From Massilia sp. 9I (GTDB lineage Bacteria; Pseudomonadota; Gammaproteobacteria; Burkholderiales; Burkholderiaceae_D): a stretch of 64,000 nucleotides of DNA. The stretch is from NCBI RefSeq assembly GCF_902506415.1, contig NZ_LR733275.1, positions 383,651-447,650 of the forward strand, written 5' to 3'. A program made the translations under genes and the position numbers. Of the stretch, positions 1-64,000 are shown in pieces (position 1 is the stretch's first letter; the number at the start of each line of letters is the position of its first letter). Under the pieces are notes generated by a model. It was not told where the DNA came from. It saw only the letters and a program-made list of their open reading frames with translations, and searched no databases.

Positions 1-65
1 TGAGCCAGCCGCTGCAGCAGGCCAAGCTGGCGACAGATGAAATCGTAGCGAAGAACATGCACTGA
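1..65 (+). CDS. C-terminal tail of an unidentified protein (partial)
   Basis: A reading frame open from the window edge ends at the TGA at 63-65. The visible 20 residues end in AKNMH and are mildly amphipathic. A strong hairpin terminator follows six bases later, which is what makes me believe this is the true end of a gene. The visible tail is too short to name a family. Confidence 0.5.
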   Translation, partial: SQPLQQAKLATDEIVAKNMH

Positions 66-70
66 AAATG

Positions 71-97
71 AAAAGGGCCCCGATGTGGGGCCCTTTT
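71..97 (+). terminator. Rho-independent terminator after the partial gene
   Basis: An 11-bp perfect stem (AAAAGGGCCCC paired with GGGGCCCTTTT, loop GATGT) lies six bases after the upstream stop codon. The stem begins with A and ends with T runs, so it could work in both directions and may also end transcription of the tRNA-Ser gene arriving from the other strand. Confidence 0.8.
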
Positions 98-105
98 CAT
101 TACTA

Positions 106-196
<91 letters not shown>

Positions 197-568
197 TGAA
201 TCGGTGTTGCGTGGTCGCCGTAAGCGAGGCCGAGAATACATCGGGTATTACAATACCAAACGCATCAGTACCACCTTGGGCGGCCTGACCCCGCTTCAAT
301 GCAGGGGCAAGCACGCTCAGGCTACATAAAACAGATGTCCAACTTTTGTGTGGCAGTTCACCTCCGCCGGGACGACGGATCGGCCGATAACAATGACGGC
401 CAAGCAAACACCCCTCACATTTATTGCACCGCCTTCAACACGTTGACATCCCTCAACGAGCCCCCCTTCCCTTGAACGTATATTTTTTTCTTGCGGGAAT
501 TTGCATTCCGCAAAGGAAGCCCTGCGTCGTCCGGCGCAAGGCCGCTCCGACGTGCCTGCGGGATCAGA
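197..568. other. Intergenic region without a recognisable gene
   Basis: These 372 bases separate the tRNA-Ser gene from the hybrid kinase. I see no frame with protein-like composition. There is a TTGACA hexamer at 443-448 and a TATATT at 479-484 followed by a T run, but their 30-base spacing rules them out as one sigma-70 promoter. The kinase promoter probably lies here but I cannot point to it. Confidence 0.5.
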
Positions 569-3451
569 ATGCCGAACTTCGAGCGCTCCAGTCTGAACCA
601 GAAGCTGACCATCATCTCGCTGCTCTCGACCGCGACCGCACTGATTTTCGTGTTCGGAGCCTTCGCGGTGACCTCGGTCACGAGCCACCGCAAGGAAGGG
701 GCGATGCAGCTGTCGACCTTTGCCCAAGTCATCGCGGCCAGCAGCGCCGATTACCTGCTGCTGCGTGACCGGCCGCGCGCGCGCAGCGCCCTCGGCGCAC
801 TCGCCGCCAAGAACGACATCGCCGGCGCCGTCCTGTACGACCGCAACGGCAAGCCCTTCGCCCAGTACGTGGCGCGCGCCGATGACGCCGCCCCCTCCCC
901 CGCGCCGGACAATCTCGACAGCATCGAGCCCGAGGCCCTGTCTGCCGCCAACCTCGAGGGACAGCGCCTGCTGTCGCGCCGCATGCGCCTGTACCAGCCG
1001 GTGATGACGGGCGACCTGCAGGTGGGCGTGGTGATGATCGAGACCGACCTGGTGGCGACCTGGATCGACATCCTGGCCGGCCTGGCCGTGATGGGCCTGG
1101 CCATGTGCGCCTCGCTCGTAGTGTCGGTGGCCATGGCCGGGCGCTTCAAGCGCAGCATCGCCGAGCCGGTGACGAAGCTGATCCTGGCCGCGCAGAAGGT
1201 TTCCAGCAGCCAGAACTACAGCCTGCGCATCGCCCACCAGCGCACCGACGAGCTGGGACAGCTGATCGACAGCTTCAACACCATGATGGCCCAGATCGAG
1301 GACCGCGGTGCGGCCCTGCTGCACCACCGCGACGAGCTGGAACGCCAGGTCGGCGTGCGCACCGAGCAGCTGGAAAAGGCGAAGAATGCCGCCGAAGCGG
1401 CGAGCCGCGCCAAGAGCGCTTTTCTCGCCACCATGAGCCACGAGATCCGCACCCCGATGAACGGCGTGCTCGGGATGACCGAGATGCTGCTCGCCACCGA
1501 TCTCACCGAGGCCCAGCGCAACTACACCACCCTGGTCAAGCGCTCCGGCGAGCACCTCCTGGTGATCATCAACGACATCCTCGATTTCTCCAAGATCGAG
1601 GCCGGCAAGCTCACCATCGAGTACATCAACTTCAATCTGTGGGACCTGCTGGACGACATCCACAACGTCTACACCCCGCAGGCGGCCAGCAAGGGCATCG
1701 GCTTCGACTTCGACATCGCCAACGACATTCCGGTGGCGATCTGCGGCGACCCGAACCGGCTGCGCCAGATCATGGCCAACCTGCTCGGCAACGCCATCAA
1801 GTTCACCGAGCAGGGCCGCATCCTGGCGCGCGTGCGCGTGGCCGGCGAGGACACCCAGTCGGTGATGCTGCGCTTCGAAGTGCACGACACCGGCATCGGC
1901 ATCTCGCGCGAAGCGCGGGCGCGCCTGTTCGAAGCCTTCTCGCAGGCCGACGACTCCACCACCCGGCGCTACGGCGGCACCGGCCTGGGGCTGGCGATCT
2001 CGAAGCAGCTGGTGGAACTGATGGGCGGCGCCATCGGCGTCGACAACGCGCCCAAGCAGGGCTCGATCTTCTGGTTCAGCGTCAGCTTCGACAAGCGCCG
2101 CGTGGATCCCGATGCGCCCGACGCGCCCGGCCGCCGCCAGCACCCGCTCGAAGGCCTGCGCGTGCTGGTGGTCGACGAGCAGGAAGAAAGCCGCGAAGAC
2201 CTGGCCCAGCAGCTGCAGGCCTGGCACGCCAAGGCCGACACCGCGGCCAGCGCGGCCGCCGGCTACGAGAACCTGTTGAGCGCGGCCCGTGCCGGCCGTC
2301 CCTACGACGCGGCGGTGCTGGACATGGAACTGACCCATACCAGCGGCCTGGCGCTGGCGGCCTCGATCAAGGCCGATGCCGGCGCACGCGCCACCCACCT
2401 GGTGCTGGTCAGCCCCGAGCGGCTGGCGGCCGACCCGGTGCAGCGCCGCACCGCGGGCGTCGCCTACCAGCTGATCAAGCCGGCCCGTGCGGCCGATCTC
2501 TACGCCTGCCTGTCGGCCTGCGCGGCGCGCCTGCATGCGCCTGCCGCCGCGCCCAGTGCGCCGAACGCAACTGCGCCCGTCAAGATGGATGCACCGTCGG
2601 CGCCGGCCAATGCCGCGGATGCGGCCCGTCCGGCCCCGCGCGCACGCGCCCGCCGCGTGCTGCTGGCCGAGGACAACCCCGTCAACGTCGAAGTGGCCAA
2701 GGCCATGCTGGAAAGCCTGGGCATCGAGGCGACCTGCGCGCGCAACGGCCAGGAAGCCATGCAGGCGGTGCGCTCGGGCAGCTTCGATGCGGTGCTGATG
2801 GATTGCCAGATGCCGGTGATGGACGGCTTTGCCGCCACCGCGGCGATCCGCCGCCACGAACGCGAAGCGGGCCGCGCGCGCACGCTGCCGGTAATCGCGA
2901 TCACGGCCAATGCGCTGCAGGGCGACCGCGAAGCCTGCCTTGCCGCCGGCATGGACGACTACCTGTCCAAGCCCTTCACCCAGCAGCAGCTGGCAGCCGT
3001 CATCGGACGCTGGGTCGGGGTGCCGCTGGCGGCCAGTGCGCACCACCTCGACACGCCGCCGCGCCTGCCGCCGGAAACGGTCGAGGTGATCCAGCGTGAG
3101 GCCGTCAACCGAGTCGCGCTCGACAACATCCGGGCGCTGAGCCGCGACGGCGGCGATGCGCTGGTGCAGAAGGTCATCAATGCCTACGTCGGCGATACCC
3201 CGCGCCACCTGGCCACGCTGCGCGAAGCGGTCGACGGCATGGACCCGGGCAGCGTGCGCCGCGTCGCCCACAGCCTGAAGTCGGCCAGCGCCAACATCGG
3301 CGCGGCGCGGCTGGCGACGCTGTGCAAGGAACTCGAACAACTGGGACGCGCCGATACCGTCGCGGGCGCCGACCGCATCCTCACCGACATGGAGCACGAA
3401 TTCCAGACGGTGCGCCATTCGCTGCATGCCATGCTTGAAAAGGAAACCTGA
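569..3451 (+). CDS. Membrane-bound hybrid sensor histidine kinase (HAMP-HisKA-HATPase-REC-REC-Hpt)
   Basis: This 960-residue protein carries a complete phosphorelay. Order: a transmembrane segment (about 12-36), a periplasmic sensor of about 125 residues resembling CHASE8, a second membrane segment (about 165-190), HAMP, a coiled linker, HisKA with the H-box SHEIRTP (His291), HATPase with N box NLLGNAIKF and G boxes DTGIGIS and GTGLGLAI, a first receiver (Asp585), a second canonical receiver (AEDNPVN, Asp745 in LMDCQMP, lysine in SKPF) and a C-terminal Hpt domain with AHSLKS (His901). The first receiver is divergent: VVDEQEE replaces the usual DDN, but the phosphoacceptor Asp and the KP motif remain. 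The layout is BarA-like. I start at the ATG before PNFERS because upstream codons do not look like protein and membrane topology begins right after. It ends one base before the next start codon, so its phosphate probably goes to that c-di-GMP regulator (inference). Confidence 0.93.
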
Positions 3452-3452
3452 G

Positions 3453-5588
3453 ATGCCCTCCTCTCTTCCGAAGCGCGGAACGGTCCTGGTCGCCGACGAC
3501 GACCCGGTGATGCGCATGCTGATGCTCGAGATGCTGGCCCAGGTCGGGCTGGACGCGATCGAGGCGGCCGATGGCGCTCTAGCGGTCGAACTGGCGCGCT
3601 CGCACGCGCCCGACCTGATCCTGATGGACGTCGAGATGCCCCGCATGGACGGCTTCGCCGCCTGCGAGGCGATCCGCGCGGGTGAAAGCGACGGCACCAG
3701 CGTGCCGATCGTGATGGTCACCGGCGGCGACGACCTGGAAGCGGTGACGCGCGCCTACGAAGCCGGCGCCACCGACTTCGTGTCCAAGCCGATCAACTGG
3801 CCGATCCTCGGCCACCGCGTGCTGTACGTGCTGCGCGCCAGCGACGCCATCGCGCGCCTGCGCGTCGCCGACGCCCAGAATCGCGCGGTGCTGGCGGCGA
3901 TTCCCGACACCTTCTTCCGGCTCGACCGCGACGGTTTCTACCTCGATTACGAGCCGGGCCACGAGCGTCCTGGGCGCGGGCGTGTCATGCCGCAGCCGCA
4001 GGCCTGCATCGGCAAGCACATTACCGACGTACTGCCGCCCGAGACCGCGGCGCGCGTGCTGGAGCAGATGCGCACCGTGCTCGCCACCCAGCAGGTACGC
4101 TCGGTCGAATACGACCTGGAACACTGTGGCGAAGTCCAGCACTTCGAGGCGCGACTGGTCGCTACCAGTCCCTCGCAGGTGCTCGGCCTGGTGCGCGACA
4201 TCAGCGAACGCAAGCGCGCCGAGGAACAGATCCGGCGCCTGGCCTACTGCGACAGCCTGACCGGCATCCCGAACCGCCAGGCCTTCCTCGAGACCCTGGA
4301 GCGCGAGCTGCAGCGCTCGAAAATGGGCAACAAGAAGTTCGCGGTGCTGTTCATGGACCTCGACGCCTTCAAGCGCATCAACGACACGCTCGGCCACAAT
4401 GCCGGCGACGCCCTGCTGAAGATGGTGTCGGAACGTCTGCGCGAAACCACGCGGCCGAGCGACCTGGTCTCGCGCGGTGACGGTTCCGCCGGCAAGGCCG
4501 ACCACACCACCAACCTGGCGCGCCTGGGCGGCGACGAATTCACCATCCTGATCCCCGACCTGGAGCGGGTCGAACACGCGCTCAACGTCGCGACCCGGGT
4601 CAAGGAAGCGATGCGCCGCCCCTTCCTCATCGAGGGCAACGAAATTTTCGTGACCGCCAGCATCGGCATTTCGCTGTTCCCGGAAGACGGCGACGACTGC
4701 GGCTCGCTGCTGAAATTCGCCGACACCGCGATGTACCACGCCAAGAACTGCGGCAAGAACAACGCGAAGCTCTACAGCTCCTCGCTGACGATGCAGATCA
4801 TGAGCCATGTGAAGCTCGAGGTCGGGCTGCGCAAGGCGCTGCAGAACGATGAGCTCTACCTGGTCTACCAGCCGCAGCGCGACGTGCGCACGTCCGAGAT
4901 CGTCGGGGTCGAAGCGCTGGTGCGCTGGCGCCACCCGGAGCGCGGCCTGGTGCCGCCGACCGAGTTCATCCCGCTGGCCGAGGAGACCGGCCTGATCGTC
5001 CCGATCGGCGAATGGGTGCTGCGCACCGCCTGCCGCCAGGCCAGGGTCTGGCAGCGCCACGCCCAGCGCACGCTGCGCATGGCGGTCAACCTGTCGGCCA
5101 AGCAGTTCAAGGACGAGAACCTGTCGCAGATGGTGCACTCGGCCCTGTTGGATGCCGGCCTGGAGCCGCGCCTGCTGGAACTGGAACTGACCGAGGGCAC
5201 CCTGATGGACGACGCGCTGGCCACGCTGGCCACGCTGGAACAGCTGCGCGGGATCGGCGTATTCCTGTCGATCGACGACTTCGGAACCGGCTACTCGTCG
5301 ATGAACTATCTAAAACGTTTCGACGTGCGCGCGCTGAAGATCGACCGCAGCTTCATCAACGGCCTGCCGCAGGACTCCGAAAACGCCGCCATCACCCGCG
5401 CCATCATCGCGATGGCGCACGGGCTCAAGATGGTGGTGGTGGCGGAAGGTGTGGAGACCGGCGAACAGCTGCTGCTGCTCGAGCAGTATGGCTGCGATAT
5501 GGTGCAGGGCTACTTCCTGGGGCATCCGTCGAGCGCTGAAGCGATTACGGGGATGCTGCAGGCGCCCATGCTGTTACCGGCCAAGTAG
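3453..5588 (+). CDS. Response regulator with REC-PAS-GGDEF-EAL (c-di-GMP turnover)
   Basis: This 711-residue cytosolic protein has a receiver (about 8-125, ADDDP acidic cluster, Asp59 in LMDVEMP, SKP lysine), a PAS-like domain (about 140-250), a GGDEF domain with an intact GGDEF at 359-363, and an EAL domain with EAL at 487-489, the NLSAKQF, ELTEGTL and DDFGTGYS motifs (Asp608-Asp609) and VAEGVET. Both catalytic signatures look intact, so it could make and break c-di-GMP. I see no RxxD inhibitory site upstream of GGDEF; instead there is an insertion ([13 protein letters not shown]) before ARLGGDEF. The ATG directly follows the kinase stop codon with one base between, implying translational coupling and cognate pairing. 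Its TAG stop is part of a REP-like repeat. Confidence 0.94.
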
Positions 5589-5718
5589 GGTGGGCGGGGC
5601 AATTTCGGGCAATGCCCGGAATTGCAAACGCCCACGCGGTGATAGTTGAGGTATGAACAGCTGCGCGGGCAGCGTCACCGTGATTTGAACGCGTGGGCGG
5701 CAAAGCCGCCCACCCTAC
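5585..5718. repeat. Nested REP-like inverted repeats between convergent genes
   Basis: A 13-bp sequence, GTAGGGTGGGCGG at 5585-5597, returns perfectly inverted at 5706-5718. Inside lie a second inverted pair (CGCCCACGCG at 5629-5638 and CGCGTGGGCG at 5691-5700), a compact hairpin GTGGGCGGC-AAA-GCCGCCCAC at 5693-5713, and another imperfect hairpin at 5600-5624. The TAG codons at the outer ends are the stop codons of the response regulator and of the penicillin acylase. This looks like a pair of REP elements in opposite orientation (BIME-like). There is no T run, so if it ends transcription it does so by structure alone. Confidence 0.75.
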
Positions 5719-8114
5719 GGGACGAAACGCAAGGTGTACTTCGCCGGCCCCGGCAACAGCGGCACCGGCTGCGCCTTTACCCACTCCGCGTGCCCCGACA
5801 GGAAGAATGGCGACAGCGGATGCCCGCTCTGCCCGCCCGGCATGTTGTACAGCCCCTCCTCCTCGCGCCCCGGCGCCACCGTCAGCCGCTCGGACTGGCC
5901 GAACTTCGGTCCCGCCACGCGCGGCATGTTGGAGTCGCCCGGCAGCTGGTCGCTTGGTGCGCCCAGCACCGGTTTCAAAGCCGGCACCGCGATGCTGATC
6001 GGATGCGCGATCGCGGCGGTATTGCGCTGGCCCCAGGTGGCTTTCGCCAGCGGCAAGCCATCCTTGGTCAGGTCGGCGATCACGCGATCGACCGCCGCCA
6101 GTTCCACCGCGCGCCAGTCGGCATAGCCCGGCGGCAGCCAGTCGGCGGGACGGGTGTCGAGCAGGCGCGCGACCACGTCGGGCCAGCGGCTGGTCGCGGT
6201 GGCGAGGGTGGTCTTCGGCTCGATCTCGTCCAGCGCCTTGTTGGCGCGCCCGAACAGCAATTCGTTCAGCGCCCACATGTAGTTGCGCGCCAGCCGGTAG
6301 CCGACCGAATCGACGCTGGCATGGCCGGTCCAGCTTTTCTCCAGCAGCTGGCGGAACTCGGCGCGCTGCGGCTGGCCGGCCAACGCCTTGGCGTCCAGCG
6401 CCGCCAGCGCATGTTCGCGCCAGCGCGTCATGAACAGCGCGCGGTCGTCCTGCGCGACGTCGAAGACCTGGCGCACGTTGAGCTTGGAGCCGAGCGCCTG
6501 CAGGCCTTCGGCCAGTTGGCGGTTGCGCGCGCCCAGGTCGAAGCCGCCGTCGCCGATCAGGGCCGCGCCCTCGCCCATCAGCTGGCGGCTGTTGGCGGTG
6601 GTGATCTGGCCGCCGGCGGGATTCACGATGCGCGGATAGCGTTCGGCCGGCAGCAGCGAACTCCAGGTCGGCGTGCCCTCTTCCAGTGGGAAGGTGGTAA
6701 GCAGGGACGGCGTGGCGCGCCGCGGCAGCAGGCCGCCGATGGTCCAGCCGATGTTGCCATGGACGTCGCCCGCCACGAAATTCTGGGCCGGGATGCCGTC
6801 GATGGCGGCGATCGCCAGCGCTTCGTCGACGCTTGCCGCGTTTTCCAGCTTCAGGTGATTGACGTTGATGGCCTGCGGGTCGTGGGCGATCCAGTGCACC
6901 GCGTACTGGCGTCCGAAAGCTTCGCGGATCGGGCCGAGCGAGGTCTCGCGCACCACGAAGCGCTCCGCTTCGGCGCCTTTCACCGCGATCAGTTCGACGT
7001 GGCTGGCCGGGGTCTCCCAGCCCTTCGGCGTGCGTACCTGACCCGGGTGCGCCGGGTCGGCGCCGAGAGCCACCAGGTCGACCAGGTCGGCGTAGCTGTT
7101 GGTGAAGGCCCAGGCCACCTGGCCGTTGCTGCCGACGATGATGGTCGGCGGTGCGCCGGGCAGGCTGACGCCGGCCAGGCGCCGTTGTCCGCCCTTCGGA
7201 TCGGGGAAGCGCAGCGCCAGGCGGTACCAGATGTTCGGGAGCTGCAGGCCCAGGTGCATGTCGTCCGAGACGATGGCGGCGCCATTGGTGCTGCGGCTGC
7301 CGGCGACGGCGTAGTTGTTGCTGCCGACCGAATCGACGAACGCGGCGCCGGCCAGCTGCGCCGGCTTGTCAGGCGCGGCGCCCCACCATGCAGGCGCCTT
7401 GGCCGGAAGCGACGCCTCGACCGGGTTTGCTTTGGCCGCGCCGCCGTCGAGCGTGGCGTCCCAGCTGCTCGCCTCGGGCAGCAGGAAGGCCAGTTGCTCG
7501 GCGTCGCTGTGCGCGCGCAGCCAGCCGCGCGCCAGCTCGCGCGGCTCCTGGTTGTTCTGCAGGTCGATGTACATGGCCCAGATCACCAGCAACGAATCGG
7601 CGGCGGTCCAGGGACGCGCCTCGGTGCCGGTCAGCGTGTATTCGAAGGGCTTGCTGCGCAGCGCCCGCAGGCCGTCGTTGACGCCGGCCACATAGCGCTC
7701 CAGCATGGCGCGCTCCGGGCCGGGAATGCGCGCCAAGGCGTCCTGCGCGCGGGCGCGGAAACGGTGCAGGCGGCGCGAACGGTCGAGCGGCAGCGCGCGC
7801 GGCCCGAACAGCTCGGCCAGCTCGCCGGCGGCCGTGCGGCGCAGCAGGTCCATCTGGAAAAAGCGTTCCTGGGCGTGCACGAAGCCGGTGGCATAGGCCA
7901 CGTCGGCGCGGCTGGCGCCACTGATCAAGGGAACGCCGCTGGCGTCGCGCGCCACGGTCACCTCGCCATGCAGGCCTTGCACCTTGCGCTCGCCATCGAG
8001 CTGCGCCAGGCTGCCCCGCAGGTAGAACCAGCCGGCGGCCAGCGCCAGCAAGACGAGCACCACCAGTCCGGCTACCCCGCGCAGGGTCCAGGTCTTCCAA
8101 CGACGCTGTCGCAT
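5715..8114 (-). CDS. Penicillin acylase family protein (Ntn hydrolase, S45)
   Basis: 799 residues with an N-terminal membrane anchor or signal (about 11-32) after basic RQRRWK. The domain order is that of the S45 family: an alpha chain starting with a GLHGEVTVARDASGVP-type strand and the FVHAQERFFQMDLLRR helix, then the autocatalytic junction VGSNNYAVAG with the predicted N-terminal nucleophile Ser265, and a beta chain continuing with SDDMHLGL. Family members are exported and self-cleave into two chains. Substrates include penicillins, acyl-homoserine lactones and other amides; nothing here decides between them, so quorum-signal acylase is possible but unproven. It stands alone, convergent with the c-di-GMP regulator, and its TAG stop lies in the shared REP-like repeat. 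Confidence 0.92.
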   Translation of the reverse strand: MRQRRWKTWTLRGVAGLVVLVLLALAAGWFYLRGSLAQLDGERKVQGLHGEVTVARDASGVPLISGASRADVAYATGFVHAQERFFQMDLLRRTAAGELAELFGPRALPLDRSRRLHRFRARAQDALARIPGPERAMLERYVAGVNDGLRALRSKPFEYTLTGTEARPWTAADSLLVIWAMYIDLQNNQEPRELARGWLRAHSDAEQLAFLLPEASSWDATLDGGAAKANPVEASLPAKAPAWWGAAPDKPAQLAGAAFVDSVGSNNYAVAGSRSTNGAAIVSDDMHLGLQLPNIWYRLALRFPDPKGGQRRLAGVSLPGAPPTIIVGSNGQVAWAFTNSYADLVDLVALGADPAHPGQVRTPKGWETPASHVELIAVKGAEAERFVVRETSLGPIREAFGRQYAVHWIAHDPQAINVNHLKLENAASVDEALAIAAIDGIPAQNFVAGDVHGNIGWTIGGLLPRRATPSLLTTFPLEEGTPTWSSLLPAERYPRIVNPAGGQITTANSRQLMGEGAALIGDGGFDLGARNRQLAEGLQALGSKLNVRQVFDVAQDDRALFMTRWREHALAALDAKALAGQPQRAEFRQLLEKSWTGHASVDSVGYRLARNYMWALNELLFGRANKALDEIEPKTTLATATSRWPDVVARLLDTRPADWLPPGYADWRAVELAAVDRVIADLTKDGLPLAKATWGQRNTAAIAHPISIAVPALKPVLGAPSDQLPGDSNMPRVAGPKFGQSERLTVAPGREEEGLYNMPGGQSGHPLSPFFLSGHAEWVKAQPVPLLPGPAKYTLRFVP

Positions 8115-8302
8115 CTTGTATCTCCCCCGATATTTTTTTTAGGGGCGTATCTTGCCAGAAAACAGAGTTTCTCGGCGAACCGATGTTGTCCGCTGGGCAG
8201 GAACGGCCGGGGTCAGGCACGATTGATTTACGCGCTACCTATCCCCACTTGCAGTTCTATACTGTAACCAGGGCGCCAGGACGGCGGGCAAAGGAGCAGA
8301 TC

Positions 8303-8593
8303 ATGCAAATGGCTAAATCAGCGAGTAAATTAGCGGTGGTGGGAATGACCCTGGCGCTGGCGGCATGCAGTACGCCGCAGCAGCGCGCCGAACGCGCACA
8401 GGCGGAGATGGCGGACCTGATGACCATCTACGGTCCGGCATGTTCGCGTCTCGGCTATGCGCCGAACAGCGACCAGTGGCGCCAATGCGTGCTGCAGCTC
8501 AGTACGCGCGAGGAACTGCGCCAGGTTCCGTCGTACTACGGCGGCTATGGTTCGCGCTACTGGCGTGGGGGTTACTGGGGACCGTACTGGTAA
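8303..8593 (+). CDS. Small outer-membrane lipoprotein, tyrosine/glycine-rich tail
   Basis: 96 residues. The start is fixed by AAGGAGCAG seven bases upstream. A short basic N-terminus and hydrophobic run lead to the lipobox LAAC, with Cys22 the predicted lipidation site. The mature part has a charged helix (TPQQRAERAQAEMADL), two further cysteines that could form a disulfide, and a tail rich in Tyr, Gly, Trp and Arg (YYGGYGSRYWRGGYWGPYW-like). I do not recognise a named family; similar small lipoproteins are common in Burkholderiales. A TATACT -10-like hexamer lies at 8258-8263. The last 95 bases overlap the 3' end of the convergent deacetylase gene. Confidence 0.8.
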   Translation: MQMAKSASKLAVVGMTLALAACSTPQQRAERAQAEMADLMTIYGPACSRLGYAPNSDQWRQCVLQLSTREELRQVPSYYGGYGSRYWRGGYWGPYW

Positions 8594-9371
8594 GCAGCTG
8601 TTGGGCGAACGCGGCCTTGGTCAGGGCCGTGCGCGCCGTTAGCAGCCGCTCGACCGTGGCCTGCGCATGGCGCAGCAGCCGCGGATGGCGCACGTCCGGC
8701 GGGTGCAGCCCGAGCCTGATGAGCGGATGGCGCGCGAGCAGCAGCGCCAGCACATCCGCCAGCAGCGGCGAGGCGAGCCTCCCGCTGCGGTTGCGCGCTG
8801 CGTAGACCAGCGACGGCGACCACACCATGTCGCCTCGGGCACCGCCGGCGCCACCCAGCAGGTGGAAGTGCCGGAAGCTCGTGGTGTAGTCGAAATCGAA
8901 GGCGCGCAGCGCCTGCCAGCTTCCCTCTCCCATCAGCCAGGCCGGCGGCACGAAGCCGCGCACCGGCCAGCCGCGTTCGGCGAACCAGTCGAGGCCGCGC
9001 CGGATGCGGCGCGCCGCCTCGTCAGCCGGCAGGGCCGCGAATTCGCCCTCGTGGCTGTAGGTGCCGCGCAGGAAGCGTTCGCTCAGGCTGGGGCCGCGCG
9101 GGGCCGTGTCGAGGTGGGTGAAACCGTGCAGCGCCAGTTCGTCGCCGCGCGCCAGCGCATTGTCCAGCCCCTTCTGCATGCGCGCCGCATCGCCGCCGCC
9201 CCGGTGGTACTGGGGCACCACCAGCCAGGTCAGGGGAATGTCGGCCACCTCGCGCATCGCTTGCGCAAGGCGCGCGCATTCGTCCCAGGTGGCCGGCGCC
9301 ACGTCGTGGATCGACACGCACAGGGCCGGGACGGCGTCCGCGCCGTCGCCCTTGCGGTCAGTCGGAAACAC
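8499..9371 (-). CDS. DUF2334-type polysaccharide deacetylase
   Basis: 290 residues. The N-terminal VSIHDVAPATW strand carries the His-Asp pair of the NodB-like fold, and LALHGFTHLD supplies the second metal-binding region. The RGFVPPAWLM segment matches the conserved downstream loop, so catalytic features look intact. The family hydrolyses N- or O-acetyl groups on glycans; the substrate is unknown. It begins with a GTG that overlaps the end of the glycosyltransferase gene by 14 bases, which indicates an operon and translational coupling. The C-terminal 30 residues are low-complexity and run 95 bases into the convergent lipoprotein gene; the real end is fixed by the stop codon but that tail may be dispensable. 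Confidence 0.85.
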   Translation of the reverse strand: MFPTDRKGDGADAVPALCVSIHDVAPATWDECARLAQAMREVADIPLTWLVVPQYHRGGGDAARMQKGLDNALARGDELALHGFTHLDTAPRGPSLSERFLRGTYSHEGEFAALPADEAARRIRRGLDWFAERGWPVRGFVPPAWLMGEGSWQALRAFDFDYTTSFRHFHLLGGAGGARGDMVWSPSLVYAARNRSGRLASPLLADVLALLLARHPLIRLGLHPPDVRHPRLLRHAQATVERLLTARTALTKAAFAQQLLTSTVPSNPHASSANHSRRSTTEPGAVPRAY

Positions 9372-10491
9372 AGACCCGCTCCAGCGCCCGCCATGTGCCT
9401 GGGCGCGCCGCCAGCAGGCTGCCGTAGCGGTGCATCAGCTGCGGGAACACCTGGCTCCAGTCGTAGTGCTCCTGGGCCTTGCGCCGCGCATTGGCGCCGA
9501 TGGCCGCCAGGTCGCGCGTGTACATCGCCTCGATGGCGCCGGCCAGGCTGCCGGCGTCGTTGGGCCGCGCCAGGATGCCGGTCTGCTCGTCCACCAGCTC
9601 GGCCACGCCGCCGCCACTCGTGCCCACCACCGGCAGGCCGCAGGCCATCGCCTCGAGCACGATCAGGCCAAAGGTTTCGCAGTCGCCCGGATGCACCAGC
9701 AGGTCGCAGCTCGCCAGTATGCCGGCGAGTGCGCACTGGTCGCGCTGGAAGGGCATGACGCTCAGCTGCGCATGCTGCGGCAGCGCATCTCCGCCCCCGA
9801 CCAGCAGCAGGTGGTAAGGGCTGCCCAGCTTGCGCACCGCGTCGATCAGCAGGTGCAGCTTCTTGTCCGCCGTGAAGCGCCCGGCATAGACCAGCAGGCG
9901 GCTCTCTGCCGGCAGGCCGAGCTCGGCCCGCAAAGTGGCGCGGCGGCGCTTGGGATGGAAGATCTCGCTATCGATGCCCAGCGGCTGGTGCAGCGCATGG
10001 GTCACGCCTATGTCGGCCAGCTGGTGCACCATTAGCCGGCTCGGCGCCAGCACGGTGTCGAACTCGCGGTACAGGTGGGCCAGGTATTTGCAGGTGCCGT
10101 GCGAGATGGTGCTGCCGAGGCGGTTCTGCACGAGCCGCGGCAGATCGGAATGGTAGAAGGCGATGGCCGGGATGCCGAGCCGCTGGCGTAGGCGCAGCGC
10201 GGCCCAGGCGCAGTGGCCGGCGTCGCCCGCTTCGATGAGGTCAGGGTGCGCTGCACGCAGGCGCTTTGCCGCGGCCGCGACCGACAGCGGCATGCGGTAG
10301 CCATTGATGCCGGGCAGCGACACGGCCGGTACCCGCACCAGGCTGGGCGATTCATCGTCGCCGACATTGGGGCTGAGAATGGTATGCCGCGCCCAGCTGT
10401 AGCGCGACAGCCAACGTGACTTCGCGTTCAGGTAGGTACTGACGCCGCCACCCTCGGCGGCGTAAAACATCGTGATATCGACAAGATGCAT
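9358..10491 (-). CDS. Glycosyltransferase family 4 (GT-B fold)
   Basis: 377 residues starting MHLVDITMFYAAEGGG; the glycine-rich GGGVSTY loop is the nucleotide-sugar site of GT-B retaining enzymes. The C-terminal half has the linker strand LLVYAGRFTADKK and the EX7E motif in DCETFGLIVLEAM, where two glutamates eight residues apart contact the donor sugar. The C-terminal domain ends with the usual return helix. It is soluble and cytosolic. Together with the overlapping deacetylase it suggests a two-step modification of a surface glycan or glycolipid, although no other polysaccharide gene lies here. I chose the internal ATG at 10491 because the preceding 20 codons resemble nothing and family members start at this strand. 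Confidence 0.9.
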   Translation of the reverse strand: MHLVDITMFYAAEGGGVSTYLNAKSRWLSRYSWARHTILSPNVGDDESPSLVRVPAVSLPGINGYRMPLSVAAAAKRLRAAHPDLIEAGDAGHCAWAALRLRQRLGIPAIAFYHSDLPRLVQNRLGSTISHGTCKYLAHLYREFDTVLAPSRLMVHQLADIGVTHALHQPLGIDSEIFHPKRRRATLRAELGLPAESRLLVYAGRFTADKKLHLLIDAVRKLGSPYHLLLVGGGDALPQHAQLSVMPFQRDQCALAGILASCDLLVHPGDCETFGLIVLEAMACGLPVVGTSGGGVAELVDEQTGILARPNDAGSLAGAIEAMYTRDLAAIGANARRKAQEHYDWSQVFPQLMHRYGSLLAARPGTWRALERVCVSD

Positions 10492-10594
10492 AGACCATCC
10501 GCTGAAAGTGCCATGATGGCAGCGGTCCGCCAGCCAGGATTGCGCGCACACACAGGCATCCGCGGAACCTTCTGCCAGTGATCTTTACAAGGGA

Positions 10595-11185
10595 TTATGC
10601 GCTGCGGCGATCCAGCATGGCGCGCGCGATCGTGCCCGCATCCACATACTCGAGTTCGCCGCCGACGGGGACGCCGCGCGCGAGGCGGCTGACCTTCAGG
10701 CCGCGCGCCTTCAGCATCTCGCTGATGTAGTGGGCGGTCGCTTCGCCCTCGTTGGTGAAATTGGTGGCGAGCACCACTTCCTCGACCACGCCGTCCGTGG
10801 CGCGCCCCACCAGCTTGTCGAGGTGCAGGTCGCGCGGACCGATGCCGTCCAGCGGCGAGAGCCGGCCCATCAGCACGAAGTACAGGCCCTTGTAGGTCAG
10901 GGTCTGCTCGATCATCATCTGGTCGGCGGGGGTTTCGACGACACACAGCAGCGCGCGCTCGCGCGTCTCGTCCGCGCACAGATCGCAGACTTCGGTGTCG
11001 GAGAAGGTATTGCACATGGCGCAGTGGTGGACCGTGTCCACCGCCTGGTAGAGCGCGCGCGACAGCATGGCCGCGCCTTCGCGGTCATGCTGCAGCAAGT
11101 GGAAAGCCATGCGTTGCGCCGACTTCGGACCAATGCCGGGCAGGCGCCGCAGCGCCTCGGTCAGGAAGTCGAGCGACTTGGACAT
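10595..11185 (-). CDS. recR: Recombination mediator protein RecR
   Basis: 196 residues, the usual family length. Visible are the helix-hairpin-helix ([20 protein letters not shown]), the four-cysteine zinc finger ([16 protein letters not shown]), and the Toprim domain with [14 protein letters not shown] and [17 protein letters not shown]. RecR acts with RecO and RecF to load RecA on gapped DNA. It is the last gene of the dnaX-ybaB-recR set, starting 13 bases after the ybaB stop, which is the standard bacterial arrangement. Confidence 0.98.
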
Positions 11186-11198
11186 GCGTTCCCTTGCC

Positions 11199-11525
11199 TC
11201 AGAACGGCATCTTGAAGCCCGGCGGCAGCGGCATGCCGGCGGTCAGGCCGCTCATCTTTTCGCTGGCGGTGGTTTCGGCCTTGCGCACGGCGTCGTTGAA
11301 CGCTGCCGCGACCAGGTCTTCCAGCATGTCGCGGTCATCGCCCAGCAGCGACGGGTCGATGGTGACGCGCTTGACGTCGTTCTTGCAGGTCATCACGACC
11401 TTGACCAGGCCTGCGCCCGACTGGCCTTCGACTTCGATCAGAGCCAGCTGCTCCTGCGCCTTCTTCATGTTGTCCTGCATGGCTTGCGCCTGTTTCATCA
11501 AGCCTGCGAGCTGGTTTTTCATCAT
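11199..11525 (-). CDS. ybaB: YbaB/EbfC family nucleoid-associated protein
   Basis: 108 residues, rich in Met, Lys and Gln at the N-terminus ([27 protein letters not shown]) followed by the two-strand core with [30 protein letters not shown]. The family forms tweezer-shaped dimers that bind DNA and influence nucleoid structure. A GGAG nine bases before the first of two adjacent ATG codons sets the start. It lies between dnaX and recR and is probably cotranscribed with both. Confidence 0.96.
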
Positions 11526-11573
11526 GGTCGGTATCTCCAAAGGGTGGGTTGCTTATCTTAATGCTGGCCGGCT

Positions 11574-13715
11574 TCAAGCCGCGGCCGGCTTCACCGAGCC
11601 GGGCACGACAAAGGCGCCGAAGGTACGCTCCATCGCCTGCACGAACGGATCGGCGGCGACCAGGGCTTCGGCCTGGCGCTGGCGCTCTTCGCGCGCGGCC
11701 TTGGCTTCGGCCGCGGCCGTGTACCAGACCGGGCCGATCTCGGTATCGAGGCTGACACGCACTTGCGGGAAGTGTTCCTGCAGCGCGGCGGTCAGCTTTT
11801 CGCTGTTGCCGCTGGCGCGCAAGGTATCGACCGGCACGCGCAGGCGGAAGGTCGCGGCCTGCTCATGGGCGACGCATTCGATCAATTCGGTCTGCAGGGC
11901 CAGCTGCTGGGACACGCCGCGCAGCGGCAGGCTGGCGGCCAGGGCCGGCCAGTTGCCGTCCCAGCCGATCGCCGGGACCGGCGTGACGACATAGGCGTGC
12001 GGCGGCGCGGCTGGGGCGCGCGTCTGCGCCGGCGCTGGAGCCATTACGACTGCGGGTGCATCGGAGGCGACGGCGGTGTCGTCGGAAAATTCGGTGACCC
12101 AGGACGGCGGCTCATCCTCGGCCGCGGCCTGCTGCATGCGCGCCTGGGTTTGCCCAGCCTGCGGCTGGGCCTGCTGCGGCGACTGGACGGCCTGCGGTTG
12201 CGATTGCTCCCAGGGCGGCGTGCCGCCCGGCGCAGGACGGCCGGCCGGGGCTCCCTGCATGGCGGCCGACGGGCCCGGGGATGCAGGAGGCGCGGCTGGT
12301 GCGGGCGCGGCCGCCGGTGCGGCAGGCGCCGGCGGCGCCTCAGGGCGCGGCTTCGGTGGGGCTTTCTGGCCGGAGGCGGCGCGCGCCGCTTCCAGCGCCG
12401 CATTGATCGCGGCGCGGGCGGAGGTCATCGCCGGGGCTGGGGCAGAAGCCGTGGGAGCCGCTGGTGCAGCCGCGGTCGGAGCCGGAGGCGAAGGAGCCTG
12501 GCGCGCAGGCGCCACCGCCGCATGGCTGGCCGCGGCAACCGCCGCCGCGCGTGCGGCCGGCGCCGCGCCCGCCGCAGCTGGTGCTGCCGGGGCCGCGGCC
12601 TGCTCGGCGCCTCCCTGTCCCGGGCGGAAGGCCAGCATGCGCAGCAGGGTCATGGTGAAGCCGGCGTACTCGTCCGGCGCCAGGCCGATCTCGTTACGGC
12701 CGTGCACCGCGATCTGGTAGTAGAGCTGGACTTCCTGCGCATCGAAGGCCTGGGCCAGGCGCAGGATGTCGTTCAGTTCCGGCAAGTCTTGCGGCACCGC
12801 CGCGGGCACCGACTGGGCCAGCGCGATCCGGTGCAGCAGCGTGCCGAGGTCTTGCAGCGCGCCGTTGTAGGACAGGCTGCGGCTGGCCATCTCGTCGGCA
12901 ACCGCCATCAGGTCGGCGCCGTCCTGGGCCAGCAGCGCATCCAGCAGGCGCACCAGGTAGGACTGGTCGAGCGCGCCCAGCATGCCCTGCACGGCTTCCA
13001 GGGTCACCTGGCCGGCGGCATAGGCGATCGCCTGGTCGGTCAGCGACAGCGCGTCGCGCATCGAGCCGTGCGCGCCCTGGGCCAGCAGGCGCAATGCCGG
13101 CTGCTCGAAGGCCACGCCTTCCTGGCCGAGGATGTTCTCGAGGTGGCCCACGATGTGGCCGGGCGGCATCTGCTTCAGGTTGAACTGGAGGCAGCGCGAC
13201 AGCACCGTCACCGGGATCTTCTGCGGATCGGTGGTCGCGAGAATGAATTTGACGTGCGGCGGCGGTTCTTCCAGCGTCTTCAGCATCGCATTGAAGGCGT
13301 GGTTGGTGAGCATGTGCACCTCGTCGATCATGTAGACCTTGAAGCGCGCATTGCTCGGCGCGTAGACCGCCTGTTCCAGCAGCTGGGCCATCTCGTCGAC
13401 GCCGCGGTTCGAGGCCGCGTCCATCTCGATGTAGTCCACGAAACGCCCGGCGTCGATCGCGCGGCAGGCTTCGCACACGCCGCAGGGCTCGGCCGTGATG
13501 CCGCCCTGCCCGTCCGGGCCGACGCAGTTGAGCGACTTGGCAAGGATACGCGACAGGGTCGTCTTGCCGACGCCGCGCGTCCCCGTGAACAGGTAGGCGT
13601 GGTGCAGGCGGCCGGTCCTCAAGGCATGGGTCAGCGCACGGACGACGTGCTCCTGGCCGACCAGCGTTTCGAAGTTCTTGGGACGGTATTTGCGGGCGAG
13701 GACTTGATAGGACAT
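11574..13715 (-). CDS. dnaX: DNA polymerase III subunits gamma and tau
   Basis: 713 residues. The AAA+ clamp-loader domain opens with VLARKYRPKNFETLVGQEHV, has Walker A GTRGVGKTT, the zinc module (CGVCEAC plus an earlier Cys), Walker B-like YMIDEVHML, and the sensor region ATTDPQKIPVTVLSRC with the SRC arginine. Domain III follows. A long Ala/Pro-rich linker (about 370-560) leads to the tau-specific C-terminal domain, which binds DnaB and the polymerase. I did not look for a programmed frameshift that would make gamma. It heads dnaX-ybaB-recR and is transcribed away from the SRP RNA gene about 150 bases upstream. Confidence 0.98.
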   Translation of the reverse strand: MSYQVLARKYRPKNFETLVGQEHVVRALTHALRTGRLHHAYLFTGTRGVGKTTLSRILAKSLNCVGPDGQGGITAEPCGVCEACRAIDAGRFVDYIEMDAASNRGVDEMAQLLEQAVYAPSNARFKVYMIDEVHMLTNHAFNAMLKTLEEPPPHVKFILATTDPQKIPVTVLSRCLQFNLKQMPPGHIVGHLENILGQEGVAFEQPALRLLAQGAHGSMRDALSLTDQAIAYAAGQVTLEAVQGMLGALDQSYLVRLLDALLAQDGADLMAVADEMASRSLSYNGALQDLGTLLHRIALAQSVPAAVPQDLPELNDILRLAQAFDAQEVQLYYQIAVHGRNEIGLAPDEYAGFTMTLLRMLAFRPGQGGAEQAAAPAAPAAAGAAPAARAAAVAAASHAAVAPARQAPSPPAPTAAAPAAPTASAPAPAMTSARAAINAALEAARAASGQKAPPKPRPEAPPAPAAPAAAPAPAAPPASPGPSAAMQGAPAGRPAPGGTPPWEQSQPQAVQSPQQAQPQAGQTQARMQQAAAEDEPPSWVTEFSDDTAVASDAPAVVMAPAPAQTRAPAAPPHAYVVTPVPAIGWDGNWPALAASLPLRGVSQQLALQTELIECVAHEQAATFRLRVPVDTLRASGNSEKLTAALQEHFPQVRVSLDTEIGPVWYTAAAEAKAAREERQRQAEALVAADPFVQAMERTFGAFVVPGSVKPAAA

Positions 13716-13866
13716 ACCCGGATTTTACCGCAGTTGGCGACCGCCGCGAACATTCCAGTGGCATGCTCGGCAACAACACAATGTTGCCGCACGCGATGGC
13801 GCTTTCCTGCCACGGGCAGGACGATTCGAGAGATATGGAAGGGTAAAACAGGAAGGAAAGTAAAGA

Positions 13867-13962
13867 GGCGAGCCTGATCTGCGGCACTTGCGGTGAACGG
13901 CTTTGGCTGCTTCGTTCCCGACCTGACCAGGTAAACCATGCCGCAATGCGCAGGGGCCCGCC
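13867..13962 (-). ncRNA. ffs: 4.5S signal recognition particle RNA (bacterial small SRP RNA)
   Basis: On the minus strand a self-complementary RNA of about 96 nt begins GGCGGGCCCC and ends GGCTCGCC, so the two ends pair. The apical part contains the SRP signature: GGTCAGGTCGGGAACGAAGC, then AGCCAAAGCC, matching the tetraloop and the symmetric and asymmetric loops that bind Ffh. The ends are estimated from end pairing and from the -10 box six to seven bases upstream; a T-rich stretch follows the 3' end. Its place just upstream of dnaX is common in Betaproteobacteria. Confidence 0.93.
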
Positions 13963-13969
13963 AGCGACA

Positions 13970-13975
13970 ATTATA
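13970..13975 (-). promoter_or_regulatory. -10 box of the SRP RNA promoter
   Basis: A perfect TATAAT hexamer on the minus strand sits seven bases before the inferred 5' end of the 4.5S RNA. I see no good -35 hexamer at 17 bases. Perfect -10 boxes are typical of strong stable-RNA promoters. Confidence 0.6.
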
Positions 13976-14014
13976 CCCGACCCCACTGGTTTTGGGGCCG
14001 GATCTTGCAATGGC

Positions 14015-14701
14015 CTAGGAGCGCCCTTTCAACAGTGCCAGCAAGGCGCGTGCGCCCTCTTCCGACGAGGCCGGGTTCTGGCCAGTCACCAGGAGGCCGT
14101 CGGTCAGGACATAGGATTGCCAGTCGTCCGCCTTGCTGTATTCGCCACCCAGCTGTTTCAGGGTGTCCTCGACCAGGAAAGGCACGACCTTCGTCAGGCC
14201 GACCGCCTCTTCCTCGGTATTGGTAAAACCGGTCACGCGCTTGCCCTTGACCAGCGGCTCGCCGTTCGGCGCCTTGACGCCTTTCAGCACGCCCGGGGCG
14301 TGACACACCGCCGCGACCGGCTTGCCGGCCGCCAGCATGGTCTCGATCAGGCGGATCGAATCGGCGTCTTCGGCCAGGTCCCACAGCGGGCCGTGGCCGC
14401 CGGGATAGAACACGGCGTCGAAGTCCTGCGCTTTCGCGCCGGACAAGGTGGTGGTGTTGGCGAGTGCCTGTCCGGCCTGCGGATCGGCGCGAAAACGGCG
14501 GGTCGCCTCGGTCTGGGCGTCCGGCTCGTCGCTCTTCGGGTCGAGCGGCGGCTGACCGCCTTTCGGCGAAGCCAACGTCAAGGTAGCGCCGGCATCCTTG
14601 AATACATAATAGGGAGCGGCAAACTCCTCCAGCCAGAAACCGGTTTTCTTGCCGGTGTCGCCGAGGCGGTCGTGCGAGGTCAGCACCATCAGGATCTTCA
14701 T
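14015..14701 (-). CDS. DJ-1/PfpI family protein (type 1 glutamine amidotransferase-like)
   Basis: 228 residues. The fold markers are ILMVLTSH at the start, an early Glu in the TGFWLEEFAAPYYVF helix, FDAVFYPGGHGP, and the nucleophile elbow AVCHAPGVL with Cys followed by His. This Glu/Cys/His set matches the Hsp31-like branch, whose members are reported as chaperones, glyoxalases or deglycases; the true substrate here is open. A GGAGG eight bases upstream favours this ATG over the one four codons earlier. It is transcribed alone, between ubiD and the SRP RNA gene. Confidence 0.92.
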   Translation of the reverse strand: MKILMVLTSHDRLGDTGKKTGFWLEEFAAPYYVFKDAGATLTLASPKGGQPPLDPKSDEPDAQTEATRRFRADPQAGQALANTTTLSGAKAQDFDAVFYPGGHGPLWDLAEDADSIRLIETMLAAGKPVAAVCHAPGVLKGVKAPNGEPLVKGKRVTGFTNTEEEAVGLTKVVPFLVEDTLKQLGGEYSKADDWQSYVLTDGLLVTGQNPASSEEGARALLALLKGRS

Positions 14702-14779
14702 CGGGGCCTCCATGTGCGGGGTGGATCGAGGATCGAGTCTAACTGGCCCTCATCCACCGCGCCGCACGCGTGCCGTCGC

Positions 14780-16264
14780 TCAAATACCCAGCTGGCCCCA
14801 CAGGTCGTCCACCCGCGCCTTCACTTCCGGCGTCATCGCGATCGGAGTGCCCCACTCGCGGTTGGTCTCGCCCGGCCACTTGTTGGTGGCGTCGATGCCC
14901 ATCTTGCTGCCCAGGCCGCTGATCGGCGAGGCGAAGTCGAGGTAGTCGATCGGGGTGTTGTCGACCATGACCGTGTCGCGGGTCGGATCGACCCGGGTCG
15001 TGATGGCCCAGATGACTTCCTTCCAGTCGCGCACGTCGACATCCTCGTCCACCACCACGATAAACTTCGTATACATGAACTGGCGCAGGAAGCTCCACAC
15101 CCCGAACATCACGCGCTTGGCGTGGCCGGCGTACTGCTTCTTCATCTGCACCACCGCCATCCGGTAGCTGCAGCCTTCCGGCGGCAGGTAGAAGTCGGTG
15201 ATTTCGCTGAACTGCTTTTGCAGCAGCGGGATGAAGACTTCGTTCAGCGCGACGCCCAGCACCGCCGGTTCGTCGGGCGGTTTGCCGGTGTAGGTCGAGT
15301 GGTAGATGGGGTCGCGCCGCATGGTGATGCGGTCGATCGTGAAGACCGGGAAGCTGTCCTGCTCATTGTAATAGCCGGTGTGGTCGCCATACGGGCCCTC
15401 CAATGCATGCTCGAAGCCGGACGGGTGGTTCGCATCCGGGTAGATATGCCCTTCCAGCACGATCTCGGCGGATGCCGGCACGCGCAGCTCGCTGCCGATC
15501 GCCTTGGTGAGCGCAGTGCGCTGGCCGCGCAGCAGTCCGGCGAACTGGTACTCGGACAAGGTATCCGGCACCGGGGTGACCGCGCCCAAGATCGTGGCCG
15601 GGTCGGCGCCCAGCGCCACCGCCACCGGATAGGGTTTGCCCGGATTGGCCAGCGCGTGCTCGCGGAAATCGAGGGCGCCGCCGCGGTGGGCGAGCCAGCG
15701 CATGATCACCTTGTTGCGGCCAAGGACCTGCTGGCGGTAGATGCCCAGGTTCTGGCGCTTCTTGTGCGGCCCCTTGGTAATCACCAGCCCCCAGGTAATC
15801 AGGGGCGCGATGTCGCCCGGCCAGCAGTGCTGGATCGGCAAGCGCGCAAGGTCGACGTCCTGCCCTTCCCAGACGATTTCCTGGCAGGAGGCGCCTTTCA
15901 CTTCTTTCGGCGCCATGTCCCAGACCGCCTTGACCAGCGAGCCCATGCCCATGATGTCCTTGAAGCCTTTTGGCGGCTCAGGCTCCTTCAGGCGCGCCAG
16001 CACGTGGCCGATGTTACGCAGCTCGGTCAGGCTTTCGGCGCCCATGCCCAGCGCCACCCGGCGCGGCGTGCCGAACAGGTTGCCCAGCACTGGAATAGAG
16101 TGTCCAGTCGGTTTTTCGAACAGCAGCGCGGGTCCTTCGGCGCGCAGCGTACGGTCGCAGATCTCCGTCATCTCGAGCTTGGGCGACACCGGTACGCCAA
16201 CGTGCTTGAGCTCGCCCATTTTCTCGAGCTGAGCCATAAAGTCCCGCAAATCTGAATATTTCAT
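14780..16264 (-). CDS. ubiD: 4-hydroxy-3-polyprenylbenzoate decarboxylase UbiD
   Basis: 494 residues, matching UbiD length. Family segments visible: [17 protein letters not shown] at the start, [18 protein letters not shown], the prFMN and metal-binding stretch [45 protein letters not shown], and the C-terminal [15 protein letters not shown]. UbiD removes the carboxyl group of 4-hydroxy-3-polyprenylbenzoate in ubiquinone synthesis using prenylated FMN made by UbiX, which is not in this window. The ATG at 16264 is preferred over an adjacent TTG; no clear Shine-Dalgarno precedes either. It is divergent from the transglycosylase leader. Confidence 0.97.
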
Positions 16265-16396
16265 CAAGTTTTGATCGTTATCTCGTCAGTAGAAGCTTGT
16301 TCAAGGCACCATGCCAAGTAGCTGATTTAGCAAGACTTTTCAAAATTTAGGCTTGGCAATCAGAACTAAAAGTAATAAGAGCGGATCGTGCTAGGG
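16265..16396. other. AT-rich divergent upstream region of ubiD
   Basis: This stretch is much richer in A and T than the surrounding genes and must hold the ubiD promoter, reading leftwards. Several TTG-rich and TAAAT-like hexamers occur but none has a convincing spacing, so I do not name one. No gene is visible. Confidence 0.4.
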
Positions 16397-16425
16397 TTGA
16401 CTTGGTATAAAGGAGACACTAGAAT
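16397..16425 (+). promoter_or_regulatory. Sigma-70 promoter for the transglycosylase leader
   Basis: TTGACT at 16397-16402 and TAGAAT at 16420-16425 are separated by exactly 17 bases. Each differs from consensus at one position. Transcription would start near 16432, about 313 bases before the gene's ATG. Confidence 0.65.
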
Positions 16426-16431
16426 CCGTCC

Positions 16432-16744
16432 TACTTGATGAGGCAGGCAAATCTTTCTGACATGATTTTAGCTGTTCTCATGCATTCACGGGGTCGGGGC
16501 CCCACATGACATTTTAAGGAGTGTTTTCACTGGGCGTCTGCCCAATCCCCCCGAGACAGTTGTTGAGCCACTGGTTCCACCCGCACGGGTTTCAAAGCAG
16601 CCAGCTGTAGCAAAGCAATGACGGCGTTAGTCGGCCGCACCGCGGCGACCTACGATATTTCTGATGCACGGCATTCAGTTACCCGACACAGCGTCCTTAG
16701 ACGCCGTGACAGGAGTTCTTTTTGCCGCGACAAAGGGGAATTCG
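16432..16744 (+). promoter_or_regulatory. Long structured 5' leader of unknown type
   Basis: Five potential hairpins can be read: TCATG/CATGA with an inner GGGG/CCCC (16478-16509), TGGGC/GCCCA (16531-16544), ACCC/GGGT (16579-16590), a strong TAG-TCGG-CCGC paired with GCGGCGACCTA (16628-16652), and GCGTC-CTTA-GACGC (16691-16704). An AAAGGGG Shine-Dalgarno precedes the ATG at 16745. I compared the sequence by eye with the c-di-GMP-I, c-di-AMP, FMN and ZTP cores and found none. It may be an undescribed regulatory RNA or simply a long leader. Confidence 0.4.
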
Positions 16745-17656
16745 ATGATCCATCGTTTCATCACGAGCGCAAGGCTCGTGCACACCATGGCCAGCCAGCC
16801 AGTCACGTGGTCTTCCGCGAGCAAAGCGGCACGCGGTATGCTGAACACCGCACGCAACACCCTGACCGTATTCGGTCTCTCCGCAGTCGCGATGCTCGCG
16901 CTGCTGTACACCAACGAAGACGTCGCCAAGCGCGTCTCGGACGTGCTGGATCCCCAGCCTGAAATCGTCGCCGTGGCCCCTGCTGCCCCGGCGCCCAAAC
17001 TCGCGGACGTGGCCGATGCGGTAGAAACGCCCCACGCCGCCGCCCAGCATGTGGGCAACAGCAAGCAGCAGCAATGGGTGACCTCCTGGCTGAGCAAGCG
17101 CTACCGCGTCGCCGGCGACGCCGCCAACATGCTGGTCTCGACCGCCTACATGACGGCGCACGAGGTCAAGCTGGACCCGCTGCTGATCCTGGCGGTGATG
17201 GCCATCGAATCGGGCCTGAACCCCTTTGCCGAGAGCGCCATGGGCGCCAAGGGCTTGATGCAGGTCATGGCCAAGGTCCACCACGACAAGTTCGAGGAAG
17301 TGGGCGGCCAGCAGGCGGCCCTGAATCCGGTCGCCAACATCAAGGTCGGCGCCCTGATCCTGAAGGATTACGTCAAGCGCACCGGTTCGGTCGAAGGCGG
17401 CCTCAAGACCTACGTCGGCGCGGCCGACATGGAAAGCGACTCCGGCTATGGCGCCAAGGTGCTGGCCGAGTACCAGCGCCTGAAGCAGGTGGCGCGCGGC
17501 CAGAAGGTCCCGACCACCAACGCGCCGCGCCCGGCAGCTCCTTCTCCGGTCCCGTCGACCATCATGGTCAAGCAGGATCCGGCCGAAACGCCGGCACCGG
17601 CGCCCGCTCCGGCCAAGCCGGAAAGCCACGGCACGGAAACGCTGGCGACCCTGTAA
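16745..17656 (+). CDS. Lytic transglycosylase (SLT domain), membrane-anchored
   Basis: 303 residues. An N-terminal segment with a hydrophobic stretch (TVFGLSAVAMLALLYT, about 40-56) anchors it in the inner membrane or acts as an uncleaved signal. The SLT domain (about 120-240) contains LILAVMAIESGLNPFAES, where Glu of IES is the predicted catalytic acid, then AMGAKGLMQVM, LNPVANIKVGALIL and a degenerate final repeat. The C-terminal 45 residues are Pro/Ala/Thr-rich. Lytic transglycosylases cut the MurNAc-GlcNAc bond in peptidoglycan with 1,6-anhydro product. It is monocistronic: its own promoter and long leader precede it and a terminator follows. Confidence 0.9.
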   Translation: MIHRFITSARLVHTMASQPVTWSSASKAARGMLNTARNTLTVFGLSAVAMLALLYTNEDVAKRVSDVLDPQPEIVAVAPAAPAPKLADVADAVETPHAAAQHVGNSKQQQWVTSWLSKRYRVAGDAANMLVSTAYMTAHEVKLDPLLILAVMAIESGLNPFAESAMGAKGLMQVMAKVHHDKFEEVGGQQAALNPVANIKVGALILKDYVKRTGSVEGGLKTYVGAADMESDSGYGAKVLAEYQRLKQVARGQKVPTTNAPRPAAPSPVPSTIMVKQDPAETPAPAPAPAKPESHGTETLATL

Positions 17657-17680
17657 GCCAGGGCACGATACTTTTCACGA

Positions 17681-17708
17681 AACCACCGCTGCGGCGGTGG
17701 TTTTTTTT
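17681..17708 (+). terminator. Rho-independent terminator after the transglycosylase
   Basis: A 9-bp perfect stem AACCACCGC/GCGGTGGTT with loop TGCG is followed by a run of eight T residues beyond the stem. It lies 24 bases after the stop codon. Confidence 0.92.
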
Positions 17709-17814
17709 CGCCCATCGTTCCGGGCCTCGCCCCAACGATTGAATACGCAGCCAAAAACGGACCCTTAAAATAGTCCCACTCCGTCTATGTAAAGCGCAAT
17801 CACTTACTCAAGCT

Positions 17815-18306
17815 ATGCAACTCCTATCTACTCGCTACATCTCTGCACTTGTAATCTTCCTTGCATCAGTCGACGCTGAGGCCGTAGGTGCTGGATGCGC
17901 ATCAGGCAAGCAGTCGCTGCGAGTTAAAATTTTTGGCGACAGTCGTGTCAGGTTGGGGAAGCCAGTCTCGCTCAACGTATTGGTCGAAAATACGGGTCAA
18001 AGTGAGCTCAAGCTGCCGAAGCCCATGGTGCCTCGTTACTACTGGCTGAGGTTTCAAGTAAGGAACGAGCAGGGGAAGGTTCTCGAGTGGCGAGGCCCGG
18101 AGCCAAAACTTCTCTATGAGAACGAACGGGTCTCTCTCTACCCGGAATACAGCTACGGCAGGTTCTTTAATAACCTGGAGGAAGCCCTCGACTTTTCAAA
18201 GCCGGGAAAGTACTCAATCCGAGCCACATGGGGAATCGGTCCAGATGGAAACTGTGCGTCGGGTGAGTATAGGTCGCGAGAATTCATACTTCACGTCATC
18301 CCATGA
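17815..18306 (+). CDS. Secreted protein of unknown function, Ig-like beta-sandwich
   Basis: 163 residues. A hydrophobic N-terminus (YISALVIFLASVDAEAVGA) looks like a signal peptide ending near Ala21-Ala26, so the protein is probably periplasmic. The rest alternates short strands with charged turns (KIFGDSRVRLGKPVSLNVLVENTGQ), the pattern of an immunoglobulin-like fold similar to BsuPI or CARDB-type domains, with two cysteines (in GCASG and NCASG) that may pair. I do not recognise a specific family. The gene is visibly less GC-rich than its neighbours and uses more A/T-ending codons, which hints at acquisition by transfer. The ATG lacks a clear Shine-Dalgarno sequence. Confidence 0.7.
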   Translation: MQLLSTRYISALVIFLASVDAEAVGAGCASGKQSLRVKIFGDSRVRLGKPVSLNVLVENTGQSELKLPKPMVPRYYWLRFQVRNEQGKVLEWRGPEPKLLYENERVSLYPEYSYGRFFNNLEEALDFSKPGKYSIRATWGIGPDGNCASGEYRSREFILHVIP

Positions 18307-18431
18307 ATGCCAGCTGCCGACGTCCGCTATGGGTCGGCAGCTGCCGGACGCGAAAAGGCTGCGGATTGCCCAGCACCAGCAATCCCTACCCCGATCACTT
18401 GCTCGAGAAGCGCATCTGCTAGGCCCCTGGG

Positions 18432-19085
18432 CTAGCGTTCGGAATCCGGGATCACGATGGTGGAATACGGCGAGACCACGCGCCAGCCGAGCGCCTCGTA
18501 CAGGGCGCGCCCGTCCTCGGTCGCCACCAGCACCCGGCGCGCACTGTCCGAGCGCTGCCTGGCCGCGAGTGCCGCCATCAGGACCCGGCCCAGGCCGCGC
18601 CTCCGGTGCGCCGCATCGGTGGCGATCCGGTCGAACACGAAGGCGCCGCCATGCTCCACGGCGTAGCCGCTGGCGGCAAGCGTGCCATCCCCGGCGTGGA
18701 TGCGCGCAGCGATCACGACGCCCTGCTGGTCGAGCTCGACACGGTAGCCGGGCGCCAGCGCCGGCGCCGCGTGGCGCGGCCCCGCATGGGTCATCAGGTA
18801 GCCGCCCGGCTGCAGTTGCCAGCCTGGCGGGGCCAGCGCCAGCAGCTCCTGGCCCGGCCCGCACATCTTCACAAACGTACGTGGCGCGCGAGTCGCTGCC
18901 AGCAAAGCCCGCAGGCCCGGGCCGGGACCGGCAAACACGTAGCGGCAGGTCTCATGCGCCGAGCGGGTGTCGACGCGCATGCCGCCGTGGTCCGGGACCG
19001 GCTGCGGCAGCCCGCGGGCCACCGAGCGCCCGGCCAGCCAGGCCCACAGCAGCTCGGGTTCGGCAAATCGTGGATGGGATGTCAT
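18432..19085 (-). CDS. GNAT family N-acetyltransferase
   Basis: 217 residues. The C-terminal 100 residues form the GNAT core: strand and helix around VVIAARIHAGDGTLAASGYAV, the acetyl-CoA pyrophosphate loop RRRGLGRVLMAAL (Q/RxxGxG/A type), and the final RALYEALGWRVV motif. The N-terminal 110 residues are an extra domain present in some amino-acid or small-molecule acetyltransferases. The acceptor is unknown. The start at 19085 lies only nine bases from the T run of the nusB-side terminator and has no Shine-Dalgarno; either it starts further in (for example at the Met of MRVDTRS, 18980) or has a promoter inside the terminator region. Confidence 0.85.
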   Translation of the reverse strand: MTSHPRFAEPELLWAWLAGRSVARGLPQPVPDHGGMRVDTRSAHETCRYVFAGPGPGLRALLAATRAPRTFVKMCGPGQELLALAPPGWQLQPGGYLMTHAGPRHAAPALAPGYRVELDQQGVVIAARIHAGDGTLAASGYAVEHGGAFVFDRIATDAAHRRRGLGRVLMAALAARQRSDSARRVLVATEDGRALYEALGWRVVSPYSTIVIPDSER

Positions 19086-19093
19086 TTCGGCAT

Positions 19094-19128
19094 AAAAAAA
19101 AGCCACCGGGCAGTGCCGCGGTGGCTTT
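19094..19128 (-). terminator. Rho-independent terminator of the rib-nusB operon
   Basis: On the minus strand, AAAGCCACC pairs with GGTGGCTTT across a GC-rich loop, then come eight T residues. It lies 30 bases after the nusB stop codon, so it ends the ribBA-ribH-nusB transcript. Confidence 0.9.
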
Positions 19129-19157
19129 GTGCTATCTATATAGTGAGGCGCTGTCGA

Positions 19158-19628
19158 TCAGCGACGGGCGTCGGCGCCCACTTCGTCCGGGCGCAGGGTC
19201 GAAGCCAGCTTGTCCAGCACGCCGTTGACGTACTTGTGGCCGTCGATACCGCCGAAGGACTTGGTCAGCTCGACCGCTTCATTGATCACGACGCGGTATG
19301 GGACTTCCGGATGGTTCTTCAGCTCGTAGGCGCCCAGCAGCAGCACGCCATGCTCGATCGGCGACAGCTCGGCGATGCTGCGGTCGATCAGCGGTGCGAT
19401 GACTTCGCGCAGCTCGACCGAGGTGGCGATGGCGCCGTTCAGCAGTTCGCCGAAGAACTCGCCGTCGGCCTTGTCGAAGCCGTGCGCGCCGCGGATGTTG
19501 GTGACGACCGTGCGGGCCGGTTCATTGTTCAGCAGCCATTGGTACAGGCCCTGCAGCGCGAACTCGCGCGCGCGGTGGCGCGGCGTGCGGTTCTTGCTCG
19601 GGTTGGCGTGCGTGGTCTTGTCAGTCAT
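19158..19628 (-). CDS. nusB: Transcription antitermination factor NusB
   Basis: 156 residues. The basic N-terminus RHRAREFALQGLYQWLL is the RNA-binding arginine-rich motif, followed by the all-helical NusB fold with ELSPIEHGVLLLGAYEL and VVINEAVELTKSFGG near the C-terminus. NusB binds boxA RNA with NusE (S10) and supports antitermination of rRNA operons. It starts 19 bases after ribH stops, the usual betaproteobacterial order. Confidence 0.98.
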   Translation of the reverse strand: MTDKTTHANPSKNRTPRHRAREFALQGLYQWLLNNEPARTVVTNIRGAHGFDKADGEFFGELLNGAIATSVELREVIAPLIDRSIAELSPIEHGVLLLGAYELKNHPEVPYRVVINEAVELTKSFGGIDGHKYVNGVLDKLASTLRPDEVGADARR

Positions 19629-19647
19629 GTGCTTTTCCTTTACTGCT

Positions 19648-20127
19648 TTATTCTTCTTCGGCCTGCAGTTCTTCCAGCGCGAACAGCAGGTTCGACATCT
19701 CGACCGCGACGCGCGCCGCGTCGGCGCCCTTCTCGGCCATGCGGGCTTCGGCCTGCTCGTCGTTCTCGGTGGTCAGGATCGCATTCGCGATCGGCATGCC
19801 GTAATCGAGGCCGATGCGGGTGATGCCCGCGCCGGATTCGTTCGACACCAGCTCGAAGTGGTAGGTCTCGCCGCGGATCACCGCGCCCAGCGCGATCAGC
19901 GCGTCGAACTGCTGGGTCTCGGCCATCTTCTGCAGCGCCAGCGGCACTTCCAGCGCGCCCGGCACGGTGATGTGCAGGATGTCCTCGTCGGCGACGCCCA
20001 GGCGCTTCAGTTCGGCCAGGCAGGACGACAGCAGGCCATGGCCGATGTCGGCGTTGAATCGCGCTTGCACGATGCCGATGCGCAGGCCTTCACCCGCCAG
20101 ATTGCTTTCAAAAGTTCCTACCGTCAT
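19648..20127 (-). CDS. ribH: 6,7-dimethyl-8-ribityllumazine synthase
   Basis: 159 residues. Catalytic and substrate-binding segments are intact: [13 protein letters not shown], the phosphate and lumazine loop [31 protein letters not shown] with the catalytic His, and a C-terminal [17 protein letters not shown]-type loop. The enzyme condenses 5-amino-6-ribitylaminouracil with dihydroxybutanone phosphate made by the neighbouring ribB domain. It lies between ribBA and nusB. Confidence 0.98.
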
Positions 20128-20199
20128 GGCTGACCTCTTCTTTTCGATGTGTGTATATATATTAGTGTGGTTTCGTCAGTGCGCGGCGCCTAAGCTGCG

Positions 20200-21306
20200 T
20201 CACGCGGCCGGCTGCGGCAGGTAACCGGTGACTTCGAGGTCGAAGCCGGTCATCGACGGCATCTTGCGCGGGTTCGCCAGCAGCTGCATCTTGCCGACGC
20301 CGAGGTTGCGCAGGATCTGGGCGCCGATACCGTAGGTGCGCAGGTCCATCGAGGCGGCGCGGCTGCTGCGCGGGCCGGTGTCGCGCGGGGCGAACTGGGA
20401 GAACAGCTCGTCGGCGGTCTCGCCGCAGTTCAGCAGCACGATGGCGCCGCAGTCGCCGGCCTGGATCGCCTTCATGGCCGAAGCCAGGTCCCAGGAGTGG
20501 GTCGAGGCGCAGTTACCGAGCACGTCGAGGATCGACACCGGCTGGTGCACGCGCACCAGGGCTTCCTTGTCGCGCGCGATCTCGCCGTGGACCAGAGCCA
20601 GGTGGGCGGCGCCGCTCGGTTTATCGCGATAGGCGACCAGCTTGAATTCGCCGTAGGGCGTGTTCAGCGGGCGCTCGGCCACGCGCTCGACCAGGCTTTC
20701 GTTCTGGCTGCGGTAGTGGATCAGGTCGGCGATGGTGCCGATCTTCAGATTATGTTCTTTAGCAAATTCGATCAGGTCCGGCAGGCGCGCCATGGTGCCG
20801 TCTTCCTTGATGATCTCGCAGATCACCGAGGCCGGGGTCAGGCCGGCCATCTCGGTCAGGTCGCAGCCGGCTTCGGTATGGCCGGCTCGCATCAGCACGC
20901 CGCCCTTCTGGGCGCGCAGCGGGAAGATGTGGCCCGGCTGGACCAGGTCGTCCGGGGTGGTGCCCTTGTTGACGGCCACCTGGATGGTGCGTGCGCGGTC
21001 GGCCGCGGAAATACCCGTGGTCACGCCCTCGGCCGCTTCGATCGACACCGTGAAGTTGGTGCCGAAGGAGGTGCCGTTCTTCGAGGTCATCATCGGCAGC
21101 GCCAGTTCGTCGCAGCGTTCCTCGGTCAGGGTCAGGCAGACCAGGCCGCGCGCGTAGCGGATCATGAAGTTGATCGCTTCCGGGGTGACGAAGTCGGCGG
21201 CAAGCACCAGGTCGCCTTCGTTTTCGCGGTCTTCTTCATCGACAAGAATGACCATGCGCCCGGCGCGCAATTCGGCAACGATTTCCTCGGTGCTGGAGAT
21301 AGACAT
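20200..21306 (-). CDS. ribBA: 3,4-dihydroxy-2-butanone-4-phosphate synthase with degenerate GTP cyclohydrolase II domain
   Basis: 368 residues. The first 205 are a complete RibB domain: [12 protein letters not shown] with acidic metal ligands, [41 protein letters not shown]. The second half aligns in layout with GTP cyclohydrolase II (VRVH at the start, AIVLLN strand, [22 protein letters not shown] at the end), but the zinc site is gone: no GSxRCDCG, and the RGHEGRGIG loop is replaced by [11 protein letters not shown] therefore predict only DHBP synthase activity; a separate RibA must exist elsewhere. This RibBX-like state is known in other proteobacteria. The ATG at MSISSTEE is chosen from family starts. 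Confidence 0.95.
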
Positions 21307-21673
21307 ACGGATTCCTTGATACGGGTGTTTTGCGTAATCCGTTATTTTAAAGGATTTACCGCCGTTCAACCGAGCTAGCAAAGGCCCGCTCCAGCACACA
21401 GCTGCGAATCCGTCAACGACTGTTACCCATGAGCAACAAACCTATCAGATCTACTAGTTGATGTATGCGTATGCGGTGAGAATTGTTAAGCTCTCTTTTC
21501 CCGCACGCAACACCCAGCGTGTTTACGCATGACTCGATTATGATAAAGACATCGAGGCTGCAACTGTCTTCAGGGCTCTTCCCTGAGAACATGCGGCCAT
21601 TTTCCGGAGTTGCCATGACGGTGGTTCCACAGCCAGGCGGGCGCGGCCCCGCTTCCCCGGACGGGAAGCGTTG
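21307..21673. other. Divergent intergenic region between ribBA and a c-di-GMP gene
   Basis: These 367 bases hold the start regions of ribBA (leftwards) and of the GGDEF-EAL gene (rightwards). The middle (21420-21545) is AT-rich. I searched for the FMN-riboswitch core (AGGGTGAAATTCC and the CCGGTGAGATTCCGG-like part) on the minus strand and found none. No gene is visible. Confidence 0.5.
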
Positions 21674-24349
21674 ATGGCCACGATCCTGATCGTCGACGAC
21701 AGGCCGAGCAACCGCGCCTTCCTGAACGCGCTGCTCGGCTTTACCGGCCATCGCCTGCTGGAAGCGGATGACGGCGCCCAGGCGCTGGCGCTGGCGCGCG
21801 CCCAGCGGCCGGACCTGATCATCACCGACATCCTGATGCCGGTCATGGATGGCTATGAACTGGTGCAGCAGCTGCGCCAGGATACCGAGCTGCGCACCGT
21901 CCGCGTGATCTTCTTCTCGGCTGTGTATGCCGAACACGAAACCCTGGCGATGGCCGCCCGCTGCGGCGTCGCCACCGTGCTGCCCAAGCCGGCCGACCCG
22001 CAGCACATCCTCGACGCCATCAGCACCGAGCTGGGCGTGCTGGAAGGCGCGCCGCCGCTACCGGTGCCGCAGCTGGCGCCGGAAAGCGACCGCGCCCTGC
22101 CCTTCGACCTGGGCGCGCGCCTGGCCGAACTGGAACGCATGTGCCTGTCCCTGATCGGCGAGCGCCGCGTCGAGACCCTGGCCGCCTCCTTCCTCGACGC
22201 CGCGCGCCGCGTGCTGCACGCCGACTGCGCCGCCCTGTGCCTGCTCGACCGCGGCGAGCGCAACGTGCGCCACCTCGACACCTGGTCGCTCGACCCCGGT
22301 TTGCTGCGCGAGCATGCGCTCAACGAGGGCCGCCTGCCCGGTATGCTGCTGCGCGCCCGTGCCCCGTTGCGCCTGGCCGAGGGCGACAGCATGCTCGACA
22401 GCATGCCATCCTGCCACCCGCCCATGGGCAGCTTCCTCGGCCTGCAGGTGCACGACCTGCAACACCCGCACGGCTGGCTGTATTGCGCACGCCTTCTCGG
22501 CGCCCCCGCCTTCACCGACGAAGAGGAACGCTGGGCCACGGCGCTGGCGGCCCAGCTGGCGGTGGCCTACGAAAACCTGAATCTGTACGACGTGGTCCAG
22601 CGCCATGCCACCCAGCTGCAGCTGGAAGCGCTGGCGCGCGCCGACGCCGACAAGGCCCTGCGCGAGAGCGAACACCGGCTGGAACTGGCGCGCCAGGTGT
22701 TCGACAGCACCCAGGAAGGCATCATGATGACCGACGCCGACGCCAACATCGTCGCGGTCAACCCGGCCTTCGAGCAGATCACCGGCTACCGCGAATCGGA
22801 AGTGATGGGCCTGAGTCCGCGCGTGCTGCGCTCGGGCCGGCACGACGCCACCTTCTACCGAGACATGTGGCACTGCCTGGAAAAGGACGGGCAGTGGCGC
22901 GGCGAGATCTGGAACCGCCGCAAGAACGGCGAAGTCTATCCGGAGCGCACCAGCATCAGCGCCGTGCGCGACGAGGCCGGTAAACTCACCGCCTACGTCT
23001 CGGTGTCGACCGACCTGTCGGCCCTGAAGGCGGCCCACCACCAGCTCGACTTCCTGTCCAATCACGACGCCCTGACCCTGCTGCCGAACCGCTCGCTGTT
23101 CAACGATCGCCTGCAGCAGGCGATCGCCGCCGCGCGCCAGGGCGACGGCCAGCTGGCCCTGCTGCTGTTTAACATCGACCGGCTGTCGCGCATCAACGAC
23201 AGCCTCGGCCACGCCGCCGGCGACGCCGTGCTGCGCGAAGTGGCGCGCCGGGTCGGCGACATCGCCGGCCCCACCGACACCCTGGCGCGCCTGTCGGGCG
23301 ACGAATTCGTGCTGCTGCTGACCAGCTGCCACGACAACGAGGACATCATCCTGGCCGCGCGCCGCCTGATCGACGCCATCGCCCAGCCGCATTCGGTTGG
23401 CGGGCACGACGTGGTGGTCACCGGCAGTGTCGGCATCAGCATCTTCCCGCGCGACGGCAATGCGCCGGGCGACCTGCTCAAGGCCGCCGACGCGGCGCTC
23501 TCCGACATGAAGCAGTCGGGCCGCAACGGCTTCCGCTTCTTCAAGGGCGAGATGAACGCCCAGGCGCTGCGCTGGCTGGCGCTGGAAACGCGCCTGCGGC
23601 GCGCCATCGAGCGCCAGGAACTGGCCCTGCACTACCAGCCGCAGATCTCGCGCATCGACGGCGGCGTGGTCGGCATGGAGGCGCTGCTGCGCTGGCGCAG
23701 CGAGGAAGTCGGCCAGGTGTCACCGGGCGACTTCATCCCGCTGGCCGAAGATACCGGCCTGATCCATCCAATCGGCGAATGGGTGATCCGCGAGGCCTGC
23801 TTCCAGAACAAGGCGTGGCAAAACGCCGGGCTGCCGCCGGTGAAGGTGGCGGTCAACGTCTCGGCCAACCAGTTCAAGGCCGGTTCGGTGAGCGCGATCG
23901 TGCGCAAGGCGCTGCAAGAGAGCGGCCTGGCGCCGCGCTACCTGGAAGTGGAGCTGACCGAAAGCGTGATGCTGGGCGACAGCGCTGTGGCCGAGGCCCA
24001 GATGGCCGAGCTGCGCGCCATGGGCGTGTCGCTGTCGCTGGACGACTTCGGTACGGGCTACTCCTCGCTCGGCTACCTGTCGCGCTTCCCGCTCGACAAG
24101 CTCAAGATCGACCAGACTTTTGTGCGCAACATCACCACCGAGCAGCGCAGCGCCGCGATCGCCCAGGCCACCATCGCGCTGGCCCAGGGCCTGTCGCTGT
24201 CGGTCGTGGCCGAAGGCGTGGAGACGATCGGGCAGCGCGACTTCCTGGGCCTGATCGGCTGCGACGTGATGCAGGGCTACCTGTACAGCCGCCCGGTGCC
24301 GCCCCATGAGATGGCCCAGCTGCTGGCGAAGGGGCGGGTCGCTGTCTGA
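21674..24349 (+). CDS. c-di-GMP turnover protein REC-GAF-PAS-GGDEF-EAL
   Basis: 891 residues, cytosolic. Order: receiver (about 1-120, IVDDRPSN, Asp52 in ITDILMP, lysine in PKPAD), GAF domain (about 150-310), PAS with following PAC (about 335-455, QVFDSTQEGIMMTDADANIV), GGDEF domain with SGDEF at 541-545, and EAL domain with EAL at 669-671, NVSANQF, ELTESVM and DDFGTGYSS (Asp790-Asp791). SGDEF is a tolerated cyclase variant; I see no RxxD at the usual inhibitory spacing, so cyclase activity is less certain than phosphodiesterase activity. No histidine kinase is next to it. It sits on the opposite strand inside the riboflavin gene cluster. Confidence 0.93.
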   Translation: MATILIVDDRPSNRAFLNALLGFTGHRLLEADDGAQALALARAQRPDLIITDILMPVMDGYELVQQLRQDTELRTVRVIFFSAVYAEHETLAMAARCGVATVLPKPADPQHILDAISTELGVLEGAPPLPVPQLAPESDRALPFDLGARLAELERMCLSLIGERRVETLAASFLDAARRVLHADCAALCLLDRGERNVRHLDTWSLDPGLLREHALNEGRLPGMLLRARAPLRLAEGDSMLDSMPSCHPPMGSFLGLQVHDLQHPHGWLYCARLLGAPAFTDEEERWATALAAQLAVAYENLNLYDVVQRHATQLQLEALARADADKALRESEHRLELARQVFDSTQEGIMMTDADANIVAVNPAFEQITGYRESEVMGLSPRVLRSGRHDATFYRDMWHCLEKDGQWRGEIWNRRKNGEVYPERTSISAVRDEAGKLTAYVSVSTDLSALKAAHHQLDFLSNHDALTLLPNRSLFNDRLQQAIAAARQGDGQLALLLFNIDRLSRINDSLGHAAGDAVLREVARRVGDIAGPTDTLARLSGDEFVLLLTSCHDNEDIILAARRLIDAIAQPHSVGGHDVVVTGSVGISIFPRDGNAPGDLLKAADAALSDMKQSGRNGFRFFKGEMNAQALRWLALETRLRRAIERQELALHYQPQISRIDGGVVGMEALLRWRSEEVGQVSPGDFIPLAEDTGLIHPIGEWVIREACFQNKAWQNAGLPPVKVAVNVSANQFKAGSVSAIVRKALQESGLAPRYLEVELTESVMLGDSAVAEAQMAELRAMGVSLSLDDFGTGYSSLGYLSRFPLDKLKIDQTFVRNITTEQRSAAIAQATIALAQGLSLSVVAEGVETIGQRDFLGLIGCDVMQGYLYSRPVPPHEMAQLLAKGRVAV

Positions 24350-24432
24350 TCAGACATACATACGCATTACCACAACAGTTTTGACGGGCATGCGCGGTAG
24401 AATGCGTGCTCATCCCAAGAATTGGATCCTCG

Positions 24433-27342
24433 ATGAGCAAGAATTCCCTGCGCGGCCTCTGTCTGGCCGCGCTGCTGTGTGTGCAGCCGCTGGCCGGCGC
24501 CGCCACCGCCGCCCCTGCCGCCCGCGCCGCGGCGCCGGCAGCCGCTCCCTTACGCCTGGACGCCGCGATTCCCGTCGGCCCGCAAGTCAAGGTAGGCAAG
24601 CTGGCCAACGGCCTGACCTATTACATCCAGCGCAACGCCCGCCCCGAACGCAAGCTGGAGCTGCGCCTGGTGGTCAAGGCCGGCTCCATCCTCGAGGACG
24701 AGGACCAGCGCGGCCTGGCCCACTTCGTCGAGCACATGGCCTTCAACGGCTCGACCAATTTCCGCAAGCACGAGCTGGTCTCCTACCTGCAGACCATCGG
24801 GGTCGGCTTCGGCGCCGACCTGAACGCCTACACCTCGTTCGACGAGACCGTCTACATCCTGCCGATCCCGACCGACAATCCGGACAATGTCACCAAGGCC
24901 TTCCAGGTGCTGGAAGACTGGGCCCATGGCGTGAGCTTCAATCCAGAAGACATCGACAAGGAACGCGGCATCATCCTGGAAGAGCTGCGGCTCGGCAAAG
25001 GCGCCTCCGACCGGATGAGCAAGCAGATCATGCCGGCCATCTTCAACGGCTCGAAATACGCCGAGCGCCTGCCGATCGGTACCGAGGACGTGCTGCGCAA
25101 CTTCCAGCCCGAGGCCCTGACCCGCTTCTATCGCGACTGGTACCGCCCCGACCTGATGGCGGTGGTGGTGGTCGGCGACATCGACCCGGCCAAGGCCGAG
25201 AAACTGGTCAAGGCGCATTTCGCGCACCTGAAGAATCCGAAGCCGGCGCGTCCGCGCGCCTACGCCGAGATCCCGGCGCGCGCATCGACCGATGCGCTGG
25301 TGGTGACCGACCAGGAAGCGACCGGCAATGCGGTGCTGATCCGCTATCCGGTGCAGCCGGTGGTCGAAGCCGGCACCATCCGCGCTTACCGCGACGACCT
25401 GGTGCAGTCGCTGTTCTCCGCCATGCTCAACCAGCGCCTGCAGGAGCTGTCGCAGCTACCGGAACCGCCCTACATGGGCGCCGGCAGCTCGCTCGGCAAG
25501 CTCACCCCGCGCTACCGCTCGTACAATGCGTCGGCGGCGCTCGGTCCGCGCGGCGCCGAGGCCGCCCTCACCGCCCTGGTCGAGGAAAACGAACGCGCGC
25601 GCCGCTTCGGCTTCAGCGCGGCCGAACTGGAGCGGGTCAAGAAAAACCTGATGCGCAATTACGAGCAGGCCTGGAACGAGCGCGCCAAGAGCGATTCCGG
25701 CACCTATGCCGCCGAGTACATCCGCAACTTCCTGCAGCAGGAAGCGATTCCGGGCATCGACACCGAATACCGCTATGTCAGGGAGCTGGTGCCGGGCATC
25801 ACCCTCGACGAGATGAACGCCTACGCGCGCCGCACCATTCCAGCGGACTCGGGCAAGCTGGTGCTGTATACGGGCGTGACCCGTCCCGACACGCCGAAGG
25901 GCGAGCAGCTGCTCGGCGCGGTGGCGAGCGCCCAGCGCGCCGAACTGCGTCCGCACGATGAAAAAGCGGTGGCGGCGCGCCTGATGGAACGCCCGCCGAA
26001 ACCGGGCAGCATCGTGGCCGAGTCGCACGACAAGGCGCTCGGCCTGACCCGCCTGGAGCTGTCGAACGGCGTCAAGGTGATCCTGAAACCCACCGACTTC
26101 CGCAACGACCAGGTGATGATGAGCGCGGCCCGCTTTGGCGGCCAGAGCCTGTTCGGCGACAAGGACATCCTCAACGCGCGCTTCGCGAATGCGATCGTGG
26201 CCAGCATGGGCGTCAAGGATTTCACGCCGCTCGACATGCGCAAGATCCTCGCCGGCAAGGCGGCCCAGGTGAACGTGGGCCTGGCCAACTACACCGACGT
26301 GGTGGTGGGCGCCTCGGGCGCGACCGACATCGAGACCATGCTGCAGCTGACCTGGCTGAAGTTCAGCGGCGTGCGCCGCGATGAAGACCTGTTCAAGTCC
26401 TATGTCGGCAAGCAGGCCGAGCAGGCGCGCAACCAGACTGCGCAGCCGGGCGCGCGCTTCGGCGATGCGGTCATGTCCGCGCTCTACAACAACCACCCGC
26501 GCGCGCCGCGCACCCTGAAGGCCGAGGAATACGAGCAGATCGACCTCGACCGCAGCATCGACATCTTCCGCCAGCGCTTCTCCAGCGCCAAGGACCTCAC
26601 CTTCATCCTGGTCGGCAGCTTCGACGCGGCCGCGATCAAGCCCTTGCTGGCGACCTACCTCGGCAGCCTGCCGACCCCGGACCTGACGGTGGCCTACCGC
26701 GACGTCGGCCTGCGCCCGGCCACCGGCGTGGTCAAGCGCGAAGTGCGCAGCGGTTCGGAGCCGAAGAGCACGGTCTCGCTGACCTTCACCGGCGTGGCCG
26801 AGTTCAGCGAAGAAGAGCAGCTCCGCCTGTCGGCCCTGCTGGAAGTGGTCAACCTGCGCATCATCGACGTGCTGCGCGAGAAGATGGCTCTGATCTACGG
26901 CGGCGGCGCCTCGGGCGTGCTGAGCAAGATCCCCTACGGGAACTACTCGATCGGCGTGACCCTGCCGACCGGACCGGAACACGTGGACAAGGTGATCGCC
27001 GCGACCTTTGAGGAGATCAAGCGCCTGCAGGCGGAAGGGCCGGTGGCGGCCGACCTGGAAAAGGTGAAGAGCAACTGGATCCAGAACCACCGCCGCTCGC
27101 TGCGCGAGAACGGCTACTGGCTGGGGCACCTGCAGACGGCGCTCAGCGAAGGCACGGATCCGGCATCGATCCTGGAGGTCGAGAAGCAGGTGCAGGCCTT
27201 GAGCGCCCAGGACATCAAGATCGCGGCGCGGCGCTACTTCAACGAGATGAACTACGTGCAGGTGGTGTTGAATCCGGAGACGCAGCAGGGTGCGACGACG
27301 GTGGCAGCCTCGAGCGCCAAGAGCACGACGCCTGGCGGTTGA
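24433..27342 (+). CDS. M16 family zinc metalloprotease (PqqL-like), periplasmic
   Basis: 969 residues. A signal peptide (about 1-28, CLAALLCVQPLAGAATA) precedes an Ala-rich spacer. The first M16 half carries the inverted zinc motif HFVEH (His97, Glu100, His101) with the distal glutamate in ILEELR (Glu183). The second half has the same fold without the motif (RFGGQSLFGDKDILNARF) and closes the chamber; R/Y-type substrate residues appear near its end. Family members such as PqqL and pitrilysin degrade peptides in the periplasm. A weak GGAT precedes the ATG. It follows the c-di-GMP gene by 83 bases, a gap containing a TAGAAT box (24398-24403), so separate transcription is likely. Confidence 0.93.
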   Translation: MSKNSLRGLCLAALLCVQPLAGAATAAPAARAAAPAAAPLRLDAAIPVGPQVKVGKLANGLTYYIQRNARPERKLELRLVVKAGSILEDEDQRGLAHFVEHMAFNGSTNFRKHELVSYLQTIGVGFGADLNAYTSFDETVYILPIPTDNPDNVTKAFQVLEDWAHGVSFNPEDIDKERGIILEELRLGKGASDRMSKQIMPAIFNGSKYAERLPIGTEDVLRNFQPEALTRFYRDWYRPDLMAVVVVGDIDPAKAEKLVKAHFAHLKNPKPARPRAYAEIPARASTDALVVTDQEATGNAVLIRYPVQPVVEAGTIRAYRDDLVQSLFSAMLNQRLQELSQLPEPPYMGAGSSLGKLTPRYRSYNASAALGPRGAEAALTALVEENERARRFGFSAAELERVKKNLMRNYEQAWNERAKSDSGTYAAEYIRNFLQQEAIPGIDTEYRYVRELVPGITLDEMNAYARRTIPADSGKLVLYTGVTRPDTPKGEQLLGAVASAQRAELRPHDEKAVAARLMERPPKPGSIVAESHDKALGLTRLELSNGVKVILKPTDFRNDQVMMSAARFGGQSLFGDKDILNARFANAIVASMGVKDFTPLDMRKILAGKAAQVNVGLANYTDVVVGASGATDIETMLQLTWLKFSGVRRDEDLFKSYVGKQAEQARNQTAQPGARFGDAVMSALYNNHPRAPRTLKAEEYEQIDLDRSIDIFRQRFSSAKDLTFILVGSFDAAAIKPLLATYLGSLPTPDLTVAYRDVGLRPATGVVKREVRSGSEPKSTVSLTFTGVAEFSEEEQLRLSALLEVVNLRIIDVLREKMALIYGGGASGVLSKIPYGNYSIGVTLPTGPEHVDKVIAATFEEIKRLQAEGPVAADLEKVKSNWIQNHRRSLRENGYWLGHLQTALSEGTDPASILEVEKQVQALSAQDIKIAARRYFNEMNYVQVVLNPETQQGATTVAASSAKSTTPGG

Positions 27343-27379
27343 TATCCGAGTGGAGCGGCATGGCCGCCCCACCACCAGA

Positions 27380-27994
27380 TTATTTCTGCGCGGAGAGCAT
27401 GCGCTCCACGTAGCGCGCGATCAGGTCGATCTCCAGGTTCACCTTCGATCCCGCCTTCAGGTGTTTCAGCGTGGTCACCTCGATCGTGTGCGGGATCAGG
27501 TTGATCGAGAAACGGCACCCTGCCTCGATGTCCTCGACGCGGTTCACCGTCAGCGACACCCCGTTCACCACCACCGATCCTTTATAAGCCAGGAACTTGC
27601 CCAGCTCGCGCGGCGCATCGATCACCAGCTCGCGCGATTCACCCACCGGTTCGAAGCTGTGCACGGTGCCGAGACCATCGACGTGGCCGGACACCAGGTG
27701 GCCGCCCAGGCGCTCGGCCAGGGTCAGGGCCTTTTCCAGGTTGACTTCGCCCGGCGCTTCCAAGCCGACGGTCTTGCTCAGGCTTTCGCGCGAGACGTCG
27801 ACGGTGAAGCTGCTGCCGGTCTTTTCCACCACCGTCATGCAGGCGCCATTGATGGCGATCGAGTCGCCCAGCGCGACGTCCGCCAGGCCCAGCGGACCGG
27901 CATCGACTTCCAGGCGCACGCCCGCGAAGGAGCCGCCTTCGAGCGGCTTGACCGATGTGATGTTGCCGACAGCGGCGACGATTCCAGTAAACAT
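27380..27994 (-). CDS. ribE: Riboflavin synthase, alpha subunit
   Basis: 204 residues made of two similar barrels. MFTGIV at the start is the catalytic N-terminal loop; each barrel has its signature: GDSIAINGACMTVV with Cys in the first, KGSVVVNGVSLTVN in the second; GGHLVSGHVDG links them. The enzyme dismutates two lumazines into riboflavin. It follows ribD by 10 bases. Downstream neighbours are the M16 protease (convergent), not ribBA, because two unrelated genes interrupt the usual rib order. Confidence 0.98.
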   Translation of the reverse strand: MFTGIVAAVGNITSVKPLEGGSFAGVRLEVDAGPLGLADVALGDSIAINGACMTVVEKTGSSFTVDVSRESLSKTVGLEAPGEVNLEKALTLAERLGGHLVSGHVDGLGTVHSFEPVGESRELVIDAPRELGKFLAYKGSVVVNGVSLTVNRVEDIEAGCRFSINLIPHTIEVTTLKHLKAGSKVNLEIDLIARYVERMLSAQK

Positions 27995-28004
27995 AAGAAC
28001 TTCC

Positions 28005-29132
28005 TCAGTTGATAGCAGTTTGGGGGGCGGCGAACCGCGCCAGGATGCGGATGTCGTCGCCGACCCGCGCCAGGTCGTGGAAACGCAGCTGGCGCTTGTC
28101 GGCCAGGCGCGCCAGCGCCGGCAGGTCGAACATGCCCTGCCCCGGTCCGATCAGGCTCGGCGCCAGGTAGACGAGCAGCTCGTCGACGCAAGCTTCGCGC
28201 ACCATCGACGCATTCAGTTTCGCGCCGGCTTCGACGTGCACTTCGTTGATCTCGCGCCGGCCGAGCTCCTGCATCAGGGCCGGCAGGTCGACCTTGCCGT
28301 GCGCGTTCGGCAGCACGATCACCTCATGCCCCGCCGCGCGCAAGGCGTCCGCCTTGTCCGGCGACTCGGCCGCGGCGACGATCCAGCACGGCTCGCCCTG
28401 CAGGATGCGCGCGTCCAGCGCAATCTCGAGCCGGCTGTCGACGATCACGCGGCGCGGCTGCAATGGGGTATCGATGCCGCGTACGTTGAGCTGGGGGTCG
28501 TCGGCCTTGATGGTGCCGATGCCGGTCAGGATGGCCTGCGCGCGGGCGCGCCAGGCATGGCCATCAAGGCGGGCCTCCGGCCCGGTGATCCACTGGCTCT
28601 CGCCGTCCGCCAGCGCGGTGGCGCCGTCCAGGCTGGCGGCCACCTTCAGGCGCACCCAGGGCAGGCCGCGCCGCATGCGCGAGAAGAAGCCGATGTTCAG
28701 CTCGTACGCCTGCTCGGCCAGCACGCCAGAGGTGACGGCGATGCCGGCCGCCTCCAGCTGGGCCAGGCCGCGTCCGGCGACGAGGGGATTGGGGTCGGTC
28801 ATGGCGGCCACCACGCGCCCGATGCCCGCCTGCACCAGGGCATTCGAGCATGGCGGGGTGCGGCCGTAGTGGCTGCATGGTTCGAGCGTGACGTAGGCGG
28901 TGGCGCCGCGGACATCGTTGCCGCGCGCGGCGGCGTCGCGCATGGCCTGGATCTCGGCGTGGGCCTGCCCGGCCGGCTGCGTGTGGCCGGCGCCGATGAC
29001 CACGCCGTCGCGCACGATCACGCAACCGATGCGCGGATTTGGCGCGGTGAGGTACATGCCTTTCGCGGCCCATGCGAGGGCCAGCGCCATGCCGTCGGTA
29101 TCGTCGAGAACTTCTACCCTGTCGTTTGCCAC
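28005..29132 (-). CDS. ribD: Bifunctional riboflavin deaminase/reductase
   Basis: 375 residues. The N-terminal deaminase domain has the zinc site HAEIQAM and PCSHYGRTPPC; the C-terminal reductase domain starts near PWVRLKVAASLDGATA, with the NADPH site RAQAILTGIGTIKADDPQLNVR and RVIVDSRLEI. Together they turn diaminohydroxyphosphoribosylaminopyrimidine into the ribitylaminouracil precursor of riboflavin. The frame opens with a GTG; an ATG 14 codons in (MALALAWAAKGM) fits family starts equally well. It lies 32 bases after a minor pilin gene, so it may be read through from the pilin operon. Confidence 0.96.
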   Translation of the reverse strand: MANDRVEVLDDTDGMALALAWAAKGMYLTAPNPRIGCVIVRDGVVIGAGHTQPAGQAHAEIQAMRDAAARGNDVRGATAYVTLEPCSHYGRTPPCSNALVQAGIGRVVAAMTDPNPLVAGRGLAQLEAAGIAVTSGVLAEQAYELNIGFFSRMRRGLPWVRLKVAASLDGATALADGESQWITGPEARLDGHAWRARAQAILTGIGTIKADDPQLNVRGIDTPLQPRRVIVDSRLEIALDARILQGEPCWIVAAAESPDKADALRAAGHEVIVLPNAHGKVDLPALMQELGRREINEVHVEAGAKLNASMVREACVDELLVYLAPSLIGPGQGMFDLPALARLADKRQLRFHDLARVGDDIRILARFAAPQTAIN

Positions 29133-29164
29133 CGTCTTGTCCGCTGTTGGGTTGCCTTGCCACG

Positions 29165-29722
29165 CTACGGCGGGGCTTCAGGCCCCTCGCAGCCATCGTC
29201 GCGCGCCGGGTTGCACAGCCGCACGCGTCCGAGCATGTTGATTTTAATACGCCGGGTATGCCCGCCATGGAAGAGCGAGAGCGAACCGAGCCGTGAGGCG
29301 CCGCTGTTCGTGTCGCTGCAGCTGCGCCCGGCGCCATTGTAGGCGATGTACTGCGGCGGCGCTGACTGGGTGAAGGAAAAATCGACCTGCAGCCCGCGTG
29401 GCAAGGGGCCGTGGACGGCGAGGATCTCGTCACCAGACCCCGGCTGGCGGTCGCCGTCGCGGTCGACGAAGACCGTCCAGCCCTGGGTCCAGTCGGCGCC
29501 GCCAGCGTCGCGCGGGACCAGCTTGACGCGCTGGTTGCGCGCGATGGCCTGGGCCCGGGTGTGCGCGATGGCGTCCAGCAGCTCGCTCGAGGCCGCCTTG
29601 ATCTGCTGATTGGAAACGAGCGCATGCAGGTCGGGCGCAGCGAGCGCGAAGGCGACGGCGGCGATCGCCAGCACCACGGCCAGTTCGGCCAGCGTGGCGC
29701 CGCGGCATGCAAGCAGCCTCAT
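29165..29722 (-). CDS. fimT: FimT/GspH-type minor pseudopilin
   Basis: 185 residues. The N-terminus RGATLAELAVVLAIAAVAFALAAP is a prepilin leader: cleavage after Gly, Glu at mature position 5 and a hydrophobic helix. The C-terminal domain has the FimT/GspH arrangement (IKAASSELLDAIAHTRAQAIARNQRVKL) with a Cys pair near the end. Such minor pilins help prime type IV pilus assembly; FimT-like members can bind DNA in transformation, which I cannot test here. Its ATG overlaps the stop of the pilE-like gene by four bases (ATGA). Confidence 0.9.
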   Translation of the reverse strand: MRLLACRGATLAELAVVLAIAAVAFALAAPDLHALVSNQQIKAASSELLDAIAHTRAQAIARNQRVKLVPRDAGGADWTQGWTVFVDRDGDRQPGSGDEILAVHGPLPRGLQVDFSFTQSAPPQYIAYNGAGRSCSDTNSGASRLGSLSLFHGGHTRRIKINMLGRVRLCNPARDDGCEGPEAPP

Positions 29723-30159
29723 GGCCAGCAGCGCTCCCCGGCGCCGCTGGCGCCCTGGGCGCCGGTGCTGTCGAAGCTCAGCACGCCGCAATCGGGGTCG
29801 CTGAAGCTGGCGTCGACGTTGACGGTGCCGGGCTGGGCGCGCAGTTCGATGCACTGGCTGATGTCCTGGCCTTCGCAGGCCCGGCCCTCGAGCTCGTAGG
29901 GACTCGATGCCGGCCGCGCACCGAGCCACCAGCGGAACTGGCCGTCCGCATCGGCGGACGAGAACGCGAGATAGCTGTGGTGCAGCGCGCGGTATTGCTC
30001 CTGCCGCTGCATGGCCTCGACCAGTGCCAGCTGCGCCTCGACGCGGCGCATCTTGCGCACATGCTGCGCATAGCTCGGGTAAGCCATCGCGGCAAGGATG
30101 CCGATGATCGCCACCACGATCAACAGCTCGATCAGCGTAAATCCGGTCTGCCGTCTCAT
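29719..30159 (-). CDS. pilE: Minor type IV pilin, PilE-like
   Basis: 146 residues with a canonical class III signal: RRQTGFTLIELLIVVAIIGILAAMAYP, cut after Gly, Glu at mature position 5. The globular part is typical of PilE minor pilins (VEAQLALVEAMQRQEQYR helix) with a disulfide-ready C-terminal Cys pair. It is the fourth of five overlapping or near-touching pilin genes, coupled by ATGA to its upstream neighbour pilX. It is a minor subunit rather than the main fibre pilin, judged by context. Confidence 0.92.
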   Translation of the reverse strand: MRRQTGFTLIELLIVVAIIGILAAMAYPSYAQHVRKMRRVEAQLALVEAMQRQEQYRALHHSYLAFSSADADGQFRWWLGARPASSPYELEGRACEGQDISQCIELRAQPGTVNVDASFSDPDCGVLSFDSTGAQGASGAGERCWP

Positions 30160-30941
30160 CGCCGCTCCGTACGTGCCAATGGCCCGGCGGCCGCCACCGT
30201 TTCGCTCCAGTTGGCGATCTCGCGCCAGCCGACGCGGATGCCGGGGCCGCCCGCCGTACCCGGCGAGCCCGGCGGCGCGCTTGGATCCGGCGCGCTCGGA
30301 CCGTCGCCCTGCCCGTCACCGGTCTCCGGTTCGGTCCCGGGCTCCTGCCCCGGATCGGGCCCGGTCGCTGGGCCGGCAGCGAGCAGCTTGCGGTAGTAGG
30401 CCTGCACCGCGACCTGGGTCGTGTCGGCGCTGCCGAAGCCGAGCGCCGACACCCGGTACAGCAGCACGCCGGAGGCCTCAGGCATGCGCTCGATGAGGTA
30501 GCGTGGCGCCTGCGCCGGCAACGCGCCCGTCCCCGCAGGGATCTGGGCGCCGGTGAAGCTGCCCAGCACGACGGAGGGTCCGTCATCGTCGGCCAGCGCC
30601 ACGAAGATATCGCTGGGATCCAGCGCCTGGCCGCACAGGCCGTCGTAGGGCGTGCCGCCGCGGCAGCCGTCGGCGAAGGCGCTGGGGGTGGCGTTCGCCA
30701 GCGCCAGTGCACGCGCCGATGCGGGTTCGCTGCCGCCTTCGATATCGTGCTCGGCATCCACCAGCGCGGCCATGGCGCCGTGCAGGGCCAGCATGCGTTC
30801 GCGCTCATGGCCGGCGGCGCGCGCCCCGCTGATCGCGCTGCGGGCGGCGGCGATGCTGGTCATCAGGATGGCCAGCATCAACAGGAGGGCAGTCAGCAGG
30901 GCCACGCCATGCTGCCGCGGCATCGAGAATGGGTTCGCCAT
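30156..30941 (-). CDS. pilX: Minor type IV pilus protein PilX
   Basis: 261 residues. It starts QHGVALLTALLLMLAILMTSIAA; PilX proteins lack the Glu5 of true pilins but keep the hydrophobic helix. The middle has the PilX N domain followed by a YRVSALGFG strand. An unusual Pro/Gly/Glu/Asp-rich stretch of about 40 residues (about 193-235) is inserted before the C-terminus. PilX supports pilus biogenesis with PilV and PilW. It overlaps pilE by four bases and follows pilW by seven. Confidence 0.88.
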   Translation of the reverse strand: MANPFSMPRQHGVALLTALLLMLAILMTSIAAARSAISGARAAGHERERMLALHGAMAALVDAEHDIEGGSEPASARALALANATPSAFADGCRGGTPYDGLCGQALDPSDIFVALADDDGPSVVLGSFTGAQIPAGTGALPAQAPRYLIERMPEASGVLLYRVSALGFGSADTTQVAVQAYYRKLLAAGPATGPDPGQEPGTEPETGDGQGDGPSAPDPSAPPGSPGTAGGPGIRVGWREIANWSETVAAAGPLARTERR

Positions 30942-30948
30942 GCCGCCC

Positions 30949-31884
30949 TCACCTGTGCCGCGCCGGCAGCGCGATGGTGGTGCCGAACACCTTGCGGTAG
31001 CGCGCCTCGTCGCTGCCCGACAACACCGCTTCCTCGAGACGGGTGCCGGCGTCCTCCGCGCCCGCTAGTTCGCCGTAGTCGTGACCGAACAGTTCGTAGA
31101 CGGCGTCGCGCGCCATCTCGAGCGGGCTCGGCGGTCCGTGCAACAGCAGCGCTACGCGCACGCTCGTCACCTGCTTCCAGTGGGTCCGCCGGCGCAGCTC
31201 GACCTCGCGCTCGGCCTCGGTGGTCCCGGCCAGCGCCAGGCCGGCGTCGAGCTCCTGGAGCAAGGTGGCGTTGACGTAGCGCTCCGGCGCGCCGTCGGCG
31301 TCCATATCGAGCCCGTACAGCACCTGGAAGCTGTCGACGCTGCCCACCACCGCATCTGCCGACCAGGCGCTTGCGCCGCGGTACTTGCAGCGCAGCTCGG
31401 TGTCGCCCTGGGCGTTGCGGGCGACATAGAAGATGCTCCAGCCTTCTTCGTCGCGATGCACGCTGAAGCCGGCGCAGTCGAGCGTGGTGCCGTCGCCGTT
31501 GGGCGCCGCACCGGTGCCCGGGAAACGGACCGCCAGCACGTCACTGCCGTTCACCGCGTTCGGGAGCGCATTGTCGAGCGCAAAGCTGGTCTTGCTGACG
31601 CTGTGCGCGTCGAGGCCCGCCAGCTTGGCCGGCGCGGCCGGATCCGGGCCGCCGCTGTGCGTCTCCCAGTCGGCCGCGGCCGATTGGCGCACCGCGCGTG
31701 CGATCGCTTCCAGCGCATAGCGGCCGGCGTCATCCATCGCCGCCGTCTCCACCTGCGCGGCAAAGGCGCGGTTGGCCCAGATGAACAGGGTGGCGGCCGC
31801 CAGCAGCACACCCAGGCCGAGCGCCATCGCCACCAGCAGCTCGGCCATCGTCATGCCGCGCTGCGCCGTGAAACGCGCGCTCAT
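30949..31884 (-). CDS. pilW: Minor type IV pilus protein PilW
   Basis: 311 residues with an N-terminal prepilin segment RGMTMAELLVAMALGLGVLLAA, Glu at mature position 5, and a long extracellular domain containing YALEAIARAVRQS and a Cys pair in the GTTLDCAGFSV and LRCKY area. PilW is part of the pilus-priming complex with PilV and PilX. Its start overlaps the pilV stop (ATGA). Confidence 0.92.
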   Translation of the reverse strand: MSARFTAQRGMTMAELLVAMALGLGVLLAAATLFIWANRAFAAQVETAAMDDAGRYALEAIARAVRQSAAADWETHSGGPDPAAPAKLAGLDAHSVSKTSFALDNALPNAVNGSDVLAVRFPGTGAAPNGDGTTLDCAGFSVHRDEEGWSIFYVARNAQGDTELRCKYRGASAWSADAVVGSVDSFQVLYGLDMDADGAPERYVNATLLQELDAGLALAGTTEAEREVELRRRTHWKQVTSVRVALLLHGPPSPLEMARDAVYELFGHDYGELAGAEDAGTRLEEAVLSGSDEARYRKVFGTTIALPARHR

Positions 31885-32399
31885 CGGATCACCCCCACAT
31901 AGCCAGGCCCGTCGCCCGTTCCCTGCCAGCCCAGCTTGACCACCGGCAGCGCACTGGCGTTGCCGTCGCAGCTCCAGCGATAGCGGCCGTAGGCACTATC
32001 CCAGGGCGAGCCATCGCGGCAGACTTCGATGCGCCCCTGCGGGAACTGCGTTTGCAATGCCTGGCGCAGCTCGTGCAGGTCGAATTCGGCCAGTTCGGCG
32101 GGCGTGCAGCTGCTCCCGCCGTAGCAGCCGGCGCCGGCCACAGGGGCGCCGTCGGCCGCGTCATAGGAGAATGCGAGATAGGGATTGGCGTCGTCAGGCA
32201 GCGTCGACACGGCCGGATTGACCTGCATGCGCGCAGCCAGCGAGGCCGCCAGCTGGGCCGCATCGGACATCAGCGCCGACTGCTGGCGTGTGCGCTCGGC
32301 GCTCAGCTGGGTGGCGCCGGCGCCGACGATGCCGACCGCCAGCACGAACATGGCGACCAGCACCTCGACCAGGGTAAAGCCATGACACTGCGCGCGCAC
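31881..32399 (-). CDS. pilV: Minor type IV pilin PilV
   Basis: 172 residues, prepilin sequence HGFTLVEVLVAMFVLAVGIVGAG with cleavage after Gly and Glu at mature position 5. It uses a GTG start with a strong GGGAGG Shine-Dalgarno five to six bases upstream. A cysteine pair (YGGSSC, VCRDG) follows. It is the first gene of the pilV-W-X-E-fimT operon, 121 bases after nrdR. Confidence 0.92.
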   Translation of the reverse strand: MRAQCHGFTLVEVLVAMFVLAVGIVGAGATQLSAERTRQQSALMSDAAQLAASLAARMQVNPAVSTLPDDANPYLAFSYDAADGAPVAGAGCYGGSSCTPAELAEFDLHELRQALQTQFPQGRIEVCRDGSPWDSAYGRYRWSCDGNASALPVVKLGWQGTGDGPGYVGVIR

Positions 32400-32520
32400 G
32401 CCAACCTCCCTCGCTCATGATGAGCTGCGAAGTTATCAGGCGTGCATGAGCCAGCCATGAGCTGGCGCAATCGTGCTCGGCACAACAGCAGAGTGTTCGT
32501 AACCGCGCTCGTGTGCGCGA

Positions 32521-32979
32521 TTACTTACGTGGATGGCCGACTTCGGCCAGTGCTTCCTGGAACTCGGCCAGGTCTTCGAAGTTCTTGTAGACCGAAGCGA
32601 AGCGGATGTAGGCGATCTTGTCGAGGCGCTTGAGTTCCTGCATCACCAGTTCGCCGACGTAGCCGGTATCGACCTCGCGGCGGCCGCTGGTGAGCAGCTT
32701 TTCTTCGATGGTGGCGACCGCGGTGTCGATCGCTTCGGCGGCCACGGGACGCTTGCGTAGCGCCAGCATCAGGCTGCCGCGCAGCTTGGCCGGCGCGTAT
32801 TCGGTGCGGCTGCCATTCTTCTTGACGAGGATCGGCATCGACAGCTCGATGCGCTCGTAGGTGGTGAAGCGCTTGTCGCACTTCGCGCAGCGCCGGCGCC
32901 GGCGAATGGCATCCCCTTCCTCGGACACGCGGGTGTCGAGGACCTGGGTATCTTCATGCTGGCAGAAGGGACATTTCAT
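32521..32979 (-). CDS. nrdR: Transcriptional regulator NrdR
   Basis: 152 residues. The N-terminal zinc ribbon has [15 protein letters not shown] and [15 protein letters not shown]; the ATP-cone domain follows ([31 protein letters not shown]). NrdR binds ATP/dATP and represses ribonucleotide reductase genes, none of which are in this window. It lies between glyA (with a terminator between them) and the pilin operon. Confidence 0.98.
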
Positions 32980-32994
32980 GGCGCCGGTGTTTCT

Positions 32995-33018
32995 AAAAGG
33001 GGCCGCAAGCGCGGCCCC
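32995..33018 (-). terminator. Rho-independent terminator after glyA
   Basis: On the minus strand an 8-bp perfect GC stem (GGGGCCGC/GCGGCCCC, loop GCTT) ends in TTTT eight bases after the glyA stop. It separates glyA from nrdR, so nrdR may depend on its own promoter or on readthrough. Confidence 0.8.
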
Positions 33019-33026
33019 AGGGTTGC

Positions 33027-34274
33027 TTACTTCGCGTAGACCGGATACTTGTCGGTCAGGACCTTGACTTCGGCCTTCACACGCTCGATGGTCGCGGCGT
33101 CATGCGGGTTGTCCAGCACGTCGGCGATCAGGTGGCCCACCTTGACCGCGTCTTCTTCCTTGAAGCCGCGGGTGGTGAAGGCCGGGCTGCCGAGGCGGAT
33201 GCCCGAGGTGACGAAAGGCTTCTGCGGGTCGTTCGGGATGCCGTTCTTGTTGCAGGTCATGTGAGCCTGGCCCAGGATCGCTTCCGCTTCCTTGCCGGTC
33301 AGGCCTTTCGAACGCAGGTCGACCAGCATCACGTGCGACTCCGTGCGGCCCGAGACGATGCGCAGGCCGCGTTCGGTCAGGGTATTGGCCAGGGCGGCGG
33401 CGTTTTTCACAACCTGCTTCTGGTATTCCTTGAACTCCGGCGACAGCGCTTCCTTGAAGGCTACGGCCTTGCCCGCGATGACGTGCATCAGCGGACCGCC
33501 CTGGATGCCCGGGAAGATCGCGGAATTGATCTGCTTCTCGTACTCGGCCTTCATCAGGATGATGCCGCCGCGCGGGCCGCGCAGCGATTTGTGGGTGGTC
33601 GAGGTGACGAAGTCGGCGTGCGGCACCGGGTTCGGGTATTCGCCCGCGGCGATCAGGCCGGCGTAGTGGGCCATGTCGACCATGAAGTAGGCGCCGACTT
33701 CCTTGGCGATGCGGGCGAAGCGCTCGAAGTCGATGCGCAGCGCAAACGCCGAGGCGCCGGCGATGATCATCTTCGGCTTGTGCTCGCGTGCCAGGCGCTC
33801 CATGGCCTCGTAATCGATGTCTTCCTGCTCGGTCAGGCCGTAGGAGACGACGTTGAACCATTTGCCCGACATGTTCAGGGCCATGCCGTGGGTCAGGTGG
33901 CCGCCTTCGGCCAGCGACATGCCCATGATGGTGTCGCCCGGTTTCAGCATGGCGAAGAACACGCCCTGGTTGGCCTGCGAACCGGAGTTCGGCTGCACGT
34001 TGGCGGCTTCCGCGCCGAACAGTTGCTTCAGGCGGTCGATCGCCAGCTGTTCGGCGACGTCGACGAATTCGCAGCCGCCGTAGTAGCGCTTGCCCGGGTA
34101 GCCTTCGGCGTACTTGTTGGTCAGCTGCGAGCCCTGCGCTTCCATCACGGCCGGCGAGGTGTAGTTCTCCGAAGCGATCAGTTCGATGTGGTCTTGCTGG
34201 CGAACGTTTTCCTTCTGGATGGCATCCCACAGTTCCGGGTCGATATTGGCAAGCGTGTGATCTTTGGCAAACAT
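33027..34274 (-). CDS. glyA: Serine hydroxymethyltransferase
   Basis: 415 residues, standard length. Markers: [34 protein letters not shown], and the PLP lysine in [14 protein letters not shown]. It is a cytosolic homodimer making glycine and 5,10-methylene-tetrahydrofolate from serine. GGAG seven bases upstream fixes the ATG at MFAKDHT. The ZTP riboswitch in its leader ties it to one-carbon and purine status: ZTP builds up when 10-formyl-THF is short. Confidence 0.98.
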
Positions 34275-34354
34275 GTAAAACTCCAATCGAGAGAAATACC
34301 AGGCAACAGACGTTGAGGCGCACGGCAGCGACGCGACACAATTGCCGGTTGATG

Positions 34355-34465
34355 GCTGCCCAGGCGAACGGCGGGTGACATCTCACGTTCCCCGGTGGTT
34401 ACCCACCTTTGCCATGCGCGCCGGAAGCTGGAGCGTACATGGTGTTTCGCCAGTTACGTGAGACG
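34355..34465 (-). promoter_or_regulatory. ZTP (pfl) riboswitch in the glyA leader
   Basis: Read on the minus strand the leader shows the ZTP aptamer. P1 is TCTCACGT (34463-34456) pairing with ACGTGAGA (34388-34381). The conserved ACTGGCGA stretch follows (34454-34447). A GGTGGGTAACCACC hairpin (34407-34394) leads into CCGGGGAACGTGAG. Then comes the pseudoknot/P3 element CGCCTGGGCA (34366-34357). Each part matches the published pfl consensus as I remember it. This class is known upstream of glyA, purH and folD. The 80 bases between it and the start codon have no clear intrinsic terminator, so control may be at translation or by other means. Confidence 0.88.
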
Positions 34466-34477
34466 TAAATTAGGACG

Positions 34478-34507
34478 ATTGTATGTGATCCCAGCCGCTT
34501 AGGGCAA
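34478..34507 (-). promoter_or_regulatory. glyA promoter
   Basis: On the minus strand TTGCCC and TACAAT are separated by 18 bases. Transcription would begin near 34471, a few bases before P1 of the riboswitch, exactly as expected. Confidence 0.6.
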
Positions 34508-34601
34508 GGAAACTGCTGTCTTCTTAACAAGCTTGCGGGCGCCAGCGGACTTGTGGCCGTTTCGGCTACAATTTTCCTTCCTTCGCCTGAGAGACCCAAC
34601 C

Positions 34602-35348
34602 ATGATCGTCTTTATCACCGGCGCTTCCGCCGGCTTCGGCGCCGCGATGGCGCGCCAGTTCGTCCGCAACGGCCACCGCGCCATCCTGGCCGCGCGCCGC
34701 ACCGAGCGCATCGAAGAACTGGCAAACGAACTGGGCGACGCCGCCCTGGCCATCACCCTGGACGTCACCAGCCGCGCCTCGATCGAGCAGGCGCTGGCGG
34801 GCCTGCCGGAAGGCTGGCGCGACATCGACGTGCTGATCAACAATGCGGGCCTGGCGCTGAATACCAAACCGGCCCATGAAGTGCCGCTGGAAGACTGGGA
34901 CACCATGATCGCCACCAACTGCCAGGGCCTGGTGACCATGACCCGTACCGTGCTGCCGGGCATGGTGGCGCGTGGCAGCGGCTTGGTGATCAATCTTGGC
35001 TCGGTGGCCGGCCACTACCCCTACCCGGGCGGCAATGTGTACGGCGCGACCAAGGCCTTCGTCGAGCAGTTCACGCTGAATCTGCGCGCCGACCTGGTCG
35101 GCACCGGCGTGCGCGCCACCAACCTGGCCCCTGGCCTGTGCGGCGGCACCGAGTTCTCGAACGTGCGCTTCAAGGGCGACGATGCGGCCGCGGCCAAGGT
35201 CTACGAAGGCACCCAGCCGCTCACCGCCGAGGACATCGCGAACACCGCTTACTGGATCGCGACCCTGCCGCCGCACGTGAACGTCAACAGCATCGAGCTG
35301 ATGCCGACCTGCCAGGGCTTCTCGCCTTTCACCATCAAGCGCAGCTGA
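34602..35348 (+). CDS. ydfG: YdfG-type NADP-dependent 3-hydroxy acid dehydrogenase (SDR)
   Basis: 248 residues, the same length as E. coli YdfG. It shows the SDR cofactor motif TGASAGFG, NNAGLAL, the catalytic Ser in LGSVAGHYPYPGG and YGATK with Tyr and Lys; the C-terminal LAPGLCGGTEFSNVRFKGDD matches this subfamily closely. YdfG oxidises L-allo-threonine and related 3-hydroxy acids and reduces malonic semialdehyde. A TACAAT box lies at 34567-34572 but has no good -35. It is divergent from glyA and shares its upstream region. Confidence 0.92.
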   Translation: MIVFITGASAGFGAAMARQFVRNGHRAILAARRTERIEELANELGDAALAITLDVTSRASIEQALAGLPEGWRDIDVLINNAGLALNTKPAHEVPLEDWDTMIATNCQGLVTMTRTVLPGMVARGSGLVINLGSVAGHYPYPGGNVYGATKAFVEQFTLNLRADLVGTGVRATNLAPGLCGGTEFSNVRFKGDDAAAAKVYEGTQPLTAEDIANTAYWIATLPPHVNVNSIELMPTCQGFSPFTIKRS

Positions 35349-35586
35349 TCATGTCGCGGGCGGGCGGCCGCCCGCGTTGACGGTTTGTATCGGACACTCT
35401 GCAATTGTGAGAAAGTGTTACAGTAATTGGCCTTTCGGCTATGTTTCACGTCTACTACTGCCGCATCGTAGCTGCCTTTACCGGAAGGCACGCCCGACCT
35501 TTTCCTCCCCATATGTTCGCGAGCGTACATAAGGCGAGGAAAAATCGCGTAAAATGTTTCCTATTTACATTTAAATGGCAGGGGAA
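35349..35586. other. Intergenic region upstream of the tol-pal cluster
   Basis: A perfect palindrome GCGGGCGGCCGCCCGC (35356-35371) follows ydfG and may act as its terminator, though the T stretch is weak. TTGACG (35377-35382) and TGCAAT (35400-35405) are 17 bases apart and TAAAAT lies at 35550-35555 close to ybgC; either could start the tol-pal transcript. No gene is visible. Confidence 0.45.
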
Positions 35587-35991
35587 ATGCCTTCAGCTTT
35601 TGACTGGACAGTCAGGATCTATTACGAAGATACCGACGCCGGTGGCATCGTGTTTTACGCTAATTACCTGAAGTTTTTCGAACGTGCGCGCACCGAATGG
35701 TTGCGCGCGGCCGGCGTGGGCCAGCAGGAATTGCTGGACGCGTACGGCACGGCCTTCGTCGTCAAGAGCGCTTCCCTGGACTACCACGCGCCGGCCCGCC
35801 TTGACGACGTGCTGACCATCCGCACCCGGGTCGAGAAGCTGGGCCGTGCCTCGGTCCAGTTCGCGCAGGAAGCTTGGCGCGGCGAACTGCTGCTGACCAG
35901 CGCCAGCGTCAAGGTCGGCTGCGTCGACATCGCCACCATGCGTCCGCGTTCGCTTCCCGACCATGCTGCTGATAAAATGCGCGCCGCATAA
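35587..35991 (+). CDS. ybgC: Tol-Pal associated acyl-CoA thioesterase
   Basis: 134 residues, hot-dog fold. The catalytic segment RIYYEDTDAGGIVFYANYLKFFERARTEWLR contains the Asp and Tyr of the 4-hydroxybenzoyl-CoA thioesterase-like family. YbgC is the first gene of tol-pal clusters in most proteobacteria. Two ATG codons are four codons apart; AGGGGAA immediately before the second leads me to choose it, but the first (35575) is possible. It ends 32 bases before tolQ. Confidence 0.95.
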   Translation: MPSAFDWTVRIYYEDTDAGGIVFYANYLKFFERARTEWLRAAGVGQQELLDAYGTAFVVKSASLDYHAPARLDDVLTIRTRVEKLGRASVQFAQEAWRGELLLTSASVKVGCVDIATMRPRSLPDHAADKMRAA

Positions 35992-36023
35992 GTACAGACA
36001 ATCAGACAACAGACCACAACCCA

Positions 36024-36707
36024 ATGACCGCGACCCAAGACCTTTCGTTTATTACGCTGATCGCCAACGCGCACTTCCTGGTGCAGCTGATCATGGCCCT
36101 GTTGCTGATCCTGTCGGTCGTGAGCTGGACCTACATCTTCCGCAAGGTATTCGCCCTGCGCTCCGCCCGTAGCCAGACCGAGCAGTTCGAGCGCAGCTTC
36201 TGGGCCGGCGGCAACCTGCACACCCTGCACCAGAGCGCCAGCAGCCAGCGCGACCAGAGCGGACCGCTGGCCCGCATTTTTGAGGCCGGCATGGGCGAAT
36301 TCATCAAAGGCAAGCAGGCCGCGCGCGACGCCATGGACATGGGTCCGGTGCTCGACGGCGCCCGCCGCGCCATGCGCGCCGCTTTCCAGCGCGAACTCGA
36401 CGCCCTCGACATCCACCTGAACTTCCTGGCCTCGGTCGGCTCGGTCTCGCCCTACATCGGCCTGCTCGGCACCGTGTGGGGCATCATGAACGCCTTCCGC
36501 GGCCTGGCCAACGTGCAGCAGGCCACCCTCGCCGTGGTCGCGCCCGGCATCGCCGAAGCCCTGATCGCCACCGCGATCGGGCTGTTCGCCGCGATCCCAG
36601 CGGTGGTGGCGTACAACCGCTTCACCCACGACATCGATCGCCTGGCGATCCGCTTCGAGAGCTTCGTCGAAGAATTCTCGAACATCCTGCAGCGCCAGTC
36701 GCGCTAA
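36024..36707 (+). CDS. tolQ: Tol-Pal system protein TolQ
   Basis: 227 residues, three membrane segments (about 12-34, 135-155 and 168-190). YIGLLGTVWGIMNAFRGL and APGIAEALIATAIGLFAAIPAVVAYNRF are the conserved helices of the MotA/ExbB/TolQ proton channel. It energises TolA across the cell envelope with TolR, drawing in the outer membrane at division. Confidence 0.98.
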   Translation: MTATQDLSFITLIANAHFLVQLIMALLLILSVVSWTYIFRKVFALRSARSQTEQFERSFWAGGNLHTLHQSASSQRDQSGPLARIFEAGMGEFIKGKQAARDAMDMGPVLDGARRAMRAAFQRELDALDIHLNFLASVGSVSPYIGLLGTVWGIMNAFRGLANVQQATLAVVAPGIAEALIATAIGLFAAIPAVVAYNRFTHDIDRLAIRFESFVEEFSNILQRQSR

Positions 36708-36722
36708 GCGAGGAGGACCGGA

Positions 36723-37154
36723 ATGGCCTTTAACAGCAGCCTGCGCAGCGGACGCAAACGGGCATTCAAGTCCGAGATCAACGTCGTGCCCTACATCGAC
36801 GTGATGCTGGTGCTGCTCATCATCTTCATGGCGGTGCCGGCCAACGAGGCGCCGAGCGTGGTCAACCTGCCGAGCGCCGAGAAATCGGCGCTGCCGCCGG
36901 ACACCTATATCCGCCTTTCCGTGCAGCCGGAGAACCGCCTGTCGATCGGCGTCGGCGGCAAGCAGAAAGTCGCCATGGAAGACGTGGCCGACCGCACCGC
37001 CCTGATGGCGCGCCTGCGCGCCCTGCACGAAGAAAATCCGGACTACCCGGTCTTGATTGAAGGCGACCGCGACAGCAAATACGAGGATGTCATCACCCTG
37101 ATCTCCGACGCCAAGAAGATGGGCATCAACCGGGTGGGACTCGCCACCAAGTGA
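36723..37154 (+). CDS. tolR: Tol-Pal system protein TolR
   Basis: 143 residues. One N-terminal membrane segment with the protonatable Asp in INVVPYIDVMLVLLIIFMA, then a periplasmic peptidoglycan-binding domain ending VLIEGDRDSKYEDVITLISDAKKMGINRVGLATK. GAGGAGG precedes the ATG. It forms the channel with TolQ. Confidence 0.97.
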   Translation: MAFNSSLRSGRKRAFKSEINVVPYIDVMLVLLIIFMAVPANEAPSVVNLPSAEKSALPPDTYIRLSVQPENRLSIGVGGKQKVAMEDVADRTALMARLRALHEENPDYPVLIEGDRDSKYEDVITLISDAKKMGINRVGLATK

Positions 37155-37155
37155 T

Positions 37156-38088
37156 ATGTCTGCAATGAAGCCTGCCACCGCCGGCACGCCCTACACCGTG
37201 CCGCCCGAACCGAGCCGCCTGCCCGCCTTCATGCTGGCAGTGGTGGTGCACGCCCTGCTGCTGGGCTTCCTGTGGTTCGGCATCAGCTGGCAGAACACGG
37301 AACCGGTCGCCGTGCAGGCCGAAGTCTGGGACATGTCGGTCCAGAGCGCCGCCGCGCCGGAACGGCCTTCGCCACCGCCGCAACCCGAGCCGGAACCCGA
37401 ACCCGCCCCGCCGCCGCGCCCGGTCGAACCGCCGCCGGTGGAACGCCCTGCACCGACGCCGCCGGACATCAACCTGGCGCGCGAGAAGGAACGCAAGGAA
37501 CAGGAAAAGCGCGAGCTGGCCGAGAAGAAGGAGCGCGAGCTCGAGCAAAAGCGTAAGGAAGAAGAGCGCAAGGAACTCGCCGAAAAGAAAAAGAAGGAAG
37601 AAGCCGACAAGAAAGAGCTCGCGAAGAAGGAAGCTGACGAGAAGAAGAAAGCCGAGAAGCTCGCCGCCGACAAAGCAGCGAAGGAAAAGGCCGCCAAGGA
37701 AAAAGCCGAAGCCGCCAAGCTGGACAAGCTGGCCAAGGACGAACTCAAGCGCATCGCGGGCGCGATGGGCACCACCGGCACCGCCGAAAAATCGACCGGC
37801 CCGCGTTCCGACGACGGCTACGTCGCCGCGCTCACCGCCGCGATCAAGAGCGCCACCTCGTATGGCGGCAGCACCACCATGGCGGGCAATCCGCGCGCCG
37901 TGTTCAAGGTCGAGCAGCTGCCGACCGGCGAAGTGATGTCCGTGCGCCTGGTGAAAAGCAGCGGTGTGCCTGAGTTCGACCGGGCAGTGGAAAATGGCAT
38001 TCGCAAGGCCTCACCGCTGCCGAAGCGCAAGGATGGCACCGTCGCGCGCACCGCCGACATTGGTTTCTCCATGAAGGACTACGACTGA
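37156..38088 (+). CDS. tolA: Tol-Pal system protein TolA
   Basis: 310 residues. A single membrane helix (about 23-43, containing SxxH-like VVVHALLLGF), a Pro/Glu-rich spacer, a long Lys/Glu/Ala helix (about 112-195) and a C-terminal domain with SYGGSTTMAGNPRAVFKVEQLPTGEVMSVRLVKSSG that contacts TolB and Pal. It bridges the periplasm. It begins one base after tolR stops, indicating translational coupling. Confidence 0.96.
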   Translation: MSAMKPATAGTPYTVPPEPSRLPAFMLAVVVHALLLGFLWFGISWQNTEPVAVQAEVWDMSVQSAAAPERPSPPPQPEPEPEPAPPPRPVEPPPVERPAPTPPDINLAREKERKEQEKRELAEKKERELEQKRKEEERKELAEKKKKEEADKKELAKKEADEKKKAEKLAADKAAKEKAAKEKAEAAKLDKLAKDELKRIAGAMGTTGTAEKSTGPRSDDGYVAALTAAIKSATSYGGSTTMAGNPRAVFKVEQLPTGEVMSVRLVKSSGVPEFDRAVENGIRKASPLPKRKDGTVARTADIGFSMKDYD

Positions 38089-38111
38089 TCCGTACGAGCT
38101 AACCCAAGACT

Positions 38112-39377
38112 ATGAAAAAACTCCATTTCCTGTTGTTCAGCGCCACCCTCGTCATGGGCACGGCCACCCAGGCCCAGATCAAGGTCGAGATCGCCGGTGT
38201 CGGCAGCAACCAGATCCCGGTCGCGGTCGCGGCCTTCGCCGACGAATCGCTGGCCGCCGACGACGTCTCGGACATCATCCGCGCCGACCTCGAGCGCAGC
38301 GGCGTGTTCAAGGTGATCGACGCCGGCCAGACCATCAGCGACAGCGCCAGCGTCGACCTGGCCGCCTTCAAGGCCAAGGGCGCCGACGCGCTCGTGGTGG
38401 GCAGCGTGACGCGCGGCCCGGACGGCCGCTTCGCGATCCGCTACAAGCTGCACGACACCGTCAAGGGCGCGCAGCTGTCGCAGCTGGGCGGCGAAGTGCA
38501 GCCGAAGTACGTGCGCCTGCAGGCCCACCGCATCGCCGACGACGTCTATGAAAAGCTGACCGGTGTGCGCGGCATCTTCTCGACCCGCATCGCCTACGTC
38601 AAGGAAGACCGCGCCAGCCGCAACTACACCCTGGCCGTGGCCGACGCCGACGGCGAGAACGAAGTCGTCGCCGCGCGCGGCCGCGAGCCGATTATCTCGC
38701 CGGCCTGGGCGCCGGACGGCACCCGCGTCGCCTACGTCTCGATGGAAGACCGCAAGCCCGTGGTCTACCTGCAGGACCTGATGACCGGCCGCCGCAACGT
38801 GATCTCCAACGTCAAGGGCAACAACTCGGCGCCGTCGTGGTCGCCGGACGGCCGCACCCTGGCCGTGGCCCTGTCGAAGGACGGCAATACCGAAATCTAT
38901 ACCGTGAACTCGGACGGCACCGGCCACCGCCGCCTGACCAACAGCCCGTCGATCGACACCGAACCGCAGTTCTCGGCCGACGGCCAGACCATTTATTTCA
39001 CCAGCGACCGCAGCGGCGGTCCGCAGATCTACAAAATGAGCGCAGCGGGTGGCAATGCGACCCGTGTGACCTTCAACGGCAATTACAATATCAGCCCGCG
39101 CGTGTCTTCCGACGGCAAGACACTGGCCTGGATTTCCCAGCGTGGCGGCAATTTCTCCTTATACGCGATGGACCTGGCCAGCGGCCAGGAGCTGCGCCTG
39201 GCCGACGGGGCCACCGAACCGAGTTTTTCGCCTAACGGCAAGTACATCATGTATGCGACCAAGGGCGGCGGGCGTGTCTCGCTGGCCGTGGTCTCGGTGG
39301 ATGGACGGGTGAAGCAGCGCTTGACCACCAACGCGGGAAACATTCGGGAGCCCAGCTGGGGTCCCTTCATGAAGTAA
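38112..39377 (+). CDS. tolB: Tol-Pal system beta-propeller protein TolB
   Basis: 421 residues with a signal peptide (cut after TQA, about 22) and N-terminal domain with FADESLAADDVSDIIRADLERSGVF. The six-bladed propeller shows repeated SPDG/SADG blades (APDGTRVAYVS, SPDGRTLAVAL, SADGQTIYFTSDRSGGPQIY). TolB is periplasmic and is recycled between Pal and TolA. Confidence 0.97.
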   Translation: MKKLHFLLFSATLVMGTATQAQIKVEIAGVGSNQIPVAVAAFADESLAADDVSDIIRADLERSGVFKVIDAGQTISDSASVDLAAFKAKGADALVVGSVTRGPDGRFAIRYKLHDTVKGAQLSQLGGEVQPKYVRLQAHRIADDVYEKLTGVRGIFSTRIAYVKEDRASRNYTLAVADADGENEVVAARGREPIISPAWAPDGTRVAYVSMEDRKPVVYLQDLMTGRRNVISNVKGNNSAPSWSPDGRTLAVALSKDGNTEIYTVNSDGTGHRRLTNSPSIDTEPQFSADGQTIYFTSDRSGGPQIYKMSAAGGNATRVTFNGNYNISPRVSSDGKTLAWISQRGGNFSLYAMDLASGQELRLADGATEPSFSPNGKYIMYATKGGGRVSLAVVSVDGRVKQRLTTNAGNIREPSWGPFMK

Positions 39378-39413
39378 AAAGCAGTACATCTTTAATAGAC
39401 AAGGAGAAAAACC

Positions 39414-39938
39414 ATGCGCAACTTCCAGAAATTGGCCCTCATCGCTTCCGCCCTCGTGCTGACCGCCTGCTCGTCGACCAAGCTGCAGGAAACCCCGGTC
39501 GTCGAAAAGACCCCGACCCCGCCGCCGGCACAGGCTGAAGCCAACCCGCGCGACATCCGCCCGGTCGAAACCGGCAGCGTCGATCCGCTGAACGATCCGA
39601 AAGGCGTGCTGGCCAACCGTAGCGTCTACTTCGACTACGACAGCTTCGTCGTGCGCGAAGACGGCAAGCCGGTCGTCGCCAACCACTCGGGCTACCTGAC
39701 CAAGAACACCGGCCGCAAGGTCCTGATCCAGGGTAACACCGACGAACGCGGCGGCACCGAGTACAACCTGGCCCTGGGCCAGAAGCGTGCCGAAGCCGTG
39801 CGCCGTGCAATGGCCGCCCTGGGCGTGTCGGAAAACCAGATGGAAGCCGTGTCGCTGGGCGAAGAAAAGCCGAAGGCAACCGGCAGCGACGAAGCTGCAT
39901 GGGCTGAAAACCGTCGCGCCGACATCGTCTACCAGTAA
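39414..39938 (+). CDS. pal: Peptidoglycan-associated lipoprotein Pal
   Basis: 174 residues. The lipobox LTAC makes Cys19 the anchor. After a Pro/Thr-rich linker the OmpA-like domain has VYFDYDSFVVR, GNTDERGGTEYNLALGQKRAEAVRRAM and ENRRADIVY, the peptidoglycan-binding residues. It connects the outer membrane to the cell wall. AAGGAGAAA precedes the ATG. A terminator follows, separating most transcripts from cpoB. Confidence 0.97.
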   Translation: MRNFQKLALIASALVLTACSSTKLQETPVVEKTPTPPPAQAEANPRDIRPVETGSVDPLNDPKGVLANRSVYFDYDSFVVREDGKPVVANHSGYLTKNTGRKVLIQGNTDERGGTEYNLALGQKRAEAVRRAMAALGVSENQMEAVSLGEEKPKATGSDEAAWAENRRADIVYQ

Positions 39939-39975
39939 TCGTTCCGATAACTGTTTAGATACGGCTGATTGACAG

Positions 39976-40014
39976 CGGGGCGGATGGCAGTGCAGACTGC
40001 ATCCGCCCCGTTTT
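39976..40014 (+). terminator. Rho-independent terminator between pal and cpoB
   Basis: An 11-bp GC stem CGGGGCGGATG/CATCCGCCCCG with an inner GCAGTGCAGACTG-type loop ends in TTTT, 38 bases after pal and just before the cpoB Shine-Dalgarno. It may reduce cpoB expression relative to pal. Confidence 0.85.
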
Positions 40015-40038
40015 ACTCTGCAACCGGAAAGAAATGCC

Positions 40039-40794
40039 ATGATCAAACTGTCCCCGTCCCGTCTTGCCTGCCTGATCCTGGCGGCCTGGATGCCGCTGCA
40101 GGCCCACGCCGGCCTGCTCGACGACGACGAAGCGCGCAAGGCTATCCTCGACCTGCGCGCCAAGGTCGATGCCATTGCCCGCGACCTGAACGCCCGCATC
40201 GAGACCAAGTCGGACAAGACCTCGCAGCTCGACCTGCTGAACCAGCACGAGCAGACCATGCAGGAAATTTCGCGCCTGCGCGGCCAGATCGAAGTGCTGG
40301 CCAACCAGATCGCGCGCGCCCAGGAAAGCCAGAAGCAGCTGTACGCCGACCTCGACGCCCGCATCAAGAAGGTCGAGCCGCAGCAGGAAACCGTCGACGG
40401 CCAGACCGCCTCGGTCCTGCCGGCCGAAAAGACCGCCTACGACAGCGCCACCGCGATGTTCCAGTCGGGCGACTACAAGGGCGCCACCGCGGCCCTGCAG
40501 GACTTCGTGCGCCGCTACCCGGAGTCGGCCTATGCCGCCAATGCGCAGTACTGGCTCGGCAACGCCTGGTTCGCGCAAGGCGACTACAAGAAGGCCATCG
40601 CCGCCCAGGAAGTGCTGACCACGACCTACGCGAGCAGCCCGAAGGTGCCGGACGCGATGCTGAACATCGGCAGCAGCTACGCCCTGCTCAAGGACAGCAA
40701 GAACGCCAAGAAGGCGCTGCAGCAGCTGGTGTCGAAGTACCCGGAGTCGAGCGCCGCCAAGACGGCCAAGGACCGCCTCGCTTCGCTGAAATAA
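40039..40794 (+). CDS. cpoB: Cell division coordinator CpoB (YbgF)
   Basis: 251 residues. Signal peptide to about AHA 24, an N-terminal trimerisation coiled coil (about 30-105, DLRAKVDAIARDLNARIETK), then TPR repeats: YDSATAMFQSGDYKGATAALQDFVRRYPES, AQYWLGNAWFAQGDYKKAI and AMLNIGSSYALLKDSKNAKKAL. CpoB couples peptidoglycan synthesis to Tol-driven constriction. It is the last gene of the cluster, behind an attenuating terminator. Confidence 0.95.
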   Translation: MIKLSPSRLACLILAAWMPLQAHAGLLDDDEARKAILDLRAKVDAIARDLNARIETKSDKTSQLDLLNQHEQTMQEISRLRGQIEVLANQIARAQESQKQLYADLDARIKKVEPQQETVDGQTASVLPAEKTAYDSATAMFQSGDYKGATAALQDFVRRYPESAYAANAQYWLGNAWFAQGDYKKAIAAQEVLTTTYASSPKVPDAMLNIGSSYALLKDSKNAKKALQQLVSKYPESSAAKTAKDRLASLK

Positions 40795-40867
40795 GGATGG
40801 GGACGTGCTGCGATGTCGTACGGCATTTGACAGCGAGCGCGACTCATCCTATAATCTCACTTCTTTC

Positions 40868-40943
40868 GGGTCGTTAGCTCAGTTGGTAGAGCAGCGGACT
40901 TTTAATCCGTTGGTCGCAGGTTCGAGCCCCGCACGGCCTACCA
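40868..40943 (+). tRNA. tRNA-Lys (anticodon TTT)
   Basis: A 76-nt cloverleaf. The acceptor arm GGGTCGT pairs with ACGGCCT (one G-T and one T-G pair) before discriminator A and encoded CCA; D arm GCTCAGTTGGTAGAGC; anticodon loop CTTTTAA in stem GCGGA/TCCGT; T arm GCAGGTTCGAGCCCCGC. Anticodon TTT reads AAA and AAG. It follows cpoB by 73 bases and is closed by its own terminator. Confidence 0.97.
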
Positions 40944-40953
40944 GAATCAGCAG

Positions 40954-40981
40954 AAACGCCAGCCTTCGGGCTGGCGTTTTT
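40954..40981 (+). terminator. Rho-independent terminator after tRNA-Lys
   Basis: AAACGCCAGCC pairs with GGCTGGCGTTT (loop TTCG), ending in TTTTT, eleven bases after the tRNA. The A-run at the 5' side also makes it usable from the other strand for the small secreted protein gene that converges on it. Confidence 0.92.
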
Positions 40982-40999
40982 GTTTCCGCCCTTCCCTCG

Positions 41000-41422
41000 T
41001 CAACGCTGTGCCAGCGTCGCCTTCACCACGATCACCTGCGCCACGCGCGAATCAGGTACATAGCTCATCAGCATGTCGTCGCCGGTATCGCCGCGGTTGA
41101 AGTCCATCGTCACATTGCCGTCGCGCGACACGTAGCGGTCGGGGCTCAGGGCCACCAGGTGCATCGCGGGCTGGCGGTCGATCTGGGCCGTGATGCCGCC
41201 GGCGGCCGCGCCGACCTTCAGGCGCCAGCCGTTCGACAGCGCATACACGCCGCGCACCGCATCGAGGTGTTCCTGGTAGACCCGCATGGTGCGGGCGGGC
41301 GCGGTCACCTGCACGCTCGAGATGGATGAGTCGCCCGTCACAGGGTAGTTCCTGGTTTGGGCAGCGGCATCGGCGACCAACAGCAGCAGGGCCGCAGCGA
41401 TTGCCAGGGATAGGGGGCGCAT
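41000..41422 (-). CDS. Small secreted protein of unknown function
   Basis: 140 residues. Start fixed by GGAGA six bases before the ATG. A signal peptide (RPLSLAIAAALLLLVADAAAQ, cut near Ala20-Gln21) leads to a mature domain of short beta strands (SSVQVTAPARTMRVYQEHLDAVRGVYALSNGWRLKV) ending in YVPDSRVAQVIVVKATLAQR. No cysteine is left after the signal. I do not recognise the family; it resembles the small exported proteins frequent in Oxalobacteraceae. It converges on the tRNA-Lys terminator. Confidence 0.75.
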   Translation of the reverse strand: MRPLSLAIAAALLLLVADAAAQTRNYPVTGDSSISSVQVTAPARTMRVYQEHLDAVRGVYALSNGWRLKVGAAAGGITAQIDRQPAMHLVALSPDRYVSRDGNVTMDFNRGDTGDDMLMSYVPDSRVAQVIVVKATLAQR

Positions 41423-42087
41423 GGTGTTCTCCTTCGTGGACCGATTGGGCTGCCTGAAGCTGTCAGGGCTCATTGCAGTCTAGGGCAGCGCCCGTCACCC
41501 GCAAGGCGCGACCGCCGCACATCACGAAACGGTCTTGATTGATTCACCATTAGATCGCGTCGAAATGATACAAAAATAGCAATATGCATCGGTTTTTTGT
41601 ATCGTTTTCACAAGGCGTAGCACCAGCACCTACCCGTAAGTGTTGGTTTCCCCCTACTCCCTACCGTAATTGCTTGACATTCCTCAAGGACGGCGGGATA
41701 TTGTTGTTTTGCAGCAATTCCTTGAAGTCGTAAGCAATTGTGTGCGCCCTTGAATTCGCCATCCCTGCATGTAAAATAGACAACATCCGTGCAGCTTAAC
41801 GGCAAGGGATTTCACGGACCGGGTTTTTCATTGAACGCTGACTGGCAAAGCATGTCTTACGTCTCTCAACCGCACGCTAGAGAATCGCGCAACAGATCCG
41901 TTGCCGTGCGGTGCGCCAGCGCCTTACCTGCCGGATCCGGTCCGGCTGTTCCGGTCCGGCTTGCCTAAGCCGGCGGGCGCAAGATCGACTCCGCCGGACC
42001 ACGCTGCCATGCATTTTTCGCGCCGCCAGGCGCCATTCACTATCAAACGCCAGTCTCCGGTGGAGACGGCATAAACAAGGAACCGAC
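41423..42087. other. Long intergenic region holding a promoter and a 300-nt leader
   Basis: The first 350 bases are AT-rich relative to the window and no frame looks like a protein. A promoter-like pair lies at 41750-41777 (listed). From about 41784 to 42087 the sequence can fold: CCGCACG (41870-41876) pairs with CGTGCGG (41905-41911), and CCGGTCCGGCT is repeated in tandem near 41938-41962. A 38-codon frame starting MSYVSQPHARES (41852-41968) exists without a clear Shine-Dalgarno; I judge it unlikely to be a gene but cannot rule it out. Confidence 0.45.
41750..41777 (+). promoter_or_regulatory. Possible promoter of the 59-residue protein
   Basis: TTGAAT (41750-41755) and TAAAAT (41772-41777) with a 16-base spacer. 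It would start transcription near 41784 and give a leader of about 300 nt. Confidence 0.4.
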
Positions 42088-42267
42088 ATGAACACCGAGC
42101 ATTCGCATCCGACCATCCACCCAGCGACCATCGACAGCAGCAACCCGGGCATGCCGAAGCGCACCTTTGCCAAGGGCGTCGTTTCGAACAGCCGCCGCCT
42201 GCGTCAGCGGATCGGCGTGGCCGTCGGCCTGTGCCTCGGCATGGCCGCACTCGTGATCGCTTTCTAG
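42088..42267 (+). CDS. Small membrane protein of 59 residues
   Basis: The protein has a polar, His/Pro/Thr-rich N-terminal half (EHSHPTIHPATIDSSNPG), a basic region (KRTFAKGVVSNSRRLRQRIG) and one C-terminal hydrophobic segment (VAVGLCLGMAALVIAF, about 43-59) ending at the last residue: a tail-anchored or single-pass layout with the basic residues inside. AAGGAACCGAC is a plausible Shine-Dalgarno before the ATG. I recognise no family. It converges on the chemoreceptor terminator. Confidence 0.6.
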   Translation: MNTEHSHPTIHPATIDSSNPGMPKRTFAKGVVSNSRRLRQRIGVAVGLCLGMAALVIAF

Positions 42268-42323
42268 TAAGACGCCGTATATCGCCCGCATCCGGCGCCG
42301 GGCGCCGTGTGCAGGCGCGCGCA

Positions 42324-42352
42324 TAAAAAACAGCGGGCGCCTTGCCCGCTGT
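42324..42352 (-). terminator. Rho-independent terminator of the chemoreceptor gene
   Basis: On the minus strand CAGCGGGC pairs with GCCCGCTG (loop AAGGC) and then a TTTTTTAT run follows, 60 bases after the stop codon of the chemoreceptor. Confidence 0.88.
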
Positions 42353-42411
42353 GTCGTTTTAGCGCTGGCGGGCGGCCCTCACACGGCCGCCCTGCCCTCA
42401 GCTGAATCCCG

Positions 42412-44121
42412 TCAGAACTCTTCCCACCCTTCGGTCGCTTCCTCGGCCTTGCGCTTGGCCTTGGCCGCCTTGGGTGCCGGCTTGGCAGCCGCGGCCCTGG
42501 TCTCGATGCGGACCGGCGCTTTCTGCTGACGTGCCGGCGCCGGCGTGCGCACCACGGCCGCGGCAGGCGCCGCCTGCGCGTCGAGCTTGAACATGCCCAC
42601 CGCCTGGGCCAGCGAGGCCGCTTCTTCCTGCATCGACTGGGCCGCCGCCGAGGCCTGCTCGACCAGCGCAGCGTTCTGCTGCGTCACCTGGTCCATCTGC
42701 ACCACGGCGCTGTTGATCTGCTCGATGCCCGCGGTCTGCTCCTGGCTGGCGGCCGTGATCTCGGCCATGATGTCGGTCACGCGGCCAACGCTCTGCACGA
42801 TCTCCGCCATGGTCGCGCCGGCCTGGTCGACCAGCACCGAACCGTGCTGCACGTTCTGGACCGAATCGTCGATCAGGGCCTTGATCTCCTTGGCCGCCGC
42901 TGCGCTGCGCTGCGCCAGGTTACGCACCTCGCCCGCCACCACCGCAAAGCCGCGGCCCTGCTCGCCGGCGCGCGCCGCTTCCACCGCCGCATTCAGCGCC
43001 AGGATATTGGTCTGGAAAGCGATGCCGTCGATCACCGAGATGATGTCGACGATGCGGGTCGCCGAGCTGTTGATGGCGCCCATGGTGCGCACCACCTGAT
43101 CGACCACTTCGCCACCCTTGCCCGCCACCTGCTGGGCCGAGGCCGCCAGCGCATTGGCCTGGCGCGCGTTGTCCGCGTTCTGGCGCACGGTCGAAGTCAG
43201 TTCTTCCATCGAGGACGCGGTCTCTTCCAGCGAGCCGGCCTGCTGCTCGGTGCGGCTCGACAGGTCGAGGTTGCCGGCGGCGATCTGGCCCGAGGCCGTA
43301 GCGATGGTGTCGGTGCCGCCGCGCACGCGCGTGACGATCTGCACCAGCGCCAGGTTCATGTCCTTGAGCGCCTGCAGCAGGCGGCCGGTCTCGTCCTTCG
43401 ACGTCACCTCGATCTGCTGGGTCAGGTCGCCTGCGGCGACTGCGCCGGCGATCTGCATGGCTTGCTCGATCGGACGCACGATTGCGCGCACCAGCATCCA
43501 GCCGACCACGGCCGCCATCAAGAGACCGAAGGCCAGACCGGCCAGGCACACCAGGCGCACGATTGCATACTTCTGCTGCGAATGCTCATATTCCGTTTTC
43601 GCCACCTGCTGCTGCAGCGCAATCAACTGGCCGCCGAGCGCAGCCACGGGCTGGAAGCCGCGCTCCATTGCACCGGAGGCGAGCTGGCCGGCCTGCGCCA
43701 GGTCGCCGGCGCGGATGGCGGCGATCGCCGGCTGCAGTCCCTGCGCCAGGAAGGCCTTGCGGGCCTCGACGAATTTCGCCACCAGCGCAGCTTCTTCCGC
43801 TGTCAGCGAGGTCTGTTCATAGGCCTTCCAGGTGGCCGTCACGGTGGCGATGTTGGCATCGACTTCGGCCATCAGCGCATTGCGCGCGCTCGCATCGTCC
43901 AGGTGCGCGGCCTTGGTGACGAGCAGCTGGTTGGTCGTGATCAGCCGCATGACGGCGCCGAGCTGGCCGAGCGGGACGACGCGGTCGTCGTGCATGCCCT
44001 TGAGCTCGCGGTTGGCGACGCTCAGGTTGTAGATGCCGATCACCGCGCCGGCGACCAGCTCGGCCGCGAGGAGCGCGATAACGAAGATGAGACGGGACTT
44101 GATGCTGAGATTTTTAAACAT
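42412..44121 (-). CDS. Methyl-accepting chemotaxis protein
   Basis: 569 residues. Two membrane helices (about 10-32 and 188-210) bracket a periplasmic four-helix-bundle sensor of 4HB_MCP type. HAMP follows, then the cytoplasmic hairpin with its tip [30 protein letters not shown], methylation helices either side (Q/E-rich, [11 protein letters not shown]), and a Pro/Ala/Lys-rich tail ending in EGWEEF, a match to the xWxxF tether used by CheR and CheB. The ligand is unknown. It is transcribed alone. Confidence 0.97.
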
Positions 44122-44168
44122 GGGAAATCCGATGATTGGAGTGGCAGCAGGACGTCATTTCACATTGA

Positions 44169-44174
44169 ATTATA
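44169..44174 (-). promoter_or_regulatory. -10 box of the chemoreceptor gene
   Basis: TATAAT on the minus strand, 48 bases before the ATG. The -35 at the usual distance is poor, and I do not see the sigma-28 pair TAAAGTTT/GCCGATAA, so flagellar-class control is not supported. Confidence 0.4.
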
Positions 44175-44402
44175 GAAACAATGCATCCATCAACCCAGAA
44201 ACTGAACAGTCAACATCGCCTTTTTTCCGACCTCCGTCGTCCCCTAGCCACACAGGATTGTTAGGGTGTCAGCGCTTGTAGTCGTTGCGACAATGACATG
44301 CACCAGCGTGGTGCTATATGGTGGCTCGGCGGCGATGCTAGTTTGCCTATAAAATGCATGGATTGATTTCCGCAGTGCATTTGCTGCTACGAAAAGGCTC
44401 TA

Positions 44403-45803
44403 ATGAATTTCCCTGTCCTGATCAACCTGGTCCTCGCCCTCCTCGTCTGCGTGCTGCTGTACCGCATGCAGGCCAGGCACGTGTCCTTCACCAAGCGCGT
44501 GTTCACCGGACTCGGCCTCGGCGTGCTGCTCGGCGCCGCACTCCAGACCGTGTATGGCGCGGATTCGCCGATCGTCGCCTCGACCGGCGCCTGGCTCAAC
44601 GTGGTCGGCAGCGGCTACGTGAAGCTGCTGCAGATGATCGTCATTCCCTTGATCATGGTCTCGATCGTGCAGGCCATCCTCAAGCTGCGCAATGCGTCTT
44701 CGCTCGGCACCATCAGCACGCTCACCATCGGCATCCTGATCACCACCACCATCGTGGCCGCCGCGATCGGCATCCTGATGGCCAAGCTGTTCGGCCTGAG
44801 CGCGGTGGGCCTGACGGCTTCCACAGCAGAAGTGGCGCGCGGCGAATACCTGCAGGGCAACCTGGCCGCGGCGAAGGAGATTTCGCTGCCTACCATGCTG
44901 CTGTCCTTCATCCCTGCGAACCCCTTCCTCGACATGACCGGGGCGCGCAAGACCTCGACCATTGCGGTGGTGGTGTTCTCGATCTTCATCGGCATCTCGG
45001 CCACCGGCATCGCCGGCAAGAAGCCGGAAGTGTTCCAGTCCTTCAGCGACTTCGTGCACATAGTCCACGTGATCGTGATGCGCATGGTGACCCTGGTGCT
45101 GCGCCTGACCCCGTTCGGCGTGTTCGCCCTGATGACCAAGATGGTGGCCGGCTCCAGCCTGCAGGACATCCTGAGCCTGGCCAGCTTCGTCGCCGCCTCT
45201 TACTGCGCGCTGGCGCTGATGTTCCTGGTGCACCTGCTGCTGGTCACCGGCAGCGGCCTGAACCCGCTGCGCTACGTCGCCAAGATCTTCCCGGTGCTGG
45301 CCTTCGCCTTCACCTCCCGCACCAGCGCCGGCAGCATCCCGATGAGCGTGGCGACCCAGACCGGCCGCCTCGGCACGCCGGAAGGCATCGCCAACTTCGC
45401 CGCCTCCTTCGGCGCCACCATCGGCCAGAACGGCTGCGCCGGCATCTACCCGGCCATGCTGGCGGTGATGATTGCGCCGACCGTCGGCGTCGATCCGTAC
45501 ACGGCCAGCTTCCTGCTGCCGCTGCTTGCCATCGTCGCCTTCGGCTCGATAGGCGTAGCCGGTGTCGGCGGCGGCGCTACCTTCGCGGCCCTGATCGTGC
45601 TATCGGCGATGGACCTGCCGGTGGCGCTGGCGGGCCTCCTGATTTCGGTCGAACCATTGATCGACATGGGCCGCACGGCACTCAACGTGAGCGGCTCCAT
45701 CATGGCCGGTACCCTTACCAGCCGCACGCTCGGACAGAGCGATTTGCGCGTGTTTAATAGCGACGCGGAAATCAATTTGGATGGTGACGAACAGACCGTG
45801 TAA
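44403..45803 (+). CDS. tcyP: L-cystine uptake carrier TcyP (DAACS family)
   Basis: 466 residues, about eight membrane helices with two re-entrant hairpins. The start MNFPVLINLVLALL and the following GYVKLLQMIVIPLIMVSIVQAILKL match E. coli YdjN/TcyP closely, as do TSRTSAGSIPMSV and ASFGATIGQNGCAGIYPAML in the substrate-binding hairpins. It imports cystine with Na+ or H+. A TATAAA lies at 44348-44353 upstream and AAGG precedes the ATG. No cysteine regulator is adjacent. Confidence 0.92.
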   Translation: MNFPVLINLVLALLVCVLLYRMQARHVSFTKRVFTGLGLGVLLGAALQTVYGADSPIVASTGAWLNVVGSGYVKLLQMIVIPLIMVSIVQAILKLRNASSLGTISTLTIGILITTTIVAAAIGILMAKLFGLSAVGLTASTAEVARGEYLQGNLAAAKEISLPTMLLSFIPANPFLDMTGARKTSTIAVVVFSIFIGISATGIAGKKPEVFQSFSDFVHIVHVIVMRMVTLVLRLTPFGVFALMTKMVAGSSLQDILSLASFVAASYCALALMFLVHLLLVTGSGLNPLRYVAKIFPVLAFAFTSRTSAGSIPMSVATQTGRLGTPEGIANFAASFGATIGQNGCAGIYPAMLAVMIAPTVGVDPYTASFLLPLLAIVAFGSIGVAGVGGGATFAALIVLSAMDLPVALAGLLISVEPLIDMGRTALNVSGSIMAGTLTSRTLGQSDLRVFNSDAEINLDGDEQTV

Positions 45804-45926
45804 ACACCGCTTGTAAGCGGGTTCCGACGCCACGGCGAGCCTCTGTGGAAGGCCCGCAATCGTGCGCTTTGCGCCCGTAGAATCCGTCTATGATGACGTC
45901 ATGTCAATATCAGAGACGGGCTTGTG

Positions 45927-46688
45927 ATGGAACAGAAGTGGCCACAGGAAATCTGGCTGGTCAGGCATGGACAGAGCGCCGGCAACGTCGCGCGTGATCT
46001 GGCGGAAGCTGCCGCCGGACACCGCATCGACATCGCCGACCGTGACGTCGACGTGCCCCTGTCCGAGCTGGGCGAGCGCCAGTCGCAGGCGCTCGGCTCC
46101 TGGTTTGCCGCCCTGCCGCCGGAACAGCAGCCGACAGTGGTGCTGCATTCGCCCTACGTGCGCGCCGCAGACACCGCCAACATCCTGATGCAGCGCCTCG
46201 ACCGTTCGCGCCTGGTCGTCGAATCCGACGAGCGCCTGCGCGAGAAGGAATTTGGCATCCTCGACCGCCTCACCACCCACGGCATCGCGCACGATTACCC
46301 GGAGCTGTACGAACAGCGCCAGCACGTCGGCAAGTTCTATTTCCGCCCGCCCGGCGGCGAGAGCTGGTGTGACGTCATCCTGCGCCTGCGCAGCGTGGTC
46401 GACACGCTCAACCGCGAGTTCTGCCGCGAGCGCGTACTCATCGTTGCGCACCAGGTCACGGTCAACTGCTTCCGCTACCTGTTCGAGCGCATGGACGAGA
46501 AGACCATCCTCGATTTCGACCGCGCCGGCGACGTGCCGAACTGTTCGGTCACTTCCTACGAATTCGATCCCTCACTGGGCAAGGGCGGCCACATGGCCCT
46601 GCGCCTCGTGAACTTCGTTGCGCCGCTCGAAGCGAGCGGCACCCCCGTCACCGCCAGCAAGGACCTGCCTGCCGCACCGAAGGCCTGA
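45927..46688 (+). CDS. Histidine phosphatase superfamily protein
   Basis: 253 residues with the phosphohistidine motif WLVRHGQSAGN near the start and VLIVAHQVTVNCFRYL near the end; an LREKEFGILD segment supplies the acidic partner. Possible roles include sugar phosphates, nucleotide monophosphates or phosphohistidine proteins; the substrate is not evident. A GTG immediately precedes the ATG used. It lies nine bases before nnrD, probably in one operon. Confidence 0.9.
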   Translation: MEQKWPQEIWLVRHGQSAGNVARDLAEAAAGHRIDIADRDVDVPLSELGERQSQALGSWFAALPPEQQPTVVLHSPYVRAADTANILMQRLDRSRLVVESDERLREKEFGILDRLTTHGIAHDYPELYEQRQHVGKFYFRPPGGESWCDVILRLRSVVDTLNREFCRERVLIVAHQVTVNCFRYLFERMDEKTILDFDRAGDVPNCSVTSYEFDPSLGKGGHMALRLVNFVAPLEASGTPVTASKDLPAAPKA

Positions 46689-46696
46689 GCCCATCC

Positions 46697-47692
46697 ATGG
46701 AATCACTCACCCGCGCCAATGCCGTGCATGACGTCGACACAGCCCTGCTGCGCAGCTGGCCTGTGCCGATGCCGGCCGTCGAAGGCGACAAGGAAATCCG
46801 CGGCCACGTGCTGGTGCTGGGCGGCTCCTGCGAAATGCCGGGCGCGATCATCCTGGCCGCCACCGCGGCCCTGCGCGCGGGCGCCGGCAAGCTCACCATC
46901 GCCACCGGCCAGAGCGTGGCCCAGCTGGTGGCGCTGGCCATGCCCGAGGCGCGCGTGATCGGCCTCAATGAGCACGCGAGCGCCGGCTTCAGCATGGACG
47001 CGGTCGCCTGCCTCGACCCGCTGGCCGACCGCGTCGACGCAGTGCTGATCGGACCGGGCATGCGCGACGAAGCGGCTACCGCGGAACTGGTGCACGCGCT
47101 GCTGCCGCGCTTCGAGGCGGCGGGCACGCGCGTGGTGCTGGACGCCTGCGCCATGGGCGTGCTGCTGCATCCGCCAAAGCACTGGCCGGCCGGCATGCCC
47201 TGGCGTTTCGAGCGCCCCGTGATCCTCACCCCGCACGCGGGCGAGATGGCGCACCTGACCGGCATCGCGAAAGACGAGATCACGGCCGCGCCCGATGCGC
47301 GCGCGCTCGCTGCGGCGCGCGACTGGAATGCGGTGCTCGCATTAAAAGGTGCACGCACTGTCATCGCAACGCCCGATGGAACGTTGTACCAGCATGAGGG
47401 CGGCAACGTCGGCCTGGCGATCTCCGGCTCCGGCGACGTGCTGGCCGGCGTCATCGCAGGACTGGCGGCGCGTGGCGCGCCGCTCGACCAGGCCGTCTGC
47501 TGGGGTGTGGCGCTGCATGCGCGCGCCGGCGAGCGATTGGCGCAGCGCATGGGAACACTTGGCTATCTGGCGCGGGAAATATCGCAGGAAATACCCGCGC
47601 TGTTGGAACAGATCGCAGGCAAGGATGCCGGCGACACCAGGACCACCCGGCAGACGCCGGTGGGCTGGGGGATGGGGGTCCCGACCACCTAG
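46697..47692 (+). CDS. nnrD: ADP-dependent NAD(P)H-hydrate dehydratase (stand-alone)
   Basis: 331 residues of the YjeF-C/ribokinase-like fold: GHVLVLGGSCEMPGAIILAATAALRAGAGKLTIAT, the nucleotide site VILTPHAGEMAHLTG, and the catalytic loop ISGSGDVLAGVIAGLAARG with Asp in GSGD. It repairs hydrated NADH and NADPH. In E. coli it is fused to an NAD(P)HX epimerase (NnrE); that domain is absent here, so an unlinked epimerase is expected elsewhere. The C-terminal 20 residues are polar and low in family similarity. It starts eight bases after the phosphatase. Confidence 0.93.
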   Translation: MESLTRANAVHDVDTALLRSWPVPMPAVEGDKEIRGHVLVLGGSCEMPGAIILAATAALRAGAGKLTIATGQSVAQLVALAMPEARVIGLNEHASAGFSMDAVACLDPLADRVDAVLIGPGMRDEAATAELVHALLPRFEAAGTRVVLDACAMGVLLHPPKHWPAGMPWRFERPVILTPHAGEMAHLTGIAKDEITAAPDARALAAARDWNAVLALKGARTVIATPDGTLYQHEGGNVGLAISGSGDVLAGVIAGLAARGAPLDQAVCWGVALHARAGERLAQRMGTLGYLAREISQEIPALLEQIAGKDAGDTRTTRQTPVGWGMGVPTT

Positions 47693-47942
47693 TCTCCAGC
47701 AAATCCGCAGCGCACCGCGGAAACAAGTACGACGGTGCGCGGTCCAACTGGTTGGCGGCTTGTCCGCCTGCGATGTTCCAGTCGGATTCGTGCACTGACC
47801 GGGGCCGCGTATTGCGTCGGTTCCCTGATGGTTCCACTGCTGGGTTTACGAACCCTCGGAGGACCTAACCTGGCGCCGCTTCCCCTCCAAGGCCTCACCT
47901 GGAGATTGCGGCACAAGATAGACGTAAACGAGGAGTTAAACA

Positions 47943-48395
47943 ATGAAAGCACTGACTCAAGCACCAAAAATCCTGCTGACTGCTGCCGTGTTGGCCTCCC
48001 TGCTGGGCGCATGCCGCAAGAACGAGCCGGCAACCGACGCCACCACCACCACGCCGGACACCTCGGCAACTGCCCCGAGCAGCACCTCGGGCGCCACCGG
48101 CACCACGGGTGACACCGGCACCGGCGCAACTGGCACCGGCACCACCGGCACCGCTGGCGACACCACCGGCACCGGCGCAACCGGCACCACCGGCACTGGC
48201 GCAACCGGCACCACCGGCGACATGGGCACCGGCACCGGCGCAACCGGCACCGGCACCACCGGCACTGGCGCAACCGGCACCACCGGCACCGGCACCACTG
48301 GCACCGGCACCACCGGCGGCACCGGCACCTCGGGTACCTCGGGCACCACCGGTACCACCGGCACCGGCACCACCCCGCCAAGCAGCGGCGGCTGA
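47943..48395 (+). CDS. Lipoprotein with a Thr/Gly low-complexity repeat
   Basis: 150 residues. GAGGAG precedes the ATG. The signal ends in the lipobox LLGAC (Cys24), so it should reach the periplasm or outer membrane. After a charged RKNEPATD stretch, almost all of the remaining 115 residues are Thr, Gly and Ala in degenerate GTTGTG/ATGTTG-type units, with a few Asp, Ser and Met and a PPSSGG end. There is no catalytic domain visible. Such tails are surface-exposed and flexible; function unknown. The coding repeat makes the length likely to vary between strains. No gene is adjacent on the same strand. Confidence 0.75.
48094..48375 (+). repeat. Imperfect tandem DNA repeat coding for Thr/Gly units
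   Basis: Variants of GGCACC, ACCGGC and GGCGCAACC recur throughout this segment in units of mostly 6 to 18 bases, for example GGCACCACCGGCACC. All changes keep the reading frame. It is part of the lipoprotein gene, not a CRISPR array, because there are no unique spacers. Confidence 0.7.
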
Positions 48396-48579
48396 TCGGC
48401 CATCCGCCTGGCAACGAACGGAGCCTGCAACGCAGGCTCCGGGACTTCCGCTCTCGCCGGAAGCTTGGCTTCGTGCCGTTTCACATCGGCGATCGCCAGC
48501 CCGTCCGGGCTGGCTTAGTCGTCTTGATGCACGCGCACCACTACTTCTTTCCACTCCCTGGGTCTTGCCCGCGGGCCCG

Positions 48580-49698
48580 CTAAAGGCGTGCACGGTCTCC
48601 TGTCGCGAACGAGTGCGTGATCGCATCGAGCGTCCGATGCCTGCGTAATGCCGTGTCGATATCCGGCACCGTCGATGTTCCCTCCTCGATATCCACAGCC
48701 AGGCGCGCATACAGCCTGGCCACGCCCGCGGCGGCGCCGCTCAAGCCGGGAAAATCGGCGAAATACGCTGCGGGAACCGGTATCCGGCGCGGTGGTTCCG
48801 AGCCACGCCTGAGCACGATACCGAGATCGCCCATGTGCAGATACCCGGCCGTCGCGGACTCGATCAGCAGGCTGCCGGCGCTTCCCTGTATCTCCCAGGA
48901 CATCGGCTTCGCCACCGCACTGCCTGCGCTGTAATGCAGGGAAGCCACGACGCCGCCCTCGATCAGGCCCACCGCTGCGATCTCATCCGGCGTATCGTTC
49001 TGCATCGAGCTGCCGTCGCGCAAGCGGACACCATGGCCGCGCCGGTTCACCGCCACTCCCGACAGACTCTCGAGCTCGCCGAGCACCTGCGCAAGCGGCT
49101 CCAGTGCATGGCCCACGGCGATGCTCAGCATCGTGGCGCCGTTGGCGCTGTCGGCCATGTATTCGAAAGGCGGGTCGAAATGCCCATACCAGGTAGCCTC
49201 GGTCGGATGCGCCCGGATGCTGGTGCTGAGCGGACGCCCGATCACGCCTTGCCGGACCAGGTCACGCAGGAAGCGGATTGGCGGATGATGCCGGCCCTGC
49301 AGGCCGACGACCGTTTTGCGTTGCGCCGCACGGGCCAGGGCCGCGAGTTCCTCGGCTTCCGCCAGGTTGCGCGCAAGCGGCCATTCGCAATACACCATCT
49401 TGCCCGCGGCCAGTGCGTCGCGCACGATGGCGTGGTGTCCGGGCACCTTCACCGCTACCACGACGAGTTCGACTTCCGGCCGGCCGACGAGATCCCTGTG
49501 GTCGTCGAACGCAAGCGCAATGCCGAGCGCGTCCGCACTGGCCCGCGCGCTATCCATCCGGGTCGTGCTGACGGCGCGCAGGGCAAACCGGTCGATAGCC
49601 CGCAGCGCCGGCAGGTGGGCGACGCGGGCCCATCCACGATGCGGGCCAGCGCCCACGATGCCCACGCCAATCGGACGCGACGAACTGCCCTCGCTCAT
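48580..49698 (-). CDS. Gfo/Idh/MocA family oxidoreductase (Gal80-like)
   Basis: 372 residues. The Rossmann domain starts VGIVGAGPHRGWARVAHLPAL, an unusual glycine loop with His and Trp that resembles the Gal80-type branch, and VYCEWPLARNLAEAEEL holds the family's EKP-like position, changed here to EWP. The Lys of EKP, normally catalytic, is replaced by Trp, so dehydrogenase activity is doubtful and a regulatory or binding role is possible. The GFO_IDH_MocA C-terminal domain follows. It is read after the SDR gene with 18 bases between, in one operon. Confidence 0.86.
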   Translation of the reverse strand: MSEGSSSRPIGVGIVGAGPHRGWARVAHLPALRAIDRFALRAVSTTRMDSARASADALGIALAFDDHRDLVGRPEVELVVVAVKVPGHHAIVRDALAAGKMVYCEWPLARNLAEAEELAALARAAQRKTVVGLQGRHHPPIRFLRDLVRQGVIGRPLSTSIRAHPTEATWYGHFDPPFEYMADSANGATMLSIAVGHALEPLAQVLGELESLSGVAVNRRGHGVRLRDGSSMQNDTPDEIAAVGLIEGGVVASLHYSAGSAVAKPMSWEIQGSAGSLLIESATAGYLHMGDLGIVLRRGSEPPRRIPVPAAYFADFPGLSGAAAGVARLYARLAVDIEEGTSTVPDIDTALRRHRTLDAITHSFATGDRARL

Positions 49699-49716
49699 GT
49701 CGTTTACTCCGTGCGA

Positions 49717-50457
49717 TCAGGCGAGCAAACCGCCGTCGACCGTGACGACGGTGCCCGTGATATGCCTTGCGGCCGGGCTTGCCAGGAAGGCGACAGTGGC
49801 GGCGATGTCGGCCGGCTCGGCGTAGCGTCCCAGCGGCATGAGGCCGCGCTGGAAGTCCGAGCTTTCGCCATTCGCGGGATTCATGTCGGTGTCGGTCGAC
49901 CCGGGCTGCACCAGGTTCGACGTGATGTCGCGCGCGCCCAGTTCATGCGCCAGGCCGCGCGCGAACGACTGCAAAGCCGACTTGGTCATGTAGTACACGG
50001 TTCCCGGCGTGCCGACGATCCGGTCGGCGCCGGCCGAGCCGATCGTGATCACTCGGCCGCCTGACGCGAGGTAGGGAATGGCCGCCTGGGTCGTCAGTAC
50101 CGGACCCCGCACGTTCACCGCGAACAGCGCATCGAAATCCTCGACACTGAAATCGGCGATCAGGTTGTAGCGCGCGATGCCGGCGTTGTTGACCAGGATA
50201 TCCAGCCCGCCCAGCGCGGATACCGCCGCATCGACGGAGCGCTTGATGGCGGCCGGGTCGGCGCTGTCCGCCTGGATCGCGATCCCCTTGCGGCCGAGTG
50301 CCTCGATGTCGGCCGCGACCGCTTGCGCGCGCTCCGCGCCGCCCTGGTAGGTGAGCGCGACGTCCGCGCCCTGCTCGGCCAGGATGCGGGCGATGGCGGC
50401 ACCGATGCCGCGCGAGCCGCCGGTGACGAGCGCGCGTTTTCCTTGGAGGGACTTCAT
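49717..50457 (-). CDS. SDR family oxidoreductase
   Basis: 246 residues. The NAD(P) motif TGGSRGIG, NNAG, the catalytic Ser in TIGSAG, Tyr/Lys in YYMTKSA, and the C-terminal TGTVVTVDGG are all present. The family oxidises or reduces small alcohols and ketones; the substrate is not clear. It is the first gene of a two-gene operon with the Gfo/Idh protein, directly downstream of its promoter and divergent from a TetR gene. Confidence 0.93.
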   Translation of the reverse strand: MKSLQGKRALVTGGSRGIGAAIARILAEQGADVALTYQGGAERAQAVAADIEALGRKGIAIQADSADPAAIKRSVDAAVSALGGLDILVNNAGIARYNLIADFSVEDFDALFAVNVRGPVLTTQAAIPYLASGGRVITIGSAGADRIVGTPGTVYYMTKSALQSFARGLAHELGARDITSNLVQPGSTDTDMNPANGESSDFQRGLMPLGRYAEPADIAATVAFLASPAARHITGTVVTVDGGLLA

Positions 50458-50478
50458 TTCTGGACCTTTATGTAGTGA

Positions 50479-50518
50479 TCGATACATTAATCGTATGGTA
50501 GGATCGTCGCCTGGTCAA
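50479..50518 (-). promoter_or_regulatory. Promoter of the SDR operon with candidate TetR operator
   Basis: On the minus strand TTGACC (50518-50513) and TACGAT (50495-50490) are 17 bases apart. The -10 lies in a small interrupted palindrome ATAC-N7-GTAT (50482-50496), a likely site for the adjacent TetR protein, whose own promoter must share this 72-base gap. Confidence 0.5.
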
Positions 50519-50529
50519 GGACTTTTGTA

Positions 50530-51201
50530 ATGCTTACTACAAAAAAATCTGAAGCGGCTCCTACGGGAACGACCGGTGGATCCGGACGTCGCGGACGGCC
50601 GCGCGTGTTCGACCGCGACGCCGCCCTGGAGACGGCCATGAAGCTGTTCTGGGTAAAGGGTTTTGAGGCGACCTCGATCACGGATCTGACGACGGCGCTG
50701 GGAATCGGACCGACCAGCCTGTACGCCGCATTCGGCTCGAAGGAAGCGTTGTATGCCGAGACGCTCAAGCTGTATGCGGCCAGCTATGAACACCTGGTGC
50801 TGGGCAGATTCCGGACGGCGCCCACGGCGCGCGAGGCGATGTCCGCCTATTTGCTGGACTCGGCGGCTGCGATGACGGGATCGGATGCCGATCTGCCGCG
50901 CGGGTGCATGGTCAACCTCGGCACCGTGGGCGGCAGCGAATATGCGGAACTCGGCGCGCTGATGCGAACGACGCGGGGCGGTACCTATGACGTGTTGCTG
51001 GGACGCCTGGAGCAGGCCGTGCGCAATGGCGAACTGGCGCCCTCCGTCGACCTGAGCGGTCTGGCGCGCTACCTGCAAATCGTCCAGAGCGGCATGGCGA
51101 TCAGGGCGCGCGACGGCGCCAGCAGGGAAGAACTACAGACGGTGGCGAAGCTCGCCATGGCGTCCTGGGACGCTCTGGTGCGCGGAGCCGGCGCGCCCTA
51201 G
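50530..51201 (+). CDS. TetR family transcriptional regulator
   Basis: 223 residues. The N-terminal helix-turn-helix (about 28-73, FDRDAALETAMKLFWVKGFEATSITDLTTALGIGPTSLYAAFGSKEALY) is typical. The ligand domain follows and contains a single Cys in LPRGCMVN, seen in several members of the AcrR subgroup. AAGGA nine bases upstream sets the start. Being divergent from the SDR/Gfo operon and sharing its control region, it most likely represses it and itself. Confidence 0.93.
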   Translation: MLTTKKSEAAPTGTTGGSGRRGRPRVFDRDAALETAMKLFWVKGFEATSITDLTTALGIGPTSLYAAFGSKEALYAETLKLYAASYEHLVLGRFRTAPTAREAMSAYLLDSAAAMTGSDADLPRGCMVNLGTVGGSEYAELGALMRTTRGGTYDVLLGRLEQAVRNGELAPSVDLSGLARYLQIVQSGMAIRARDGASREELQTVAKLAMASWDALVRGAGAP

Positions 51202-51210
51202 TCCCCGCCA

Positions 51211-51229
51211 GGCGCCCGCTTTGGGCGCC
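51211..51229. terminator. GC hairpin between convergent genes
   Basis: GGCGCCC-GCTTT-GGGCGCC, a 7-bp perfect stem in the 29-base gap between the TetR and kinase stop codons. No T run follows on either side, so it may act only as a weak or Rho-assisted end. Confidence 0.4.
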
Positions 51230-51230
51230 G

Positions 51231-54200
51231 TTAGCGACCCGGCGAACGCGCCTGCAGCGCGAGCGCCAGCAGGCGGTCGACCGCGTCGAACTCGGCCGGC
51301 TTGGTCAGGTGGTGGTCCATGCCCGCCTCGCGCGCCCGTTGCCGGTCCTGCTCTGTCCCCCAACCGGTCAGGGCCACCAGCATGGTCCCCTGCAGGCCGT
51401 CGATCCGGCGCAGCGCCACCGCGGCCTCGTAGCCGGTGGTATCCGGCAGTCCGATATCGAGGAAGACCACTTCCGGCAGCAGCGCGCGCGCCGCGTCGAT
51501 CGCGCCGGCGCCGTCGTGCGCCATGCGCACCTCATGACCGCCGATCTCGAGCAGGGTCGCCAGCATCTCCGCAGCATCGACATTGTCGTCCACCACCAGC
51601 ACCCGGAGCGCACGACCGGGCGCCGCGGCCCGGGGAGCGTGCGGCGCCGGTGTGGCCGGGGCCGATGCAGCCGGCGCGGCATCCGGCAGCGGCAGGCGCA
51701 CCGTGAAGCGGCTGCCGCGGCCTTCGCCGGCGCTTTCGGCGGCCACACTGCCGCCATGCAGCTGCACCAGGCGCTGGACCAGGTTCAGGCCGACGCCCAG
51801 CCCGCCCTCGCCCATCACTTCGCTCGCATGTCCCTGGGCATACATGTCGAACACCCGCGCCAGTGCGTCGGGCCCGATGCCGATCCCCGAATCGGCAACG
51901 GCGATCACCGCCTCGCCTTCTTCGGTCCAGGCCTCGACCGCGATGTCGCCGCCGGCCGGCGTGTACTTGGCCGCGTTGTTCACCAGGTTGCTGATGACCT
52001 GGGACACGCGGTGGCGGTCGGCCTGCAGCACGACCTGCGCCTCCGGCAGGCGCAGCGCCAGCCGGTGGCCGCGCGCGTTCACCAGGGGCATGGCCATCTC
52101 GACGCCGTCGTGCACCGCGTCGCCCAGCAGCACAGGTTCGAGGCGCAAGGTCAGCTTGCCCTCGGACAGGCGCGCCATATCCAGCAGGTCGTCGACCAGG
52201 TGCACCATGTGGTCCACCTGGCGCCGCATCATGCCGGGCACGTCGCGCCCGCCGGCGTCGGCGCCGGACTGCAGCAGGTCGACGCCGGCGCGGATCGGCG
52301 CAAGCGGATTGCGCAGCTCGTGCGCCAGCGTCGACAGGAAGTCGTTCTGCTGGCGGTTCTTGGCCGCCAGTTCGTCAGCCAGGTGGCGCAGCTCCTGCTC
52401 GGCATGCTTGTGGCTGCTGACGTCGAAGGTCACGCCGTCGAAGCGCAGCGGCTGGCCGTCCTCGTCCAGGTCGCACCAGCCGATCGCGTGCAGCCAGCGC
52501 GTCCCGTCCGCGTCGTACGCGCTGCGGAATTCGATGTCGAGCGCGCTGCCCTGTTCGAGCGAGCGGCGCAGGCGCGCCTCGAAGCGCGCGCGATCGGCGC
52601 CGTGCACGGCGGCCACCAGCTCCTCCACCACGGCCTCGCGCCGGCCGTCCATCCCGAGCTGGGCCGCCATCTCCGGGTTCATGCGGAACAGTTCGAAAGG
52701 CGCGTCGGCATACCAGACGCCGATGTTGCCGGCTTGCGCCACGCGCTCGAAGCGCTTCTGCAGCATGCGCCGTTCGTGGATGTCGATCACGGTGCCGACA
52801 TAGCCGTCCGGCCGCCCCGCTTCGTCTGTGCGCGGCAGGCCGGTGTCGATCACCCAGCGGTAGGCGCCGTCATGGCGGCGCAGCCGGAAGTCGATCGCGA
52901 ACGGCACGCGTGCGGCCGTCGCCTCGAGGTAAGCGTCGACGGTGCGCTGCACGTCGTCCGGATGGACGTTGTCGAGCCAGCCGCGCCCCAGGTCCTGCTC
53001 GACACGGCGGCCGGTGAAGTCGTACCAGCGCTGGCTCAGATAGGTGCACTGCTCGTCGCCGCTGGTGGTCCAGAGCATCGCGGGCGAGGCATCCACCAGG
53101 GCACGGAAATAGGCGTCGCGGCGCGAGGTTTCCTGGTGCATGCGACGGCGTTCGCGCGCCAGCGCCACCTGGCTGCGCACCCGCGCCAGCAGTTCGTTGG
53201 CCGCGAAGGGCTTGACCATGTAATCGTCGGCGCCGGCCTGCAGGCCCTCGACCTTGGCTTCCTCGCCGGCGCGCGCGGAGAGCAGCATCACCGGCAGGTC
53301 GCACAGGGCTTCGTCCGCGCGGATGCGCGCGATCAGGCCGAAGCCGTCCAGGCGCGGCATCATCACGTCGCTCAGCAGCAGGTCGGGCGGGTCGCGCTGC
53401 AGCAGCGCGAAGGCAGTCTCGCCGTCGGCGCAGGCGATGACCTCGGCATGCGGCTCGAGCAGCGACTTGAGGTAGGCGCGCATGTCCTTGTTGTCGTCGG
53501 CGACCAGGATGCGCGGGCGCGGCCCGGCGTCCGCTATCGTGGCCGGCAGGCCGGCGGACGGCACGGCGGCAGGGTCGCCGGCGTCGGGCAGCCAGCGCAG
53601 CGCCTCCTCGACGAAGGCGGCGCCCATGCGCGAATCGTCCCCGGCCGGCGCCGGCGCGTCCGCCGCCAGCACGCGTTCGGCCGGCAGGTGCGCATGTCCG
53701 AACGGGATATCGATATCGAAACGGGTGCCCTCGCCTTCCACGCTGTGCACGGCAATGCTGCCACCGTGCAGCCACACCAGTTCCTGCATCAGGGCCAGGC
53801 CGATGCCGGTGCCCTCGTAGGTGCGGCCGCTGGCGCCTTCGATGCGGTGGAAGCGTTCGAACACGCGCGGCAGTTCGTGCGCCGGGATGCCGATGCCGGT
53901 GTCGCTCACGGACAGGCGCGCCATGCCCTGATGACGCTGCAGGCGCAGCGTGACGCCGCCCGCCAAGGTGAACTTGAAGGCGTTCGACAGCAGGTTGAAC
54001 ACGATTTTTTCCCACATGTCGCGGTCGACCCAGACCGGCTCGCCCAGGTCCTCGGCATCGACCGCATAGGCCAGGCCGCCGCGCACCATGGCCGACTCGA
54101 ACACGCCGGCCAGTTCGGTGCTCAGGCGCGCCAGGTCCACCGGCGCGTAGCTGGCCTGGACCCGGCCCGCTTCGATCCGCGAGAAGTCGAGCAGGGAGTT

Positions 54201-55418
54201 GACCAGCTTGAGCAGGCGCAGCGCATTGCGCTGGGTGAGTTCGATGCGGCGGCGCTGGCCGGGCGTGAGCGCTTCGCCGGTATCGGCCAGCGCGTCGTCG
54301 AGCGGGCCCAGGATCAGGGTCAGCGGCGTGCGGAATTCGTGCGAGACGTTCGAGAAGAAAGCGGTCTTGGCGCGGTCGATCTGGGCCAGCTCCTCGGCCC
54401 GGCGCAGCTCCTGCTCATAGGCGGAGACGTTGCCCACCGCGGTGCCGATGGCGGCGCCGAGCAGCTCGTAGAAGTTCAGGTAGTCGGCGTCGAGCGCGCG
54501 CCGGGCGCTGACGCCGGCCACCAGGTAGCCCCAGGCTTCCTGCTGCCCCGGCAGCGTTACCGGCAGCACCATCGCGGTATCGGGCGCCTCGTCGTAGGTG
54601 CCGCAGCGGGCGCCGGCAAAACGCTGCGCCAGGCCGGTCACGCGCTGGGTGGCGCGCCCCGCTGCGGCCAGCGCGAACGGCCAGGTGGTGTCGTCCGGCG
54701 CCAGGGCGCCCGGGGCCAGCGGACAGTGGCTCTCGATGCCGGCGCGGCCGCGCAGCAGCAGCTGGCCGGAGGCAGTGTCATGCTGGTAGAACAGGATGAA
54801 AGGCAGGTCCTCGGCCAGGGCCGCGTGGCCGGCCGCCAGCTGGCGCCCGATGTCGGCGGCGGTGCGTGCGCTGGCCAGGGCGTCGCTCAGCTCGCGCAGT
54901 CCACGCGTGCGGCGCGCGCCCAGCACCAGTGCCGTGGTCTCCGTGATCGGGTGGAAGATCCCGCCCACCGCGCCCGACTCGTCGCGGATCGGCGAGAAGG
55001 AAAAGGTCATGAAGGCCTCTTCCAGGTAGCCGTGGCGGTCGAGGAACATGCGCTGGTCGCGGATGTAGGCGCCTTCGCCCTTGTGGGCGCGGTCGAAGGC
55101 ATCGCCCACGACCGGCAGCGCGCTGGCCCAGATTTCCTTGAACGGGCCGCCCATCGACTTGGGATGCAGGTCGCCGCAGATCGGGCGGTAGGCGTCGTTG
55201 TAGATCTGGATGTCCTGCTCACCCCAGCACACCAGGATCGGGAAGGTCGAGGACAGGCACAGGCTGACCGTCGTGCGCAGGCTCTGCGGCCACTGGTCGA
55301 GCGGTCCCAGCGGCGTGGCGGACCAGTCCATCGACCGGATCAGGGCGCCCATCTCGCCGCCGCCCGCCAGCCAGCTGAGGTCGGGCTGGCGATCGAGCGC
55401 CGGGGTCGTTTCAGGCAT
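51231..55418 (-). CDS. Double hybrid sensor kinase (PAS-GAF-HisKA-HATPase-REC-PAS-PAS-HisKA-HATPase-REC)
   Basis: 1395 residues with no membrane segment, so cytosolic. Two complete kinase cores are in one chain. Module 1: PAS (about 40-165), GAF (about 175-345), HisKA with SHEFRTP (His360), HATPase (NLLSNAFKF, DTGIGIP, GTGIGLAL), receiver with ADDNKD and Asp684 in LSDVMMP. Module 2: two PAS domains (about 770-890 and 890-1010), HisKA with AHELRNP (His1033), HATPase (NLVNNAAKY, DSGIGIG, GLGVGLNLV), receiver with VDDNVD and Asp1321 in FLDIGLP, lysine in TKPA. Both halves keep their phosphate residues. It has no adjacent response-regulator gene and no Hpt domain, so the output partner must be elsewhere. 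It converges on the TetR gene. Confidence 0.93.
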   Translation of the reverse strand: MPETTPALDRQPDLSWLAGGGEMGALIRSMDWSATPLGPLDQWPQSLRTTVSLCLSSTFPILVCWGEQDIQIYNDAYRPICGDLHPKSMGGPFKEIWASALPVVGDAFDRAHKGEGAYIRDQRMFLDRHGYLEEAFMTFSFSPIRDESGAVGGIFHPITETTALVLGARRTRGLRELSDALASARTAADIGRQLAAGHAALAEDLPFILFYQHDTASGQLLLRGRAGIESHCPLAPGALAPDDTTWPFALAAAGRATQRVTGLAQRFAGARCGTYDEAPDTAMVLPVTLPGQQEAWGYLVAGVSARRALDADYLNFYELLGAAIGTAVGNVSAYEQELRRAEELAQIDRAKTAFFSNVSHEFRTPLTLILGPLDDALADTGEALTPGQRRRIELTQRNALRLLKLVNSLLDFSRIEAGRVQASYAPVDLARLSTELAGVFESAMVRGGLAYAVDAEDLGEPVWVDRDMWEKIVFNLLSNAFKFTLAGGVTLRLQRHQGMARLSVSDTGIGIPAHELPRVFERFHRIEGASGRTYEGTGIGLALMQELVWLHGGSIAVHSVEGEGTRFDIDIPFGHAHLPAERVLAADAPAPAGDDSRMGAAFVEEALRWLPDAGDPAAVPSAGLPATIADAGPRPRILVADDNKDMRAYLKSLLEPHAEVIACADGETAFALLQRDPPDLLLSDVMMPRLDGFGLIARIRADEALCDLPVMLLSARAGEEAKVEGLQAGADDYMVKPFAANELLARVRSQVALARERRRMHQETSRRDAYFRALVDASPAMLWTTSGDEQCTYLSQRWYDFTGRRVEQDLGRGWLDNVHPDDVQRTVDAYLEATAARVPFAIDFRLRRHDGAYRWVIDTGLPRTDEAGRPDGYVGTVIDIHERRMLQKRFERVAQAGNIGVWYADAPFELFRMNPEMAAQLGMDGRREAVVEELVAAVHGADRARFEARLRRSLEQGSALDIEFRSAYDADGTRWLHAIGWCDLDEDGQPLRFDGVTFDVSSHKHAEQELRHLADELAAKNRQQNDFLSTLAHELRNPLAPIRAGVDLLQSGADAGGRDVPGMMRRQVDHMVHLVDDLLDMARLSEGKLTLRLEPVLLGDAVHDGVEMAMPLVNARGHRLALRLPEAQVVLQADRHRVSQVISNLVNNAAKYTPAGGDIAVEAWTEEGEAVIAVADSGIGIGPDALARVFDMYAQGHASEVMGEGGLGVGLNLVQRLVQLHGGSVAAESAGEGRGSRFTVRLPLPDAAPAASAPATPAPHAPRAAAPGRALRVLVVDDNVDAAEMLATLLEIGGHEVRMAHDGAGAIDAARALLPEVVFLDIGLPDTTGYEAAVALRRIDGLQGTMLVALTGWGTEQDRQRAREAGMDHHLTKPAEFDAVDRLLALALQARSPGR

Positions 55419-55533
55419 GCGAAAAGCTTTCAGTGGGTGGGCGAATGACGCAATGCGGCAATTTTAATGCACAGATGCATGCACGCGTTATCAGATGCGC
55501 AATGAAATCTGGGGAATTTGCGGATATACGACG

Positions 55534-55563
55534 AAAAAAAAGCCAGCCCGAAGGCTGGCTTTT
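55534..55563 (-). terminator. Rho-independent terminator of the RND efflux operon
   Basis: On the minus strand AAAAGCCAGCC pairs with GGCTGGCTTTT (loop TTCG) followed by eight T residues, 18 bases after the pump gene. Confidence 0.93.
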
Positions 55564-55580
55564 GCGGAGAAGAAAACCCC

Positions 55581-58500
55581 TTACACCGGCTGCGGCGTAC
55601 CGCGGCCACGGCCCGTCACCAGGCGGCCCAGGCGCATGATCGTGCGATAGACCAGGCGCACGAAGGTCAGCGTCAGGATGGCTTCGACGAAGGTCATCAG
55701 GAAGGCCAGCGCCGGGTTGAAGCGGTTGGCGCGGCGGTTGAACTTCGCAAACATGCGGTCGCGGGCGATCTCGATGCTGTCGTAGAAGGTCGGCACCACC
55801 AGCAGGGTCAGGAAGGTCGAGGTGATGGTGCCGCCGATGATCGCGATGGCCAGCGGCTGGTAGAACTGGCCGGCGTCGCCGAGGGCCAGCGCCACCGGCA
55901 GCATGCCGGCGATCAGCGCGAAGGTCGTCATCAGGATCGGGCGCAGGCGCTTGCGGCCGGCCGCCATCAGCGCGTCCTCGCGGTCCATGCCCTGCTTCTC
56001 CAGTTCGCGGGCGGCGTCCAGCAGCAGGATCGCGTTCTTCGCCACCAGGCCCATCAGCATGATGACGCCGATCAGGCTCATCAGGTTGAGGGTGTTCTTG
56101 GTGATCAGGAGCGCCAGCACCACGCCGATCAGGGACAGCGGCAGCGACAGCATCACGCCCATCGGTGCGGTGAAGGAACCGAACTGCATCACCAGGATCA
56201 GGTACATCAGGCCGATGCCCGAAATCAGGGCGATGCCCATGGCGGTGAACACTTCCTGCTGGTCCTGGCCGGCGCCGCCCAGCTGCAGGCCATAGCCCGG
56301 CGGGAAGTCGAAGCTCTTGGCCAGTTTCATGGCGTCGGCGGTCACTTCACCCGGCGAACGGCCCTGGGCATTGGCGGACACGGTGATCATGCGCTCGCCG
56401 TTCTTGTGGCGGATCGCGGCCGGGCCCTTGCCCATGGTGATGCTGGCGATCTGCTCCAGCGGCACCATCATGCCGGTGCCGCTCACGGCGATCGGCAGGC
56501 GCTCGATGCTGTCGGTGTTGACGCGGTCGTCCGGATGCAGGCGCACCGCGACGTCACGGGTTTCGCTGCTCGGGTCGACCCAGTCGCCCACTTCAATGCC
56601 GGCGAAGGCCACGCGCAGCGATTGGGCGGCGTCGTTGATCGAGATGCCCATGGCGTTGGCCAGGCCGCGGTCGAGCACGATCTGCAGCTCGTTCTTCGGA
56701 TCCTGCTCCGACAGGGTGACGTCGACCGCGCCCGGAACCTGGCGCAGCTTTTCCATGTAGGCCGTGGTCAGGTCCATCAGCTTGCGCGAATCCGGACCGG
56801 TGAACTGGATCTGGACCGGCTTGCCGCCGCCGTTCAGGTCATCGATCACGGTGTACTCGGCGCCGACCAGGCGGCCGACTTTCTCGCGCAGCTCGGTCGC
56901 GATTTCGGAACCGGTGCGCTTGCGTTCGCTGCGCTTGCCGATGTCGATGTAGATACGGCCGCCGCCGGTGTTGACGTTGCTGTTGGTGTCCTTGGTTTCC
57001 GGGATGGCGCGGGCCAGCTCGGCCGCCGCTTCCACCTTGCGGCGCGAATACTCCACGCTCGACGAGGCCGGTACGCGGATCTCGACCATCAGGGTGCCCT
57101 GGTCGGATTTCGGCAGGAAGCTCGAACCGCCGAACTTACCCTGCAGGAAGATCGCACCGACGAAGCTGGCGACGGCGATGGCGGCCATCCACTTGCGATG
57201 GTGCAGCGCCCAGGCGATCACCCGGCTATAGCGGTCGGCCTGGTGGTCGAACCAGACGTTGAACTTGTCGAGCGCCTTGCCGATGCCCTTCTTCTGGATC
57301 TTGTGGTGGTCGACCGGGTCGCCCCAGTAGGCCGACAGCATCGGGTCGAGGGTGAAGGAGATGAACAGCGACACAATCACCGAGCAGGTCACGGTCAGTG
57401 CGAACGGACCGAACCATTGGCCGGACATGCCCGGCATGAAGGCGACCGGGATGAACACGGCCATGATCGAGAAGGTGGTCGCGGCCACGGCCATGCCGAT
57501 CTCGGCGGTGCCTTCCAGCGCCGCGGTGCGGCGGTCGGAACCCATTTCCATGTGGCGCACGATGTTTTCACGCACCACGATCGCATCGTCGATTAGCACG
57601 CCGATGGCGAGGGACAGGCCGAGCAGGGTCATGAAGTTCAGCGTGAAGCCGCACAGCCAGACCGCGATGAAGGCGGCCAGCACCGAGGTCGGCAGCGACA
57701 GCGCGGTGATCAGGGTCGAGCGCCACGAGTTCAGGAACACGTACACCACGAAGATGGTCAGGATCGCGCCCAGCACCAGCGATTCGATCACGTTGTTCAG
57801 GCTCATCTGGGCGTCGTCGCCGCCGTCGCGGGTGACTTCCAGCTTGGTGCCTTCCGGCAGTTCTTTCTGGGTCTCTTCGACCACCTTGTGGACCTTCTTG
57901 GCCAGCGACACGGTCGAAGCGTCACGCGAACGGGAGATCTGGATGCCGACGTTCGGTTTGCCGCTGCGCATGGAGAGGCTGTTGATGTCCGCGTAGCCGT
58001 CCTTGATCTCGGCCACCTGGTTCAGGCGCACGATCTGGTCGCCGTTACGCTTGACCACGACCTGCGAGAAATCTTCGGGACGCTCGATGCGGCCGACCAG
58101 GCGGATGCCCTTCTCGTCCAGCTCGCTGCGCAGCTTGCCCACCGGCGCATTCGTGTTCTGGGTGCGCAGGGCGTTGGTCACGTCCGACACCGAGACGCCG
58201 AACTCGCGCAGCTTCTCGGCGCGCAGCAGGACCGACAGTTCGCGGCGCAGGGCGCCGTTGACGCTCACGGTCGAGACGCCGTCGATGGCGCGGAACTTAT
58301 CGGCCAGCACGTCTTCGGCGTAGCGCGAGATTTCCGCGTGGCTCTGCGAGCTCGACGAGAAGGCCAGCGACATCACCGGTTCCGAAGCCGGGTCGATGCG
58401 GCGCAGGATCGGCTCGCGCATCTCGACCGGCAGCTTGTAGCGCACCGCGGCGATCGCGTTGCGCACGTCGTCCGAGGCTTCGATCAGGTTGCGGTCGAAG

Positions 58501-58787
58501 TCGAATTCCATCCAGATCGAGGCGCCGCCTTCGTAGGAGTTGGAGTTGACTTCGGTGACGCCCTGGATCGCCAGCATCTGCTTCTCGATGCGGTTGGTGA
58601 TCTCGCGTTCGGAGGTTTCCGGCGAGGCGCCCGGATACGGGATGTCGACCACGATGACCGGCACTTCGACGTCCGGGTTCTGGTTGACCTTCAGTTTGGA
58701 CAGGGCCAGCAGGCCCATGGCCATCATCGCGACGATCAGCACGACCGTCGCGACAGGCTTCTTGACACTGAAATTAGAGAGGAACAT
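55581..58787 (-). CDS. RND efflux pump inner-membrane transporter (AcrB/MdtB-like)
   Basis: 1068 residues with the 12-helix HAE1 layout: first helix (about 10-30), two large periplasmic loops and the transmembrane bundle. Helix 4 carries the two adjacent acidic proton-relay residues in GVLIDDAIVVRENIVRH. The conserved periplasmic entry and docking segments NPDVEVPVIVV, GLMYLILVMQFGSF and PMGVMLSLPLSLIGVVLAL are present. The protein pumps small lipophilic compounds using proton flow; substrates unknown. It is preceded by its fusion protein in the same operon (21 bases apart). No outer-membrane channel gene is nearby, so it would use a shared TolC-like channel. Confidence 0.95.
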   Translation of the reverse strand: MFLSNFSVKKPVATVVLIVAMMAMGLLALSKLKVNQNPDVEVPVIVVDIPYPGASPETSEREITNRIEKQMLAIQGVTEVNSNSYEGGASIWMEFDFDRNLIEASDDVRNAIAAVRYKLPVEMREPILRRIDPASEPVMSLAFSSSSQSHAEISRYAEDVLADKFRAIDGVSTVSVNGALRRELSVLLRAEKLREFGVSVSDVTNALRTQNTNAPVGKLRSELDEKGIRLVGRIERPEDFSQVVVKRNGDQIVRLNQVAEIKDGYADINSLSMRSGKPNVGIQISRSRDASTVSLAKKVHKVVEETQKELPEGTKLEVTRDGGDDAQMSLNNVIESLVLGAILTIFVVYVFLNSWRSTLITALSLPTSVLAAFIAVWLCGFTLNFMTLLGLSLAIGVLIDDAIVVRENIVRHMEMGSDRRTAALEGTAEIGMAVAATTFSIMAVFIPVAFMPGMSGQWFGPFALTVTCSVIVSLFISFTLDPMLSAYWGDPVDHHKIQKKGIGKALDKFNVWFDHQADRYSRVIAWALHHRKWMAAIAVASFVGAIFLQGKFGGSSFLPKSDQGTLMVEIRVPASSSVEYSRRKVEAAAELARAIPETKDTNSNVNTGGGRIYIDIGKRSERKRTGSEIATELREKVGRLVGAEYTVIDDLNGGGKPVQIQFTGPDSRKLMDLTTAYMEKLRQVPGAVDVTLSEQDPKNELQIVLDRGLANAMGISINDAAQSLRVAFAGIEVGDWVDPSSETRDVAVRLHPDDRVNTDSIERLPIAVSGTGMMVPLEQIASITMGKGPAAIRHKNGERMITVSANAQGRSPGEVTADAMKLAKSFDFPPGYGLQLGGAGQDQQEVFTAMGIALISGIGLMYLILVMQFGSFTAPMGVMLSLPLSLIGVVLALLITKNTLNLMSLIGVIMLMGLVAKNAILLLDAARELEKQGMDREDALMAAGRKRLRPILMTTFALIAGMLPVALALGDAGQFYQPLAIAIIGGTITSTFLTLLVVPTFYDSIEIARDRMFAKFNRRANRFNPALAFLMTFVEAILTLTFVRLVYRTIMRLGRLVTGRGRGTPQPV

Positions 58788-58808
58788 TTGTTGTTTTCCT
58801 TGTTTTCC

Positions 58809-59975
58809 TTACTTGCCCTGAACCGGGGCTGCGCTCGCCACGCGGGCGGTCGCCATGTCGACCTTCTGGCCATCCTTCAGGTTCGAGGTCGGGGCGCGCA
58901 GCACGATGTCGCCGGCGGCCAGGCCCTGCTTGATCTCGACGTTGCCGGTGCGCGGGTCGCGTGCGCCCACCACCAGGTTGACCTGGGACAGGGTCTTGTC
59001 CTTGATGCGCCAGGTGTAGGCCTTGTCGCCCGACTTCACGACTGCCGCTTCCGGCAGCATCAGGGCGCTGGTGCTCTGGGCATCGACGCGGCCTTCGGCG
59101 TACAGGCCGGCCACTTTCGGCTGGGCCTTGTCGGCAAACTCGATCACGACTTCGACCTGGCGGGTGACGGCGTTGGCGGCCGGGTCGATGCGCTTGATGA
59201 TGCCGGCGAACTGCTGCTCGCCGTAGCCGTTGACGCGGAAGTTGACCTTCTGGCCGGTCTTGACGGCGGCGATCGAATCGGCCGAGACGCGGCCCTGGAA
59301 GCGCATGCTGTCCGGATCGATGACCTTCACCAGTTCCTTGCCGATGGTGGCGGTGTCGCCGGCCGAGACCTTGCGCTCGGAGACGATGCCGTCGAACGGA
59401 GCGCGCACGATGGTGCGCGACAGCTGCTGGCGGGCGGTGGCGGCGCGCGAACGGGCGGCCGACAGTTCGCTTTGGGCGCTGTTGCGGCGCACTTCGGCTT
59501 CGTCCAGGCCGACGGCCGAGGTCATGCCGGAGGCGCGCAGGGTCTTCATGCGCTCGAGCTGGCGGTTGGCCTGGTCGAGGGCCTGGCTGGAGGCGCGCAC
59601 GGCTTCGTCGGCAGACGACACGGTGTCGCGGATCGCGGTCTCATCCAGGCGCACCAGCACGTCGCCGCGCTTGACCGGGTCGCCGTTCTCTTTCAGGACC
59701 TGAAGCACCACGGCCGAGACCTCGGCGCGCAGGTCGGCCTTGCGCTCCGGCTGGATCGAACCGGTGACGACCGGGCCGCTGGTCAGGGTGTCGTTCTGGA
59801 CGGTCATTACGTCTTCCGGCGCCACCTGCAGCTGCGACGGACGCTTGTCCTTGGCCTCGCCCTTGGCGCCGGCCTGGGCGGTCTGTTCGCCCGGCTTCGC
59901 GGGTTCCTTGGACTCCTTGCTGCAGGCGACGAGCGCCGAGGCGATGGCAAGGACGAGTAATGATTTGCGCAGCAT
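58809..59975 (-). CDS. RND efflux membrane fusion lipoprotein (AcrA-like)
   Basis: 388 residues. The lipobox LVAC puts Cys18 at the lipid anchor. Biotinyl-lipoyl-like strands (PVVTGSIQPERKADLRAEVSAVVLQVLKENGDPVKRGDVLVRLDETAI), an alpha-hairpin (about 115-170), and the beta-barrel and membrane-proximal domains follow in the usual order. It joins the inner pump to an outer channel. GGAGA before the ATG gives a good start. It is the promoter-proximal gene; I see no TetR or other regulator next to it. Confidence 0.95.
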   Translation of the reverse strand: MLRKSLLVLAIASALVACSKESKEPAKPGEQTAQAGAKGEAKDKRPSQLQVAPEDVMTVQNDTLTSGPVVTGSIQPERKADLRAEVSAVVLQVLKENGDPVKRGDVLVRLDETAIRDTVSSADEAVRASSQALDQANRQLERMKTLRASGMTSAVGLDEAEVRRNSAQSELSAARSRAATARQQLSRTIVRAPFDGIVSERKVSAGDTATIGKELVKVIDPDSMRFQGRVSADSIAAVKTGQKVNFRVNGYGEQQFAGIIKRIDPAANAVTRQVEVVIEFADKAQPKVAGLYAEGRVDAQSTSALMLPEAAVVKSGDKAYTWRIKDKTLSQVNLVVGARDPRTGNVEIKQGLAAGDIVLRAPTSNLKDGQKVDMATARVASAAPVQGK

Positions 59976-60211
59976 TGTGGTTCTCCAGAGAATGGACTTG
60001 GTTGTTCTTGTAAAAATTCGAATATAGACAGCCAGCGCGCAGTATCGAGTAGTGCCCTACCAACTTCAAGTGACTACTCTGCGTACTGCGGAAATCGAGG
60101 GATGAAATGCGGTATTTCGCGATGAGCTGCATTCCAGACGGGCTGAAATGTGCCCGATTCCGGACAGTTTGCGGACAAGGCGGACGTCCGGATGGCCCGC
60201 CAGCCCGCCTT

Positions 60212-60643
60212 CTAGACGCCGGCGCCGAAGATGGCGTGAACCAGGAAGCCCATGCCGATGCCGGTCAGGATGCCGCCGCTGATTTCGACCAGGGTGTGGC
60301 CCATGCGTTCGCGCAGGACGACGTGGCCGACGGTTTCCTTGCCCAGCCGGTTGATGGCGGCCGCCTGGCGGCCCACGTGCTGGCGCAGGCTGTTGGCGTC
60401 GATCATCACAATGAAGGCCAGGGTCACGGCGACGCCGAAGGCCGGGTGGCCGATGCCTTCGCGCAGGGCGATCAGGGTCGCCATGCTGGTGACCACCGAG
60501 CTGTGGTTGCTGGGGAAGCCCCCATTGCCCACCAGGTTGAAGGCCCAGCGGCGCTGGCGCACGCTGGTAATCAGGAACTTGATCGGGCCAACCACCATCC
60601 AGGTCAGCACAGGTGTTACAAGATAAGCAATATCCACGTCCAA
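60212..60643 (-). CDS. Divergent PAP2 family membrane protein (YuiD-like)
   Basis: 143 residues with three to four hydrophobic segments (YLVTPVLTWMVVGPIKFLI, PAFGVAVTLAFIVMID, ILTGIGMGFLVHAIF). NGGFPSNHSSVVTSMATL and DANSLRQHVGRQAAAINRL are the divergent PAP2 signatures, equivalent to the PSGH-type phosphatase motifs. Members are thought to act on lipid phosphates but few are tested. The longest frame starts with TTG; a GTG two codons in is equally possible. Its upstream region holds a perfect 18-bp palindrome. Confidence 0.85.
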   Translation of the reverse strand: MDVDIAYLVTPVLTWMVVGPIKFLITSVRQRRWAFNLVGNGGFPSNHSSVVTSMATLIALREGIGHPAFGVAVTLAFIVMIDANSLRQHVGRQAAAINRLGKETVGHVVLRERMGHTLVEISGGILTGIGMGFLVHAIFGAGV

Positions 60644-60665
60644 ATCCAGGTAGTTAGTGTTAATG

Positions 60666-60683
60666 TAATGCCGCGCGGCATTA
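60666..60683. repeat. 18-bp perfect palindrome TAATGCCGC/GCGGCATTA
   Basis: Nine bases are mirrored exactly without a spacer. It lies 22 bases upstream of the PAP2-family start and 120 upstream of the DUF475-type gene, so it could be a dimeric regulator's operator for either or both. Confidence 0.6.
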
Positions 60684-60803
60684 TCTCAGATGCAAAGCAT
60701 CGTCGATACGAAATCAGGGATGAAACAGGGACATCCGTAGCGCCGCCGCACCACCTGGGACGGTAATATTCTCTTAACTAGACTAGACAGGCAAGGGGGC
60801 AGT

Positions 60804-61853
60804 ATGCGGCATTTCCGGTTGTCGATTGGGGTAACGATCATCCTGATGGCCTTGGCGGGCTGGTGGGGCTACGAGCACCGCGGGATGGCGGGACTATTGC
60901 AGGCGCTGTGGATCACGGCCGTGCTGGGCGTGCTCGAAGTGTCGCTTTCTTTCGACAACGCGGTCGTCAACGCTTCCGTCCTGCGCGGCTGGAACGAGTT
61001 CTGGCGCAAGCTTTTCCTCACGGTCGGCATCCTGGTGGCGGTGTTCGGCATGCGCCTGCTGTTCCCGCTCGTGATCGTGTCGGCCGCGACCGGCCTGGGC
61101 ATGATCGAGGTCTGGCACATGGCGATCGACAATCCCACCGAATACTCGCGCCATCTCACCGAGAAGCACGCCGAGGTGGCGGCCTTCGGCGGCGCCTTCC
61201 TGATGCTGGTCTTCCTGAACTTCCTGTTCGATGAGGAAAAGGAACTGCACTGGCTCGGCTGGCTGGAGGAAAAGGTCGGCAAGTACGGCACCGAGGGCCT
61301 GGCGATCCTGATCACCCTGTCGGCGGTGTTCGGCGCCATGTACCTGATGGAACCGGCGCGCAAGCTCCCGGTCCTGATCGCGGGCGTCACCGGCGTGCTG
61401 ATCTATATCGGCGTGCAATGGCTGAGCGGCCTGCTCGAGAGCGAGGAAGAAGACCCGACGGTGGGCAAGATGATCGCCCAGGGCAGCATCGGCGGCTTCC
61501 TGTACCTGGAAGTGCTGGACGCCTCGTTCAGCTTCGACGGCGTGATTGGGGCCTTCGCGATTACCAATGACGTCGTGATCATCATGCTGGGCCTGGCGAT
61601 CGGCGCCATGTTCGTGCGTTCGATGACCGTGTTCCTGGTCTACAAGGGCACGCTGGACGAATTCGTCTTCCTCGAGCACGGGGCGCATTACGCGATCGGT
61701 ATCCTGGCCCTGATCATGTTCTTCAGCGTCGAGTATCACATCCCGGAATGGTTCACCGGCTTGTCAGGATTGGCCTTCATCCTGGTGTCGCTGTGGTCCT
61801 CGGTGCGCTACCGCAAGCGCATGGAGGACAAGGGGCAGGGCCTGGGAGACTGA
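60804..61853 (+). CDS. DUF475 family integral membrane protein (TerC superfamily)
   Basis: 349 residues with about eight hydrophobic helices. The two symmetric acidic motifs of the TerC/DUF475 group are present: EVSLSFDNAVVNASVL near residues 45-62 and EVLDASFSFDGVIGAFAI in the second half. TerC relatives are linked to metal (manganese) export or to tellurite resistance; no direct proof of function for DUF475. The loop between helices carries EYSRHLTEKHAEVAAFGG. AGGGGGC precedes the ATG. It is a single gene with a weak TAATAT box at 60764-60769. Confidence 0.9.
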   Translation: MRHFRLSIGVTIILMALAGWWGYEHRGMAGLLQALWITAVLGVLEVSLSFDNAVVNASVLRGWNEFWRKLFLTVGILVAVFGMRLLFPLVIVSAATGLGMIEVWHMAIDNPTEYSRHLTEKHAEVAAFGGAFLMLVFLNFLFDEEKELHWLGWLEEKVGKYGTEGLAILITLSAVFGAMYLMEPARKLPVLIAGVTGVLIYIGVQWLSGLLESEEEDPTVGKMIAQGSIGGFLYLEVLDASFSFDGVIGAFAITNDVVIIMLGLAIGAMFVRSMTVFLVYKGTLDEFVFLEHGAHYAIGILALIMFFSVEYHIPEWFTGLSGLAFILVSLWSSVRYRKRMEDKGQGLGD

Positions 61854-61936
61854 GGGATTTTGCTAAATGGCGCAGCCGTGGCAGAATGGGCGCGGCTGCG
61901 ATGCTGCCATCCTGACAACTCAACCCACGAATAGCC

Positions 61937-62329
61937 ATGCCGAAACGCGCCACCGCCCTCCTCCTGTCCGCCCTCGCCGCCATCGTGGTGCTGTTCGCGC
62001 TGTACACCTGGTTCACGCTGAGCTGGTCGTATTCGGAAGGCGAACGGGCGGGCTACCTGCAGAAGTTCTCGAAGAAGGGCTGGCTGTGCAAGACCTGGGA
62101 GGGCGAGATTCTGCTGTCGAGCATGCCGGGCGCGATCCCGGAACGCTTCGCCTTCACCGTGCGCGACGAGGCGGTGGTGAAGCAGCTGCAGAATGCGATG
62201 GGACAGCGGGTGCAGATTTCGTACGAACAGCACGTCGGGATTCCGACCTCCTGCTTCGGTGAGACGGAATACTTTGCGACCAAGGCGGGCACCGGGCCGC
62301 TGAATCCGGTGGCGCCGAATCCGCAGTGA
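61937..62329 (+). CDS. Membrane-anchored small protein of unknown function
   Basis: 130 residues with one N-terminal hydrophobic helix (about 7-30, ALLLSALAAIVVLFALYTWFTLSW) and a short domain with Cys in KGWLCKTWEGEILLSS and in GIPTSCFGETEYF. The pattern FAFTVRDEAVVKQLQNAMGQRVQISYEQHVG looks like a small beta-rich fold. I recognise the type as a widespread uncharacterised Betaproteobacterial protein but cannot name a domain. It is read 83 bases after the DUF475 gene on the same strand. Confidence 0.7.
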   Translation: MPKRATALLLSALAAIVVLFALYTWFTLSWSYSEGERAGYLQKFSKKGWLCKTWEGEILLSSMPGAIPERFAFTVRDEAVVKQLQNAMGQRVQISYEQHVGIPTSCFGETEYFATKAGTGPLNPVAPNPQ

Positions 62330-62338
62330 TACGCGGGG

Positions 62339-62364
62339 CGTATTAATTGGGTGCTATTAATACG
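62339..62364. repeat. 9-bp inverted repeat CGTATTAAT-N8-ATTAATACG
   Basis: Arms at 62339-62347 and 62356-62364 are perfectly complementary. AT-rich symmetrical arms with an 8-base centre suit a transcription-factor operator or a weak hairpin; no T run follows, so it is not a terminator. It lies ten bases after the small membrane protein. Confidence 0.6.
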
Positions 62365-62485
62365 TTCGGCATATCACCGTCAACTTGGATCCCGGCCAAG
62401 GGGGACGCCTAGTCACGGGATGACGTGCTGAGGGTGCGGGTTAGACAGGAGTGTGCGACCACTCTGCGTTAATCCAAAAACCGTC

Positions 62486-62505
62486 GTTCCGGCGAAGGCC
62501 GGAAC
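62486..62505. repeat. REP-like hairpin GTTCCGGC-GAAG-GCCGGAAC
   Basis: An 8-bp perfect stem with a GAAG loop embedded in CCGTCGTTCCGGCGAAGG, of the kind that occurs many times in beta- and gammaproteobacterial genomes (TTCCxGCGAAxGCxGGAA). It lies in the intergenic space between convergent genes. Copy number in this genome cannot be seen here. Confidence 0.55.
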
Positions 62506-62544
62506 CCAATTTGACTTCCGCAGCGCCCCGCTAGCGCTCGAGAA

Positions 62545-64000
62545 TCACTCCTCAAGCTTGCGCTGATTCGCAATCACATCCGCCAGCCGCGTCACCGCCT
62601 GTGAGGCCGACGCCGGCGGCATCTGCTTGAACCTTCCCAGTACTTCGCGCGTGATGTTCACCGAGGCCACGCGGTGCTCGGCTTCCGCCTTGCGCTCGCC
62701 GATGGCCCGCTCGGTAGCGCCGAGTTCCTGCGTATGCTCATCGAAGCGCTGCGACTCCAGGTCGGCCAGCTGCTTGCGTGCATCCGCCATGCGCTGGGTC
62801 GCCTCGGCCGCCTTGCGCTGCATCTCGGCATGGCGCTGGGCGTGCGCCAAGAGCGCGCGCTGGGCTTCGCGCTTCTCGACGGCCGCCTGCAGCGCCGCCT
62901 GTTCCAGCACCTCGCGCTCGCGCGCCAGCCTGGCCTGTTCTTCTTCGGCGGCAGCACGGGTCTGGGCGGCCTGGGCCGCAGCCTGTTCCGACGCCAGCCG
63001 CGCCGATGCCGCCTCGTTGGCGCGCGCATCCGACGCCGCCTGCTGGCGCTGTGCAGCCAGCTTGCGCTCCACCAGGGCCAGCGATTCGCGCGCCGCCTCA
63101 GTCGCGGCACGTTCTTCAAGGATCGCCGCATCCAGTAGCGCCTGCTGGCGCCGCTCGGCCTCGGCCCGCTCGGCCTGCACCTGCGCCAGTTCGGCCGCAC
63201 GGCGCGCCTGCGCCTGCTGGGCCGCGGCGGCCGCTTCGGCATGCTCCGCTTCTGCGATGGCGGCGTGCGCCTGGGCCCGCTGCGCTTCCAACGCAGCCTG
63301 CTGCGCCGCTTCGGCACGCTGCTCGGCCTCCACCTGTTCCCGTAGCTGGGCGCTGGCCGCCTGCGCCGCCTGTTCGCGCGCCTGGGCAGCCTGCGTCAGT
63401 TCCTGCTCGGCCAGCAGGCGTTCCTGCTCGCGCGCCAGGGCCGCTTCCTCGGCGGCCGCACGCTCGCGCTCGGCCTGGGCCAGCCGTTCGGCCTGCTCGG
63501 CGCGCTGGCGGGCCGCTTCCACGGCCTGCTGCTGGACCTCGGCCTGCTGCCGCACGGCAGCCATCGCCGCCTCTTCCAATGCGTTTTCCTGCGCCTTGGC
63601 CTCGGCCGCCTGCACCGCGAGACGCGCGCGTTCCTCGAACAGGGCGCGTTCGCGTTGTTCTTCCTCGGCCTGGCGGCGGGCGGCTTGCGCCGCCGCTTCC
63701 TCGGCCGCGGCGCGCACGCGCGCATGGTCGGCGGCGACGGCTTCGGCTTCCACCCGCGCCCTCACCTGCTCGCTCGCCTCTTCCTCGGCACGCGCGCGTT
63801 CCTCGGACACCTCGCGCAGCTTGCGGTCGGCTTCGATGCGGGCCTCGGTCGCGGCCAGGATGCGGGTTTCCGCCTCGCGCCGGGCCTCGGCGCTGGCGGC
63901 GGCCATCTGTTCCATGCGCTCGCGGTGGGTGGCGGCGTCGCGCAGCTCCTTCTCAGCCTGAAGGCGCATGCGCAGCGATTGCGCGGCAACGCGCTCGGAC
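62545..64000 (-). CDS. Long Ala/Glu/Arg coiled-coil protein (5' part cut by the window edge)
   Basis: The visible part is at least 474 residues plus 10 more open codons to the edge, so the true start is outside the window. Almost the whole chain is a continuous Ala/Glu/Arg/Gln helix with heptad-like spacing (QAEEEQRERALFEERARLAVQAAEAKAQ and many similar units), typical of a long coiled coil. Only the last 50 residues change character: VNITREVLGRFKQMPPASASQAVTRLADVIANQRKL. I do not recognise the family; TolA-like or filament-forming helical proteins look similar by composition alone. The opposite strand also has an open frame but its translation is Ser/Arg/Ala-biased and is a shadow. Confidence 0.7.
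   Translation of the reverse strand, partial: SERVAAQSLRMRLQAEKELRDAATHRERMEQMAAASAEARREAETRILAATEARIEADRKLREVSEERARAEEEASEQVRARVEAEAVAADHARVRAAAEEAAAQAARRQAEEEQRERALFEERARLAVQAAEAKAQENALEEAAMAAVRQQAEVQQQAVEAARQRAEQAERLAQAERERAAAEEAALAREQERLLAEQELTQAAQAREQAAQAASAQLREQVEAEQRAEAAQQAALEAQRAQAHAAIAEAEHAEAAAAAQQAQARRAAELAQVQAERAEAERRQQALLDAAILEERAATEAARESLALVERKLAAQRQQAASDARANEAASARLASEQAAAQAAQTRAAAEEEQARLAREREVLEQAALQAAVEKREAQRALLAHAQRHAEMQRKAAEATQRMADARKQLADLESQRFDEHTQELGATERAIGERKAEAEHRVASVNITREVLGRFKQMPPASASQAVTRLADVIANQRKLEE

Follow-up and report, generated by a model that had tools for sequence, protein, structure and literature searches.

The window – the stretch of 64,000 nucleotides from Massilia sp. 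9I analysed here – contains a gene for a lytic transglycosylase that diverges from ubiD and is separated from its own promoter by a long leader (Table 1). No NCBIfam equivalog scored above cut-off against the transglycosylase. A strong hairpin with a T-run follows its stop codon (17680-17711, by eye), and the gene therefore looks monocistronic; further 3′ lies an ORF of 163 amino acids (17815-18306) without a Pfam match. Between 16200 and 16800 the promoter is the sole sigma-70-like site, shuffled sequences giving a mean of 0.5, and transcription would be predicted to begin near A16433, some 312 nt before the ATG at 16745. A sequence-only reading of this DNA had pointed to the promoter, the long gap and the AAAGGGG ribosome binding site, and all three are where it placed them. 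Elsewhere in the window, both on the minus strand, are a ZMP/ZTP riboswitch (34351-34467) and the bacterial small SRP RNA (13864-13962), the latter directly upstream of an ORF that we take to be dnaX-like.

Table 1. Features of the leader and its flanking genes, in window coordinates.
Feature	Position	Strand	Basis or remark
ubiD (4-hydroxy-3-polyprenylbenzoate decarboxylase), divergent	14780..16267	-	NF008175 above cut-off
Sigma-70-like promoter TTGACT-N17-TAGAAT	16397..16425	+	TTGACT 16397-16402, TAGAAT 16420-16425
Leader RNA, ~312 nt	16433..16744	+	Conserved DNA and structure; 5′ end inferred from promoter spacing
P1, 5′ hairpin UGAUGAG...CUCAU, loop variable	16436..16484	+	RNAalifold, 90 loci; per-sequence folds, stem variants by eye
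P2, GGGG/CCCC stem, loop UCGGGG 16494-16499	16490..16503	+	Pseudoknot 5′ strand in loop
P3, ACAUU/AGUGU, loop UUAAGG	16509..16524	+	Alignment A2 and motif counts
P4, UGGGC-GUCU-GCCCA	16531..16544	+	Alignment A2
Pseudoknot 3′ strand CCCCGA, partner of P2 loop	16549..16554	+	Per-sequence count
P5, three stacked parts UUGU/GCAA, GC/GC, CUGG/CCAG	16559..16619	+	Alignment A2
P6 hairpin	16625..16654	+	Alignment A2
U-rich tract AUAUUUCU after P6, terminator-like	16655..16662	+	Scan for hairpin with U-rich tail
P7 candidate, CGGCA 16669-16673 / UGCCG 16723-16727, enclosing P8 16689-16708	16669..16727	+	Many folds
Ribosome binding site AAAGGGG	16732..16738	+	Sequence
Lytic transglycosylase, SLT domain, hydrophobic stretch N-terminal	16745..17656	+	PF01464, E 5.5e-15

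The leader is one member of a set of conserved RNA counterparts in many related bacteria. Within the genus, DNA searches recovered the promoter and approximately 310 nt of leader in 60 of 62 genomes; within the family they recovered the leader in 280 of 392 genomes and 27 of 44 genera. An exact pattern for its core matched 66 named contigs: those assigned to a genus belong to Massilia, Duganella, Janthinobacterium, Rugamonas, Pseudoduganella and Herminiimonas, and the rest are unplaced bins of Oxalobacteraceae or Burkholderiaceae. NCBI taxonomy places Massilia and Herminiimonas in Oxalobacteraceae, as presumably the remaining genera are too. A covariance model (R1), built from 51 sequences of a MAFFT alignment that was not fitted to structure (A1), found the RNA in 28 of 40 further family genomes, all 40 of which encode the transglycosylase. 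This corresponds to 27 of 39 genera – the sample is slightly favourable, as g22 is represented by G182, its first genome lacking a DNA match, and g39 contributed two genomes – leaving 12 of the 39 without an R1 match; with five genera already positive, the leader is present in 32 of the family's 44. Three loci from family members without an R1 match (L230, L231 and L243) still have the promoter, together with a leader that is long and diverged, and in L231 fragments of the core are still recognizable by eye. Across the order R1 matched eight of 300 genomes, every one within the family; once the ten listed family members were removed the count was none of 290, under the stricter filters applied to large samples.

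The RNA is tied to a single gene. The Massilia sp. 9I genome holds one copy. Of the 28 genomes matched by R1, 27 carry the RNA and the transglycosylase on a common contig and in the same orientation, and the remaining one (G068) has them on separate contigs. In all 181 loci collected – partly redundant, given that they overlap in organisms – the transglycosylase follows the RNA on the same strand, and among the genomes searched the RNA was never seen away from that gene.

Evidence that the conserved entity is a folded RNA came from comparative analysis. RNAalifold, applied to 90 loci, returned helices P1 to P6 before any model had been drawn, in agreement with the suggestion from the sequence alone that the leader holds at least five hairpins. 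In A1, 92.2% of cells are paired, as against 88.2% after shuffling and at most 51.2% in slid controls, and 14 pairs change on both sides against 8.8 in shuffles, none of 500 of which reached that number; a count of further pair types was equalled in 8 of 500. In a second alignment (A2), fitted to the model and hence biased toward it, pairing reaches 94.9%, as against 86.5% after shuffling, and both partners vary in 24 of 36 pairs, a figure again reached by none of 500 shuffles. Covariation among relatives had been proposed as the check on the RNA reading, and both alignments supply it in abundance. Helices P2 to P6, scored in A2, differ in how much they vary: P2 (99.7% paired, two of four pairs changing on both sides) and P4 (99.2%, four of five) are nearly invariant in pairing; P3 (97.4%) shows little variation; the three parts of P5 are paired in 98.4%, 93.2% and 90.1% of cells, with 10 of 12 pairs changing on both sides; and those of P6 in 99.1%, 85.8% and 86.7%, with 8 of 10. 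G-U cells outnumber A-C cells by 231 to 38, and the structured strand is therefore the sense strand.

A sceptic might hold that what is conserved is DNA or protein – regulator sites or a hidden reading frame – and that the RNA structure is incidental. The very high identity of the core would suit this explanation, as would the folding energy of the window's own sequence, which is no better than chance (z -0.88, with 20 of 100 shuffles folding equally well). The fold energy of one sequence is uninformative; the case rests on conservation and covariation, and bases that pair change together on both sides, which refutes the explanation unless the alignment-fitted counts are wrong. Furthermore, by eye, insertions and deletions do not come in threes. 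A short frame before P3 (AUG-ACA-UUU-UAA) was also discarded, its AUG being missing, by eye, from several distant genera. We consider conservation of this kind exceedingly improbable, and are highly confident that the window's leader is a functional structured RNA.

A notable element of the fold is a pseudoknot between the loop of P2 and a C-rich strand that follows P4. In A1 this helix is paired in merely 80.4% of cells; the low figure stems from a one-base shift in the alignment, and pairing was therefore recounted sequence by sequence. At least five base pairs can form in 76 of 78 leaders and at least six in 60, with variants that include UGGGGG/CCCCCA, GCGGGG/CCCCGU, UCCGGG/CCCGGA and UGGGGA/UCCCCA. 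Mean pairing is 5.76 between own partners, 5.61 between permuted partners and 3.71 for shuffled letters; own partners exceeded permuted ones in 300 of 300 permutations, by a small margin. The RNA conserved on the sense strand thus comprises a pseudoknotted domain (P2–P4), a long P5 and P6, set between a conserved promoter – TTGAC-N16-20-TA.... stands upstream in 74 of 78 diverse leaders – and the same gene.

The loop of P3 bears on how such an RNA might act. It contains GGA in all 78 leaders, AGGA in 76 and UAAGGAG in 52, and UAAGGAG is complementary to the 3′ end of 16S rRNA. One could therefore imagine a leader that works through translation and without premature termination: the fold, which in nearly all 181 loci ends 55-90 nt 5′ of the start codon, and so before the ribosome binding site, would set ribosome access, with the P3 loop serving as a standby site or decoy for the 30S subunit. 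By eye, however, no start codon lies within reach of the Shine-Dalgarno-like sequence of P3 (16514-16519); we found no conserved pairing partner for the actual ribosome binding site; and UAAGGAG is lost in 26 of the 78 leaders. We regard this arrangement as unlikely. Bridging of the P3 loop (AAGGA) to the ribosome binding site by CsrA was rejected, the genome being without CsrA: PF02599 has no match in it, and matches in each of the control genomes (Escherichia coli, Bacillus subtilis and Thermotoga maritima).

The 3′ boundary of the fold offers a different clue. A hairpin of at most -7 kcal/mol followed by a tail with at least five U in eight occurs at P6 in 59 of 78 leaders where 3.8 would be expected, and at -12 kcal/mol in 56 against 0.9, the expectations coming from shuffled sequence and ignoring that P6 is a conserved helix anyway. 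Comparable sites are less constant, being found after P8 in 28 of 78 and after P3 in 24. The tail is interrupted by A and C, and a stricter terminator scan returned nothing on the plus strand at the leader. Associated with this region is a CUGAU or CUGGU motif (70 of 78 leaders), which reads UCUGAU in the window. A terminator at P8, using the U-run at 16719-16723 seen in Massilia, was set aside in view of its 28 of 78 occurrence and the frequent pairing of that run inside P7. P7 itself was rejected as a general helix (mean z -0.50, just 8 of 77 leaders having at most two of 50 shuffles as good); compensatory forms of it can be seen by eye in several genera. A search for a conserved antiterminator or alternative pairing found none, and one candidate, in which P4 (CGUCUGCC) would pair with the 3′ side of P6, shows no covariation by eye.

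Comparison with catalogued RNAs yielded little at the window itself. Rfam 15 gives no gathering-level match near the leader, in line with the earlier remark that no core of a c-di-AMP or other known class is visible; at E values up to 10, 16250-16800 yields a lone, meaningless match of 8.3 bits on the other strand. The ydaO/yuaA c-di-AMP riboswitch is a leader of wall-lytic genes. In that respect it resembles the RNA described here, which, unlike it, is matched by no Rfam c-di-AMP riboswitch model. Nor is the leader 6S RNA (RF00013), which this genome encodes elsewhere (contig C7, 4554048-4554228). The YjbJ motif WRC-39-1 is a riboswitch candidate 5′ of a predicted lytic transglycosylase; as described in the accessible part of its report, it is restricted to Streptococcus and comprises two hairpins near the ribosome binding site, with no sign of kinship to our leader (PMC11109978). 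The open-licence literature, taken without supplements and in part, provided no description of this RNA in Oxalobacteraceae (PMC7011215, PMC4603805, PMC5760752, PMC8632094, PMC6429828).

Counterparts also exist outside the family. The transglycosylase orthologue adjoins ubiD in 8 of 26 loci beyond the family. R1 does not detect the outside counterparts: run on 39 sources, it gave two weak matches, both inside the family. In the small family f3 a differing leader is found in four of five genomes; in those four sequences (L280-L283), by eye, it has a hairpin-loop pseudoknot of its own, the loop GGUCUGG being complementary to a CCAGACC that lies beyond a hairpin of varying sequence. In f31, which is probably Burkholderiaceae, one leader was matched in 25 of 200 genomes, 20 of which were aligned: 16 have a GC-rich hairpin and UUUUU some 135 nt downstream of the -10 box, and 14 have, near position 275, a hairpin with a tract of the CUGAUUU or UUGAUUU type behind it, reminiscent of P6 and UCUGAU. 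Because of shared position, promoter and CUGAU motif, these leaders are likely to be homologous to that of the window.

Five Burkholderiaceae-like loci (L284, L288, L290, L293 and L298) are matched at gathering score, all five over the leader and promoter of the ubiD–transglycosylase gap, by RF02422, the Rfam family Bp1_738 or Bp1_Cand738_SIPHT (PMC3521395). The leaders of these loci are positional counterparts of ours; the model matched Burkholderiaceae-like loci only, and the window itself is unmatched by it at E values up to 10. In every case the match runs antisense to the transglycosylase, spanning the sense promoter, and in alignment the 3′ part of RF02422 is the complement of that promoter. 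From these alignments it seems that RF02422 has probably been modelled on the wrong strand.

A second counterpart, BTH_s13 of Burkholderia thailandensis, has been published as an expressed small RNA in the 5′UTR of BTH_I1527/SLT (PMC4035088). According to the accessible part of that report, species of 209-400 nt occur; the RNA is about 10-fold more abundant than the SLT transcript in kanamycin, in serum or in extracellular bacteria, is induced more than 3-fold by a mixture of antibiotics, is conserved in its genus, and was suggested by the authors to be a riboswitch (PMC4035088). It is thus a long leader directly 5′ of an SLT gene, co-transcribed with it and accompanied by separate short species; BTH_I1527 is a putative orthologue of the window's gene, and the account, so far as accessible, gives no structure model (PMC4035088). 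The original characterization of the locus, as a candidate for a cis-regulatory RNA not yet described or for a small RNA embedded in the leader, is supported, and no Rfam 15 family matches here; "undescribed" is nevertheless to be qualified, in view of a positional counterpart hit by an Rfam model on the opposite strand and of a published 5′UTR RNA of an SLT gene.

That a counterpart was published as a small RNA raises the question of whether ours is a stand-alone regulator acting in trans, extending from the conserved promoter to P6, with the transglycosylase merely read through. The strong promoter of its own, the conserved loops and the terminator-like P6 fit such an RNA; its constant company with the gene does not, and nor does the finding that within the genus conservation runs on past P6 as far as the ribosome binding site. 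We judge a stand-alone RNA quite improbable. Two marks of a structured cis-regulatory leader of the riboswitch-candidate kind are present, namely covarying structure on the sense strand and a constant link to the downstream gene; P6, terminator-like but passed over by the stricter scan, would be a candidate expression platform. Regulation in cis is favoured because the RNA always stands, in sense orientation, before this one gene, and a small RNA produced by processing or termination might well be identical with the cis leader.

The leader RNA, then, very probably controls the amount of transglycosylase made. Our preferred model, which we hold to be somewhat better than an even bet, is a structured cis-acting leader in which P1–P5 would form a sensor or fixed brake and premature 3′ ends would arise at P6, limiting synthesis of the enzyme. 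The parallel with BTH_s13 (PMC4035088) is the reason for favouring a leader with premature 3′ ends. In such a system P6 and the U-rich tract would generate those ends, so that leader RNA would be abundant and full-length mRNA scarce until the state of the cell favoured read-through; candidates for the releasing signal would be a small ligand, antibiotic or wall stress, ribosomes or a protein. On attenuation at P6 itself we are more tentative, placing it a little short of an even chance. More speculative still, and in our estimation doubtful, is an order-wide riboswitch-like class of Burkholderiales on the ubiD-neighbouring transglycosylase, in which a hairpin-loop pseudoknot that varies from family to family would sense the cell wall, antibiotics or translation and attenuate an autolysin, Bp1_738 being its wrong-strand shadow.

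Enzymes that cut the cell wall need restraint, and to our knowledge little RNA-based control of them has been described apart from the c-di-AMP riboswitches of Gram-positive bacteria. A single-copy leader, rich in covariation and tied to one transglycosylase, makes RNA control of such an enzyme testable in harmless laboratory bacteria; at the same time, the result for RF02422 suggests that a catalogued Rfam family of small RNAs was built on the wrong strand.
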